Shown here: positions 1 through 46,123 of the stretch, in pieces | How positions within the stretch are numbered: position 1 is the stretch's first letter | Layout: every line of letters starts with the position of its first letter | Assembly: GCA_944324915.1 (NCBI GenBank) | Contig: CALUYD010000013.1 | Coordinates: forward strand, 1 to 46,123 | Reading direction: 5' to 3' | Source: Candidatus Gastranaerophilales bacterium | GTDB taxonomy: Bacteria > Cyanobacteriota > Vampirovibrionia > Gastranaerophilales > Gastranaerophilaceae | Length of the DNA stretch: 46,123 bases | Position numbers and translations under genes: made by a program | Notes under the pieces: model-generated | The model's database searches: none | What the model was told of the DNA's origin: nothing | Seen by the model: the letters and a program-made list of their open reading frames with translations, nothing else

Positions 1-1
1 T

Positions 2-73
2 GCCGATGTAGCTCAATGGTAGAGCAACGGTTTTGTAAACCGTAGGTTGCGGGTTCGAGTCCCATCATCGGCT
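2..73 (+). tRNA. tRNA-Thr (TGT)
   Basis: Cloverleaf can be drawn by eye: the acceptor arm gccgatg pairs with catcggc, the discriminator is T, and the anticodon stem acggt/accgt encloses loop tttgtaa with anticodon TGT. The T arm contains gttcgagt. No CCA is encoded. It is the first gene of a Thr-Thr-Tyr-tufA run. Confidence 0.96.
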
Positions 74-83
74 ATTTTTATTA

Positions 84-149
84 ATTGAACCTTGTAATTA
101 TGAATGACGACAGATAAGCACTCCCGAGTGTGCGTAAGGTAAATTCAAT
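84..149 (+). other. Structured spacer between two tRNA-Thr genes
   Basis: The spacer between the two threonine tRNAs can fold on itself. Bases 84-93 (attgaacctt) pair with 136-149 (aagg and ttcaat, with a four-base bulge). An inner hairpin cact/agtg lies at 119-130. No third tRNA can be drawn here. It may be a processing stem of the tRNA precursor; this is inference. Confidence 0.35.
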
Positions 150-154
150 AATGT

Positions 155-226
155 GCCCTCGTAGCGCAGAGGTAGCGCACTCCCTTGGTAAGGGAGAGGT
201 CGTGAGTTCAAGTCTCATCGAGGGCA
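155..226 (+). tRNA. tRNA-Thr (GGT)
   Basis: Acceptor arm gccctcg pairs with cgagggc, with discriminator A. Anticodon stem ctccc/gggag encloses loop ttggtaa, giving anticodon GGT. The T loop gttcaagt is present and no CCA is encoded. It reads U/C-ending Thr codons, complementing the TGT tRNA just upstream. Confidence 0.96.
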
Positions 227-260
227 TTTTACCCTCAAAATTACAAGTCAAAGTCGCAAA

Positions 261-294
261 TTGACAATTAAATATTCGATTAACTATCTATAAT
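261..294 (+). promoter_or_regulatory. Candidate promoter for tRNA-Tyr and tufA
   Basis: A consensus -35 (ttgaca, 261-266) is followed 18 nt later by tatcta (285-290) and then tataat (289-294). It lies just before tRNA-Tyr. The better -10 is spaced too far (22 nt), so the exact -10 is uncertain. Confidence 0.45.
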
Positions 295-310
295 GAAATA
301 AATTTGATAT

Positions 311-393
311 GGGTAGATGGCCGAGTGGCTAAAGGCGACAGACTGTAAATCTGTTCCCGCGAGGGTACGGTGGTTCGAATCCACCTCTGCCCA
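311..393 (+). tRNA. tRNA-Tyr (GTA)
   Basis: Class II tRNA of 83 nt with a long variable arm. Acceptor gggtaga pairs with tctgccc, with discriminator A. Anticodon stem acaga/tctgt encloses loop ctgtaaa, giving anticodon GTA. It precedes tufA by 88 nt with no clear terminator, so co-transcription with tufA is likely. Confidence 0.96.
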
Positions 394-481
394 TATCTTT
401 AAATATAAAACGGCATTTTGCCAAAACGTTATTACTTAAAAACAATAAAACAAAAAATAAGAACGAAGGAGAACTTATCTT

Positions 482-1690
482 ATGGCTAGAGAAAAATTCG
501 AAAGAACAAAGCCACACGTTAACGTTGGTACAATTGGTCACGTTGACCATGGTAAAACAACATTAACTGCTGCTATTACAGGTTGTATGGCTGCTGCTGG
601 TCAAGCTGAAGCAAAAAAATTCGATGAAATCGATGCTGCTCCAGAAGAAAAAGCACGTGGTATCACCATTTCAACTGCTCACGTTGAATATGAAACAGCT
701 ACTCGTCACTATGCACACGTTGACTGCCCAGGCCACGCTGACTATGTTAAAAACATGATTACAGGTGCTGCTCAAATGGACGGTGCTATTCTTGTAGTTG
801 CTGCTACTGACGGTGCTATGCCTCAAACTAAAGAACACATTCTACTTGCTCGTCAAGTTGGTGTTCCAAACATCGTTGTATTCTTAAACAAATGTGATAT
901 GGTAGACGATGATGAATTATTAGACTTAGTTGAAATGGAAGTTAGAGAATTACTTTCTTCTTACGAATTTGACGGAGATAATATTCCATTCATCAGAGGT
1001 TCAGCTCTAAAAGCTCTAGAAGCTGTTCAAGCAAATAGCACAATCGCTCGTGGTCAAGATAAATGGGTTGATAAAATTTGGGAACTTATGGATGCTATCG
1101 ATTCTTACTTCCCAGAACCTGTTCGTGACCTAGATAAACCATTCTTAATGCCTGTTGAAGACGTATTCTCAATTACAGGTCGTGGTACTGTTGCAACAGG
1201 TAGAGTAGAACGTGGTATCGTTAAAGTTGGTGACGAAGTTGAGCTTGTTGGTTTAGGCGAAACTAAGAAAACAACTGTAACCGGTGTTGAAATGTTTAGA
1301 AAACAACTTGATCAAGGTCAAGCTGGTGACAACATTGGTGCATTGCTTCGTGGTATTGATAAAACTGAAATCCAACGTGGTCAAGTTTTAGCAAAACCTG
1401 GTTCAATTACACCTCATCACAAATTCACTGCTAACGTTTATGTATTGAAAAAAGAAGAAGGCGGACGTCACACTCCATTCTTCCCTGGTTACAGACCTCA
1501 ATTCTACATCAGAACAACTGACGTAACAGGTTCAATCAAATTCGATGGCGAAATGGTAATGCCTGGTGATAACGTTGTAATGGAAGTTGAATTAATCAAC
1601 CCTGTTGCTATTGAACAAGGTATGAAATTCGCTATCCGTGAAGGCGGTAGAACTGTTGGTGCCGGCGTTGTAGATAAAATTATCGAATAA
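482..1690 (+). CDS. tufA: Elongation factor Tu
   Basis: Translation GTPase that delivers aminoacyl-tRNA to the ribosomal A site. The 402-residue protein is full length for bacterial EF-Tu. Domain 1 has the P-loop GHVDHGKT at residues 19-26, the switch I segment ARGITI at 58-63, DCPGH at 81-85 and NKCD at 136-139; two beta-barrel domains follow. The ATG is preceded by a good Shine-Dalgarno (aaggag, about 8 nt upstream). Codon use is unusually uniform (gct, gtt, cgt, ggt), as expected for a very highly expressed gene. The Thr/Tyr tRNA genes upstream probably share its transcript. A strong hairpin terminator follows the stop. Confidence 0.99.
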
Positions 1691-1712
1691 TTTAATTTAC
1701 AATTTAATAAAT

Positions 1713-1740
1713 AAAAACCTCCCGATTTGGGAGGTTTTTT
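1713..1740. terminator. Bidirectional intrinsic terminator after tufA
   Basis: The stem aaaacctccc/gggaggtttt encloses a 5-base loop and is flanked by an A-run on the left and a T-run on the right. It should stop tufA transcription and also transcription arriving from the convergent DUF378 gene. Confidence 0.93.
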
Positions 1741-1764
1741 GTTAATAACATTTAATTATAATTT

Positions 1765-1989
1765 TTAGTAGTTGTAAGTACTGCATTCTTCGCTATCTCT
1801 GAATGATAAAATGAAGTAACCTATTGCACAAAGACCTACTGCAGTATATATTATTCTTGATAGTGCGCTCATATCTCCAAATAGGAAACTTACTAAATTA
1901 AAATTAAATGCTCCGACTAAGCCCCAATTTATAGCTCCTATAAGGACAAAAGTGTACATAGTCCATTTAACAATATTCATAAAAGTCAT
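1765..1989 (-). CDS. DUF378 family small membrane protein
   Basis: A 74-residue protein with two or three hydrophobic segments. The signature GAINWGLVGAFNFNLV, followed by LFG and a SRIIYTAVGL stretch, matches the DUF378 (YuzA-like) family, whose function is unknown. It probably sits in the cytoplasmic membrane. I place the start at the ATG at 1989, because ggag lies 6 nt before it; an upstream in-frame ATG at 1999-2001 overlaps that ribosome-binding site. A cataat -10-like box lies upstream. It stands alone, converging on tufA across the shared terminator. Confidence 0.82.
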   Translation of the reverse strand: MTFMNIVKWTMYTFVLIGAINWGLVGAFNFNLVSFLFGDMSALSRIIYTAVGLCAIGYFILSFRDSEECSTYNY

Positions 1990-2101
1990 AACCATCTCCA
2001 TTAATTCTTACTTTAGTATTATGCATTTTATTTTTGTATTTTTAAATACCGAAAAGTATAATTTTTTGAAGATGGTTATGTGACTTATTTATTTAATTTA
2101 T

Positions 2102-2827
2102 TTATTTTACTTTAAATACAACGTTTGCTACCGCTGTTACTTTTTTGTCTATGCTTGATGTGTCGTTAATTCCCATATCAGATACCATGGTTGAATCAAC
2201 AGGAGTGATTTGAAAAACACCCATTCTCATTGATTTTACTTTGCCTACTCTTGAGTTTGCTGCTTCAAGCATGGATTTTGCCCTTTGTTTAGCGTCAAGC
2301 GTTGCTTCTTTTAATAAATCAATCTTAATTGAAGCTAAATCAGAATAAAAATATTCCGGTGCAAATACTTCAATATTAATTCCTTTACTGATTAAATTTT
2401 GTATATCTGTTGAAATATCTTTTATTTTTTCAACATCATTTGATTTTAATTCGATTGTTTGATTTCCTTCAAAAGCAATAGCCTCATTTGTATTATATCC
2501 GCGTTCATTTTGTTTGTAGATTTTGTATCCGTGGATTGATTTTACATCTATATCTTCTTTTTTAATACCTTTATCTTCTAAATATTTAATTACAATAGGA
2601 GTTTGATTTTTTATGGCTGTATAGCTTGCTTTTTGGTTTATTTCTCTTGCGCAAACGGATAATGTCAGTCTTGCACTGTCTGATTTTACTATTTTAGAGG
2701 CTGAGCCTGTAACTGTGATATTATCATTTCTTTGAATTTTAGATGCAAAAATTAATGATGCAAATAAAAGCCCTAAAGTAATGATAATGCAAGAAATAAG
2801 AATCTGAAATTTCTCTATTTTTTCCAT
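2102..2827 (-). CDS. SIMPL domain (DUF541) protein, membrane anchored
   Basis: A 241-residue protein with one N-terminal transmembrane helix or uncleaved signal anchor (about residues 8-29) and an exported SIMPL/DUF541 domain. Features of the family that can be seen are ITVTGSASKIVKSDSA near the start of the domain, SVCARE, an IELKSNDVEKIKDI segment and a C-terminal VTAVANVVF strand. Family members such as the E. coli YggE type form periplasmic or cell-surface oligomers and are linked to stress tolerance, but no reaction is known. A strong ribosome-binding site (ggggga) precedes the ATG. A tataat box lies in the 27-nt gap after queA, so it can be transcribed by itself as well as from the queA operon. 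Confidence 0.85.
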   Translation of the reverse strand: MEKIEKFQILISCIIITLGLLFASLIFASKIQRNDNITVTGSASKIVKSDSARLTLSVCAREINQKASYTAIKNQTPIVIKYLEDKGIKKEDIDVKSIHGYKIYKQNERGYNTNEAIAFEGNQTIELKSNDVEKIKDISTDIQNLISKGINIEVFAPEYFYSDLASIKIDLLKEATLDAKQRAKSMLEAANSRVGKVKSMRMGVFQITPVDSTMVSDMGINDTSSIDKKVTAVANVVFKVK

Positions 2828-2847
2828 AAAATCCCCCTTTTTTGTTT

Positions 2848-2853
2848 ATTATA
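2848..2853 (-). promoter_or_regulatory. -10 box for SIMPL gene
   Basis: Consensus TATAAT on the minus strand, immediately downstream of the queA stop codon, 20 nt before the SIMPL start codon. This leaves room for a short leader carrying the ggggga ribosome-binding site. Confidence 0.5.
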
Positions 2854-2854
2854 A

Positions 2855-3898
2855 TTATTTATCTATAAACATGCAATCGCCATAGCTAAAAAATCGATAT
2901 TTTTCACTAACAGCGTGATTATATGCGCTAAATATGAAATCTTTGCCTGCAAATGCAGATACTAACATAATAAGAGTGGATTTTGGCAAGTGAAAATTTG
3001 TAATTAATTTATCAACTGATTTGATTTCATAAGGCGGATAAATAAAGATATTTGTTTTATCTTTTGTTGCAATAATTTTTCCATGTTTTTGATAAGTTGC
3101 TTCAAGACATCTTAAAACGGTTGTTCCTACTGCTATTGTTGAACCTTTTTTGTTTTCTATTAATTCTTGTGTTTCTTTTGGAATTTCAAAACTTTCATAA
3201 TGCATTGTGTGTTTTTGAATATCTTCTGTTTTAACAGGCATAAACGTTCCTAAGCCGACATTTAGAGTAACGTATGCTATATGAACTCCTTTTTGTTTAA
3301 TTTTTTCCAATAATTCTTTTGAAAAATGTAAACCCGCAGTAGGAGCAGCAGCAGAGCCTATATTTTTTGCAAATACTGTTTGATAGTTATCTTTGTCATC
3401 CTCTTTAACTTCTCTTGAAATATATGGAGGAAGCGGGATTGAACCATATTTATCCAAGGTTTTATAAATGTCATCTCCATCAAAAATTACTTCCACTATG
3501 TATTTTGGAATTTCATTTTCTTCTTTTGCTTGTCTTTTTTCTGTTAATTTAATTTTAAAATCGTCTGCAACATCAAGAATTTCACCTTCTTTAACCCTTT
3601 TTGCATTTTTAGTTAATGCCTCCCAATGATTAGAATTATCAATCGGATTTAGTAAAAATATTTCAACTTCAGCACCGCTTTTTCTGTGTGCAATAATTCT
3701 TGCAGGATAGACTTTTGTGTCGTTTAAAATTAAAATATCATCTTTGTTTAAATGTTCTAAAATGTCGTAAAAATGCTTATCTTTATAAGTTTTATCGGTT
3801 TTATTCAGATATAGCATTCTGCAATCCTCTCTCTTTGAAAGAGGATTTTGTGCTATCAATTCGCTGGGAAGATAATAATCAAAGTCAGATGTTTTCAT
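2855..3898 (-). CDS. queA: S-adenosylmethionine:tRNA ribosyltransferase-isomerase QueA
   Basis: Transfers and isomerises the ribosyl part of SAM onto 7-aminomethyl-7-deazaguanine at tRNA position 34, making epoxyqueuosine. The 347-residue length is normal. Recognisable family segments are FDYYLPSELIAQNP at the N terminus, LILNDTKVYPARI, the GSAAAPTAGLHF motif near the middle, YVTLNVGLGTF, and the C-terminal TNFHLPKSTLIMLVSAF. The start codon overlaps the gcvPB stop by one base (TAATG), indicating translational coupling. Other queuosine genes (queC, queD, queE, tgt, queG) are not in this window. Confidence 0.96.
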   Translation of the reverse strand: MKTSDFDYYLPSELIAQNPLSKREDCRMLYLNKTDKTYKDKHFYDILEHLNKDDILILNDTKVYPARIIAHRKSGAEVEIFLLNPIDNSNHWEALTKNAKRVKEGEILDVADDFKIKLTEKRQAKEENEIPKYIVEVIFDGDDIYKTLDKYGSIPLPPYISREVKEDDKDNYQTVFAKNIGSAAAPTAGLHFSKELLEKIKQKGVHIAYVTLNVGLGTFMPVKTEDIQKHTMHYESFEIPKETQELIENKKGSTIAVGTTVLRCLEATYQKHGKIIATKDKTNIFIYPPYEIKSVDKLITNFHLPKSTLIMLVSAFAGKDFIFSAYNHAVSEKYRFFSYGDCMFIDK

Positions 3899-5241
3899 TA
3901 TTCTTTTAAATCCAATTGACGAGCTGCTCTTACTTCATCTGCTCTTGATATAGGAGTAGTTTTGGGGAATTGGTGGAAATCAATTCCATCGTCTATTTCT
4001 TTTGCAATTTTTATCATGACATCAACAAAATTATCTAAAACAGCTTTTGTTTCTGATTCAGTAGGTTCAACCATAAAGGCTTCATGAACAATTAATGGAA
4101 AATATATTGTTGCAGGATGAATATCTTCATCCATAAGCCTTTTTGCTATATCAAGGGTTGAAACCCCTTTTTCTTTTTTATCGGTATTATCAATAACAAA
4201 TTCATGCGCGCAATGCGTATCGTATGCGATATGATAGTAATCTTTTAATTTTGATTTTAAATAATTTGCAGCTAAAACTGCGTCAGATGATATATCTTTT
4301 AATGATTTTCCCATCATATAGATATATGTATATGCTTTAATTAAAACGCTGAAATTACCGAAAAATGTTGCAACTTTTCCAATTGATTTTGGATAGTTAT
4401 AATTTCTTTTATATTTTTCGCCGTCAAATTCAATTTTTGGAATTGGTAAATAATCTTTTAATTTTTCAATTACACCAATAGGACCAGAACCCGGACCGCC
4501 GCCTGCATGAGGTGTTGCAAATGTTTTATGTAAGTTAAGATGGACAACGTCAAATCCCATTAATTTAGGGTTAGTATGTCCCATAATTGCATTGTAATTA
4601 GCTCCGTCATAATACAATAAAGAGCCGTTTTTGTGCATAATTTCAGAAATTTCTACGATATTATCATCAAAAAGCCCTAATGTATTAGGATTTGTCATCA
4701 TAATTGCAGCTATTTGATTTTGATATTCATCAACTAATTTTTTAAGCTCATCAATATCAACAAGTCCTTTAGAGTTTGATTTAACTTCTAATATTTCAAA
4801 ACCGCACATAGCAGCGCTTGCAGGGTTTGTCCCATGAGCGTTATCTGGAATTATTACTTTTTTTCTTGTTTCGATTTCATTAATATCTTCAAAATATTTT
4901 TTAATTACCATCATTCCTGAAAATTCGCCATGTGCTCCAGCACAAGGTTGCAGAGATATTTCGTCCATGCCTGTTATAATTTTTAGGAAATTTTGAAGCT
5001 CATACATTAATTTAAGAGCGCCTTGGCAATCTTCATCATCTTGGTTTGGGTGCAAATTAACAAAACCTTCAAGTCTTGATGCCCATTCGTTGATTCTTGG
5101 GTTGTATTTCATAGTACAAGAGCCGAGCGGATAAAACCCTTTTTCTATACAGAAATTTTTATCGGATAATTCTTTGTAATGTCGCATTAATTCTAGTTCA
5201 GTTTTATCTTGAAGTTTGATTTCGCTTGTTCTTTTTTGCAT
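3898..5241 (-). CDS. gcvPB: Glycine dehydrogenase (decarboxylating) subunit 2
   Basis: PLP-dependent beta subunit of the P-protein of the glycine cleavage system, which decarboxylates glycine and passes the aminomethyl group to the lipoyl H-protein. Family marks are GFYPLGSCTMKYNPRINEW near residue 35, the PLP lysine region HLNLHKTFATPHAGGG and the following GPGSGPIG. At 447 residues it is shorter at the N terminus than most relatives, which are roughly 470-490. A Shine-Dalgarno (aggtg) and a tataat box precede this ATG, so the start looks genuine. gcvPA, gcvT and gcvH are not nearby. The leader is only about 20 nt, so there is no glycine riboswitch. Confidence 0.94.
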   Translation of the reverse strand: MQKRTSEIKLQDKTELELMRHYKELSDKNFCIEKGFYPLGSCTMKYNPRINEWASRLEGFVNLHPNQDDEDCQGALKLMYELQNFLKIITGMDEISLQPCAGAHGEFSGMMVIKKYFEDINEIETRKKVIIPDNAHGTNPASAAMCGFEILEVKSNSKGLVDIDELKKLVDEYQNQIAAIMMTNPNTLGLFDDNIVEISEIMHKNGSLLYYDGANYNAIMGHTNPKLMGFDVVHLNLHKTFATPHAGGGPGSGPIGVIEKLKDYLPIPKIEFDGEKYKRNYNYPKSIGKVATFFGNFSVLIKAYTYIYMMGKSLKDISSDAVLAANYLKSKLKDYYHIAYDTHCAHEFVIDNTDKKEKGVSTLDIAKRLMDEDIHPATIYFPLIVHEAFMVEPTESETKAVLDNFVDVMIKIAKEIDDGIDFHQFPKTTPISRADEVRAARQLDLKE

Positions 5242-5261
5242 TTTTCACCTTTTTTTAAATG

Positions 5262-5267
5262 ATTATA
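5262..5267 (-). promoter_or_regulatory. -10 box for gcvPB-queA
   Basis: TATAAT on the minus strand, 20 nt upstream of the gcvPB start codon and followed by an aggtg ribosome-binding site. No convincing -35 was seen at 17 nt. Confidence 0.5.
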
Positions 5268-5275
5268 TAACAAAG

Positions 5276-6010
5276 TTAATTCATATAAAATAAAATACCG
5301 ATAATTAAATCAGCAACCAAAATATAAACAGTGCATAAAATCGCTGATTTAGTTGTTGAAATACCAACGTCTTTTGCACCACCTCTTGTATTATATCCCA
5401 CAGTAGAGCACACAAGAGCGATTAATCCTCCAAAAATTAAACCTTTCAGAAGGCTTACATATAAATCTTTTAAAACAAGCATTAACCAAACAGAATTAAA
5501 AAATCTGATAGGATGTAAACCGATTGAAAAATAGCTTACTAATGCTCCGCCTAAAACTCCTATTAATTCCGATATTAATACTATAAAAAATACGCTGAGC
5601 GCTCCTGCTATTATTCTTGGCGCAAAATAATATCCGATAGAATCTACTTTTAATACTTCAATAGCATCAATTTGATTAGTTACTTGCATATTTGCAACTT
5701 GAGCAGTAATTGCTGTTCCTGCTCTAGCTGCTAAAGCTAGCGCAGCAAAGCCTGGGGCAATTTCTCTAATTAGCGCAACTGTTAAAAAGCCTCCTATGTA
5801 GCTATCTGCTCCGGACATTAAGAATTGTTTTGCAACTTGCAGAGCTATAACGCAAGATGAAATAAAAACAATAGATATACAAATTCCTAAAGAGTCAAAG
5901 CCTATTGCGTTAATTTGGGAAATAACGCTTGATAATCTGACATTGCCTTTAAGAGTGTATTTTGTAGCTTGAATAAAATTTTGAACGCATTGACCCAAGA
6001 AACTAATCAT
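5276..6010 (-). CDS. MlaE/YrbE-family ABC lipid transporter permease
   Basis: Integral membrane permease of the MlaE (DUF140) family, which moves phospholipid-type lipids between membranes together with an MlaF-type ATPase and an MCE-domain MlaD protein. The 244 residues include four to five hydrophobic segments. The family core is present around residues 80-130: LIREIAPGFAALALAARAG, TAITAQVANMQVTNQIDAI, and a PRIIAG segment. Neither the ATPase nor the MCE protein is encoded in this window, so the complex must be completed from elsewhere. The ATG has no Shine-Dalgarno; a TATAAT sits exactly 6 nt upstream, so a leaderless transcript is likely. A genuine lipid-transport role is inferred from the family. 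Confidence 0.9.
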   Translation of the reverse strand: MISFLGQCVQNFIQATKYTLKGNVRLSSVISQINAIGFDSLGICISIVFISSCVIALQVAKQFLMSGADSYIGGFLTVALIREIAPGFAALALAARAGTAITAQVANMQVTNQIDAIEVLKVDSIGYYFAPRIIAGALSVFFIVLISELIGVLGGALVSYFSIGLHPIRFFNSVWLMLVLKDLYVSLLKGLIFGGLIALVCSTVGYNTRGGAKDVGISTTKSAILCTVYILVADLIIGILFYMN

Positions 6011-6016
6011 AGTGCA

Positions 6017-6022
6017 ATTATA
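6017..6022 (-). promoter_or_regulatory. -10 box, leaderless mlaE-like transcript
   Basis: TATAAT on the minus strand with a 6-nt gap (tgcact) to the ATG of the permease. A transcript starting about 7 nt downstream of the box would begin at the start codon itself. Confidence 0.6.
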
Positions 6023-6066
6023 TCCATATAAATTAAAAAAAGCTAGATTTTATTTTTATTTTTTTA

Positions 6067-6072
6067 TAAAAT
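6067..6072 (+). promoter_or_regulatory. -10 box, leaderless transcript of the GT2-like gene
   Basis: TAAAAT followed by 6 nt (agcgtt) and then the ATG at 6079. No Shine-Dalgarno is present. An overlapping TATAAA at 6065-6070 is an alternative reading of the same box. Confidence 0.5.
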
Positions 6073-6078
6073 AGCGTT

Positions 6079-7611
6079 ATGATAGTATTTGACATATTGT
6101 TTATATTATTGATAATTTATCTTTTTGTTTATTGTGGTTATCAGTTGTTTTTCTATATTAAAGCAAGAGATATTGAAAAATATTTTGAAATGCACGAAAA
6201 AACAAGAAGTATAATGATTGATAAGCGCAAACTTTGTGTTATTATTTGGGCGACTTGTAAAGATAAAAATTTAGATAAACTTTTGAGTGTATTAAATAGT
6301 CAATCTTATTCAAAAGAAAATTATGAAGTGCATGTTGTTTATCAAAAAGAAGAAAATGATACATCTGCAACAAGAGATTTCGCGCTTGGCGCAAGAATAC
6401 ATAATATTCAAAATCCTGATTATTTTTCAAAAGATAAAGCAGTAAATTTATTTGTGCAAAAAATGATTGAAGAACAAAAATTTGACGCTTTTGTGTTCCT
6501 TGGTGCTAATCGTATGATTGGTGAAAAATATTTGGAAAATATAAATAAATCTCTTGGAGAATCTTGCGTTTTGGTGGGTTCTAAAGTTTGTACAAATGAA
6601 AACCCGCAGCTTGCAAAAAGAATTAAAGCATCTATAATAAGCGCTTATTTAAAATATGTTAATCGCACAAATAGTATTGTTCGTTCATTGTTTGAATTAC
6701 CGTTTTTTGTAGATGGTGAAAATCTTGTTATAACATCAGATGTTTTAGAAAAAATGGGCTATGTCGGAATTGAAGATAAAGATTCAGAGCTTGAATATTC
6801 TCTTGATTTAGCTTCTAACGGCATAAAATCAATATATTCTCCTTATATTATTACGGCTGTTGATGTTAAAAATTATGATTTTTCATCTCCAAGCTGGAGA
6901 AATAAATTTTCGCTTTTTGCTTATTATTTTCCTCTTTTGATATTCAAGAGCAATCCATTTAAAGAGTTTATTTTATTTTTATTAAAGCCAAATTCTTTGG
7001 TTGTTTTATTTAGCTATATTTTATTATTTATATTATCGATTTATATGCCAAATCATGTGGCACAAAAAGTTGTTGCGCTTTTGGGCGTGTGTTTATTGAT
7101 AAATTTTGCGGTTTCTGTAAAAGTTTCGCAAATACAAATAAAAGAAATCTTTTGGCTAATGCTTTATCCTTTATGTTTGAGTTGGCAAAAATTAAAAATT
7201 TTAATTAATGCGCTTACAATGCGCTCAATAATAAATAGTGAATATGAAGAAGAAAATGTAAGCTCTGCCACAATTAATGCTGTTGCAAGTAATGGCAAAA
7301 AAGATTTTGTTTGCAAATTAGATTTGGTTTCTGAAGATGGTATGAGAAAAGTTGTCTTTAGAGAAGGCAATCGCTTTATTGTCACTGATTCATATCTTAG
7401 AATGTATGATGCATTAGCTGATATGACTTATAAATTAAAAACAAAAGGCATAACTTTAAAGATATGTCAAAATTGCAATCATTTTTCAATTTCGCCTGAC
7501 GGCACACTTGATTGCTTAAATGGCAAGTGTCAAGTTTCTCAAAATGAGATTTTGATTTGGAATGGTTGCCAATATTTTTATATTGCAAATCAAAATCAAG
7601 AAAATAATTAA
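6079..7611 (+). CDS. Membrane GT2-fold protein lacking the DxD motif
   Basis: A 510-residue membrane protein. One N-terminal helix (about 4-26) is followed by a GT2-like cytoplasmic domain (about 52-265) and two to three further membrane helices (about 295-345). A C-terminal soluble domain carries a four-cysteine cluster (C463, C466, C479, C484), probably zinc-binding. The fold assignment rests on the NDTSATRDFALGARI segment (93-107) and the ED-type motif region GIEDKDSELEYSLDLASNG (230-248), both at GT2 positions. Where GT2 enzymes have their metal-binding DxD, this protein has FLGANRM (140-146). The usual QxxRW is reduced to SWRNK. It may therefore be inactive, a scaffold, or metal-independent; the substrate is unknown. 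The transcript appears leaderless. Confidence 0.7.
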   Translation: MIVFDILFILLIIYLFVYCGYQLFFYIKARDIEKYFEMHEKTRSIMIDKRKLCVIIWATCKDKNLDKLLSVLNSQSYSKENYEVHVVYQKEENDTSATRDFALGARIHNIQNPDYFSKDKAVNLFVQKMIEEQKFDAFVFLGANRMIGEKYLENINKSLGESCVLVGSKVCTNENPQLAKRIKASIISAYLKYVNRTNSIVRSLFELPFFVDGENLVITSDVLEKMGYVGIEDKDSELEYSLDLASNGIKSIYSPYIITAVDVKNYDFSSPSWRNKFSLFAYYFPLLIFKSNPFKEFILFLLKPNSLVVLFSYILLFILSIYMPNHVAQKVVALLGVCLLINFAVSVKVSQIQIKEIFWLMLYPLCLSWQKLKILINALTMRSIINSEYEEENVSSATINAVASNGKKDFVCKLDLVSEDGMRKVVFREGNRFIVTDSYLRMYDALADMTYKLKTKGITLKICQNCNHFSISPDGTLDCLNGKCQVSQNEILIWNGCQYFYIANQNQENN

Positions 7612-8375
7612 TTTAAATAAGGCGTTGTTCGATTTTCTGATATTGTATAGAGCTTGAATAGACCATTGTCATAGCCTTGAGCAAGGCTTGGGTATTTTTT
7701 AATTGCTTGATTCATAGGAAGAATTTCTTCTTCTTGATTTTCGTTTATAATATCTATCATTATATTTGAATTTAGATAAAATTTATCGCTTGATGTATAT
7801 TCAAGCCAATCATTTAGGGCTTGTTCGGCTTTAGGAAAATCTATTGAGCCATCTTCTTTTCTGTTTGAATCTGCAATATTAGATAATATAATTTGCATAT
7901 ATGCTCTTGCAAGATTTGGATCTTCTTGAATTAATTTTATTGATTGATGATTGTTTTGAAAATAATATTTTGACATTTCCCCTATACCAAACATGATAAA
8001 ATCGGCTTTATCGTAATCAAATTGGTCATTTTCATTTAATAACATCATATAAGCATTATTGATTTCTTCATAGCTTGATAAATCATTTATTAAAACGTAT
8101 GCTGAAAATGTCATTGCGGTTTGAAGATTTATTGAACCATCGGCATTTTTGCAATATAGATTAAGGAATATTCTTTTATCTATATCAGAAGTTTCTTCAA
8201 ATGCAACATTTAAAATTGCCATAGCTTCATCATAATTTGGAGCATTTTTAATATTTATAAAGCTCATATCTAAAGTATCTTGGGCAACACTCGTTTTAAT
8301 CGGCCTATCTGTTTTTGATGTTTTATTTTTTGTAAAGTTTATTCTGCTAAAATTTTGAATACTGTTTATTTTCAT
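7608..8375 (-). CDS. Hypothetical protein with repeated DGSI-type motifs
   Basis: A 255-residue soluble, helix-rich protein of a family I do not recognise. The N terminus (MKINSIQNFSRINFTKN) is polar, with no signal peptide. Two stretches, NADGSINLQTA and KEDGSIDFPKA, look like copies of one unit, and a weaker third is NDQFDYDKADF. The spacing suggests a degenerate helical repeat; they resemble but do not satisfy EF-hand loops. The ATG at 8375 has a Shine-Dalgarno (aaggc) and an upstream TATATA box. An upstream in-frame ATG at 8423 overlaps the end of folC and is less likely. The stop overlaps the convergent GT2-like gene by 4 nt (TTAA). Confidence 0.65.
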   Translation of the reverse strand: MKINSIQNFSRINFTKNKTSKTDRPIKTSVAQDTLDMSFINIKNAPNYDEAMAILNVAFEETSDIDKRIFLNLYCKNADGSINLQTAMTFSAYVLINDLSSYEEINNAYMMLLNENDQFDYDKADFIMFGIGEMSKYYFQNNHQSIKLIQEDPNLARAYMQIILSNIADSNRKEDGSIDFPKAEQALNDWLEYTSSDKFYLNSNIMIDIINENQEEEILPMNQAIKKYPSLAQGYDNGLFKLYTISENRTTPYLN

Positions 8376-8419
8376 ATTTTTGCCTTTTTTATATATAACG
8401 CTTGTGAAAATATTTTTTG

Positions 8420-9631
8420 TCATTTAATATCGATATTATTAAAAATTTTTCCAAGCATATATATAGAACCGCAAAAGATTTTTAAATTTTTCTTATTTTT
8501 GATTATTTCTTTTATTTGTTCAATGTTTTCCAGCTTATTTATTTGGTATTCTTTTGGTAATTCGCTAAATTTAAGCGCATTTGGATAATCAAATTCATAA
8601 AAATAAAATTCATCATTTTCTTGAATTAATGTTTTTAACATATTTTTGTAGTCTTTATTTTTTAGACATCCAAAAATGAATGTTTTTTTATCATTTTTAA
8701 AATTTTCATCTAAAAAATTCCTCAAAGTTTTAATTCCTGAGGGGTTATGCCCTGCATCAATCAGTATATTTTTTTCTTTATGGAATTCTAATCTAAAGCG
8801 CCATTTGACTTTTTTTAGTGCGTTTTTTATAGTTTCATCTTTAATATTTAAATTGAGAGATTTTACTGCTCCTAAGGCAAGTGCTAGGTTTTGAGCTTGA
8901 TGTACGCCTAATAAATTAAATTCATATTTTTTGTTGTTAATTATTGCATAATTTTTATCTTCTAAAATTACTTGAATATCATCTAAATCAATAATTTTAG
9001 CGTTCTTTTTTTTGGCTATATTTTTAATTGTTTCATAACCCAGATTATCTTTTGAAACTGCAACATTTGAATTTTCTTTGATTATACCTGCTTTTTGGAT
9101 GGCGATTTCATCAATATTGTTGCCTAATCTTTCGGTATGATCAAAATCAATGGTTGTTATAACTGAAGTTGAATTTTTTATGACGTTTGTTGAATCGTAT
9201 AAACCGCCAAGACCGACTTCTAAGACAACATAATTTACTTTTTTAATGTAGAAATAGTAAAAAGCTACCGCTGTGATTAATTCAAATTCTGATAATTCAA
9301 TATTGTTTTTTTGAGCTAATAAGTCAATTTCATTGGTTAATTTATTGAAAATATATTCGCTGATATTTTCGCTATTTACGCAAATTCGCTCAGTGTATGA
9401 AAATAAATGCGGGCTTGTGAAAAGACCTATATTTTTATCTTGAAAATGTTCAAGCAAAATTTCATTTATAATTTTGCTTGTTGAGCCTTTTCCGTTTGTT
9501 CCTGCTATGTGGATTATTTTATATTTTTCTTGCGGATTATCAAGTAAATTTAAAATTTTGGTTATTCTCTCAAGCCCCAATTTAATATGGAATTTATTAT
9601 GACTTGTTAAAATTTCTTCAGCAGTTTTCAT
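8420..9631 (-). CDS. folC: Bifunctional folylpolyglutamate synthase/dihydrofolate synthase
   Basis: Mur-ligase-family ATP-dependent ligase that adds glutamate to dihydropteroate or folates. The 403-residue length fits. Motifs: P-loop IAGTNGKGSTSK (about 43-54), the following LFTSPHLFSYTERICVN segment typical of FolC, the VLEVGLGGLYDSTNVI metal/ATP-binding region, the DFDHTERLG segment, and C-terminal DAGHNPSGI, where MurC/D/E/F proteins differ. It starts at the base after the murG stop with no gap, so it is coupled to the dcw cluster. That is notable because murC usually occupies the position after murG. Its substrate preference (DHFS, FPGS or both) cannot be told from the sequence. Confidence 0.93.
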   Translation of the reverse strand: MKTAEEILTSHNKFHIKLGLERITKILNLLDNPQEKYKIIHIAGTNGKGSTSKIINEILLEHFQDKNIGLFTSPHLFSYTERICVNSENISEYIFNKLTNEIDLLAQKNNIELSEFELITAVAFYYFYIKKVNYVVLEVGLGGLYDSTNVIKNSTSVITTIDFDHTERLGNNIDEIAIQKAGIIKENSNVAVSKDNLGYETIKNIAKKKNAKIIDLDDIQVILEDKNYAIINNKKYEFNLLGVHQAQNLALALGAVKSLNLNIKDETIKNALKKVKWRFRLEFHKEKNILIDAGHNPSGIKTLRNFLDENFKNDKKTFIFGCLKNKDYKNMLKTLIQENDEFYFYEFDYPNALKFSELPKEYQINKLENIEQIKEIIKNKKNLKIFCGSIYMLGKIFNNIDIK

Positions 9632-10750
9632 TTATTTTTCCATTGCAGAATTTATTTGCTCCACTATTTTTTTAGCAGAGTTTAATTTTGCTATTTTATG
9701 TGCATTGTATGATAAATTTGATAGCTTTTCTTTGTCTGTCATCAAATTATTTACAAGCTCGTATAAACTTTCATTATTACAATCTTTATCTTCTAACATT
9801 AAAGCAACGTTGTTATTTGCTAAATTCATAGCGTTTTTCTTTTGGTGGTCTGCTGCTGCATAAGGATATGGTATTAAAATTGACGGTAGAGAACAAGCAC
9901 AAATTTCAGATAAGCTCAATGAGCCGGCTCTTGAAATTACAATATCCGCTGATAATAAAGCAAGATACATTTTATCAAAATATGGCTGCAAAACGAGATT
10001 ATCAGGCAATTCTTCAAATTCATCAAGAACTTTTTTGGTTACTTCATCAAAGTTCTTTTTGCCTGTTTGCCATAGAATTGTTATACCTTTTTTGTTTGCA
10101 AATTCTTTTAGAATTTTAAAAGATGAATTGTTTATTGTGCGTGCTCCTAAAGAGCCACCCATAATTAAAATAGTAAAATTATCTTTTAGAGATAATTCTT
10201 CTCGTGCTTGTTTTTTAGATATTGTGCTAAATTCTTGTCGGATTGGATTTCCGTTTACTTCTATTTTTTTAGCATGGATGTATTTTTTAGCTTCTTCAAA
10301 TGCTAAAGATACGCTATTTGCTTTTGAGCTGAATGCTCTTGTTACAATCCCCGGGATTGCATCGCAATCATGAAGTACGTAAGGAACTTTAAATAAAATA
10401 GCACAAATTAAAGCTGGAGCGCATACATAACCGCCTGTCGCAAACACGACATCGGGTTTATATTTTATAAAGTAGCTCATAACTTTTATTGTGGAAAATA
10501 AAAGTCCAAAAAGCCAGCTTATGAATTTAAGACTTAGCTTTCTTGGCATACCTTTTGCGCTGTGAGATAAGAAATTATACCCGTTTTTTTGAGCTATTTC
10601 ATATTCTAAATTTTTTTTGTTGCCTAAATAATAAATATTTTCATTTTTAACGCCTGTATTTAATAATTCATTTATAACAGAAACTGCTGGATAGATGTGT
10701 CCTCCTGTTCCGCCTCCTGTTATAAAATAAATTTTATTGTTATTGTACAT
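9632..10750 (-). CDS. murG: UDP-GlcNAc:lipid I N-acetylglucosaminyltransferase MurG
   Basis: Peripheral membrane GT-B enzyme that converts lipid I to lipid II, the peptidoglycan precursor. The 372-residue protein has the N-terminal loop ITGGGTGGHIYPAVSV, a second glycine loop ILIMGGSLGARTINN near residue 195, and the C-terminal nucleotide-sugar region SRAGSLSLSEICACSLPSI followed by PYPYAAADHQKKNA. It overlaps the end of ftsW by 11 nt and abuts folC, as expected in a translationally coupled operon. Confidence 0.97.
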   Translation of the reverse strand: MYNNNKIYFITGGGTGGHIYPAVSVINELLNTGVKNENIYYLGNKKNLEYEIAQKNGYNFLSHSAKGMPRKLSLKFISWLFGLLFSTIKVMSYFIKYKPDVVFATGGYVCAPALICAILFKVPYVLHDCDAIPGIVTRAFSSKANSVSLAFEEAKKYIHAKKIEVNGNPIRQEFSTISKKQAREELSLKDNFTILIMGGSLGARTINNSSFKILKEFANKKGITILWQTGKKNFDEVTKKVLDEFEELPDNLVLQPYFDKMYLALLSADIVISRAGSLSLSEICACSLPSILIPYPYAAADHQKKNAMNLANNNVALMLEDKDCNNESLYELVNNLMTDKEKLSNLSYNAHKIAKLNSAKKIVEQINSAMEK

Positions 10751-11885
10751 AATGAACTATCCTTTGAACTTTTTTCTTTGAAATGTTAATTAAAACACCT
10801 ATCATGCATAATGTTACAAATAAACTTGATCCGCCATAGCTGATAAGCGGTAATGGTATACCTGTTGCAGGAACGAATGAGCTTGCAACAGACATATTTG
10901 TAAACGCTTGGAAACAAATTGAAAATGTTATTCCGACTGCTAAAATTTTACCGAACATATCGGGACATTTTTTGGCTATGATAAAGCCTCTATGCAAAAA
11001 TACGCAGAATAAACATATCAAAAAGAAACATCCTAAAAATCCGAATTCTTCTCCGATTATTGCAAAAATAAAGTCTGTATGACCTTCCGGAAGCCAAGAC
11101 AGTTTTTGTTTGGAATTACCAAAGCCAACGCCAAAAAATCCGCCTGATGAAAAAGCTACCATTGATTGAATGATGTTGTAACCTGCTCCTAATGCGTCTG
11201 AAAAAGGATTCCACCAAACTTTTATACGTTGTAATTGATAACCTCTTATTGTTGTTGCAACGCCAATAACCCCCAAAACAAAAGCACTTGTAATGATTTT
11301 AGTTGAACCGCCTGCCACATAATACATTACAAGAGAGGTTGTAAGCAAAAGAATTATCATTGATAAGTTAGGTTGCATATAAATCAATAGCAACATTGCT
11401 GCAAAAATAAAATAAAACGGGTATTTTGCAGGGTCTAAAATTTTACAATTTTTTGAAAATAATGTTGCAAAATATAAAACTAAAGCAGGTTTTGCCATTT
11501 CTGAGGGTTGGAATTGCATAGGACCTATTACAAGCCATCTTTTTGCTTCGTTTACAGTTACACCTAAAGGTGAAAATTTAACTAAAGCAAGCAAAATAAG
11601 CACAGTTAAACCCATAAAACCGGCAAAAGGCTTTAATTTTCTATAATCAAATTTTGAAAAAAAGCATGCTCCAAAAACTCCTCCAATTAGCCAGATAAAT
11701 TGTTTTAAGGTAAAGCTAATTGGATTTTCGCCATAGCTTATGGCTTTTGGTGCGGATGCTGAAAATACTGCCATTATTCCAAAAACGACAATAAAAATCG
11801 TAACAACGATTAAAATATTGTCAGCAGGAGTTTGGGTGTAGGTTGTATTAGTATGTGTATGTTGTTTATTTTTTTGATAATACAT
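10740..11885 (-). CDS. ftsW: Peptidoglycan glycosyltransferase FtsW
   Basis: SEDS-family polytopic membrane protein that polymerises lipid II at the division septum with a partner class B PBP. About ten hydrophobic segments are visible. Family motifs include FSASAPKAISYG after the first helix, GPMQFQPSEMAKPALVLY, MQPNLSMIILLL, the FGFLGCFFL segment and FVPATGIPLPLISYGGSS near the C terminus. The position between murD and murG favours FtsW over RodA. The start is ambiguous: ATGs at 11885 and 11900 both lie inside murD, and an agagggg sits directly against the latter. The N-terminal 35 residues are hydrophilic and rich in Thr, His and Gln. Confidence 0.95.
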   Translation of the reverse strand: MYYQKNKQHTHTNTTYTQTPADNILIVVTIFIVVFGIMAVFSASAPKAISYGENPISFTLKQFIWLIGGVFGACFFSKFDYRKLKPFAGFMGLTVLILLALVKFSPLGVTVNEAKRWLVIGPMQFQPSEMAKPALVLYFATLFSKNCKILDPAKYPFYFIFAAMLLLIYMQPNLSMIILLLTTSLVMYYVAGGSTKIITSAFVLGVIGVATTIRGYQLQRIKVWWNPFSDALGAGYNIIQSMVAFSSGGFFGVGFGNSKQKLSWLPEGHTDFIFAIIGEEFGFLGCFFLICLFCVFLHRGFIIAKKCPDMFGKILAVGITFSICFQAFTNMSVASSFVPATGIPLPLISYGGSSLFVTLCMIGVLINISKKKVQRIVHYVQ

Positions 11886-13206
11886 AATTTCTAAAAGCAT
11901 CCCCTCTTTTTTCGTAGCTTTCAAACATATCAAAACTTGCACATGCCGGAGATAACAATACTACATCCGGTTTATCCAAAGAGGCTATATCAATCGCTTC
12001 TTCAAGCGTTTTAGAGTTAACTATATTCATGTATCCGTTTTTGGATAGTTCATCTTTAAATCGCTCAGTTGCTTCTCCTATTAAGATGACTTTGGATATT
12101 CTTTCTTTAACTGCTTTGATAAAATCTTTTAGAGTTGTTTTTTTATCTCTGCCGCCTGCTATTAAAACAACTTTTTTATTTTCAAATGAATTTATTGCAA
12201 CAATGCTTGCTTCGGGGTTTGTTGCTTTTGAGTCGTTGTAATAATCAGTGTTTTCTATTGTTCTTATAAATTCAAGTCTATGCTCAATTGCTTTGAAAGA
12301 TTTTAGAGCTTCTTTAATTTCATTGGTGCTTAAACCGATTATTTTTGCAGCTAAAATTGAGCACATTGCATTTTGAATATTGTGCGAACCTACTATTTGA
12401 AGCTCTTTTGTGTTGATTATTTTTTCGTTATTATAGATTATTTCATCATCTTCAAGATAGATACAATTTTTTATATTTTGTTTTGTTAATGAGAAATAAT
12501 AAACCTTGGCTTTAATTTCATTGCCCAATTTTTTAGTCATTTCATCATCATAATTTAAAATAGCATTGCAGTTTTCATCCATATTTCTAAATGGTTTTGC
12601 TTTTGCTTCAAAATAATTTTCTAATGTTTTATGCCATAATATATGATCAGGCGTTAAATTGCAAAATATTCCAATAAAAGGAGCGCATTTTGGTGAATAA
12701 TTTAATTGATATGAACTTGCTTCAACAACGTAATAATCAACGTTTTTGTCAATATATTCAATAGGGCTTATGCCTATATTTCCGCAATATGGTGCATTGT
12801 ATTTTTTAGATAATATATGAGAACATAGCGCTGTTGTAGTTGTTTTTCCGTTTGTTCCTGTGATTAGCACCATTTTTTTGCTATCAAATTTTGAAATATA
12901 TTCTATATCTGAAAAATAAGGAATGTTTTTTTCTTCCAATTTTTTCAATACAGGTGCATCGGTTGGAATTGAAGGGCTTAATATACAAAAATCACTATTG
13001 TTTATGAACTCATCGCTATGATCGTTGAATTCAATATTTATACCCATATTTTTTAGCTCTTGCGCGATTGTTTTATCTTTTTCTTTTAAATCAGAAAATT
13101 CGCTTATATAAACATTTGCGCCATGTTTTATAAAATATTTTGCAGATCCTATCCCTGTTGTCGAAAAGCCAAGAATTAGCACTTTTTTGTTTTTTAAATT
13201 ATCCAT
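11866..13206 (-). CDS. murD: UDP-N-acetylmuramoylalanine-D-glutamate ligase
   Basis: Cytoplasmic Mur ligase adding D-glutamate to UDP-MurNAc-L-Ala. At 446 residues it is normal. The N-terminal Rossmann segment is VLILGFSTTGIGSAKYF. The ATP loop is VLITGTNGKTTTTAL (about 110-124). Next come YVVEASSYQL, the NLTPDHILWH metal/carbamyl-lysine region and NDSKATNPEA, and the C-terminal domain has LLSPACASFDMFESYEKRG, which is specific to MurD. The 3' end overlaps ftsW, and the start lies 2 nt after the mraY stop. Confidence 0.97.
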   Translation of the reverse strand: MDNLKNKKVLILGFSTTGIGSAKYFIKHGANVYISEFSDLKEKDKTIAQELKNMGINIEFNDHSDEFINNSDFCILSPSIPTDAPVLKKLEEKNIPYFSDIEYISKFDSKKMVLITGTNGKTTTTALCSHILSKKYNAPYCGNIGISPIEYIDKNVDYYVVEASSYQLNYSPKCAPFIGIFCNLTPDHILWHKTLENYFEAKAKPFRNMDENCNAILNYDDEMTKKLGNEIKAKVYYFSLTKQNIKNCIYLEDDEIIYNNEKIINTKELQIVGSHNIQNAMCSILAAKIIGLSTNEIKEALKSFKAIEHRLEFIRTIENTDYYNDSKATNPEASIVAINSFENKKVVLIAGGRDKKTTLKDFIKAVKERISKVILIGEATERFKDELSKNGYMNIVNSKTLEEAIDIASLDKPDVVLLSPACASFDMFESYEKRGDAFRNYVLSKK

Positions 13207-13208
13207 TT

Positions 13209-14174
13209 TTATGCCTTACTAAAATAATAAACCAATATAGTTAATAAACAGCTTATGAAAGTTACTAAAGAAAATACAAATACAATCTTGTTTTCACTCC
13301 AGCCGGATAGTTCAAAATGATGATGAATAGGGCTCATTTTGAAAACTCTTTTTCCTGTTAGTTTAAAACTTGTAACTTGTATCATAACAGATAGTGTTTC
13401 GCATATAAAAACAATGGCAATAGGGATTAACCATAGTTCAAATTTTCCCATAATGGCAATTGTGGCTAATAAGCCGCCTAGGGCTAATGAGCCTGTATCT
13501 CCCATAAAGATTTTAGCAGGTTTTTTATTGTAATATAAAAAGCCCAAGCATGAAGCGCTTGCTGCAATTGATATAATTGCTAAATCAAGATTATTATTTA
13601 AAAAGCAAATGATAGCGCAAGCTAAAAATGCAATAACTGAAGAATTTGCAGCTAAACCGTCTAATCCGTCAGTAAGATTAAGAGCGTTTGACGCCCCAAC
13701 CATCATAAACACAACAAAAACAGGATAAAACCAGCCTAAATCAAAACTGAAATTTAAGAAAGTAACTTCTGTTTGATTTGAAAAAATAATGTAAAATGCA
13801 GGAAGCATAGCAACTGCAATTTGTAACATTAATTTTGCCCTTGCAGATAGTCCCAAGTTTTGATGAGCTTTTATTTTTTTGATGTCATCTTCAAAGCCTG
13901 TAAATGTGTAAAAAATTAATGTCATAAGAACGATTATTGCTCCTGTTGTAGCTTTTTGCGCCATAAAAAGAGCAATGATAGAAGCTATAATAATTGAAGC
14001 AATTATAAACACACCGCCTGTTGTTGGTGTTTTTTCTTTATATGAGTGCATTTGAGCAACTTCTTCTCTTAAATATTGAGAATAGGCTTTCTTTTTCATA
14101 AAGTTTATGTAAGGAATGCCGAATAATAAACATAAAATCAAGGCAATAAGCCCTGCTACACTAATCATTATCAT
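13209..14174 (-). CDS. mraY: Phospho-N-acetylmuramoyl-pentapeptide transferase
   Basis: Polytopic membrane enzyme that attaches phospho-MurNAc-pentapeptide to undecaprenyl phosphate, giving lipid I. The 321 residues contain about ten membrane helices. Catalytic and family motifs are present: TPTTGGVFII, the EDDIKK aspartates, NALNLTDGLDGLA, GDTGSLALGG and the C-terminal MSPIHHHFELSGWSE. I choose the ATG at 14174 because ggtgg lies 6 nt upstream; a TTG further upstream would extend it into murF by more. It overlaps the end of murF by 14 nt. Confidence 0.97.
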   Translation of the reverse strand: MIMISVAGLIALILCLLFGIPYINFMKKKAYSQYLREEVAQMHSYKEKTPTTGGVFIIASIIIASIIALFMAQKATTGAIIVLMTLIFYTFTGFEDDIKKIKAHQNLGLSARAKLMLQIAVAMLPAFYIIFSNQTEVTFLNFSFDLGWFYPVFVVFMMVGASNALNLTDGLDGLAANSSVIAFLACAIICFLNNNLDLAIISIAASASCLGFLYYNKKPAKIFMGDTGSLALGGLLATIAIMGKFELWLIPIAIVFICETLSVMIQVTSFKLTGKRVFKMSPIHHHFELSGWSENKIVFVFSLVTFISCLLTILVYYFSKA

Positions 14175-15498
14175 ATTTTTCCACCATTTCAATTATTTGT
14201 TCGAACTTCATTGAACGAGATGCTTTAAGTAAAATTGTTGTTCCTTTTTGAGTGTTTTCAACAATATATTTAGCGCATTGTTCGTTATTTTCAAATGCAA
14301 CACTTTCTAAAGTTGTATTTCTTGCGATGTGTTTAGCGAGATTTCCTACGGTTAAAAGTTTAATATCGCTGTAATTTGATAAAAATTCACCAATTTGTTT
14401 GTGATACATTATTTCATCTTTTCCTAATTCTCCCATATCGCCTAAAACCAGAGTAATTGGTTTTGGATAAATTTTAAGAAAAGTTTTTAAAACCGCATTC
14501 ATTGATTCGGGATTAGCATTATAGCTATCGTTTATGAATGTTAAGCCTTTGATTTCGGTTTTTTCCCAGCGTTTTTCAATTGGTTTATAAGCCAAAAGCC
14601 CTTTTTTAATATTTTGAGGAGTTATTCCTTGGCTTAGACCTGCTTCAATTGCAAGCATAGCGTTTGATACATTGTATTCCCCCGGTTGGTTGATTTCCCA
14701 AGTTTCACCCTTGTAGTCAAATTTTGTTGAATTGATTGCAATTTCAATGTTTTTTGCATCTTCTAATTTTGTGAAGATTTTTTTGCCTTCATAATTAAGA
14801 TTTTCTTTTAGATTATCGCTTTCAACTCCTATAAATAGCCCTTCTTTTTTAAGGTTTTTAGCAATTTCACATTTAGCTATTGCAATATTTTTAAGTGTTC
14901 CTAATCTTTCAACATGGGCTGAACCTATATTTGAAATAATGCCTATATCAGGGTTTGAATAGTTTGATAAAAGCTCAATTTCACCTAAATTTCTCATACC
15001 CATTTCAACAATACAAACTTCGCAATTAGTTGGCATATTGAAAAATGTTTCGCATAAACCGATTTCATTGTTGTGGTTTAGAAAAGTTTTATATGTTCGA
15101 TATTGAGTTGAAAAAACTCGATATAACATTTCTTTTGTTGTAGTTTTTCCGCATGAACCTGTTATTGCTACAACAAGCGGATTAATTTTGTTTCTTATAT
15201 AGTTTGCTAATTTTAAATATGCAACAAGAGCATTTGGAACATATATTATAAAATCAGCTTCTTGGTTTATTTTATATTTATCTTGGGTGAAATATCCACG
15301 AGCACCTGAGCTTAGAGCTTTATCTATGAAATTATGTCCGTCAAAATTTTCACCTCTAAGAGGTAAATATACATCCCCTTGTTTTAATTTTCTTGTATCT
15401 GTTGAAATATCGAATAAAATTTCATCATTAGCAAGTTCATTTTTGTATAAAATTTCGCACTCCAGCGCTTTTGTTATTTCTTTTAAATTAAATTGCAA
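14161..15498 (-). CDS. murF: UDP-MurNAc-tripeptide-D-Ala-D-Ala ligase
   Basis: Last cytoplasmic Mur ligase; it adds D-Ala-D-Ala to the UDP-MurNAc tripeptide. About 445 residues. Motifs: FDISTDTRKLKQGDVYLPLRG in the N-terminal domain, the ATP loop AITGSCGKTTTKEML (about 114-128), IVEMGMRNLGEI, NIGSAHVERLG, and FINDSYNANPESM in the C-terminal half. The start is a TTG. The TTG at 15498 has ggag 8 nt upstream and gives the expected MQFNLKEITKAL N terminus; the TTG at 15510 would overlap that ribosome-binding site. It is the first gene of the dcw-type run in this window. murE is absent here. Confidence 0.95.
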   Translation of the reverse strand: MQFNLKEITKALECEILYKNELANDEILFDISTDTRKLKQGDVYLPLRGENFDGHNFIDKALSSGARGYFTQDKYKINQEADFIIYVPNALVAYLKLANYIRNKINPLVVAITGSCGKTTTKEMLYRVFSTQYRTYKTFLNHNNEIGLCETFFNMPTNCEVCIVEMGMRNLGEIELLSNYSNPDIGIISNIGSAHVERLGTLKNIAIAKCEIAKNLKKEGLFIGVESDNLKENLNYEGKKIFTKLEDAKNIEIAINSTKFDYKGETWEINQPGEYNVSNAMLAIEAGLSQGITPQNIKKGLLAYKPIEKRWEKTEIKGLTFINDSYNANPESMNAVLKTFLKIYPKPITLVLGDMGELGKDEIMYHKQIGEFLSNYSDIKLLTVGNLAKHIARNTTLESVAFENNEQCAKYIVENTQKGTTILLKASRSMKFEQIIEMVEKYDND

Positions 15499-15580
15499 AG
15501 TTTTCTCCAATAAATTCTCGTATAGAATAATTTTATCTCAAAAAAAGCATTAATAAAATAAATTTTAAGTTTTATTTTAA

Positions 15581-15784
15581 TTATTCGAAAGGATTTGTTT
15601 CGCCTTTTTTGAGTTTGTATATTTCACCGCATTTTGAGCAGGCTAAAATTCTTTTAGTAGAATCAATCGGAACAAATAAATGGTCGCATTTTTCTATTTC
15701 AACCTCTTTTTTTGGAGGCTGTTTTTTAAATTTTCCTGATTTAAAATCTTCTTTTAATTTTAAAAATAGTTCTATTATGTACAT
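15581..15784 (-). CDS. Small zinc-ribbon-like protein
   Basis: A 67-residue protein, not recognised as a named family. The N-terminal third is amphipathic and lysine-rich (LFLKLKEDFKSGKFKKQPPK). The C-terminal half holds C33, H35, C49 and C52 in the pattern CDH...ACSKCG, which could bind one zinc ion. The acidic-basic character and absence of membrane helices suggest a cytoplasmic role, but none can be assigned. It is divergent from the TIM-barrel gene at 15805, 20 bp away. A TATAAA box lies exactly 6 nt before its ATG, so it is probably expressed as a leaderless mRNA. Confidence 0.65.
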   Translation of the reverse strand: MYIIELFLKLKEDFKSGKFKKQPPKKEVEIEKCDHLFVPIDSTKRILACSKCGEIYKLKKGETNPFE

Positions 15785-15790
15785 TTTTAA

Positions 15791-15798
15791 TTTATAAT
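15791..15798. promoter_or_regulatory. Shared bidirectional -10 box
   Basis: The sequence tttataat reads TATAAT (793-798) on the plus strand and TATAAA (796-791) on the minus strand. Each hexamer is 6 nt from the start codon of its own gene (15805 plus, 15784 minus). The two -10 boxes overlap by 4 bp around the palindrome TATA. Confidence 0.55.
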
Positions 15799-15804
15799 TT
15801 AATT

Positions 15805-16617
15805 ATGGATAATAAACTACACAAATTCATATCCTCAACAGTATCATATCACGATTTTAGAGAAGCCGTTAATATTGCTCGAAAATTAAATTGCGGTATT
15901 GAGATTTCTCGTTTTGGAAGATTGATTGATATTGAAGATGATTTTGAAAAAAACAAAAAAGAATACAAAGCAATTTTAGCTGATTTTGAAAATGAAGTTA
16001 CTTTGCATGGTTTCTTTTCTAATTTAAATATTGCTGCAAAAGACCCTCTTATTGCTCAAATTAGCAAGAAAAGATATTATCAAAGTTTAGAGCTTGCAAG
16101 CGAATTTGATGTAAGAACAGTTGTTTTTCATACTTGTTACAATAATTTATTGAAGCACAAGCAATATCAGCAAATGTTTTTTTTAAAGAACATTGAATTT
16201 TATAAAGAATTTGTCAAAAATTTTGAAGATTTAGGAATTATGGTAACAATCGAAAATGTCCATGAACCAAATCCTGAATTCATAAGAAATCTTGTTGCTG
16301 CGGTTAATTCTCCTAATTTAGGAACCACTATTGATATTGGACATTGCAATTTACATTCTGAATTAAAGCCATCGGATTGGATTAGAGAATATGGAATAAT
16401 GCTAAAACACATGCATTTTCATAATAATTATAAAGACGAAGATTCTCACTCCAGCCTTAAAAGGGGCTCAATAGATATAAAAGAAATATTAAAAACACTC
16501 AAAGAATTACATCTTTATCCTACTATTACTTTTGAAATTTTTGAAAAAGATGATTTATTTGAATCTGTTGATTATTTTTCACAATTATGCCAAGAACTAG
16601 AAATAGAACACTGCTAG
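15805..16617 (+). CDS. Sugar phosphate isomerase/epimerase-like TIM barrel protein
   Basis: A 270-residue protein of the xylose isomerase-like / AP endonuclease family 2 TIM-barrel superfamily. Candidate metal ligands lie at the usual strand ends: VTIENVHEP (Glu), TTIDIGHCNLH (Asp, His), LKHMHFHNN (His), and ITFEIFE (Glu) near the C terminus. GSIDIKEILKTLKEL follows the His strand, as in sugar epimerases. It is cytoplasmic, with no signal sequence. The substrate is unknown, since the superfamily covers many sugars and also endonuclease IV. The ATG lacks a Shine-Dalgarno and has TATAAT 6 nt upstream. Its stop overlaps the convergent HDOD gene stop at CTAG. Confidence 0.8.
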   Translation: MDNKLHKFISSTVSYHDFREAVNIARKLNCGIEISRFGRLIDIEDDFEKNKKEYKAILADFENEVTLHGFFSNLNIAAKDPLIAQISKKRYYQSLELASEFDVRTVVFHTCYNNLLKHKQYQQMFFLKNIEFYKEFVKNFEDLGIMVTIENVHEPNPEFIRNLVAAVNSPNLGTTIDIGHCNLHSELKPSDWIREYGIMLKHMHFHNNYKDEDSHSSLKRGSIDIKEILKTLKELHLYPTITFEIFEKDDLFESVDYFSQLCQELEIEHC

Positions 16618-17444
16618 CTTGGAGTTGACATTTCTTTTAAGAAAATGGATGATTTTGCTAAAATTGTTTCTCTTAGTGCAACAGGGTCATTAATTGTAAA
16701 ATCCATTTTATTCATAACTTTAGGCTCTAAAAGAGGGTTTGGCATATTTGCTTGAACTAATCTGTCCGCGCAATATACTATACCGCAAACAGTAGGAAGT
16801 GAACTTTGCGCAGGGTCGTGATGGTATCTTATGCAATTTGTTAAAATTACAGGTAATTGCCATTTTTTTGAAATTAACGCACCTAAAACACAATGGTTTG
16901 TGCCAAATTGTGCATCTTCAATATCTACCAAATTAACATTATCTTGGGCAGCTAAATATCTTACTTTTGAATATTTAAGAGGATTTTTTGAGTTTAAAAG
17001 CATTTTTCCGATGTCATGCAAAAATCCGATTACAAAAGCGTCATCAGGATTAATTACTTTGTATTCTTTAGCTAATATTTCAGCAGCAACCGCACATCTT
17101 ATGGAATGTTCCCATAATTCTCTGCTTCCTTGTGCTGTCATCATTTGCTTTAGCGCAAGGCTCATAATTATATTTTTTGCTTTCATCATACCAAGTACAA
17201 CAAGTGCTTTTTGGATTGATGTGATTTGTTGTCTAAAACCGTAAAATGCTGAATTTACCAAACTTAGCGTTTTAGTAGAAATAGCTTGGTCAACTTGCAT
17301 AATTTTTGCAAGCTCTGCTATTCCTGTTGCAGGGTTTTTGATAACACTCAATGCTTTAACCATAACATTGGGCATAGGTGGTATATCTTTAAATTCCGCC
17401 ACAACTTGTTGTGGGTCTAGTCTGTTTGGATTGTTGTTCATCAT
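16614..17444 (-). CDS. HDOD domain protein
   Basis: A 276-residue cytoplasmic protein with a single HDOD (HD-related output) domain covering about residues 15-215. Seen are the entry motif IPPMPNVMVKALSVI, the NSAFYGFRQQITSIQKALVVLG segment split around residues 63-85, and a retained HD pair in GFLHDIGKMLLN. HDOD proteins act in signalling and in controlling motility, secretion or cell-cycle events; a nuclease or phosphatase activity is generally not shown. It is the last gene of the tagA-tkt-ftsEX run, starting 5 nt after the ftsX stop, which ties it to cell-envelope or division functions by position only. Confidence 0.88.
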   Translation of the reverse strand: MMNNNPNRLDPQQVVAEFKDIPPMPNVMVKALSVIKNPATGIAELAKIMQVDQAISTKTLSLVNSAFYGFRQQITSIQKALVVLGMMKAKNIIMSLALKQMMTAQGSRELWEHSIRCAVAAEILAKEYKVINPDDAFVIGFLHDIGKMLLNSKNPLKYSKVRYLAAQDNVNLVDIEDAQFGTNHCVLGALISKKWQLPVILTNCIRYHHDPAQSSLPTVCGIVYCADRLVQANMPNPLLEPKVMNKMDFTINDPVALRETILAKSSIFLKEMSTPS

Positions 17445-17449
17445 TTTGG

Positions 17450-18364
17450 TTATACCTGTAAGTGTTTTTTAATGCTTAGGAAACTTCCTATTGAGCTAAA
17501 TGCAACTCCTAATGTTAATACACTAAATAGTACGGTAAATTGTGCTAATGGGTCAATTGAAATCATGAAAAATTCATGCATTTTTATGATATATTTTTGA
17601 ACCATATCAATAGGAATAATTGCAACCAATGCTCCTAAAAAGCCGTAGATTGCGCCTTGTAATATTAATGGTGTTTTAATATACCAATTCGATACACCCA
17701 TTAAGCGCATGATTTCTATTTCTTCTTTTCTTGATTGTATTACTAATTCTATTGTGTTGTTGATAATCGCTATCGTTAGAATACATACAATTACCACAAA
17801 CATTAATGTTGCTGTGTTTATGATTGTATTAATTGCTTCAAATTTCTGAACCAAATCTTTTGCATAGCTTGTATCGTTTACGCCATCGATTTTCTTTAAG
17901 CTATTCATAACGGCATTGATATTTTTTGTATCATCAAGTTTTACATGTAATGTATCAGGCAGGGGATTTGTAATATCAGGAACATCTATTTCTTTTTTTA
18001 ATTGTATCCAAGAGTTTTCTTTTGAAATAAATGTTACTTTTTGAACGTGCTCTAGGCCTCTAATTTTTGTTATTGTAGCATTTACATCTGCTTCGGGTGA
18101 TAAATAAGCACTTACTTCGAGGGCTGAGCCCATAGAGCTTACAAATGAATTAAGAGCAAGAGTTATTCTAAAAATTGAGCCAAAAATAGTTAAGATTGCA
18201 GCTATTGTTGTAATAATTGCAATATTGACAAGACCTGTTTGAGCAATACTTTTGATTGTTTCTATTGCTATTCTGTAAGTTATTCTTATCTCAGACATCC
18301 AATCTTTTGGAATACGTGATTTAACTTTTTGTTTAAAGTTTTGATTTTTAGCTTTTCTAGTCAT
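17450..18364 (-). CDS. ftsX: Cell division protein FtsX
   Basis: Membrane partner of FtsE. The complex transmits ATP hydrolysis across the membrane to activate peptidoglycan hydrolases at the division site. The 304 residues show the FtsX plan: a basic cytoplasmic N terminus, the first helix (about 45-70), an extracellular domain containing VSAYLSPEADVNATITKI and the FISKENSW segment, then three helices with the cytoplasmic loop SRKEEIEIMRLMGVSNWYI (typical FtsX/FtsX-like permease). It overlaps ftsE by 8 nt. Confidence 0.95.
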   Translation of the reverse strand: MTRKAKNQNFKQKVKSRIPKDWMSEIRITYRIAIETIKSIAQTGLVNIAIITTIAAILTIFGSIFRITLALNSFVSSMGSALEVSAYLSPEADVNATITKIRGLEHVQKVTFISKENSWIQLKKEIDVPDITNPLPDTLHVKLDDTKNINAVMNSLKKIDGVNDTSYAKDLVQKFEAINTIINTATLMFVVIVCILTIAIINNTIELVIQSRKEEIEIMRLMGVSNWYIKTPLILQGAIYGFLGALVAIIPIDMVQKYIIKMHEFFMISIDPLAQFTVLFSVLTLGVAFSSIGSFLSIKKHLQV

Positions 18365-19031
18365 AAGTTCCTGCTTGCATATCTCTTATAATTTGCCCAT
18401 GGTCTACGGTTACTACTCTTTTTCTGAAATAATTAACCATTGCTTGATCGTGAGTTGATACAAGAATTGTAATTCCTCTTTGGTTAACTTGTTCTAAAAT
18501 TTGCATAACTTCAAGAGAATTTTTAGGATCTAAGTTTCCTGTCGGTTCGTCTGCGATTAATAACGGTGGGCCATTAACAATAGCACGAGCAATAGATACT
18601 CTTTGTTGCTCTCCGCCTGATAATTCGCAAGGTTTTGAGCGGTATTTATCTTCAAGCCCAACAACTTTAAGAGCACCCATTACGCGAGTTTCAATTTCTC
18701 TTGATGAAATTCCCATAGTACGGATAACATAGGCAATATTATCATAAACCGTATGGTTTTGAAGAAGTTTATAATCTTGAAAAACTATACCCATACAACG
18801 TCTTAGACTTGGGATTTTATTGGGCGATAGATTTCCTATGTTAATCCCTGCAACATATACATCTCCTCTTGTGGGGCGTTCTTCAAGGTATAACATTTTC
18901 ATTAATGTTGATTTTCCGGCACCTGATGAACCAACCAAAAATACAAATTCGCCGGGGCGAATATGCAGATTTATTCCACGGAGTGCGTATTTATTTTTAT
19001 ATTGTTTTACTACATCTTTAAGTATTATCAT
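18357..19031 (-). CDS. ftsE: Cell division ATP-binding protein FtsE
   Basis: ABC ATPase of the FtsEX complex, 224 residues. Walker A is VGSSGAGKSTLMK (about 33-45), the Q-loop is GIVFQDYKLL, the signature is LSGGEQQRVSIARAI, Walker B is LLIADEPTGNLDP and the switch His is in STHDQAM. The FtsE-specific N terminus (VVKQYKNKYALRGI) and direct linkage to ftsX fix the assignment. It overlaps the transketolase C-terminal subunit gene by 4 nt. Confidence 0.97.
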   Translation of the reverse strand: MIILKDVVKQYKNKYALRGINLHIRPGEFVFLVGSSGAGKSTLMKMLYLEERPTRGDVYVAGINIGNLSPNKIPSLRRCMGIVFQDYKLLQNHTVYDNIAYVIRTMGISSREIETRVMGALKVVGLEDKYRSKPCELSGGEQQRVSIARAIVNGPPLLIADEPTGNLDPKNSLEVMQILEQVNQRGITILVSTHDQAMVNYFRKRVVTVDHGQIIRDMQAGTYD

Positions 19032-19978
19032 TTTACATCCATAAATTCAATTATTTTTTCGTATATTTTTTTATCGGTTAATCCGTAAAATTCCATTAAT
19101 TGACGTTGTTCTCCGGATTGACCAAATGTGTCTTTAGTGCCTATTCTGTACACTCTTGCAGGATAGTGTTCGCATAAAGATTCGCATACAGCGCTTCCTA
19201 AGCCCCCTATTATGCTGTGGTTTTCTACAACTACAACTTTTCCTGTTTTTTGTACACTTTGTTTTAAGGCAATATGCTTAAATGGTTTTACAACAGGATA
19301 GTGAAGAATTTCTGCTTCAATTCCAACTTCTTGAAGTTTTTTTGATGCTTCAATTACTTCATATAATGTTTCGCCATTTGTAACTATTGTTATATCATTT
19401 CCTTCTTTAACTTTAACGCCTGTTGCAGGGTTGAATTTGTATTCTTCAGAAAAAACAGATTTTAAGTTAGTTCTTGGTATTCTTATATACATTGGCCCTG
19501 GGGTATTTGCGGCGTATTCAATTACTTGTTTAACTTCTTCGCAATCCCCCGGCACAATTACTTTCATATCAGGAATTGAGCGCATATAAGAAATATCTTC
19601 CAATGCTTGGTGAGAAGCACCGTCTTCGCCTACTGTGATACCACCATGGGTTGCAACAATTTTTACATCTAATTTTGAATAACAAATTGTGTTTCTGATT
19701 TGATCTAAGCATCTTGCTGTTGCAAACATTGCAAAAGTGCTTGCAAAAACTGTTTTACCGCCATAAGCAAGACCTGCTGCTGTTCCCATCATGTCTTGTT
19801 CTGCAATACCGCAGTTAAAAAAGCGCTCAGGATATGCTTTTGCAAACCTGCAAGTTTGAGTAGAACATGACAAATCTGCGTCTAATACAACTATATTTGG
19901 GTTTTTAGCCCCTAATTCAACTAATGTATCACCATAAACATTTCTTGGAGATTTGATTTCAATATTTTTACTAAACAT
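19028..19978 (-). CDS. Transketolase, C-terminal (pyrimidine) subunit
   Basis: The second half of a split transketolase, 316 residues. It contains the pyrimidine-binding domain with the catalytic glutamate motif NCGIAEQDMMGTAAGLA, THGGITVGEDGASHQALED, and the C-terminal transketolase domain with VVVENHSIIGGLGSA and DTFGQSGEQ. With the upstream subunit it transfers two-carbon ketol units in the non-oxidative pentose phosphate pathway. Its start overlaps the preceding gene by 8 nt, so the two chains are made in equal amounts. Two-gene transketolases are common in bacteria and archaea; this is not a broken gene. Confidence 0.95.
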   Translation of the reverse strand: MFSKNIEIKSPRNVYGDTLVELGAKNPNIVVLDADLSCSTQTCRFAKAYPERFFNCGIAEQDMMGTAAGLAYGGKTVFASTFAMFATARCLDQIRNTICYSKLDVKIVATHGGITVGEDGASHQALEDISYMRSIPDMKVIVPGDCEEVKQVIEYAANTPGPMYIRIPRTNLKSVFSEEYKFNPATGVKVKEGNDITIVTNGETLYEVIEASKKLQEVGIEAEILHYPVVKPFKHIALKQSVQKTGKVVVVENHSIIGGLGSAVCESLCEHYPARVYRIGTKDTFGQSGEQRQLMEFYGLTDKKIYEKIIEFMDVK

Positions 19979-20780
19979 TTAATTCCTCCAATGCTTTAGC
20001 TAGTTGTTCATCGTTTGGAGCTTTGCCATGCCAGCCTGCGTTATTTTCCATAAATGAAACGCCTTTGCCTTTAATTGTGTTAGCTATTATGGCACATAAT
20101 TTGTTTGAATTCTTTGCTTCAAGCAAGGTGTGTTCAATTTCATCATAATTATGACCATCTATTGAATAAACGCTAAATCCGAAAGCCTTTAATTTTTCAT
20201 CTAACGGTTCAAGCGATTTTATATCGCAAGTTCTACCGTCAATTTGAAGTTCGTTTTTATCAATTATAACAATTAAATTATTAAGTTTTTGATTGTTAGC
20301 GTTCATTAAACTTTCCCAAACGCTTCCTTCCTGCATTTCGCCATCTCCTAAAAGAACAAAAACTTTTGATGTTTCGTTTTTATCAAGGCGAAGTGCTAAA
20401 GCCATTCCAACACCGATTGAAAGCCCTTGACCCAATGAGCCTGTTGAAACTTCAATCCCCGGTAATTGAGCTCTTGAGCTTGGATGTCCTTGGAGTTTTG
20501 AGCCTAACATTCTAAAGCTCATAAGCATATTAACAGGGAAAAATCCGCAATGAGCTAATGTTGCATATAGCGCAGTTGAAGCATGACCTTTTGATAATAC
20601 AAACCTGTCTCTTTTATTAAAATCAATTGATTTATCCCATTCAACGGGTACATTTAAAACTTTTTTGTATAGTACCGCTAAAATATCAACACAAGAAAAC
20701 GCACCTCCGGGGTGTCCTGATTTTGCATTGTGTATCATTTTGATGATGTCTTGTCTGAGTTTGTTTGTAAATGTTTTCAA
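19971..20780 (-). CDS. Transketolase, N-terminal (TPP-binding) subunit
   Basis: The first half of a split transketolase, 269 residues. It binds the thiamine diphosphate pyrophosphate. Seen are AKSGHPGGAFSCVDI, RFVLSKGHAST, the GSLGQGLSIGVGMALALR stretch, the TPP motif LLGDGEMQEGSVWES ending in NN, and the C-terminal GWHGKAPND. It starts with TTG, 4 nt after the tagA stop, with a gaaggg Shine-Dalgarno inside the tagA end. The next gene supplies the other half of the active site. Confidence 0.95.
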   Translation of the reverse strand: MKTFTNKLRQDIIKMIHNAKSGHPGGAFSCVDILAVLYKKVLNVPVEWDKSIDFNKRDRFVLSKGHASTALYATLAHCGFFPVNMLMSFRMLGSKLQGHPSSRAQLPGIEVSTGSLGQGLSIGVGMALALRLDKNETSKVFVLLGDGEMQEGSVWESLMNANNQKLNNLIVIIDKNELQIDGRTCDIKSLEPLDEKLKAFGFSVYSIDGHNYDEIEHTLLEAKNSNKLCAIIANTIKGKGVSFMENNAGWHGKAPNDEQLAKALEELNV

Positions 20781-20784
20781 AATA

Positions 20785-21516
20785 TCAACCCTTCTTTTGT
20801 ATGGATTCTATTATACACTTTATTAAAAATATTGGCAAAACAGGGAATATTCGCTTAAATCTTTCAGGTTGTAAAATAGTCCTATAAAGCCATTCAAGTC
20901 CTAGTTTTCTATATATCATCGGTGATTCTTTTACAATTCCCGAAAATACATCAAAACTACCTCCAACGCCTACCATGGTGCAACCTTGTAAAACAGATTT
21001 TAGTTTTACGATTATTTCTTCTTGTTTTGGTGAACCCAAGCCCACAAGCAGAATTTGCGGATTTGCGGATTTAATTTCTTCGATTATTTTGTTTTCATCA
21101 TCAAAATAGCCGTTTCTCGTGTAAACAAAATTTAAGTTTGGATATTTTTTTAAGAAATTTTCTTTTGCTTTTTGAATAATTTCTTCTTTAGCGCCCAAAA
21201 AAGCTATACGATAGTTATTTTCAGAGGCCAATTTAATTAATTCTCTTGAAAAATCAACCCCTCTTATTTGATTTTGTTTGATTTTTTTGAGCTTTAAGGC
21301 TATTTTAACTCCGACGCCATCTGCTATATTTAAATCCGAATTTGACAAAATATTAAAGAAATGCTCATTTTTTTGTGCATTCATAATCATTTCGGGATTT
21401 ATTGTGATAATTTGAAAATTTATATTGTTTCGAATGGCATCATTTGCCTTGTTTAAGGCTTCATCTAAGCTACATAAATCAATCGGACAATTTAATACAA
21501 AGGCTTTCATACTCAT
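20785..21516 (-). CDS. WecG/TagA/CpsF family glycosyltransferase
   Basis: GT26-family enzyme of 243 residues that transfers N-acetylmannosamine or a related sugar to an undecaprenyl-linked GlcNAc in envelope polymer synthesis. Motifs: IITINPEMIMNAQKN, the conserved NIADGVGVKIALKLK aspartate/glycine segment, FLGAKEEI, LLVGLGSPKQEEII, and GVGGSFDVFSG followed by RKLGLEWLYR near the C terminus. The exact acceptor is unknown. It opens the tagA-tkt-ftsEX-HDOD run and is divergent from the oxidoreductase at 21641. ATGs at 21516 and 21510 are alternatives; an agga sits about 9 nt before the first. Confidence 0.9.
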   Translation of the reverse strand: MSMKAFVLNCPIDLCSLDEALNKANDAIRNNINFQIITINPEMIMNAQKNEHFFNILSNSDLNIADGVGVKIALKLKKIKQNQIRGVDFSRELIKLASENNYRIAFLGAKEEIIQKAKENFLKKYPNLNFVYTRNGYFDDENKIIEEIKSANPQILLVGLGSPKQEEIIVKLKSVLQGCTMVGVGGSFDVFSGIVKESPMIYRKLGLEWLYRTILQPERFKRIFPVLPIFLIKCIIESIQKKG

Positions 21517-21573
21517 AATAAAATCCTATCATAAATATAAAATTTTTAAAAATTTTCTTTATAAAATCTTTGT

Positions 21574-21602
21574 TTGACTATGAAATATTTGTTTATTAGA
21601 AT
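21574..21602 (+). promoter_or_regulatory. Promoter of the Gfo/Idh/MocA gene
   Basis: TTGACT (574-579), a 17-nt spacer, then TAGAAT (597-602). The expected transcription start near 21609 gives a leader of about 32 nt with an aaagga ribosome-binding site. Confidence 0.7.
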
Positions 21603-21640
21603 TTTAATATATTATTAAGATAGCTATAAAGGAATTTCTA

Positions 21641-22633
21641 ATGAAAAGATGCACTGCAGTAGTTGGTTGTGGTATTTGGGGAAGAAATATTGTAAGAAAT
21701 TTTTATAATCTTGGCGCACTTCATAGCGTGTGTGATTTAGATAACGATAATTTAAAAATGATTCAGGAGTTATATCCGGATGTTGAAGTTACAAATGATT
21801 TTAATAGTATTATTTCTAACCCTGAAATAATTGCACTTTGCATAGTTACTCCAAGTCATACGCATTTTAATCTTGTTAAAAAAGCAATTTTAGCAGGTAA
21901 ACACGTTTATGTAGAAAAACCGATTTCAACTAAGGCTCAAGAAGCAAAGGAACTAAAAGAATTAGCTGAGCAAATGAATGTGAAATTATTGGTTGGACAT
22001 CTTTTGTTATATCATCCTGCCGTAAACAGACTTAAAATGCTTATTGCAGAAGGCGTTTTGGGTGAAATAAAATATGCTCAATCTGATAGATTAAATATTA
22101 ATTATTTCAAAAATGATAGAAGTGTTATGTGGGATTTAGCTCCGCATGATGTTTCAATGATAGCTCATGTTACAGGTAAGGCTCCCCTAAGAGTAATTAG
22201 CGCAACAGGTTGCGCAAGTGAGTTTGAAAATATATATGATATAACTCATCTAACTATTGAATTTGAAGATGGAGTTATAGGACAAGTAAGCGATAGTTGG
22301 ATTCATCCGCAAAAAAGAGTTTCGTTGTTGGTTAGAGGAACTAAAGCTACTGCAATTTTGGATGATACAATTCAAGAAGGTAAATTAAAAGTTTATGATA
22401 ATAAAAAAGGTTCTCAAAATGAGATAGAAGTTTTTGATTATTTAGAAATCGAACCTTTAAAACTTGAATGTCAACATTTTCTAAATTGTATTAAAAACGA
22501 TAAAACTCCTCGCTCAGACGGTGAAAACGGCTATATGATAGTTAAGATTTTAGAGCAGGCTGAAAGTATGATGTTAGGCTCAAATAAAGAGCTATTAGAC
22601 AATCATCAATTTAAACTTTCACGCTCAAAATAA
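21641..22633 (+). CDS. Gfo/Idh/MocA family NAD(P)-dependent oxidoreductase
   Basis: A 330-residue dehydrogenase, cytoplasmic. The N-terminal Rossmann motif is VVGCGIWGRNIVRN. CIVTPSHTHF and the EKPIS lysine motif (VYVEKPISTKAQEA) follow, then the substrate-side GHLLLYHPAVNRLK and the WDLAPHDVSMI histidine region. Such enzymes oxidise or epimerise sugars, often nucleotide sugars for envelope polymers; the specific substrate cannot be told. It lies between a TagA-type glycosyltransferase and PBP1a, which suggests an envelope role. It has its own sigma70-type promoter and a Shine-Dalgarno (aaagga). Confidence 0.9.
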   Translation: MKRCTAVVGCGIWGRNIVRNFYNLGALHSVCDLDNDNLKMIQELYPDVEVTNDFNSIISNPEIIALCIVTPSHTHFNLVKKAILAGKHVYVEKPISTKAQEAKELKELAEQMNVKLLVGHLLLYHPAVNRLKMLIAEGVLGEIKYAQSDRLNINYFKNDRSVMWDLAPHDVSMIAHVTGKAPLRVISATGCASEFENIYDITHLTIEFEDGVIGQVSDSWIHPQKRVSLLVRGTKATAILDDTIQEGKLKVYDNKKGSQNEIEVFDYLEIEPLKLECQHFLNCIKNDKTPRSDGENGYMIVKILEQAESMMLGSNKELLDNHQFKLSRSK

Positions 22634-22658
22634 TTATTATATTGCATATTGAATTTTA

Positions 22659-22667
22659 TGCTATAAT
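22659..22667 (+). promoter_or_regulatory. Extended -10 of PBP1a gene, near-leaderless
   Basis: TGC followed by TATAAT (662-667) forms an extended -10. The ATG of the next gene is only 8 nt downstream, and there is no Shine-Dalgarno. Confidence 0.55.
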
Positions 22668-22675
22668 ATGTTGCT

Positions 22676-24778
22676 ATGAATAGTGTAAGAAGAAAAAGAA
22701 CTGCTCGCAAAGGACCTCAAAAAAGAAACATATTTTTTTGTTTCTTGTTGATGTGCGCTGCGGCATTTACGGCAGCTATATTTGCCTTTAATTTATATTT
22801 GGCTTCTCTGCCTCCAATTTCAAATTTTGAGGACATTAAGCCAAATCCTGTTACAACAATATATTCAGCTGACGGTGAAGTAATTAAAACTTTTACGGCG
22901 TTTAAATTTGAAAAAGTATCAATAGATAAAATCCCTGATTATTTAAAACAGGCGGTTATTGCTACTGAAGATAAGAATTTTTATCGCCACAGAGGTTTTG
23001 ATACTATGGGTATGGTGCGCTCTACAATAACCAACATTATGTCCGGTCAAGTTAAACAAGGTGCATCTACAATAACTCAACAGTTGGCAAGAATTTTATT
23101 CTTATCAAACGAAAGAACATTTGATAGAAAAATTAAAGAATTAATAATAGCTCATAGAATTGAAAAAACTATTTCTAAAGATGAAATTTTAGAAATGTAT
23201 TTAAATTCTGTGTATTTAGGTTCGGGCGTTTATGGTGTTTCAAGTGCTGCTCGAACATTTTTTGATAAAGATTTATCCCAACTTACTCTAGCTGAGCAGG
23301 CTTTAATTGCGGGTTTACCTCAAGCTCCTTCTATTTATTCACCTTTTGCGAATAAAAAAGCAGGCTTGAAGCGCCGTGATCAAGTTTTAAGAAGAATGTA
23401 TCGCAATAAATACATTACTCTAGAACAAATGCAAGCTGCTCAAAAGGAGGGACTCAAGTTATCAAATAAACCAAGAATTTATTCATACAATAAAGCACCT
23501 TATTTTATAGATTTTGTATTGAATGAATTAAAAAATATCGGTTTTGAAGAACAAGAGATTTCCCAAGGCGGTTTAAAAATCTACACTACTTTGGATTATA
23601 AATCTCAAAATGTTGCTCAATCAACTGCAACATCAGCTTTAGCAAAAGCAGGATTAACAAAACCGACTAATCAAATTGCTCTATTTTCATTTTCTCCTAC
23701 AACAGGTAGGGTTTATGCTTATATTGGCGGTAAAAATTATGAACAAAGTCAATACGATAGAGTTTCAAAAGCAATTAGACCATCAGGTTCATCTTTTAAA
23801 CCTTTTGTGTATGCAACAGCGCTGCAACAAGGTGTTAGCGTAGATGATACTATTGAAGATACACCATTAACAATTCAAGATTGGTCACCAAAGAACTATG
23901 GTAAAAAATATCGTGGAAAAATTACTATTTGGCAAGCGTTAGCTATTTCATCAAACGTTGCTGCCGTTCGTTTGATTAAAAAATCAGGAGTAGATGCTGT
24001 AATACAAACGGCTAGAGAAATGGGTATAACTACTCATTTAGCAAGCGATATGACAATTGCACTAGGTTCAAACGGTGTAAAATTATATGATATGGTTGTA
24101 GCATACGGTGCTTTTGCTAACGGCGGTTATAGAGTTAAACCATATAGCGTTGAGCGTGTTGAAAACTCCAGAGGCGTTACAATCTATGAAAATTCAGGTC
24201 CTAAGATTGTTAAAGTAATTAACCTTGAAACAGCAGCAGGCATGGCATATATGCTAAGAAAAGTAGTTGAAGTTGGAACAGGTAAAGCTGCTAACTACGC
24301 ACCGAATGTTGCCGGTAAAACAGGCACAACAAACGATTACAGGGATGCTTGGTTTGTAGGTTTTACTCCTGATATAGTTACAGGCGTTTGGGTTGGAAAC
24401 GATAACAATACGAAATTACCTGGAATTACGGGTGGCGCTATGCCTGCAAGAGTTTTTGCGGGATATATGAAAGTTGCAAGCGAAAATTTCCCAAAAAGCG
24501 TGTTTGATTATCCAAAAATGTCCGGTAATTCTCAAGAATATTTAAACATTGGCGACGCTGATGAAACTGTTGATGAAACAGAAGAAAAAGAAGCAGATAT
24601 AAAAGCGCAACAAAAACCATCAGCTCCACTGCCAACTTCAAATCAAAATCCGATTGAACAAGCAAAACCATTAAAACCAACAAAACCAAATAAACAATTC
24701 AGTGAAAATAAAGATGAATTAATTGAATATGATGATGAAAAACCAATTGATTCAGCTGTTCCGCTTCCTGGTATGTAA
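22676..24778 (+). CDS. Class A penicillin-binding protein 1A
   Basis: A 700-residue bifunctional peptidoglycan synthase anchored by one N-terminal helix (about 20-42) after a basic tail (RRKRTARKGPQKR). The glycosyltransferase (GT51) domain carries ATEDKNFYRHRGFD and QGASTITQQLARILF. The transpeptidase domain has the active-site SSFKP (from RPSGSSFKPFVYA), SSNVAAVRL and GKTGTTNDYRDAWFVG. The C-terminal tail of about 80 residues is low complexity, rich in Pro, Lys, Glu and Asp. The promoter's extended -10 sits 8 nt before the ATG. Its stop codon directly abuts the stop of the convergent GT2-GtrA gene. Confidence 0.96.
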   Translation: MNSVRRKRTARKGPQKRNIFFCFLLMCAAAFTAAIFAFNLYLASLPPISNFEDIKPNPVTTIYSADGEVIKTFTAFKFEKVSIDKIPDYLKQAVIATEDKNFYRHRGFDTMGMVRSTITNIMSGQVKQGASTITQQLARILFLSNERTFDRKIKELIIAHRIEKTISKDEILEMYLNSVYLGSGVYGVSSAARTFFDKDLSQLTLAEQALIAGLPQAPSIYSPFANKKAGLKRRDQVLRRMYRNKYITLEQMQAAQKEGLKLSNKPRIYSYNKAPYFIDFVLNELKNIGFEEQEISQGGLKIYTTLDYKSQNVAQSTATSALAKAGLTKPTNQIALFSFSPTTGRVYAYIGGKNYEQSQYDRVSKAIRPSGSSFKPFVYATALQQGVSVDDTIEDTPLTIQDWSPKNYGKKYRGKITIWQALAISSNVAAVRLIKKSGVDAVIQTAREMGITTHLASDMTIALGSNGVKLYDMVVAYGAFANGGYRVKPYSVERVENSRGVTIYENSGPKIVKVINLETAAGMAYMLRKVVEVGTGKAANYAPNVAGKTGTTNDYRDAWFVGFTPDIVTGVWVGNDNNTKLPGITGGAMPARVFAGYMKVASENFPKSVFDYPKMSGNSQEYLNIGDADETVDETEEKEADIKAQQKPSAPLPTSNQNPIEQAKPLKPTKPNKQFSENKDELIEYDDEKPIDSAVPLPGM

Positions 24779-25885
24779 TTATTTTTTTTCGAGGAATACA
24801 AAATATTTTCTAAGTACAAAATTCCCTATTGTGCCAATCAGGCTTGATAGGGATTTTGCCCAAAAATTATTCATTCCTATGTTTAAGAATAAAAATGTTG
24901 CTAAATAATCTGCTCCGCCCATTATTATTAAGGTTAGAATGTATGTAATTATTTCTGTGAATGAACTCCAGCGAGCTTTGTGTCTAAATAATAAAGAAAT
25001 ACACAATAAATAATTAACTAACGCTGATAATACGAAAGCAAGAGCTATATTTATAAATAAGCTGTCAAAAAATTTGGTAAATATTAAAAACAAAGTTATA
25101 TTTATAATAGCGCTTACACCGCCTATAAATAAATAAATTAAAATTTGCATAGGCAATGGTGCGCAATGTCCGCCATAGTGCATAATGCAATAAAGAGCTC
25201 TTAAACCATCTTTTGCTTTTATTTTTTTACCTTCTTCGTATGTTCTTGGATTATAGCTTATAGCGCACTCATAAACTCTATATTTTCCTTTAGCAACATA
25301 AATTGTAACTTCAGGTTCAAAACCAAATCTGTTTTCTTTTAATTTTGGAACAATATTTTTTATAACATCTGCTCTAAATAGCTTATAGCAAGTCTCCATA
25401 TCTGTAATATCAAGATTGGTATACATATTTGTCAAAAGAGTTAAGCCTTTATTCATAAATGTATGCCAAAAATAAAGTATTCTTCTGACATCACGTTTTA
25501 AATATCTTGAACCATAGACAACGTCTGCTTTGTTATCTAAAATTGGTTTAATAAGTTTTAAATAATCATTTGGATTATATTCATCATCCGCATCTTGAAT
25601 ACCTATATAATCCCCTGTTGCATATTGAAAACCTGTTTTAAGAGCAGCACCTTTTCCTTGATTTTTTTTGTGTGCAAAAACTTTTATTTTGGGATTATTC
25701 ATAGCTAAATTTTTTGCAACTTCAAGGCTTTTATCGCTGGAACAATCATCAATAAGAACTAATTCTAATTTTATATCGTTTTTTTTAGCAAATTCATCTT
25801 GTTCAATTTTCAAGGTTTTTGAAACGATATTTTCCAGAGTTTTTTCTTCATTATATATAGGTATAACAAGGCTTAATGTCTTCAT
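24779..25885 (-). CDS. GT2 glycosyltransferase fused to a GtrA-like membrane domain
   Basis: A 368-residue fusion. Residues 1 to about 230 form a dolichyl-phosphate-mannose-synthase-type GT2 domain, with LSLVIPIYNEEKTLENIV, LIDDCSSDKSLEVA, and a full metal-binding motif in GIQDADDEYNP. From about residue 240 there are four membrane helices of the GtrA type (IYLFIGGVSAIINITLFLIF to GTIGNFVLRKYFVF). Such proteins make and flip polyprenyl-phosphate sugars used to modify envelope glycans. Unlike the GT2-like protein at 6079, this one has all catalytic residues. It converges on PBP1a with no spacer. Confidence 0.92.
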   Translation of the reverse strand: MKTLSLVIPIYNEEKTLENIVSKTLKIEQDEFAKKNDIKLELVLIDDCSSDKSLEVAKNLAMNNPKIKVFAHKKNQGKGAALKTGFQYATGDYIGIQDADDEYNPNDYLKLIKPILDNKADVVYGSRYLKRDVRRILYFWHTFMNKGLTLLTNMYTNLDITDMETCYKLFRADVIKNIVPKLKENRFGFEPEVTIYVAKGKYRVYECAISYNPRTYEEGKKIKAKDGLRALYCIMHYGGHCAPLPMQILIYLFIGGVSAIINITLFLIFTKFFDSLFINIALAFVLSALVNYLLCISLLFRHKARWSSFTEIITYILTLIIMGGADYLATFLFLNIGMNNFWAKSLSSLIGTIGNFVLRKYFVFLEKK

Positions 25886-25924
25886 ATATTTATTTTAGTC
25901 CTATCTTGTTATCTGGGCAAATAA

Positions 25925-25953
25925 TTGCAATTTTGTTAAATAAATCGTAAAAT
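25925..25953 (+). promoter_or_regulatory. Promoter of fixC-like operon, leaderless
   Basis: TTGCAA (925-930), a 17-nt spacer, and TAAAAT (948-953). The gap from the -10 to the ATG at 25960 is 6 nt, so transcription should start at or within one base of the start codon. Confidence 0.65.
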
Positions 25954-25959
25954 TAGATT

Positions 25960-27288
25960 ATGGATATAAAATATAATGCGGATGTGATAGTAGTAGGCGC
26001 AGGGCCAAGCGGAGTTTCTGCAGCGTTAAGTGTTGCAAAAGAAGGAAAAAAAGTTATCCTTGTTGAAAGAGCTTCTTATCCGGGGTCTAAGAATATGTAT
26101 GGTGGAGCTGTTTATACGACTGCACTAGAAGAAGTTTTTGGGGATGATTTTGATAAATTTAAATTTGAAAGAGTAATCAATTCGCATAGCTGGGCTTTTT
26201 TAAATGATGAAGGCTCTTTTGAATTGACAACAAAAAATGACACTTCAAGATATGCTTATGCTATAAAAAGATTTAATCTTGAAAGCCAAATGATTGAAAT
26301 AGCTAAAAAATACGGCGTTTATTATATTCCAAATACTTTAGTTAAAAATTTAATTCAAAAAAATAATTATGTAGTGGGCATTAAAACTGAACAAGAAGAA
26401 TATTTTGCGCCTGTTACCATTTTAGCGGATGGTGTTAATTCGCTTTTAGCTAAAGAATTGAATTTAAGAAATAATTATCAGTCAAAAGATATTATTTTAT
26501 CAGTAAAAGAGGCAATTAAGCTCGACAAAAAAACAATAGAAGAAAGATTTAACTTAAAAGAAGATTGCACAAATGGTGTTAGCAAACAATATTTTGGCAC
26601 CGATTTTGGTTCTTTGAAGCAATATAAAAATCTTTTTATGATGACATTTTTATATACGTTTAAAGATACCGTTATGCTTGGCGTTGGGGTAAATTTAGCT
26701 GATTTATCTAAAAATAAATTGAATATCAATGAAATTTTAGAAGAAACTAAAAAACATCCTGATATTTATCCTTTGATTAAAGACGGTGAAACTATTGAAT
26801 ATAGCGCTCATTTGATACCGGAAGGCGGTTATAAAAAAATACCGAAACTTACTTCAAATGGTGTGATTATAACAGGGGATGCTGCAGGATTTGTTAACGG
26901 AGTTCATTTTGAAGGAACTAATTTTGCGCTGATTTCAGGCAAATTAGCAGGTGAATCTGCTTTAGTTGCGCTTGATAACAATAATTATTCTCAAAATACG
27001 CTTTCAATTTATAATAAAAAACTTGAAAAATCTTTTATATTGCAGGATTTATATTCATATAGAAATGTGATAGAAAATTTATATTCAAGATCTAATTCAA
27101 TATCTGTTTATTATCCTAAAAAAATTAAAGAATTTTTTGAAATAGTTACAAGCGCAAATTGTATTTCAAAAAGCAAACAATTTAGAGAGTTTTTTTTCAG
27201 CTTTTTTAAAGATAGAAAAATCTCAGAATTATTTAAAGATGTCTTTATGGGGTTGAAATGTGCGCTAGATATATTTTTTGGTAAATAA
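25960..27288 (+). CDS. FixC-like FAD-dependent electron-transfer oxidoreductase
   Basis: A 442-residue flavoprotein of the electron-transfer-flavoprotein:quinone oxidoreductase / FixC family. FAD binding is shown by VVGAGPSGVSAALSVAKEG near the N terminus, followed by VERASYPGSKNMYGGAVY, a segment typical of FixC, and by GDAAGFVNGVHFEGTNFAL near residue 310. FixC normally works with the FixAB flavoprotein and the FixX ferredoxin, taking part in electron bifurcation or feeding quinone. A fixX-like gene follows after 3 nt, but fixA and fixB are not in this window. Electron donor and acceptor are therefore unknown. The gene appears to begin a leaderless four-gene operon. Confidence 0.88.
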   Translation: MDIKYNADVIVVGAGPSGVSAALSVAKEGKKVILVERASYPGSKNMYGGAVYTTALEEVFGDDFDKFKFERVINSHSWAFLNDEGSFELTTKNDTSRYAYAIKRFNLESQMIEIAKKYGVYYIPNTLVKNLIQKNNYVVGIKTEQEEYFAPVTILADGVNSLLAKELNLRNNYQSKDIILSVKEAIKLDKKTIEERFNLKEDCTNGVSKQYFGTDFGSLKQYKNLFMMTFLYTFKDTVMLGVGVNLADLSKNKLNINEILEETKKHPDIYPLIKDGETIEYSAHLIPEGGYKKIPKLTSNGVIITGDAAGFVNGVHFEGTNFALISGKLAGESALVALDNNNYSQNTLSIYNKKLEKSFILQDLYSYRNVIENLYSRSNSISVYYPKKIKEFFEIVTSANCISKSKQFREFFFSFFKDRKISELFKDVFMGLKCALDIFFGK

Positions 27289-27291
27289 ATT

Positions 27292-27588
27292 ATGCAAAAT
27301 GATAAAAATAAAAAATCAATACAAGACAAATTAACAACTATTAAGTATAATTGTGATAACAAGTCACATTTAGTTGTGGATCAAAAAAAATGTGCAAAAT
27401 GTAAAGAAAAAGTTTGTACTAAAATATGCCCTGCTAAAGTGTATGAGTTAGATGAAAATCAAGAAGAAATTATAGTTCAATATGAAAATTGCCTAGAGTG
27501 TGGCGCATGTAGAATAGCTTGTCCAAAAGGCGCAATATCGTGGGAATATCCGTCATCAGGCTGTGGAGTAATTTTCAAAAACAATTAA
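27292..27588 (+). CDS. FixX-like ferredoxin
   Basis: A 98-residue ferredoxin-like protein. Two cysteine sets are visible: C34, C37, C42, C46 and C67, C70, C73, C77; the second has full CxxCxxCxxxC spacing and should hold a [4Fe-4S] cluster. The segments CPAKVYELDENQEE and ENCLECGACRIACPKGAISW and the ending WEYPSSGCGVIF match FixX, which closes with WxYPxGGxGVxF. It is the expected electron partner of the FixC-like protein encoded 3 nt upstream. C21 and C91 are extra cysteines. Start chosen at the first ATG after the fixC stop; only a weak ribosome-binding site is seen. Confidence 0.88.
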   Translation: MQNDKNKKSIQDKLTTIKYNCDNKSHLVVDQKKCAKCKEKVCTKICPAKVYELDENQEEIIVQYENCLECGACRIACPKGAISWEYPSSGCGVIFKNN

Positions 27589-27597
27589 GGAGCAAAT

Positions 27598-28068
27598 ATG
27601 GAAAATCAATATTTTTCAAGATGGTATGATAAAGATCCGATTTTATCAATGTCTATAAGGACATTGGCAAATTCATCCGATGAAAGACAAATAGCAGTTG
27701 CCCTTAATTTGATTAAAGTTATTATTGAACATAATATTCAAGATAACAAATATGAAAATGTAGAAGATATTATGGCAGCGGTTGAAGACGGAAGAATACA
27801 AAGGGGTCATTGTCGTTGGTATGATATTGATTCTACCGTTAGAACAGCTATTCAAATGCTTGAAAAATGCTCTCCTGAGACAAAGAAAAAAGTTGCCCTT
27901 GAAATGGCTCAGCTTGTAATTGAAAAGATTATTCAAGACGAAGATAAAGACGAAATTGAAAAAGAAGAAGCTGATGCTCAAGCTCAAGAAAATAAAACAA
28001 CAGTTGAAATAGACGGCAAAGAAATCGATATAGATTTAGATAGAATTATAAATAGCGAAGATGAATGA
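27598..28068 (+). CDS. Hypothetical protein with internal RWYD duplication
   Basis: A 156-residue acidic protein I do not recognise. Residues 8-49 and 73-114 align without gaps over 42 positions, with 17 identities. Each begins RWYDxD and ends with an IE..IQD helix; the shared pattern includes S-x-E and VAL. This suggests two copies of a small helical domain. Between them is a linker with HC at 71-72. The tail (115-156) is very acidic (EDKDEIEKEEADAQ and IDIDLDRII). It has a strong Shine-Dalgarno (aaggag) overlapping the fixX stop, and overlaps the TPR gene by 8 nt, so it is firmly part of the fixC-fixX operon. Its role, perhaps an adaptor for electron transfer, is a guess. Confidence 0.7.
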   Translation: MENQYFSRWYDKDPILSMSIRTLANSSDERQIAVALNLIKVIIEHNIQDNKYENVEDIMAAVEDGRIQRGHCRWYDIDSTVRTAIQMLEKCSPETKKKVALEMAQLVIEKIIQDEDKDEIEKEEADAQAQENKTTVEIDGKEIDIDLDRIINSEDE

Positions 28069-28981
28069 TATTGAGAGATTTGAAAATCTTCAAACAACTA
28101 TAAAATTAAATCCTAAAAATTTTCAAGCAAGAAGAGAGCTTATCATGCTTTGTCTTGATTTAGGTTTTGAGCAGGTTGCAATGGCTCATATTAAGTATTT
28201 GCTTGATATTTTTCCTGATGATGCCAATTTGTATTTTAATGCAGGGATTTGCTGGGAAAAATTAAAAAATTATGAAAATGCTCTTATTGCCTATAAAAAA
28301 GCAGTTGAACTAAAGCCTGATGAAGCTGATTTTTTGTATAATTTAGCGCTTTTATATGAACAAGTCGGCGATATAGATTCTGCAATGGAGAATTTTAAAA
28401 AAGTTATTTATTATAAGAATGAAGACGCTAATGCGTTTTTTTCAATCGGAATATTGTATTCAAAGAAAAATGAGCCTAAAACTGCTATAAAATGTTTTAA
28501 AAAAGCGATTGAATATAATTATAGTGATTATTTTGCTCATTTTTATTTGGCTGAAGAGTATAAAAAACTTGGTGAAATCGATTTTGCATTGTCTGAATAT
28601 AGAAAAGTTCTTGAATTATCGCCTGATTATTCTTGGGCATATTTTAATATAGCTCAAATCTATTATGAACTTGAAAGATATGACGACGCTGTTATTATGC
28701 TTAAAAAAACAGTTGAGAAAAATCCTAAAGATATTGAAGCATATAAATTATTGTGTCAAATATTGATTAAACAAGAAAAAATAGATGAAGCATTTGAGAT
28801 TTTGACTGATGTTGCTCAAAATAATGAAAATGGCGATATATATTATTTAATGGCAAGAATTTTTGAGCTCAACGGTGATGAACAATCAAGACATGATTGT
28901 TTAGAGCTTGCTCTAACTTATAAAGATTCTCTAACTTTTCCTTTTGAGGGCGTAAAAGGCGAATTTCAAAGTTTAAAGTAA
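28061..28981 (+). CDS. TPR repeat protein
   Basis: A 306-residue cytoplasmic protein made almost wholly of tetratricopeptide repeats. Seven 34-residue units can be laid out from about residue 53, with typical cores such as YFNAGICWEKLKNYENAL, YNLALLYEQVGDIDSAM and YFNIAQIYYELERYDDAV; a degenerate unit precedes them. TPR proteins are scaffolds for protein-protein contacts. Overlapping the RWYD-duplication gene by 8 nt suggests that the two products form a complex. No signal peptide or enzymatic domain is visible. Confidence 0.88.
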   Translation: MNDIERFENLQTTIKLNPKNFQARRELIMLCLDLGFEQVAMAHIKYLLDIFPDDANLYFNAGICWEKLKNYENALIAYKKAVELKPDEADFLYNLALLYEQVGDIDSAMENFKKVIYYKNEDANAFFSIGILYSKKNEPKTAIKCFKKAIEYNYSDYFAHFYLAEEYKKLGEIDFALSEYRKVLELSPDYSWAYFNIAQIYYELERYDDAVIMLKKTVEKNPKDIEAYKLLCQILIKQEKIDEAFEILTDVAQNNENGDIYYLMARIFELNGDEQSRHDCLELALTYKDSLTFPFEGVKGEFQSLK

Positions 28982-29049
28982 ACTTTCTTAATTAAATTGC
29001 CATGCTTTTTTTATTTGGAGTAAAATAAGTATTACAAAAAGGGGTTAAG

Positions 29050-29544
29050 ATGAATTATCACAATATTACAAAAGACGACATGCTAAATGGGGATGGTTTA
29101 AGAGTTGTTTTATGGACAGCAGGCTGTACGCATTGTTGTGATGGTTGTCAAAACCCTGAAACTTGGGATGTTGCAGGCGGAATTGAATTTGATGAAGCAG
29201 CTAAAAAAGAGCTTTTTGAAGATTTAGAGCCTGATTATATTGCTGGAATTACATTCTCCGGAGGTGACCCATTACATCCTTTTAATAGAGATGAAGTTTT
29301 AGCTTTAGCTAAAGAAATTAAAGAAAAAATGCCGAATAAAACTGTTTGGTTATATACAGGTTTTACTTTTGAAGAAATAAAAAATGCTATTGATTTAACT
29401 AACATCGATGTTTTAGTTGACGGCGAATTTAAAAAAGAATTAAATGATAACAATTTAAAATGGATTGGAAGTTCTAATCAAAGAATAATTGATGTTAAAC
29501 AAACTCTAGCGCAAGGCGAAGTGGTTCTTCATTGCAAAAATTAA
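29050..29544 (+). CDS. nrdG: Anaerobic ribonucleotide reductase activating protein
   Basis: Radical SAM activase of 164 residues that installs the glycyl radical on class III ribonucleotide reductase NrdD, enabling deoxynucleotide synthesis without oxygen. The cluster motif is WTAGCTHCCDGCQNPETW, in which CxxxCxxC fits NrdG; GITFSGGDPLHPFNRDEV is the SAM-binding glycine motif, and VLVDGEFKKEL with SSNQRIIDV closes the domain. The leader has a ggggtt ribosome-binding site, and a TTGCCA-18-TAAAAT promoter lies between the TPR gene and this ATG. nrdD is not in this window. The stop abuts that of the convergent permease. Confidence 0.92.
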   Translation: MNYHNITKDDMLNGDGLRVVLWTAGCTHCCDGCQNPETWDVAGGIEFDEAAKKELFEDLEPDYIAGITFSGGDPLHPFNRDEVLALAKEIKEKMPNKTVWLYTGFTFEEIKNAIDLTNIDVLVDGEFKKELNDNNLKWIGSSNQRIIDVKQTLAQGEVVLHCKN

Positions 29545-30657
29545 TTATTCAACTCTTAATTTAAAGCTCAATCTCGCAAATATAAACATTAGAATACTTA
29601 TTCCAATAAGCGGAATAAGATTTTGTATTACTGTTTGTATATCCATTCCTTTAAAATAAATACCTTTAATTAAGAGCATATAGTATCTAATAGGGTTAAA
29701 TGCGCTTATATATTGGAAAAAAATCGGCATATCTTCAATAGGGGATACAAAGCCGGATAATAAAACCGCAGGCGTTTGAAAAGAAAAAACTCCCAAGACT
29801 GCTTGTTGTTGGGTGTATGAAAAGGAAGATATAAAAATCCCGATTGAAACAATGGAACATAATGATATTAATGTTGCAATTAGGTAAGTTAAAACTTCGC
29901 CTCCAAAGGGAATTTTGAAGCAAAAAATTATAATTAAAGTTATGATAATGCTTGAGATAAATGCTGTAATTAATGGCGGTACGGTTTTTGAAAAAAGAAT
30001 TTCATCATTTGATAAAGGGCTTACTAAAAGCTGGTTAAATGTTCCTAATTCTCTTTCTCTTGCAATGGATAGAGCTGATAATAACAGGCATAAAACCATA
30101 GATAACATTACAATTAAACTGACAGTTAAAAACCATTTGTATTCAATATTTGGGTTGTACCAATTCCTTGTTATGACGTTGATTTTTGGTGAATTTTTGT
30201 TGGTTTGAAGTTCATAATTATAATTTGATATTATTGTATTTGCATAGCCTGAAGCTAATGCAGCGGAGTTTGTTTGTCTGCCGTCTGCTATAATTAAGAC
30301 GTCTGAGGTTGCGCCTTTTTTGATATTTTTAGAAAAATCATTTTGAATAATTATACCGAGTTGTGATTTTTTTAAATCAATATCGTTTTTTAATTGTTTT
30401 TGAGTGTCTACTTTATAGATTTTTCTAAACCAAGATGAATTTGAAAATCTTGAAATTAATTCTCTTGATTCATAGCTTTTAGAATAATCAAGAACAGATA
30501 TATCGATGTTTTTAACTTCCATTGTAATTGCATTTACAAAGACAACTAATTGTAAAATTGGAGGTATAACAATTAGCGCTCTGCTTTTTGGGTCTTTAAA
30601 TATTGATAAAAACTCTTTTTTGATTAATGAAAGTATTCTTGTTAATTTTGCTGACAT
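29545..30657 (-). CDS. ABC-2 type permease (YbhR-like)
   Basis: A 370-residue membrane subunit of an ABC-2 exporter. There is an N-terminal helix (about 25-47), a large extracytoplasmic loop (about 50-170) with a conserved NPNIEYKWFLTVSLIV exit, and five C-terminal helices including the cytoplasmic ARERELGTFNQLLVSPLS segment shared by YbhR/YhhJ permeases. It is the last of five genes of a tripartite efflux operon and overlaps the preceding permease gene by 16 nt. Together the two permeases would form the heterodimeric channel. Substrate unknown; drug or toxic-compound export is inferred from the family. Confidence 0.92.
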   Translation of the reverse strand: MSAKLTRILSLIKKEFLSIFKDPKSRALIVIPPILQLVVFVNAITMEVKNIDISVLDYSKSYESRELISRFSNSSWFRKIYKVDTQKQLKNDIDLKKSQLGIIIQNDFSKNIKKGATSDVLIIADGRQTNSAALASGYANTIISNYNYELQTNKNSPKINVITRNWYNPNIEYKWFLTVSLIVMLSMVLCLLLSALSIARERELGTFNQLLVSPLSNDEILFSKTVPPLITAFISSIIITLIIIFCFKIPFGGEVLTYLIATLISLCSIVSIGIFISSFSYTQQQAVLGVFSFQTPAVLLSGFVSPIEDMPIFFQYISAFNPIRYYMLLIKGIYFKGMDIQTVIQNLIPLIGISILMFIFARLSFKLRVE

Positions 30658-31766
30658 TTTTCAAGCCTTAGATTAATGTTTCTATAAACCATAAAGAATA
30701 AAATAAGTCCTAAAATAGTGAGATATGCGGAGTTTATCAGAATAATACTTGGAATTGAGCCTGCCATAAATTCGCTTTGAATAAAAATAATAAAATATCT
30801 TGGAGGTAAAATTGCTGTTAAATATTGAAAAATTACAGGCATGGATGAAATTGGATAAATTAATCCTGATAATAACATTGCAGGCAATAAACCAAAAGAT
30901 AATGCGCTTTGAGATGCGCTAAATTGCTCTTTAAATGATGAACTTATGGTTAAACCTATCCCTAAACAACAAATTAGGTATAATCCTCCGATGATTAATA
31001 AAATGAAAAAATTTCCCCGAAAAGGTATCCTAAAAACTACAATGCAAAGAAAAATATTAAATAAAAACGAGCTAAATCCTAAAACAAAATAAGGAACATA
31101 TTTTCCGACTATAAAATTCATCTTGGTAACGTTTGTAGAATATATTGCTTCTATTGTGCCCCTTTCCCATTCTCTTGCAATAACAAGAGCAGTTAAAAGC
31201 ATTCCTATTAAATTCATTGTTATGGCTAAAGACCCCGGTAAAATGAAATAGTGCGAATTTATGTCTTGATTGTACCAATGTCTTATTATTGGATTTACAA
31301 GAGGTTTTTGAATAGAATATTTAAAATCAGATGAATCGCTAAGCCAAGAATTAACAATTGTATTAACATAACTTTGGGTAAAATTTGCCATATTTGCTTC
31401 AGAGCCATCTGTTATAACAAAAACATCCGCTGTTTGATTTTTATATAAATTTTCAACAAAATTAACAGGAAAAATAACCCCGCCTTTTAGTTTTGAATTT
31501 TTTATTTTGGAATACATTTCATCTTTGTTGTTAAAATATGAGGTTTTAATATATTTGCTATGGTTAAAAGAATTAATCAGAGTTGAAATTTTAGGGTTAT
31601 TATCATCATTTTTTATTCCAAGGGTTATATTAACCGTATCTAAATTAACTCCATAACGATATAAAATGAGAATAACAAGCGGTAAAACAAAAGCAATTAA
31701 TATGCTTGAAAAATCTCTTATTATTTGAAAAAATTCTTTTTTTATTAATGCTGTATATGCGTTCAT
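30642..31766 (-). CDS. ABC-2 type permease (YbhS-like)
   Basis: A 374-residue paralogue of the following permease, with the same plan: a helix near residues 20-40, a long extracytoplasmic loop ending in RHWYNQDINSHYFILPG, then five helices with the cytoplasmic AREWERGTIEAIYSTNV segment. It overlaps the ATPase gene by 4 nt (start codon inside the ATPase end) and the next permease by 16 nt. It belongs with the ybhG-ybhF-ybhS-ybhR type exporters. Confidence 0.92.
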   Translation of the reverse strand: MNAYTALIKKEFFQIIRDFSSILIAFVLPLVILILYRYGVNLDTVNITLGIKNDDNNPKISTLINSFNHSKYIKTSYFNNKDEMYSKIKNSKLKGGVIFPVNFVENLYKNQTADVFVITDGSEANMANFTQSYVNTIVNSWLSDSSDFKYSIQKPLVNPIIRHWYNQDINSHYFILPGSLAITMNLIGMLLTALVIAREWERGTIEAIYSTNVTKMNFIVGKYVPYFVLGFSSFLFNIFLCIVVFRIPFRGNFFILLIIGGLYLICCLGIGLTISSSFKEQFSASQSALSFGLLPAMLLSGLIYPISSMPVIFQYLTAILPPRYFIIFIQSEFMAGSIPSIILINSAYLTILGLILFFMVYRNINLRLEKCQQN

Positions 31767-33250
31767 TTTTCTTTTTTCTTTTCGTTTATAAGTTTAATAA
31801 ATGCATCGTTCATATCTTTTGCTTTAGCGTTTTTTATAAGGTTATCCGGTTTATCAAGTGCAATTATTTCGCCATTATAAAAAAGGCTTATATTATCGCA
31901 AAACCTTGCTTCATCCATAAAATGCGTAGTAACAAGAACGCTTACGCCAATATCAGAAAGAGCGTTTATATGATTCCAGAATTCTTTTCTTTGAATAGCA
32001 TCAACTCCTGATGTTGGTTCATCTAAAAATAAAACAGGAGGTTCATGAATTAAAGCGCACGCCAGTGATAATCTTTGTTTAAAGCCTAAAGGCAAAAGTG
32101 AAGTAATTTGATTTTTATATTCTTCAAGTTCAAAAATTTTTATAATTCTTTCTATTTTTTCTTTTTTATCTTTGCCAAAAAGCCCGTATACTCCTGAGAA
32201 AAAGTCTAAATTATCATAAAGTGATAATCTTGAATAAAGAGAGAATTTTTGTGCCATATAGCCTAAATAACCCCTTGCTTTGGTTGGTTCTTTTTCAACA
32301 TCAATTCCCATAACATAACCATTTCCGCTAGTGGGTTTTAAAAGAGCGCACATCATTTTAAAAGTTGTTGATTTTCCTGCGCCGTTTGGACCTAAAAGAC
32401 CAAAGATTTCTCCTTTTTTAATACAGAAGGAATTGTTTTTAACTGCCCAAAAATCACCAAATTTTTTTGATAGGTTATCTGCTAAAACGGTACACTCTCT
32501 ATCAATTTGAGCTATATGATAATTTTTTGCAACAAGGGATTCTTTTTCTTTATATCCTCCCATTAATTTTATTACTTCTTTTTCAAATTTTTCATAATTA
32601 TTTCCTAAATCTTTCGTTTTTCCGCTAAATATTACTTTTCCTTTGTCTAAAATAATGCTTAAATCAAAATTAAATGCCTCATCTAAATAAGAGCTTGACC
32701 AAATAACGCTTGTGTTTTTAGATATTGATTTTTTAACGAGTTCTAAAAGCTCTAATCTTGATAACGGGTCAACCCCAACAGAGGGTTCATCTAAAATTAA
32801 TAGTTTAGGATTGCCCAAAAGAGCACAAGCAAGCCCCAATTTTTGCTTCATTCCTCCTGATAGATTGCCTGCAAGTCTATTTTTAAAGGGTTTTAGAGTG
32901 GTAAAATCCAATAATTCTTCAAAATCATTTGAGCTTTTTTTTAATTTTGAATATAAATTCAAGTTTTCAATAACGGTTAAATCCTCGTAAAGTCCGAATT
33001 TTTGGGGCATATATCCTGTAAGATTTACGATTTTTTCTTTGTCTTTTTTAGGATTAAAACCAAGAGTGATAATTTCACCGCTGTCTTGACATAATAAACC
33101 TATAATCAGCCTTAAAACCGTGCTTTTTCCTGCACCATCCGCTCCTAAAAGAGCAATTATTTTATCTTGTTCAAAATTTAGATTAATGTCTTTTAGGGCA
33201 ACTGTATTATCGAATTTTTTTTCTAAGTTTTTTATTTCAATGCAATTCAT
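31763..33250 (-). CDS. Fused double ABC ATPase (YbhF-like)
   Basis: A 495-residue protein with two ABC ATPase domains. In domain 1, Walker A is LLGADGAGKSTVLR, the signature is LSGGMKQKLGLA and Walker B is LLILDEPSVGVDP. In domain 2, Walker A is LLGPNGAGKSTTFK, Walker B is VLFLDEPTSGVDA and the switch His is in VTTHFMDEA. The second signature is degenerate, LPLGFKQRLSLA in place of LSGG, so the two nucleotide sites may not be equal. Domain 1 also has SSSYLDEAF where a switch histidine is expected. This is the motor of the exporter; it overlaps the HlyD gene by 14 nt and the first permease gene by 4 nt. Confidence 0.94.
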   Translation of the reverse strand: MNCIEIKNLEKKFDNTVALKDINLNFEQDKIIALLGADGAGKSTVLRLIIGLLCQDSGEIITLGFNPKKDKEKIVNLTGYMPQKFGLYEDLTVIENLNLYSKLKKSSNDFEELLDFTTLKPFKNRLAGNLSGGMKQKLGLACALLGNPKLLILDEPSVGVDPLSRLELLELVKKSISKNTSVIWSSSYLDEAFNFDLSIILDKGKVIFSGKTKDLGNNYEKFEKEVIKLMGGYKEKESLVAKNYHIAQIDRECTVLADNLSKKFGDFWAVKNNSFCIKKGEIFGLLGPNGAGKSTTFKMMCALLKPTSGNGYVMGIDVEKEPTKARGYLGYMAQKFSLYSRLSLYDNLDFFSGVYGLFGKDKKEKIERIIKIFELEEYKNQITSLLPLGFKQRLSLACALIHEPPVLFLDEPTSGVDAIQRKEFWNHINALSDIGVSVLVTTHFMDEARFCDNISLFYNGEIIALDKPDNLIKNAKAKDMNDAFIKLINEKKKEK

Positions 33251-34103
33251 CTTTTTTGTCGTTTAAATCTATTTCTACGCTTGTTGGCATACCTTGTCTA
33301 AGGTATTTGTCAACATCATAGACATATACTCTTATTCTATAAACTAAATCAGCTCTTAAGTCTTCTGTTTGAACGGTTTTGGGAGTAAATTCCGCAACGG
33401 GCGAAATATATCCTATATAGCCTGTATATTCTTTTTTCTTTTTTGTTATAGGGTCAATTGTATCTGTGTATATTTTTGCTTTTTGATTATATTTTATGTT
33501 TCCTAAATCTGTTTCTTTTATGTATGTTCTAATCCATACAGGTTTATTTAAACTAAGAACATAGACTATTTGATTTTTGCTCACTCTAGCGCCAATTTCA
33601 TGAACTCTTGTTGTAATAATGCCATCTTGAGGGGCATACATTTTAGTGTATTCAAGTTGATTTTTTTGAAAAATGCGATTTTCTTTATTTTTTTTATAAG
33701 TTGCACTTGAATAATCTTTATTATTTAAAAGAGTGTCACATTCTTGTTTTGAAATTGTTCCATCAGAACATAATGGCAGATTTCTTTTGTATTTTTCTAA
33801 ATCATCCTTAGCTTTCGCTTTTGATGATTGCTCTAAATACAGAGCTTGATTATAATTTGCAAGATAATCTTTATCTATAAGCTCTGCTAAAAGCTGACCT
33901 TTTTTAACGTAATCGCCTTCTTCAACATATAAATTTTTAATTATTCCATCAACTTGAAAAGACAAATCAACTTGTCTTATTTCAATATTACCGTAAGTTT
34001 TTATTATGTTTGTTTTTGGTCTATTTAAAAGATGATAAATCAACAAAATCATTCCAAATATAAATATTAAAATTGCTATTGTTATTAGTTTTTTCTTTTT
34101 CAT
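33237..34103 (-). CDS. HlyD-family periplasmic adaptor (YbhG-like)
   Basis: A 288-residue membrane-fusion protein. An N-terminal membrane anchor (about 5-24, LITIAILIFIFGMILLIYHL) is followed by the lipoyl-like half-motif QVDGIIKNLYVEEGDYVKKG, a coiled-coil hairpin (about 78-140), the second half APQDGIITTRVHEIGARVSK, and a beta-barrel domain ending RQGMPTSVEIDL. It links the inner-membrane ABC exporter with the outer-membrane channel. It starts within the last bases of the TolC-like gene (4-nt overlap) and overlaps the ATPase gene. Confidence 0.93.
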   Translation of the reverse strand: MKKKKLITIAILIFIFGMILLIYHLLNRPKTNIIKTYGNIEIRQVDLSFQVDGIIKNLYVEEGDYVKKGQLLAELIDKDYLANYNQALYLEQSSKAKAKDDLEKYKRNLPLCSDGTISKQECDTLLNNKDYSSATYKKNKENRIFQKNQLEYTKMYAPQDGIITTRVHEIGARVSKNQIVYVLSLNKPVWIRTYIKETDLGNIKYNQKAKIYTDTIDPITKKKKEYTGYIGYISPVAEFTPKTVQTEDLRADLVYRIRVYVYDVDKYLRQGMPTSVEIDLNDKKDELH

Positions 34104-35422
34104 AGTTGACCGCCTAATGCTTTATATAATGCAAAATAATCGTTTAATTTATTAGCTTTTGTGTATGCAAAAAGTTGATATTTTTGATTTAGAGAATTTT
34201 TATTTTTAAGATAATCAATTTTTGATATTGTTCCGGCATTAAGTTTTCTTTTGGAAGCAAGAAAATTTTTGTATTCTAAATCGGTCTGCTCTTTTGAATA
34301 ATTTTGAGCAAGGGTGTCTTGTTTGATTAAATTAAGAGCGTTATTTATTTCTTTAATTGCATTTAAGTCAGCCTGTAAATATTTTTCTAAAAGCTCCATA
34401 TAGCGAGCTTTTTTGATTTTTAAATTAGCAATTTTATATCCGCCTTTAAATATATCTTGGGTTAAACCGGCTATTAAATATGCAAAAGATGAATCCCAAG
34501 AAAAGAAATTACCCCCTCCTGCCGTATCAAAAGCAAGAAAACCAATTACATTAAAAGAGGGCAAAAATTCTTTTTTAGCTACACGAACATCTATTTTTGC
34601 GCTTTTTAGCATATTTTCTATTTCAATTAAATCGGGTCTTGAATAAATTAAATCAGAATTTATTTTATTTGGTATTTCTTTTTGATATTCAAAATTTTCG
34701 AGTTTTCCTCTTAGGATATTTTCGCTATCATAAGCGCTTTTTCCGATTAAAACAGAAAAATTATAAAGGTTTGTTTTTTGCTGTCTTATTAATCTTTCAA
34801 GCACTATTTTTTGGCTGTTTAATTCTGAGAAAATATCATTTAAATCAATAAAACTTATTGTTCCAAAATTATATTTGTTTTGATTAAAGTCTTTATTTAG
34901 TTCTTTATCTTTTACTATTTCAATTTGTTTTTCGATTAAATAATCGTAAAGTAAAATATTAATATAAGTATTTGCAACATCTGAAACTAAAGAAATATAA
35001 GCGCTTTTTTCATTAGCCAATGATGCTTGATATAATTTCTTTTTTGATAGTGTTTTATCCCTGTTTTTTAAAAGAAAATCCGGTTCATAATTTACTCTAA
35101 ACGGTAAAATATAAGAATTTCTATTAATAAAAACGTTAGAATCGCCTTTAGGAGGGCTTGCTCCTAAGTAATTACTTGAGACTGATAAACTTGGTAATTG
35201 TTGCGAAAATTGGCTTGAGATTTCGTATCTGTATTGTTCAACTTTATGATTTACTTGTTTTAAATCATGGTTATTTTCAAGTGCTTCTTGGATATATTTT
35301 TCAAGATAAATATCGTTAAAACATTTGAAAAAATCAATGTTTATAGGTAGCGCATTTGCACATAAATAAAGTTGAAAAAATATTATAATTAAGAACTTTC
35401 TCATATAAGAATTTTTTCTCAT
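34100..35422 (-). CDS. TolC-like outer membrane efflux protein
   Basis: A 440-residue outer-membrane channel of the NodT/TolC efflux family. A signal peptide (RKFLIIIFFQLYLCANALP) is followed by two alpha-helical repeats with the typical NHDLKQVNHKVEQYRYEI, FSQQLPSLSVSSNYLG, RPDLIEIENMLKSAKIDVR and AKKEFLPSFNVIGFLA segments and a C-terminal TISKIDYLKNKNSL region. No lipobox cysteine directly follows the signal region. The start is uncertain: ATG at 35422, or at 35404, which gives a cleaner signal peptide; neither has a clear ribosome-binding site. It is the first gene of the exporter operon and diverges from prfB. Confidence 0.9.
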   Translation of the reverse strand: MRKNSYMRKFLIIIFFQLYLCANALPINIDFFKCFNDIYLEKYIQEALENNHDLKQVNHKVEQYRYEISSQFSQQLPSLSVSSNYLGASPPKGDSNVFINRNSYILPFRVNYEPDFLLKNRDKTLSKKKLYQASLANEKSAYISLVSDVANTYINILLYDYLIEKQIEIVKDKELNKDFNQNKYNFGTISFIDLNDIFSELNSQKIVLERLIRQQKTNLYNFSVLIGKSAYDSENILRGKLENFEYQKEIPNKINSDLIYSRPDLIEIENMLKSAKIDVRVAKKEFLPSFNVIGFLAFDTAGGGNFFSWDSSFAYLIAGLTQDIFKGGYKIANLKIKKARYMELLEKYLQADLNAIKEINNALNLIKQDTLAQNYSKEQTDLEYKNFLASKRKLNAGTISKIDYLKNKNSLNQKYQLFAYTKANKLNDYFALYKALGGQL

Positions 35423-35444
35423 TTTAATATTTTTTTAAATTAGC

Positions 35445-35473
35445 TTGTTGGGCTAGTGGCTTTGTCGTAGAAT
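35445..35473 (+). promoter_or_regulatory. Promoter of prfB, leaderless
   Basis: TTGTTG (445-450), a 17-nt spacer, and TAGAAT (468-473), then 6 nt to the ATG at 35480. No Shine-Dalgarno precedes the start. Confidence 0.65.
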
Positions 35474-35479
35474 AATTTT

Positions 35480-36587
35480 ATGGATACTAATCTTTTAATT
35501 GATGAATTAAAATCACAAATTGCTTCCTTAAATGAGCGCTTTAGCGCTATTAAGAGGTATCTTTGACGTAGATGATTTAAATAAACGTCTAGTTGAAATA
35601 GAAGAAAAATTAAAAGAAGAAAATATTTGGTCTAATCAAGAGTTATCTTCAAAACTTTTAAAAGAGCAAAAAGAAATAAAATCTAAGCTCGAGAATTTAT
35701 CTTCTTGGAAAAATATTTTGGATGATTCAATAGTTGCAATTGAATTAGAAGATGTTGCTTTGATTTTGGAAACAAAAGATAATCTTAAAAAACTTCAACA
35801 AGATTTTGATAAGTTTGATTTAGAAAATATGCTCAATGGCGAATATGATAAGTGTGACGCTATTTTTACGGTTAACTCGGGAGCTGGTGGTGTTGATGCT
35901 CAGGATTGGGCGGATATGTTATTTAGAATGTATCTTAGATGGGCTCAATTAAAAGGCTATACAGCAGAAATTTTAGATAAATCAGATGGCGAAGAAGCAG
36001 GTATAAAATCAGCAACAGTTAAAGTATCAGGTTTATATGCTTACGGATATTTAAAAGCTGAAAAAGGGGTACATAGGCTCGTTAGAATTTCGCCGTTTAA
36101 TGCGAACGGAAAAAGACAGACGAGTTTTGCTTCTTTAGAAGTATCTCCAATAATAGATGATTTTGAATCAAAAATAGAAATACGCGCTGAAGATATTGAG
36201 GTTGATACTATGCGCTCAGGCGGTGCCGGCGGTCAAAATGTTAATAAAGTTGAAACAGCGGTTAGAATTAAACATATTCCAACAGGAATTGTTGTTAAAT
36301 GTCAGCAACAACGCTCTCAATTGCAAAATAAAGAAACTGCTATGCAAATGTTGGCATCAAAACTTTTGGCGCTGAAACAAGCTGAATATGATAAAAAAAT
36401 GGGTCAATTAAAGGGTGAAGTTATGGATGTGAATTTTGGCTCTCAAATTCGCTCTTATGTTTTCCATCCTTATAAAATGGTTAAAGATCATAGAACTTCT
36501 TTTGAAACCGCAAATGTTGATGATGTTATGAATGGAGAGCTCGATGGCTTTATTGAGGCTTATTTAAGAGCACAGGCTTCTTTGTAG
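35480..36587 (+). CDS. prfB: Peptide chain release factor 2 (programmed +1 frameshift)
   Basis: RF2 recognises UAA and UGA and triggers peptide release. The gene starts at the ATG at 35480 and reads 28 codons, ending ...IKRYL, to an in-frame TGA at 35564-35566. The coding frame resumes one base on (GAC at 35565), giving a 368-residue protein. The site, agaggtatctttgac, has the internal Shine-Dalgarno and CUU-UGA-C slip of classical RF2 autoregulation. The downstream part has the GGQ peptidyl-hydrolysis loop ([15 protein letters not shown]) and a C-terminal [16 protein letters not shown]. The anticodon-like SPF-type region is [11 protein letters not shown]. The promoter gives a leaderless start. 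Annotators using one frame would wrongly begin at 35532 or call it broken. Confidence 0.97.
35555..35567 (+). promoter_or_regulatory. RF2 programmed +1 frameshift site
   Basis: An internal Shine-Dalgarno (agagg), then tat, the slippery codon CTT, stop TGA and C. When RF2 is scarce the ribosome slips from CUU to UUU and continues at GAC. This is the classical bacterial prfB signal. Confidence 0.95.
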
Positions 36588-36606
36588 AATAATTTATTTT
36601 ATATTG

Positions 36607-36627
36607 TCAGCTGAACTAGTTTCAGCA
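36607..36627. repeat. Palindrome related to the CCCTGAA element
   Basis: Inverted repeat gctgaa/ttcagc around a ctagt centre, just after prfB. It resembles the two stronger palindromes at 36665 and 36701, with fewer paired bases. Confidence 0.5.
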
Positions 36628-36664
36628 TCTTATTAATTTTATGTATGTGCTTTTAATCTTTAAG

Positions 36665-36721
36665 ACCCTGAAACAAGTTCAGGGTGACGGAGTGGAGAAG
36701 ACCCTGAAACGAGTTCAGGGT
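36665..36721. repeat. Two palindromic repeats, 36 bp apart
   Basis: accctgaa-acaag-ttcagggt (665-685) and accctgaa-acgag-ttcagggt (701-721) are near-identical hairpins with 8-bp arms. They sit in the convergent space between prfB and a small membrane protein gene. They look like a REP-type interspersed element; a terminator role is possible, but no T-run follows. Confidence 0.8.
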
Positions 36722-36778
36722 GACGGGCTTAGTTTAGGGTGACGGGGTTGGTTCAGGGTGACAGGGTTAGTTTAGGGT
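36722..36778. repeat. Three 19-bp tandem repeats
   Basis: Three consecutive 19-bp units at 722-740, 741-759 and 760-778, each built on gacggg(n)ttagtttagggt. They are degenerate right halves of the palindromes next door. The last unit contains the stop codon of the convergent small membrane protein gene. Confidence 0.8.
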
Positions 36779-36916
36779 GATGGTTTTCATCCATTTTTCA
36801 ATTTTAAATTCATAACCTTGAGGTTTATTTGTTGTAATTGTGTAAATTGATGAAGTAATTAAAAGTATCATTGAAAATATAAAAAATATAGCGATTATTT
36901 TTTCTTTTTTAGTCAT
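36767..36916 (-). CDS. Small single-helix membrane protein
   Basis: A 49-residue protein with a basic start (MTKKEK), one membrane helix (about residues 7-29) and a short polar C-terminal tail ending KWMKTITLN. It begins 2 nt after the prepilin stop with an aaggaa Shine-Dalgarno 6 nt upstream, so it is in the same transcript and may assist or accompany that prepilin. It has no recognised family. Its stop lies inside the 19-bp repeats, so the repeat array fixes its C terminus. A longer reading starting inside the prepilin gene is unlikely. Confidence 0.6.
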   Translation of the reverse strand: MTKKEKIIAIFFIFSMILLITSSIYTITTNKPQGYEFKIEKWMKTITLN

Positions 36917-36918
36917 AG

Positions 36919-37683
36919 CTATTCCTTTTCTTGGATTGATTTTTGAAGCCATTCTTTTGCACGTAAATCAAGCGCGACTTTTCCATCTACTCTTATTCCA
37001 TAGCCAAATGGGTCTTCACCCTTGCCTATGCCATCAATATCCATGCAAAATATTTTATATATTCTATCAAAGCCATTATTATCAACGTGAGGACCATTAA
37101 ATAATCTCATATTTACACAATCTAAGTTATTTAAACAAAAATTTGGCTCATCGGGATCTCTTGAACTTTGTTGGTCATAATAACTTATTCCAAAAGTTAT
37201 ATTGGGTGCAGTTTGATAAAAAACAATACCATCGGGAGTTACAATTTCTTCCTCTATTGTTTCAGCTAATTCTTTGCAGTATTTATCGGCATTTTCATTG
37301 TACATTTCGTAATTGTCATCACTGCCATAAATTCCTTGTTGTATAATTTGTTGTTGTTCTTTGTTTATTGTTTTTTCAGAGCAACTGATTTTATTAGATG
37401 TAAGGATTTCTCCCAAAGTTTCGCAAAAATATGTTTTATCGCCATCATGAGTTCCATCAATCATTGTCCCATTAGCTCTAATTCCTAAATCCCCATCTAA
37501 ATAATATTTATCAGAATTAACAAGCTCTCTTATGGCGCTCAATAGTGCATTATGCCCTTTTTTAAATTTCATAATATCTTCATTTGGGCTTGAATTTATT
37601 GCAACAGGCAACAAGATTGCAGTTAATACTCCGATAACTGCTAAAACTATCATAATTTCTGCTAGTGTAAAACCTTTTTTCAT
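36919..37683 (-). CDS. Type IV pilin-like (pseudopilin) prepilin
   Basis: A 254-residue protein with a class III signal: a short leader MKKG, the processing site G|FTLAE, then a hydrophobic helix (IMIVLAVIGVLTAILLPVAI). The C-terminal domain (35-254) is acidic and soluble, with eight cysteines, several of which may pair (for example the CLNNLDC stretch), and a run rich in Glu and Gln (about 107-150). It should be cut by PilD and exposed by a type IV pilus or type II-like system. The exact role is unknown. The ATG has an aggaga Shine-Dalgarno. It is divergent from the XRE regulator, with an operator-like dyad between them. Confidence 0.88.
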   Translation of the reverse strand: MKKGFTLAEIMIVLAVIGVLTAILLPVAINSSPNEDIMKFKKGHNALLSAIRELVNSDKYYLDGDLGIRANGTMIDGTHDGDKTYFCETLGEILTSNKISCSEKTINKEQQQIIQQGIYGSDDNYEMYNENADKYCKELAETIEEEIVTPDGIVFYQTAPNITFGISYYDQQSSRDPDEPNFCLNNLDCVNMRLFNGPHVDNNGFDRIYKIFCMDIDGIGKGEDPFGYGIRVDGKVALDLRAKEWLQKSIQEKE

Positions 37684-37771
37684 ATTTCTCCTGTATCGTA
37701 ATTCATATTTTAAATATAAATTTATTATTAAAATTATTATTAATAGGGGTAACTTTTAATAAATATTGTAA

Positions 37772-37808
37772 TACTAATATGAATATCATGTCAATATTTG
37801 TATTAGTA
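37772..37808. promoter_or_regulatory. Operator-like inverted repeat upstream of XRE regulator
   Basis: Arms TACTAATATGAATAT (772-786) and ATATTTGTATTAGTA (794-808) pair at 13 of 15 positions around a 7-nt centre. The dyad lies between the divergent prepilin and XRE genes, a usual place for the binding site of such a regulator. Confidence 0.45.
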
Positions 37809-37858
37809 ATTTATTTAATTAAACTAAAAACCTCTTTACTATTGTAGATGAGGTATTT

Positions 37859-38185
37859 ATGAAATTAACCGTAAAATTTGGAAAAAGACTAAAAGAACTT
37901 AGAAAAAAAGCTGGTTTATCCCAACAACAGCTTGCAGAGCTTGTCGGAATGGAATCTTTAAATAATATCAGCAAATTAGAAACAGGCGAGCAATTACCAA
38001 AAAAGGAAAATCTAGAAAAACTTTGTAAAGTTTTAAATGTCGAAGCAAAGGATTTATTTGATTTTGGTCATATAAAAAGCAAGGATGAATTATTTGATGA
38101 AATTTTAAATATTTTAAAAACCTTGTCTTTGGCTGATTTACAATTTTTCAAAAAGACACTTGATGCTTATTTAGAAACAAAATAA
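37859..38185 (+). CDS. XRE-family HTH transcriptional regulator
   Basis: A 108-residue DNA-binding protein. The helix-turn-helix is clear around residues 8-62 (FGKRLKELRKKAGLSQQQLA, then ELVGMESLNNISKLETGEQLP), followed by a short helical C-terminal part. The Shine-Dalgarno is gagg. It is divergent from a prepilin gene and lies 44 nt before hisS. The inverted repeat upstream is a candidate site for self-regulation or control of the prepilin genes. Target and ligand are unknown. Confidence 0.92.
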   Translation: MKLTVKFGKRLKELRKKAGLSQQQLAELVGMESLNNISKLETGEQLPKKENLEKLCKVLNVEAKDLFDFGHIKSKDELFDEILNILKTLSLADLQFFKKTLDAYLETK

Positions 38186-38229
38186 ATTTTTATAGTACAA
38201 TAAAATTGTATTTTATTAAGGAATTATTG

Positions 38230-39468
38230 ATGATTAAAGCACAACGTGGAACAAAAGATATATTTGGTGATGAAATTTATACTTGGCAGTGGATTTTAGA
38301 TAATGCTAAGAAAGTTTTTCAAAACGCTTGTTTTAGCGAAATCAAAACTCCGATTTTTGAAGCAACAGAGCTTTTTGCTCGTGGCGTTGGCGATTCAACT
38401 GATATTGTAAATAAAGAGATGTATACTTTTTCAGTTGGTGGCGCCGATAAAGATTCTTCATCAATTACATTGCGCCCTGAAAATACCGCAGGCGTTGTTA
38501 GGGCTTTTATTGAACATAATATCTTTCGCCAAAGTCCTCCTCAAAAATTTTGGTATTTTGGACCGATGTTTAGATATGAAAGACCTCAAGCAGGACGCCA
38601 AAGACAATTTCATCAAATCGGCGTTGAAATGTTTGGAATAAAAGAACCAACAGCGGATGCCGAAGTTATTTTGGCTGCCGTTAATTTCTTAAAATCAGTA
38701 GGTTTAGGCGATTTAGAAGTTGAATTAAATACCCTAGGGTGTCCAAAGTGTAAAAATGATTATAGAAATTCCATAAAAGAAGCTCTAAAACCACATTTAA
38801 ATGAGCTTTGCGATGATTGTAAAATGCGCTATGAAAAAAATCCTCTAAGGATTTTAGATTGCAAAAATGAAAATTGCCAAAAAATATTTGAATTACCTGA
38901 AATTAAAGAAATAATCTATAAAGATTATGTTTGTGAAGAATGTTCTAATCATTTTAGCGAGCTTTTAGGATATTTAGACAGTTTGAATATTAAATATTCA
39001 AGAAATAAATTACTCGTAAGAGGTTTAGACTATTATAATAGAACTGTTTTTGAGATTAAATCATCTGCCCTAGGCTCTCAAAGCGCAGTTTGTGGCGGCG
39101 GTAGATATGACGGATTAGTTGAAATGCTTGGAGGGCAAGCAACTCCTGCTGTTGGGTTTGCTATGGGAGTAGAGAGATTGTATACTCTTGTAGATAAAAT
39201 TAATCCTAAAAAAATCGATTATTACATTGTTTCAACTGATATAAATGAAACTATGAAATTAGCTCAAAAATTGAGAGATAATAATTTAGTTGTTGACTTT
39301 GATATGCAAAAAAGAAAGTTCTCAAAACAATTGGAAAAAGCATCAAAAGTTGCAAAATATGCTCTTATTTTAGGCGAAGACGAAATAAAAGAAGGTTTTT
39401 ACAGTGTTAAAAATCTTGAAACAGGTGAACAAGTTAAAGTTAATTCATTTAATGAATTAATAAAATAA
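38230..39468 (+). CDS. hisS: Histidyl-tRNA synthetase
   Basis: Class II aminoacyl-tRNA synthetase charging tRNA-His, 412 residues. Motifs: RGTKDIFGDE at the N terminus, motif 2 FRYERPQAGRQRQFHQIGVE, histidine-specific LVRGLDYYNRTVFE, and motif 3 AVGFAMGVERLYTL. An insertion has paired cysteines (CPKC, CDDC, CKNENC, CEEC), as in many bacterial HisRS. I choose the ATG at 38230 because aagga lies 8 nt upstream and MIKAQRGTKD is the expected start; a TTG at 38206 is unlikely. A bidirectional terminator follows. Confidence 0.97.
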   Translation: MIKAQRGTKDIFGDEIYTWQWILDNAKKVFQNACFSEIKTPIFEATELFARGVGDSTDIVNKEMYTFSVGGADKDSSSITLRPENTAGVVRAFIEHNIFRQSPPQKFWYFGPMFRYERPQAGRQRQFHQIGVEMFGIKEPTADAEVILAAVNFLKSVGLGDLEVELNTLGCPKCKNDYRNSIKEALKPHLNELCDDCKMRYEKNPLRILDCKNENCQKIFELPEIKEIIYKDYVCEECSNHFSELLGYLDSLNIKYSRNKLLVRGLDYYNRTVFEIKSSALGSQSAVCGGGRYDGLVEMLGGQATPAVGFAMGVERLYTLVDKINPKKIDYYIVSTDINETMKLAQKLRDNNLVVDFDMQKRKFSKQLEKASKVAKYALILGEDEIKEGFYSVKNLETGEQVKVNSFNELIK

Positions 39469-39487
39469 TTTAAGAAATATTTAAACT

Positions 39488-39514
39488 AAAAAAGCCCTGT
39501 TTAAGGGCTTTTTT
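39488..39514. terminator. Bidirectional terminator between hisS and prepilin
   Basis: Stem aaaaaagccct/agggctttttt with a 5-base loop, flanked by A-run and T-run. It can end both hisS (plus) and the convergent prepilin (minus). Confidence 0.93.
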
Positions 39515-39536
39515 AGTCTTTTTCATACTATATAAT

Positions 39537-40199
39537 TTAATCGTTTTGGAACATTGCGCGTTGTGCTGCAACGCCAAAAGGATAAGCGTTTTTATCTGTA
39601 ATAATAATAGGAAATACATCCAATATTCTAGTACCGCTTTTTGCACCAGGAACTTTATATGAGCCTGCGGTTTTTCTTGGGTTTGGTCTTCTTTGTCCGT
39701 TAACATCAACAACAACAAGACAAGGTTTATCGTATGTATTACCTTCTAAATCTTCAACTTTTCTTCCTGGAGTTGCGCATTTTCCGTTTGTAATAGAGAA
39801 AGTTCCACCCATAGCTTGGTTTGGTGTTGTTGGAAATTCATATCTCATACCGTCAGCTGTGAAAAATGCAAAATTTGAAGTGTTACCCCAAGCAAAATCA
39901 TCAGAGGTTGAGATAATGCTCATTCTGTTTTTAAACATTTCAAACAGGCTATCTTCAGCAGTTGGATTATCCATATAACCTGCTTCAATTGGGCCGTATC
40001 CATCAAGCGCTATGTTGAGCTCAATAATTTGGTTTAGCGTAGTTAGAGCTTTTTTAAGAGCGGATTTGTATTCGTGTTGTTCTGTATTAATTAAAATCGC
40101 AGGAATAGTTAATGCTGCGATAACGCCGATAATTATAAGGGTTATCAACGCCTCAGCCAATGTAAAAGCTTTTTTTGTTTTAGTTGATTTATAAATCAT
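39537..40199 (-). CDS. Type II secretion/type IV prepilin with Ala at -1
   Basis: A 220-residue prepilin-like protein. A longer basic leader (MIYKSTKTKKA) is cut at A|FTLAE, followed by a hydrophobic helix (ALITLIIIGVIAALTIPAIL) and a soluble domain that includes two cysteines (about residues 145 and 160) and an EGNTYDKPCLVVVDVNG segment typical of pseudopilins that bind or display a domain. Alanine, not glycine, precedes the cut site. It is not in an operon with the prepilin at 37683. The ATG at 40199 has no clear ribosome-binding site. Confidence 0.85.
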   Translation of the reverse strand: MIYKSTKTKKAFTLAEALITLIIIGVIAALTIPAILINTEQHEYKSALKKALTTLNQIIELNIALDGYGPIEAGYMDNPTAEDSLFEMFKNRMSIISTSDDFAWGNTSNFAFFTADGMRYEFPTTPNQAMGGTFSITNGKCATPGRKVEDLEGNTYDKPCLVVVDVNGQRRPNPRKTAGSYKVPGAKSGTRILDVFPIIITDKNAYPFGVAAQRAMFQND

Positions 40200-40314
40200 T
40201 TATATTTTGTTATTCCGTATACAAGATTATTCTATCGTATTATATATTTATTAAATACCAAAAACTTTATAAAGGCAATAATGTTAAGAAAAATCCTTTA
40301 TATAAATTACAATT

Positions 40315-41175
40315 TTAGTTTTCGTTTAGAAGAAATTCCTCAAGTGCCTTTATTTTCATAGCTTTTGCGTCCGGTTTTTTATTATACCAAATCTCAACCG
40401 CCTTTTGAGCTTGATATACAAGCATATCAAGACCGCAAACAAATTTTTTGTTATATTTAATTGCTTTTGAAATCAACGGTGTTCTTAATGGGTTATAAAC
40501 TATATCATAAACTATTGCGCTATCAGGTAAACTTTCAACTTGTTTATCTTGAATGGCGCAATTTTCTTCATCAAAATTTTTCATGCCTAATGGTGTTGTA
40601 TTAACTAAAATATCAACATCTTCCATTGTTTCCATTAAACTTAATTGAATTGATTTAATCTCAATTTTATCAAATCTGTTTCTTAGTGTTTCTATTGTGT
40701 CTTTTGAATTAATTACATTTCTTGTATAAAAATCTATCTTTGAAACACCTTTACTGTAAAGTCCGGCGCAAACTGCTCTTGAAGCTCCGCCTGTTCCTAA
40801 AATTGCAGCTTTTTTGCCTTGTAAATCAACATCTTTTATAGCTTCAACAAAACCCCAAACATCTGTATTAAATCCTGATAAACTCATATCTTCCTCGATT
40901 TTAACGCAGTTAACAGAGCCTGTCATATTAACATATTCGTCATATTTTGCTAAAAATAATGTTGTGGGTACTTTATGAGGAATTGTTACGTTAAATCCTG
41001 AATATCTATGCGAGCGAAGAAATTTTATTCTGTTGATTAAATCTTCGCTTTGAGTTGGTAAAATTTCATATTCGGCTTCTATATTTAAATCTTCAAAAGC
41101 CGTTTTGTATAAAATTGGACTTAGCGAGTGTCCTAAAGGGTAGCCAATTAGAGCAAATTTTTGTTTATCCATCAT
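40315..41175 (-). CDS. aroE: Shikimate dehydrogenase
   Basis: Reduces 3-dehydroshikimate to shikimate with NADPH in aromatic amino acid synthesis, 286 residues. Motifs: LIGYPLGHSLSP near the N terminus, the catalytic lysine in FNVTIPHKVP, the NADP-binding AILGTGGASRAVCAG, NTTPLGMKN, and the C-terminal GLDMLVYQAQKAVEIW. The start codon lies within the end of topA, an 11-nt overlap, so aroE is coupled to topA. A second ATG follows the first directly. Confidence 0.96.
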   Translation of the reverse strand: MMDKQKFALIGYPLGHSLSPILYKTAFEDLNIEAEYEILPTQSEDLINRIKFLRSHRYSGFNVTIPHKVPTTLFLAKYDEYVNMTGSVNCVKIEEDMSLSGFNTDVWGFVEAIKDVDLQGKKAAILGTGGASRAVCAGLYSKGVSKIDFYTRNVINSKDTIETLRNRFDKIEIKSIQLSLMETMEDVDILVNTTPLGMKNFDEENCAIQDKQVESLPDSAIVYDIVYNPLRTPLISKAIKYNKKFVCGLDMLVYQAQKAVEIWYNKKPDAKAMKIKALEEFLLNEN

Positions 41176-43429
41176 TTTCTTCCATATCTCTTGAATATTT
41201 ACAAGCCTTGTTTGAACAAGCTATTTTATTTCCTCTTTTTAAATATTTTTTTACAAGTAAACTTCCGCAATCAGGACATTTTTCGCCGTTTGGCTCTGCC
41301 CAAAGAGCAAAAGAGCAATCAGGATATTTAGAGCAACCCCAGAAAAATGTTCCGTAGCGTGATTTTCTTTTCACGAGTTCGCCATCTCTGCCTGCTTTTT
41401 CGCATTCAGGACATTTTACGCCTGATGATTCCACTATTGAAAATCTTTTTTTGCATTTGTCATTTAAACATTGATAATATTTGCCATAAGGACCTGTTTT
41501 AATAACCATATCAGATCCGCATTTTTCGCATTTTTTATCTGTAGGTTCATCCTCCGGAACCTCAACTTTTTGACTTTCTCCATCCATAGGAAGCGCTGTT
41601 TTACATTCGGGGTATCCTGAGCATGCTAAAAATTGCTTACCGTAGCGAGAAATTTTAACAACCATTTTTCTACCGCAGTTTGGGCAAACTTTGTCTGTTT
41701 CAACATCAACTCTTTTCATATTTTTTGATGCTTCATTTAATGTTTTTGAAAATGGTTTCCAAAAATCATTTAAAAATTTAATACTGTCTTGTTTGTTTTC
41801 TGCTATATCATCAAGACTTGATTCCATTTTAGCGGTAAATTTGTAATCCATGATATCTGTAAAATTATCATTTAATTGTTTGCATACTGCTCTGCCTAGT
41901 GGAGTTGGTTTTAGAGATTTATTGTCAATTTTTTCAACATAATTTCTTTGTTGAATTTTAGTAATAATTGGAGCATAAGTAGATGGTCTTCCTATGCCGT
42001 ATTCTTCAAGTTGTTTTACAAGACTTGCTTCAGAAAATCTTGCCGGCGGTTGAGTGAAATGTTGTTGCGGAATTAATTCTTTTAGATTTAATTCGTCTCC
42101 TACTTTTAAATCTGGGAATTTTTGAATTTCAACATCTTCTTCATCTTTATATATTTTTGAAAAACCATCAAAAACAACTTTTGATGAACCCATTTTAAAG
42201 ATATATTTGTTTGCGGTTATATCAACTGTTAAATTTTTAACTTTAGCGTTAGACATTTGAGATGCAACAAATCTGTCCCAAATTAATTTATATAATTTAT
42301 ATTGTTCGCTTGTTAAATATTTTTTAATGCTTTCAGGGGTTTTATCTATGTATGACGGACGAATTGCCTCGTGAGCGTCTTGTGTATTTTGTTTTTTCTT
42401 AGCATAAACATTAGGAGTTTTTGGATAATATTCTTCTCCAAAGTTTTCTAAAATATAGTCTTTTGCAGCTTTTTGAGCATCGTCTGAAATTCTTGTAGAA
42501 TCTGTTCTCATATATGTTATAAGACCGACAGAGCCTTCGCCTAGGTCTATACCTTCATATAATTTTTGAGCTATTTGCATAGTTTTAGATACACCATAAC
42601 CCAATTTTGAGCTTGCTTCTCTTTGTAGGGTTGATGTTATAAAAGGTGCTTGAGCTTTTCTTGTAGTATCTCTTGGTGTAATTTTTGAAACTATATATTT
42701 TGCATTTTCAAGATTTTTTAGAATTTCTTGAATTTCTTTTTCGTTATGAATTTCAAGTTTTTCGTCTTTATCACCTTTTATAATTCTTGATAATTCGGCT
42801 TTAAAATCTGTCTTTAATTTATTTAAAATGGCGTCAATGCTCCAATATTCAACAGGTTTGAATGCTTCAATTTCATCTTCTCTTTCGCAAATCATTTTAA
42901 GAGCGACCGATTGAACTCTACCTGCTGATAGTTTATAGTTTTTCATTGTTTCCCATAAAATTGGGCTAATTTTGAAACCTACAAGTTTATCTAAAATTTG
43001 CCTTGTTTTTTGAGCCTCAACTTTTAACATATCAATTTGATGATAGTTGGCAACAGCTTCTTTTATGGCATGGGGCGTAATTTCATTGAATACAATTCTA
43101 AAGATTTTATCTTCAGGGAATTTTAAGCATTCTTTAACATGCCATGCGATAGCTTCTCCTTCTCTGTCAGGGTCGGATGCAAGATAGATTTTATCGACTG
43201 TTTTAGCTATTTTATTTAGTTCTGTGATTACTTTCTTTTTTTCCGGTATTACTTCAAATGTTGGTTTAAAATTGTTTTCAATGTCAAAACCAAGTCCTTT
43301 GGAGGCTAAATCTCTAACATGACCCATTGAGGCTTGTATTATATAATTACTGCCTAAAATTTTTCCGATTGTTTTTGATTTAGCGGGTGACTCTACTATT
43401 ACTAATGTTTTTTCTTTTGTATTTGCCAT
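41165..43429 (-). CDS. topA: DNA topoisomerase I
   Basis: Type IA topoisomerase relaxing negative supercoils, 754 residues. The Toprim domain holds VIVESPAKSKTIGKILG and LASDPDREGEAIAWH. The central domain has the active-site tyrosine in LITYMRTDSTRIS and GIGRPSTYAPII. The C-terminal part has four zinc-ribbon domains, beginning with CPNCGRKM, CEKCGSDM, CPECEKAG and CPDCGSLL, each closed by a second cysteine pair. It starts 10 nt after the dprA stop with an aggt Shine-Dalgarno, in the dprA-topA-aroE operon. Confidence 0.97.
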   Translation of the reverse strand: MANTKEKTLVIVESPAKSKTIGKILGSNYIIQASMGHVRDLASKGLGFDIENNFKPTFEVIPEKKKVITELNKIAKTVDKIYLASDPDREGEAIAWHVKECLKFPEDKIFRIVFNEITPHAIKEAVANYHQIDMLKVEAQKTRQILDKLVGFKISPILWETMKNYKLSAGRVQSVALKMICEREDEIEAFKPVEYWSIDAILNKLKTDFKAELSRIIKGDKDEKLEIHNEKEIQEILKNLENAKYIVSKITPRDTTRKAQAPFITSTLQREASSKLGYGVSKTMQIAQKLYEGIDLGEGSVGLITYMRTDSTRISDDAQKAAKDYILENFGEEYYPKTPNVYAKKKQNTQDAHEAIRPSYIDKTPESIKKYLTSEQYKLYKLIWDRFVASQMSNAKVKNLTVDITANKYIFKMGSSKVVFDGFSKIYKDEEDVEIQKFPDLKVGDELNLKELIPQQHFTQPPARFSEASLVKQLEEYGIGRPSTYAPIITKIQQRNYVEKIDNKSLKPTPLGRAVCKQLNDNFTDIMDYKFTAKMESSLDDIAENKQDSIKFLNDFWKPFSKTLNEASKNMKRVDVETDKVCPNCGRKMVVKISRYGKQFLACSGYPECKTALPMDGESQKVEVPEDEPTDKKCEKCGSDMVIKTGPYGKYYQCLNDKCKKRFSIVESSGVKCPECEKAGRDGELVKRKSRYGTFFWGCSKYPDCSFALWAEPNGEKCPDCGSLLVKKYLKRGNKIACSNKACKYSRDMEENDG

Positions 43430-43439
43430 TTTCTACCTA

Positions 43440-44561
43440 TTAACATTTGTAGTATTTACCGTTATTTTGAAGAATTAATCCTCTTATTTCTAATTCTGTA
43501 AGTGCAATCATTAATTCTGACGTATCTATGTTTATAACACTCATTATCTCATCAAAAGATTTTGCTTCAATAGATATTATATCTAAAACTTTTTTTTGAG
43601 AATTGTTTAAATTTATTTTTTGCTCATTTTTTTCGGACATTATTTCCCAATTTAGATGATTTATTATATCTTGCCCGTCTATTGCTATACTTGCGCCTTG
43701 TTTTATTAAATGATATATGCCTTCGGTGTTTGGGTTTAAAATATTTCCTGGCATACACATAAGCTCTCTATTATAGTCAAGTGTGAGGTTTGCGCTAATC
43801 ATAGCTCCTGATTTCATTTGAGCTTCAGCAACTAGTGTCCCTTTAGACATTCCTGTTACAATCCTATTTCTTTGAGGAAAATTGTGTCCCATAGGAGGGG
43901 TTTTTAGAGGGTATTCGCTAAAAATTGCCCCCGCTTTATTGATAATATCTTCATAAATTTGTCTATTTTGACTTGGATATACAATATCCAAACCACAACC
44001 AATTACGCCGATTGTTTTTATATTATTTTTAATTGCGCTTGTATGAGCTTGTGCATCAATTCCGTACGCAAGCCCTGAAACTATTGTGATATTTGTGTCT
44101 TTGAAAAAACTTATTATTTTATTTAGTGCTAATTTTGCCTCAACTGAAGCATTTCTTGAGCCTACTATTGCTAGTGTGCAATCGTATGAAATATCTTCTA
44201 AGTTTCCTTTGTAATATAAAGAAATAGGGTAATCCGGAATTTCTTTTAATAAGGGTGGATATTTTTCATCTTCTATCGTTAAAAGTTTAACATCTTTATC
44301 TAAGAATGCTTTTGTGCAGCATTCATCAATATCCAGCTTTGATTTTTGAGATAAAAAATTTCTTGGTATAGATAAATCTTCCTTTTTGCAAAATTCGCTT
44401 AGTTCGTTTTTATCACATTGCCAAGCTCTTTTAATATCAAAATCAAAATATTCTAAGAGTTTTGTTTTGAAAATTGTTTTGGTATTTAAATAACTAAAAG
44501 CGGCGTAATATTTTGCTTTTTCGTTATTTTCCGTATCCAATTTCATTTGTATGTTTTTCAT
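43440..44561 (-). CDS. dprA: DNA processing protein DprA
   Basis: Loads RecA on incoming single-stranded DNA during natural transformation, about 373 residues. The Rossmann core has LAIVGSRNASVEAK, VSGLAYGIDAQAH, GVIGCGLDIVYP and FPQRNRIVTGMSKGTLVAEA. The C terminus is a DprA-type winged helix (about 315-373). I choose the ATG at 44561; a longer reading to 44600 would run through the transglycosylase terminator. The ATG lacks a Shine-Dalgarno, and a weak TAAACT lies 7 nt upstream, so a leaderless start is possible. It heads the dprA-topA-aroE run. Confidence 0.94.
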   Translation of the reverse strand: MKNIQMKLDTENNEKAKYYAAFSYLNTKTIFKTKLLEYFDFDIKRAWQCDKNELSEFCKKEDLSIPRNFLSQKSKLDIDECCTKAFLDKDVKLLTIEDEKYPPLLKEIPDYPISLYYKGNLEDISYDCTLAIVGSRNASVEAKLALNKIISFFKDTNITIVSGLAYGIDAQAHTSAIKNNIKTIGVIGCGLDIVYPSQNRQIYEDIINKAGAIFSEYPLKTPPMGHNFPQRNRIVTGMSKGTLVAEAQMKSGAMISANLTLDYNRELMCMPGNILNPNTEGIYHLIKQGASIAIDGQDIINHLNWEIMSEKNEQKINLNNSQKKVLDIISIEAKSFDEIMSVINIDTSELMIALTELEIRGLILQNNGKYYKC

Positions 44562-44578
44562 AAAAAATAGTTTAGCAT

Positions 44579-44608
44579 AAAAAACCCTTGGTTTTGCCAA
44601 GGGTTTTT
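44579..44608 (-). terminator. Intrinsic terminator after lytic transglycosylase
   Basis: Stem cccttgg/ccaaggg with a 5-base loop flanked by A and T runs. On the minus strand it directly follows the transglycosylase stop codon and precedes dprA. Confidence 0.92.
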
Positions 44609-44609
44609 G

Positions 44610-45113
44610 TTATAAGGTTTCTGATATAATTGCTTGCGTTGTCTCATCTGCTTTGAAGTCGTTATATTCTCTTTTAACATTCTTTATAAAGCATTTTGTT
44701 GCGCCAAAAGGAGGAATTCCGTTGTATTTTGCAACATTTCCGGGACCCGCATTATATGCCGCCAGAGCTAAATCCATGGAGCCATATTTTTTATACAGCA
44801 TTTGATAATATTTTAGCCCGCCTTCGATGTTTTCGCTTACGATATAAGGGTTAACACCAAGTTTTTTAGCTGTTGAAGGGGTTAATTGATATAAACCGAT
44901 AGCACCTCTTGAGCTTTTTGCACTTGTATTAAAGTTTGATTCGATTTTTGCTATGCTTAGTGCTATATGGGGGTCTACACCAAGTTTTTGAGCTGTTTTT
45001 ACAATAAGTTTTTTAGCATTTTCTTGTGGCGATTGGGAAGCAAATGCTGTGTTAGGAGCAATTAAAGCAACGCAAATAGCTACTAACAAAGTTTTGACTA
45101 GCTTTTTCGTCAT
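44610..45113 (-). CDS. Lytic transglycosylase, SLT domain
   Basis: A 167-residue exported muramidase-like enzyme that cleaves peptidoglycan glycan strands. A signal peptide (TLLVAICVALIAPNTAFAS) precedes an SLT domain with the catalytic glutamate in SIAKIESNFN, followed by GAIGLYQLTPSTAKKLG, the GGLKYYQ segment and LALAAYNAGPGNVAKYNGIPP. I choose the ATG at 45113, where gagga lies 8-9 nt upstream; an upstream in-frame ATG would place a polar stretch before the signal peptide. Terminated by a strong hairpin. Confidence 0.93.
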   Translation of the reverse strand: MTKKLVKTLLVAICVALIAPNTAFASQSPQENAKKLIVKTAQKLGVDPHIALSIAKIESNFNTSAKSSRGAIGLYQLTPSTAKKLGVNPYIVSENIEGGLKYYQMLYKKYGSMDLALAAYNAGPGNVAKYNGIPPFGATKCFIKNVKREYNDFKADETTQAIISETL

Positions 45114-45307
45114 AAAATAATCCTCATTTTTGTATTGGACAGGGATAAAAAACTTTTTATAAGTCACAAATCCCAAGTTCGATATTAATATACCACAGAT
45201 ATATTATTTTTGCAACCCATGGTGTAGCTTGTGTAGCTGAAACCTTTATAAATAGGGCATTGTATATTATTATATTTGTAGTATTTATTATAAATTTAAT
45301 TCAAAAC

Positions 45308-45337
45308 TTGCTAAAAAATGTATGCTTGTGTTAGAAT
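45308..45337 (+). promoter_or_regulatory. Promoter of tRNA-Ser
   Basis: TTGCTA (308-313), an 18-nt spacer and TAGAAT (332-337), with transcription expected near 45344, about 8 nt before the tRNA. Confidence 0.6.
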
Positions 45338-45351
45338 TTAAGATAGCAAAT

Positions 45352-45440
45352 GGAAAAATGGCCGAGTGGCTGAAGGCGGCACCCTGCTAAGGTGTTAGGT
45401 GGAGTAATCTGCCTCGAGGGTTCGAATCCCTCTTTTTCCG
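45352..45440 (+). tRNA. tRNA-Ser (GCT)
   Basis: An 89-nt class II tRNA with a long variable arm. Acceptor ggaaaaa pairs with tttttcc, with discriminator G. Anticodon stem gcacc/ggtgt encloses loop ctgctaa, giving anticodon GCT. The T loop gttcgaat is present. Its last 12 bases are repeated 196 bp downstream. Confidence 0.96.
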
Positions 45441-45589
45441 AATTAAAAAAGAACCCTTTTGGGTTCTTTTTTAATATTTGATTAAACTAGCAAGTCGAAC
45501 CCGAGAGGCTTGCCGAGAGGGGCGAATCCTGTGTGGCTGTTTGCGAGTTTATCGAGCAAATACAGCCTCAGATGCAGCGAGCGTAAATT
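45429..45589 (+). repeat. Tandem repeat copy 1 (tRNA-Ser 3' end plus hairpin region)
   Basis: A 161-bp unit beginning within the tRNA-Ser 3' end (cctctttttccg). It covers the terminator hairpin and a GC-richer segment of about 95 bp with the inverted repeat ggctgtttgc/gcaaatacagcc. It is repeated at 45625-45786 with one single-base insertion. No reading frame runs through it. Confidence 0.9.
45445..45472 (+). terminator. tRNA-Ser terminator
   Basis: Stem aaaaaagaaccc/gggttctttttt with a 4-base loop and T-run, directly after the tRNA. Confidence 0.93.
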
Positions 45590-45624
45590 TCTTGGACGTT
45601 AGTCCATAGAAATTAGCGAGAGTG
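45582..45624 (+). other. Hairpin in the unique link between repeat copies
   Basis: The bases joining the two copies form a stem aatttct-tggac/gtcca-t-agaaatt with loop gtta and one bulged base. This sequence occurs only between the copies. Confidence 0.6.
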
Positions 45625-45786
45625 CCTCTTTTTCCGAATTAAAAAAGAACCCTTTTGGGTTCTTTTTTAATATTTGATTAAACTAGCAAGTCGAACCCGA
45701 GAGGCTTGCCGAGAGGGGCGAATCCTGTGTGGCTGTTTGCGAGTTATATCGAGCAAATACAGCCTCAGATGCAGCGAGCGTAAATT
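45625..45786 (+). repeat. Tandem repeat copy 2
   Basis: The second copy, offset by 196 bp from the first. It starts with the same 12 bases that end tRNA-Ser, without the rest of the tRNA, then the terminator and the same GC-richer hairpin segment. It differs by one inserted base near 45745. Confidence 0.9.
45641..45668 (+). terminator. Duplicated terminator in repeat copy 2
   Basis: Same hairpin and T-run as at 45445-45472, carried in the second repeat copy. Confidence 0.85.
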
Positions 45787-45933
45787 CATTATTGTACTTC
45801 ATTAAAAGAGCCTGAGGCAATTTTAATATTTGATAAAGCTGAAAAATATTATTCTAAAATTATAAATTAATTTAGAATGTTAAAATTTTAAAAAGTAGTT
45901 TCTCTGTTTTAAAATTTGAAATATAATAATCCT
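45787..45933. other. Gene-free AT-rich spacer
   Basis: No reading frame or RNA gene was seen. A short match to the repeat (ttttaatatttgat, 45821-45834) suggests a third, decayed copy. gcctcag in copy 2 and ctgaggc (45811-45817) form a 7-bp inverted pair. Confidence 0.4.
45922..45927 (+). promoter_or_regulatory. -10 box of the last gene, leaderless
   Basis: TATAAT followed by 6 nt (aatcct) and the ATG at 45934, with no Shine-Dalgarno. Confidence 0.55.
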
Positions 45934-46123
45934 ATGAAAAAATTTATCATAATCACAGTTATTATTCTTATTTATGTAGTTCCTCTATCTTTTCCTGAAG
46001 TTCGCAATTCAGTTAAAGAGCAAATACAAAGCGCTATAATGACTGTTAAAAATGAAAATGGTAAATGGGTAAAAGTTAGCGACAATATTTATCTAGATAC
46101 TTCTTCAATTTCTAAAACAAAAT
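45934..46123 (+). CDS. Exported protein, 3' end cut by window edge
   Basis: Only the first 63 codons are visible. A hydrophobic N-terminal segment (FIIITVIILIYVVPLSF) indicates a signal peptide or anchor. It is followed by a short spacer and NGKWVKVSDNIYLDTSSISK. The W-x-K-V..NIYLDTSSI pattern resembles the start of surface-adhesin protein E-like domains, in which a tryptophan and a YLD/YID motif open the fold; this is tentative. A leaderless-type -10 box lies 6 nt before the ATG. The gene follows the tRNA-Ser repeat region. Confidence 0.6.
   Translation, partial: MKKFIIITVIILIYVVPLSFPEVRNSVKEQIQSAIMTVKNENGKWVKVSDNIYLDTSSISKTK

Follow-up and report, generated by a model that had tools for sequence, protein, structure and literature searches.

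The DNA that follows the tRNA-Ser(GCT) gene in the stretch analysed here (the window: 46,123 nucleotides, contig C13 of a 36-contig, 1.8-Mb Gastranaerophilales genome labelled G000) appears to be a small array of structured, non-coding tRNA-linked repeats (TLRs), and units of this kind are probably non-autonomous mobile elements residing at the 3′ ends of RNA genes, a reading to which we assign a probability of about 0.78. Evidence comes from the anatomy of the array itself, from related units with different bodies and different tails behind other RNA genes of the order, and from comparisons of filled and empty sites. Gastranaerophilales, an order in Melainabacteria, are represented here by draft assemblies in many contigs, and most of the named ones are MAGs.

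The host gene of the array (45352..45440, forward strand; ARAGORN and Rfam RF00005) does not encode CCA, and the base directly after it is the first base of unit 1. This unit (45441..45636, +) is complete, measures 196 bp and consists of a terminator, a three-hairpin body and a copy of the tRNA tail. An intrinsic-terminator-like hairpin, an inverted repeat with 15-bp perfect arms, lies directly 3′ of the tRNA gene (45442..45475, +) and is followed by hairpin 1, the head, with its T-arm-like sequence (45495..45525, +), and hairpin 2 (45527..45579, +), both from predicted folds. Hairpin 3 (45582..45617, +), with the conserved CGTAAATTTCT..AGAAATTAG, is delineated by an alignment, a covariance model (R1) and a pair count. 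The unit closes with a copy of the final 12 bases of tRNA-Ser, CCTCTTTTTCCG (45625..45636, +). Unit 2 (45637..45786, +) opens with its own terminator-like inverted repeat (45638..45671, +) and is truncated within hairpin 3. The direct repeat comprises two parts, 45424-45549/45620-45745 (126 nt, 98%, spacing 196) and 45550-45589/45747-45786 (40 nt, 100%, spacing 197); compared base by base, the two units are identical over 109 nt, differ by one inserted base and then agree up to 45786. Elsewhere in the window, a 220-aa open reading frame on the reverse strand (39537-40199) has a prepilin-like N-terminus (KKAFTLAEALITLIIIGVIAALTIPAI).

Chance is excluded as the source of a 150-nt repeat at about 99% identity. 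The tandem repeat described in an earlier note on this DNA, said to start with the last 12 bases of tRNA-Ser(GCT) and to have a period of 196, is borne out base by base, and the same holds for the terminator within the repeated unit and for the GC-richer hairpin segment (0.507 in the body compared with 0.261 and 0.218 in the two flanks). Tandem Repeats Finder reported nothing at this array, presumably because fewer than two full copies are present, whereas a separate repeat search does detect it. A short third match, which had been taken to suggest earlier rounds, is real but weak (45821..45840, +; 90% of 20 nt, equivalent to the segment behind the terminator); it is plausibly the remnant of a third unit, although an older round is unproven. 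Given that units 1 and 2 are almost identical, unit 2 is most readily explained as the product of a subsequent duplication in place.

An assembly error, raised in the earlier note as a possible undoing of the repeat, is extremely improbable: several contigs of this and related genomes do end at tRNA genes, but the two copies in the window differ from each other, and other genomes have independent arrays within long contigs, as in G020, where an independent tandem pair is located within a 188,799-bp contig. Many of the contig ends of G000 (C1, C6, C13, C15, C19, C20 and C31) lie no more than 90 bp from a tRNA gene. We do not count such ends as a sign of collapsed arrays, as identical tRNA copies would also explain them.

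Copies of a gene's own tail recur in the same genome. The surroundings of 41 tRNA genes and the tmRNA gene were read (42 genes, 38 with at least 100 nt of flank), and in 8 of the 38 the final 10 bases of the gene recurred exactly within 450 nt downstream, compared with 3 of 1548 cross pairs when the tails of other genes were put to the same test. In G098, an assembly of 5 contigs, the corresponding counts were 2/31 and 6/926, indicating that arrays are not equally common everywhere. With one mismatch allowed, own-tail copies follow the tmRNA gene in 5 of 25 genomes of an order-wide sample and in 8 of 11 genomes of genus g36. Across Gastranaerophilales, related units of 100-250 bp, none containing a gene, lie behind Ser, Gly, Leu, Val, Ala, Lys and Glu tRNAs and behind tmRNA, with tails specific to the host gene at Ser-GCT, Ser-CGA, Ser-TGA, Gly, Leu, Val, further tRNAs of the own genome and tmRNA. 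The bodies can be sorted into type A, which is that of the window, types B and D (loci L018, L016, L037, L103 and L026), type C (L034, L042 and L048), types E and Gt (L107, L043, L158, L170, L185 and L249) and type F (L158 and others); these follow a common plan and partly share the head hairpin, with no single sequence in common. The copied tail measures 12 nt in type A, about 10 nt (plus CCA) in type B, 11 nt in type C and 16 nt in type Gt. Two of the tRNA surroundings in G000 deserve separate mention. At L034 (contig C31), an open frame that begins with ATGGTTGCAAGTCAAGTTCAAAAAGAG lies beyond the array, at about +225 from the tRNA. At L055 (contig C6, reverse strand), an interrupted copy of tRNA-Ile stands about +51 to +175 behind tRNA-Ile, the interruption being a hairpin of about 43 nt in the anticodon arm (GAGCACTCTG-CCGAGCGAAATC..GATTTCGCGAGAGGT-CTGATAA).

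The window's own type has relatives behind many RNA genes. Searched at the DNA level, the unit matched 5 of the 28 genomes of the genus, and model R1, built on hairpin 3 from 8 sequences, gave 14 matches in 8 of these 28. Twelve of the 14 are positioned 3′ of a tRNA gene (Ser-GCT, Ser-CGA, Ser-TGA, Leu, Val or Gly), one is located at a contig end and has a tRNA-like tail (L033), and one is weak and unrelated (L027). In each case read, the matched unit ends in the tail of its own tRNA, except at L012, which has no tail copy; the tails differ by host, being CCTCTTTTTCCG at Ser-GCT, CCACTTCCTCC at Ser-TGA, TTCCGCTCCA at Gly and TCAACGCCCACCA at Val. Over the family, R1 matched 8 of 239 genomes. 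In genera g36 and g26 the type A unit is found behind tmRNA, and in G065 two R1 matches occupy a contig end with no recognisable RNA gene. Bar contig ends and one chance match, type A is located at RNA gene ends only. Searches of the kind that the earlier note had proposed for the hairpin returned other copies, so that a hairpin present only here is not what is observed, and the suggestion of a structured non-coding element or repeat family spreading beside tRNA genes gains support from these relatives behind many tRNA and tmRNA genes. At the Ser-GCT site itself, whole or partial units are present in G000, G013, G020 and G006, and decayed units in G001, G003 and G002, among the 28 genomes of the genus. 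Because the window's unit is also present at tRNA-Ser(GCT) in G013 (87% over 43858-45565), its insertion there is not very recent; no close match to this locus in an empty state was identified.

Further afield, an exact pattern of 20 bases taken from the body of the window's unit occurred in 0 viral contigs and 0 GTDB contigs. A pattern for hairpin 3 occurred in 22 stretches of GTDB contigs, 13 of which are real by their flanks (7 titled Gastranaerophilales, 2 Galligastranaerophilus, 1 Scatousia and 3 uncultured bacterium), so that with this one pattern, in GTDB contigs, no element sequence was found outside Gastranaerophilales. The other 9 GTDB stretches and both viral stretches with the pattern are unrelated in sequence and were set aside as chance, as was a weak, 49-base match to a plasmid of Exiguobacterium. 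The unit had no match in phage collections, and no Rfam family matched the unit bodies in the window region and the further loci scanned.

Judging from sequence comparisons, several of the unit types look mobile. Within G000, type B bodies at tRNA-Val and tRNA-Leu align over ~240 bp with few differences, some of which are compensatory changes in stems, and each body is accompanied by the tail of its own tRNA. Type F, which across the order occurs in 53 of 286 genomes, representing 13 of 50 genera, is identical at 162 of 167 positions (97%) between G000 and G230, a member of another genus, whereas the tmRNA genes of the same two genomes are identical at only 287 of 398 positions (72%). Type F starts were counted over loci L193-L222, with at most 2 rows per locus and excluding rows without an F start: in 14 of the 25 rows the start lies no more than 4 nt behind a tRNA or tmRNA gene (tmRNA in 7, Lys and Leu in 2 each, Ala, Ser and Glu in 1 each), in 8 directly behind another tail copy, and in 3 behind a previous F-like body. 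Genus g7 offers an empty and a filled site for comparison. The tmRNA gene of G201 has its native CCA and terminator behind it. That of G070 is separated by a unit from a second copy of its final 16 bases, and this displaced copy keeps the native CCA and terminator seen in G201. On the upstream side of the tmRNA site the two genomes can be aligned for over 1300 bp, on the downstream side for hundreds of bp, and the difference between occupied and empty sites amounts to one unit. Genomes of genus g36 differ in how the units behind tmRNA are ordered, the order being A-Gt in G091 and Gt-A in G172 and G155, and likewise F-A in G230 and A-F in G062.

These comparisons bear on the simplest account of the array, in which slippage or unequal recombination duplicated the tRNA tail together with the DNA downstream of it and nothing is mobile. 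Such a duplication would explain the step from one copy to two in the window, is in keeping with the near identity of units 1 and 2 and can recur at any tRNA. However, related bodies lie behind different RNA genes and carry the tails of those genes, and the identity of bodies between genera is far above that of the host genes. We therefore consider it very unlikely that local duplication accounts for the units as such.

Another alternative is descent from an integrase island. The simple attL/attR pair of an excised island, as entertained in the earlier note, does not fit, because the unit between the tails itself recurs and has no integrase. More generally, the array could be the relic or attachment pair of a tyrosine-integrase island, with the unit as leftover attP-arm DNA mobilised in trans. 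The 3′ ends of tRNA and tmRNA genes are classical targets of integrases, as is generally known and as stated in PMC9897764, and a trans-acting site-specific recombinase is one possible motor. G000 contains 4 matches to PF00589, none of them within the window's array, which say little because such genes are very common. Against descent from an island, no integrase gene is present in any unit read; the tail follows each target while the body stays constant, for which exchange at a shared core alone is insufficient; and the bodies resemble conserved folds rather than arm sites. On balance, we regard this alternative as unlikely.

The right end of type F departs from the tail copies described above: mostly, it consists of the fixed ATTATCTCC and one base fitting the target, with no long target copy, and in the own genome the right end is target-like, GCCATCTCCA. 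Thus, one rule of tail duplication does not cover all types. Furthermore, covariance model R2 gave 11 F-like matches in G000, spread over the genome also away from RNA genes. Because F-like sequences occur in such places too, the family of structured repeats could be a wider one, with the units at RNA genes as one of its branches. F-like tandem mosaics are found on contigs C1, C2, C4, C8 and C12 of G000 (L274, L275 and L277-L280), and several F-like repeats in this genome start directly behind the stop codons of protein genes. At L276 (G000, C11:33660-33812), an F-like unit stands between a copied tRNA 5′ end and the complete tRNA, the copied part comprising the 5′ end and its upstream sequence (AAGTTTGTGGGCCTGTGG), that is, a duplication on the 5′ side.

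A single unit of the window folds better than shuffled sequence (z -3.0), and type F allowed a count of covariation over 15 sequences and 33 pairs, with 500 shuffles. In this type, 98.2% of cells are paired and 16 pairs have changed on both sides, compared with a shuffled mean of 7.2, none of the 500 shuffles reaching 16 and slid controls giving no more than 5. This is good evidence that the fold of type F, as RNA or as single-stranded DNA, is under selection. For hairpin 3 of the window the signal is weak, with 96.3% of cells paired and 2 pairs changed on both sides, a value reached by 113 of 500 shuffles. RNAalifold returned no consensus structure for the full type A alignment, because the middle hairpins do not align.

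A further alternative is that the units are useful small RNAs, transcribed together with tRNA or tmRNA, maintained by selection and disseminated through homologous recombination and gene conversion rather than as elements in their own right. The covarying structure of type F is compatible with this, and relatives in E. coli, the 5S-linked TLRs between T1 and T2, are transcribed, processed and bound by Hfq and CsrA according to PMC8144298. Conversely, the presence of the units is patchy, they decay and are reordered between close relatives, F-like copies are also found behind protein genes, and it is not easy to see how homologous recombination would bring the same body to unrelated tRNAs. We assign this alternative a modest share of the probability, roughly one chance in five, without preferring it.

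Mobile, non-autonomous TLRs thus remain our preferred reading. Under this scenario, the units would insert at the 3′ ends of RNA genes, one type just behind base 73 and before the encoded CCA. The host gene would stay whole, because its tail stands on both sides of the unit, and inserted units would often bring a terminator. Subsequently, recombination between identical units or tails could multiply them locally. Possible candidates for the mover include a recombinase that acts in trans on a short core, a transposase that duplicates its target, a Cas1-like enzyme, and an RNA step. Given that a unit from base 73 to base 73 equals the RNA that would be released by tRNA 3′ processing, an RNA route is conceivable. 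A bolder and rather doubtful extension would unite the TLRs of E. coli, including the rrnB T1-T2 piece, and the units of gut Melainabacteria as one broad class of minimal mobile elements, built of structured non-coding sequence, whose insertion point is precisely the processed 3′ end of an RNA gene and which possibly move via RNA and reverse transcription.

The kind of repeat is known from E. coli, and the titles and abstracts of the open-licence literature searched describe neither TLRs outside Enterobacterales, and specifically their occurrence in Gastranaerophilales, nor their movement. In Gastranaerophilales the units are diverse, vary between relatives and can be nearly the same at different genes, which makes filled and empty sites usable, and what TLRs are and whether they move becomes a testable question. 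By the same token, tRNA ends in such genomes should be treated with caution, as they may be misassembled or called as tRNA fragments.

Three groups of better-known elements share features with these units. Integrase islands are kilobases in size and carry an integrase gene; they have in common with the units described here the target site and the duplicated gene tail, but the latter span 100-250 bp and contain no gene. Casposons are large, encode Cas1 and have inverted ends; the point of resemblance is that some of them go into tRNA 3′ ends and duplicate the target, whereas the unit here has no room for a Cas1 gene. REP/ERIC/RUP-like repeats are small, folded, non-coding and multi-copy, as are the present units, and the F-like copies are also intergenic like them; by contrast, the window's type was found only at RNA gene ends, contig ends and one chance match apart.

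The closest counterparts are found in E. coli, where repeats behind tRNA-Tyr have been known since 1978. PMC8144298 (2021), through which we cite the earlier TLR literature (Rudd 1999; Egan and Landy 1978), reports 22 TLRs at ten E. coli loci, whose 3′-terminal 18-19 bp are the same as those of the tRNA or rRNA upstream, notes the conservation of 5S-linked TLRs in Enterobacterales and gives no known function for TLRs so far; the words 'mobile' and 'integration' are absent from its text. In E. coli K-12, the tRNA-Tyr of tyrV is followed by three 178-bp units, with exact 19-nt copies of the tRNA end at +160, +338 and +516. RtT-like units were found in 4695 of 5426 E. coli genomes, the other 731 being without them at the sensitivity used, and a positive genome contains 1 to 14 places (median 3). 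At rrnB (L291), the 5S tail GAACTGCCAGGCAT is copied at +155. The widely used rrnB T1-T2 terminator cassette contains the 5S-linked repeat, with the copy of the 5S tail between T1 and T2.

By sequence, the Gastranaerophilales units are not RtT, because the Rfam RtT model (RF00391) fails to match them: it gave no match in window positions 45000-46123 at E up to 10, none on 14 Gastranaerophilales loci at E up to 0.5, and 0 on 10 Gastranaerophilales loci at E up to 1, where the E. coli locus L192 gives 4. In the reverse direction, a covariance model of five Gt units (R3), searched in 97.7 kb of E. coli DNA, had as its best match one of the four RtT units, on the right strand and in the right place; this match is weak (13.5 bits, E 0.054-0.057), the next-best scored 8.2 bits, and the other three RtT units fell below background. 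R3 did not match the body of the 5S-linked E. coli repeat. The likeness of the head hairpin compared with RtT in this search (TGAGAAC..GGTTCGA..GAGCG) could reflect common descent or, through T-arm mimicry on both sides, convergence.

By anatomy, in contrast, the Gastranaerophilales units are TLRs. The window's unit stands directly behind a tRNA gene, and its 3′ end is identical to the end of that gene over 12 bp, the identity being 10-16 bp in the other types. The RtT repeats (tyrT/tyrV, rttR, RF00391) are likewise tandem units behind a tRNA that end in a copy of its 3′ end, although the tail is 19 nt in E. coli and 12 nt in the window's unit. Finally, RrA, RrB and RrF (rrnA, rrnB and rrnD) differ in having 5S rRNA as the host gene, but display the same order of parts as unit 1, namely, RNA gene end, terminator, body, tail and terminator.
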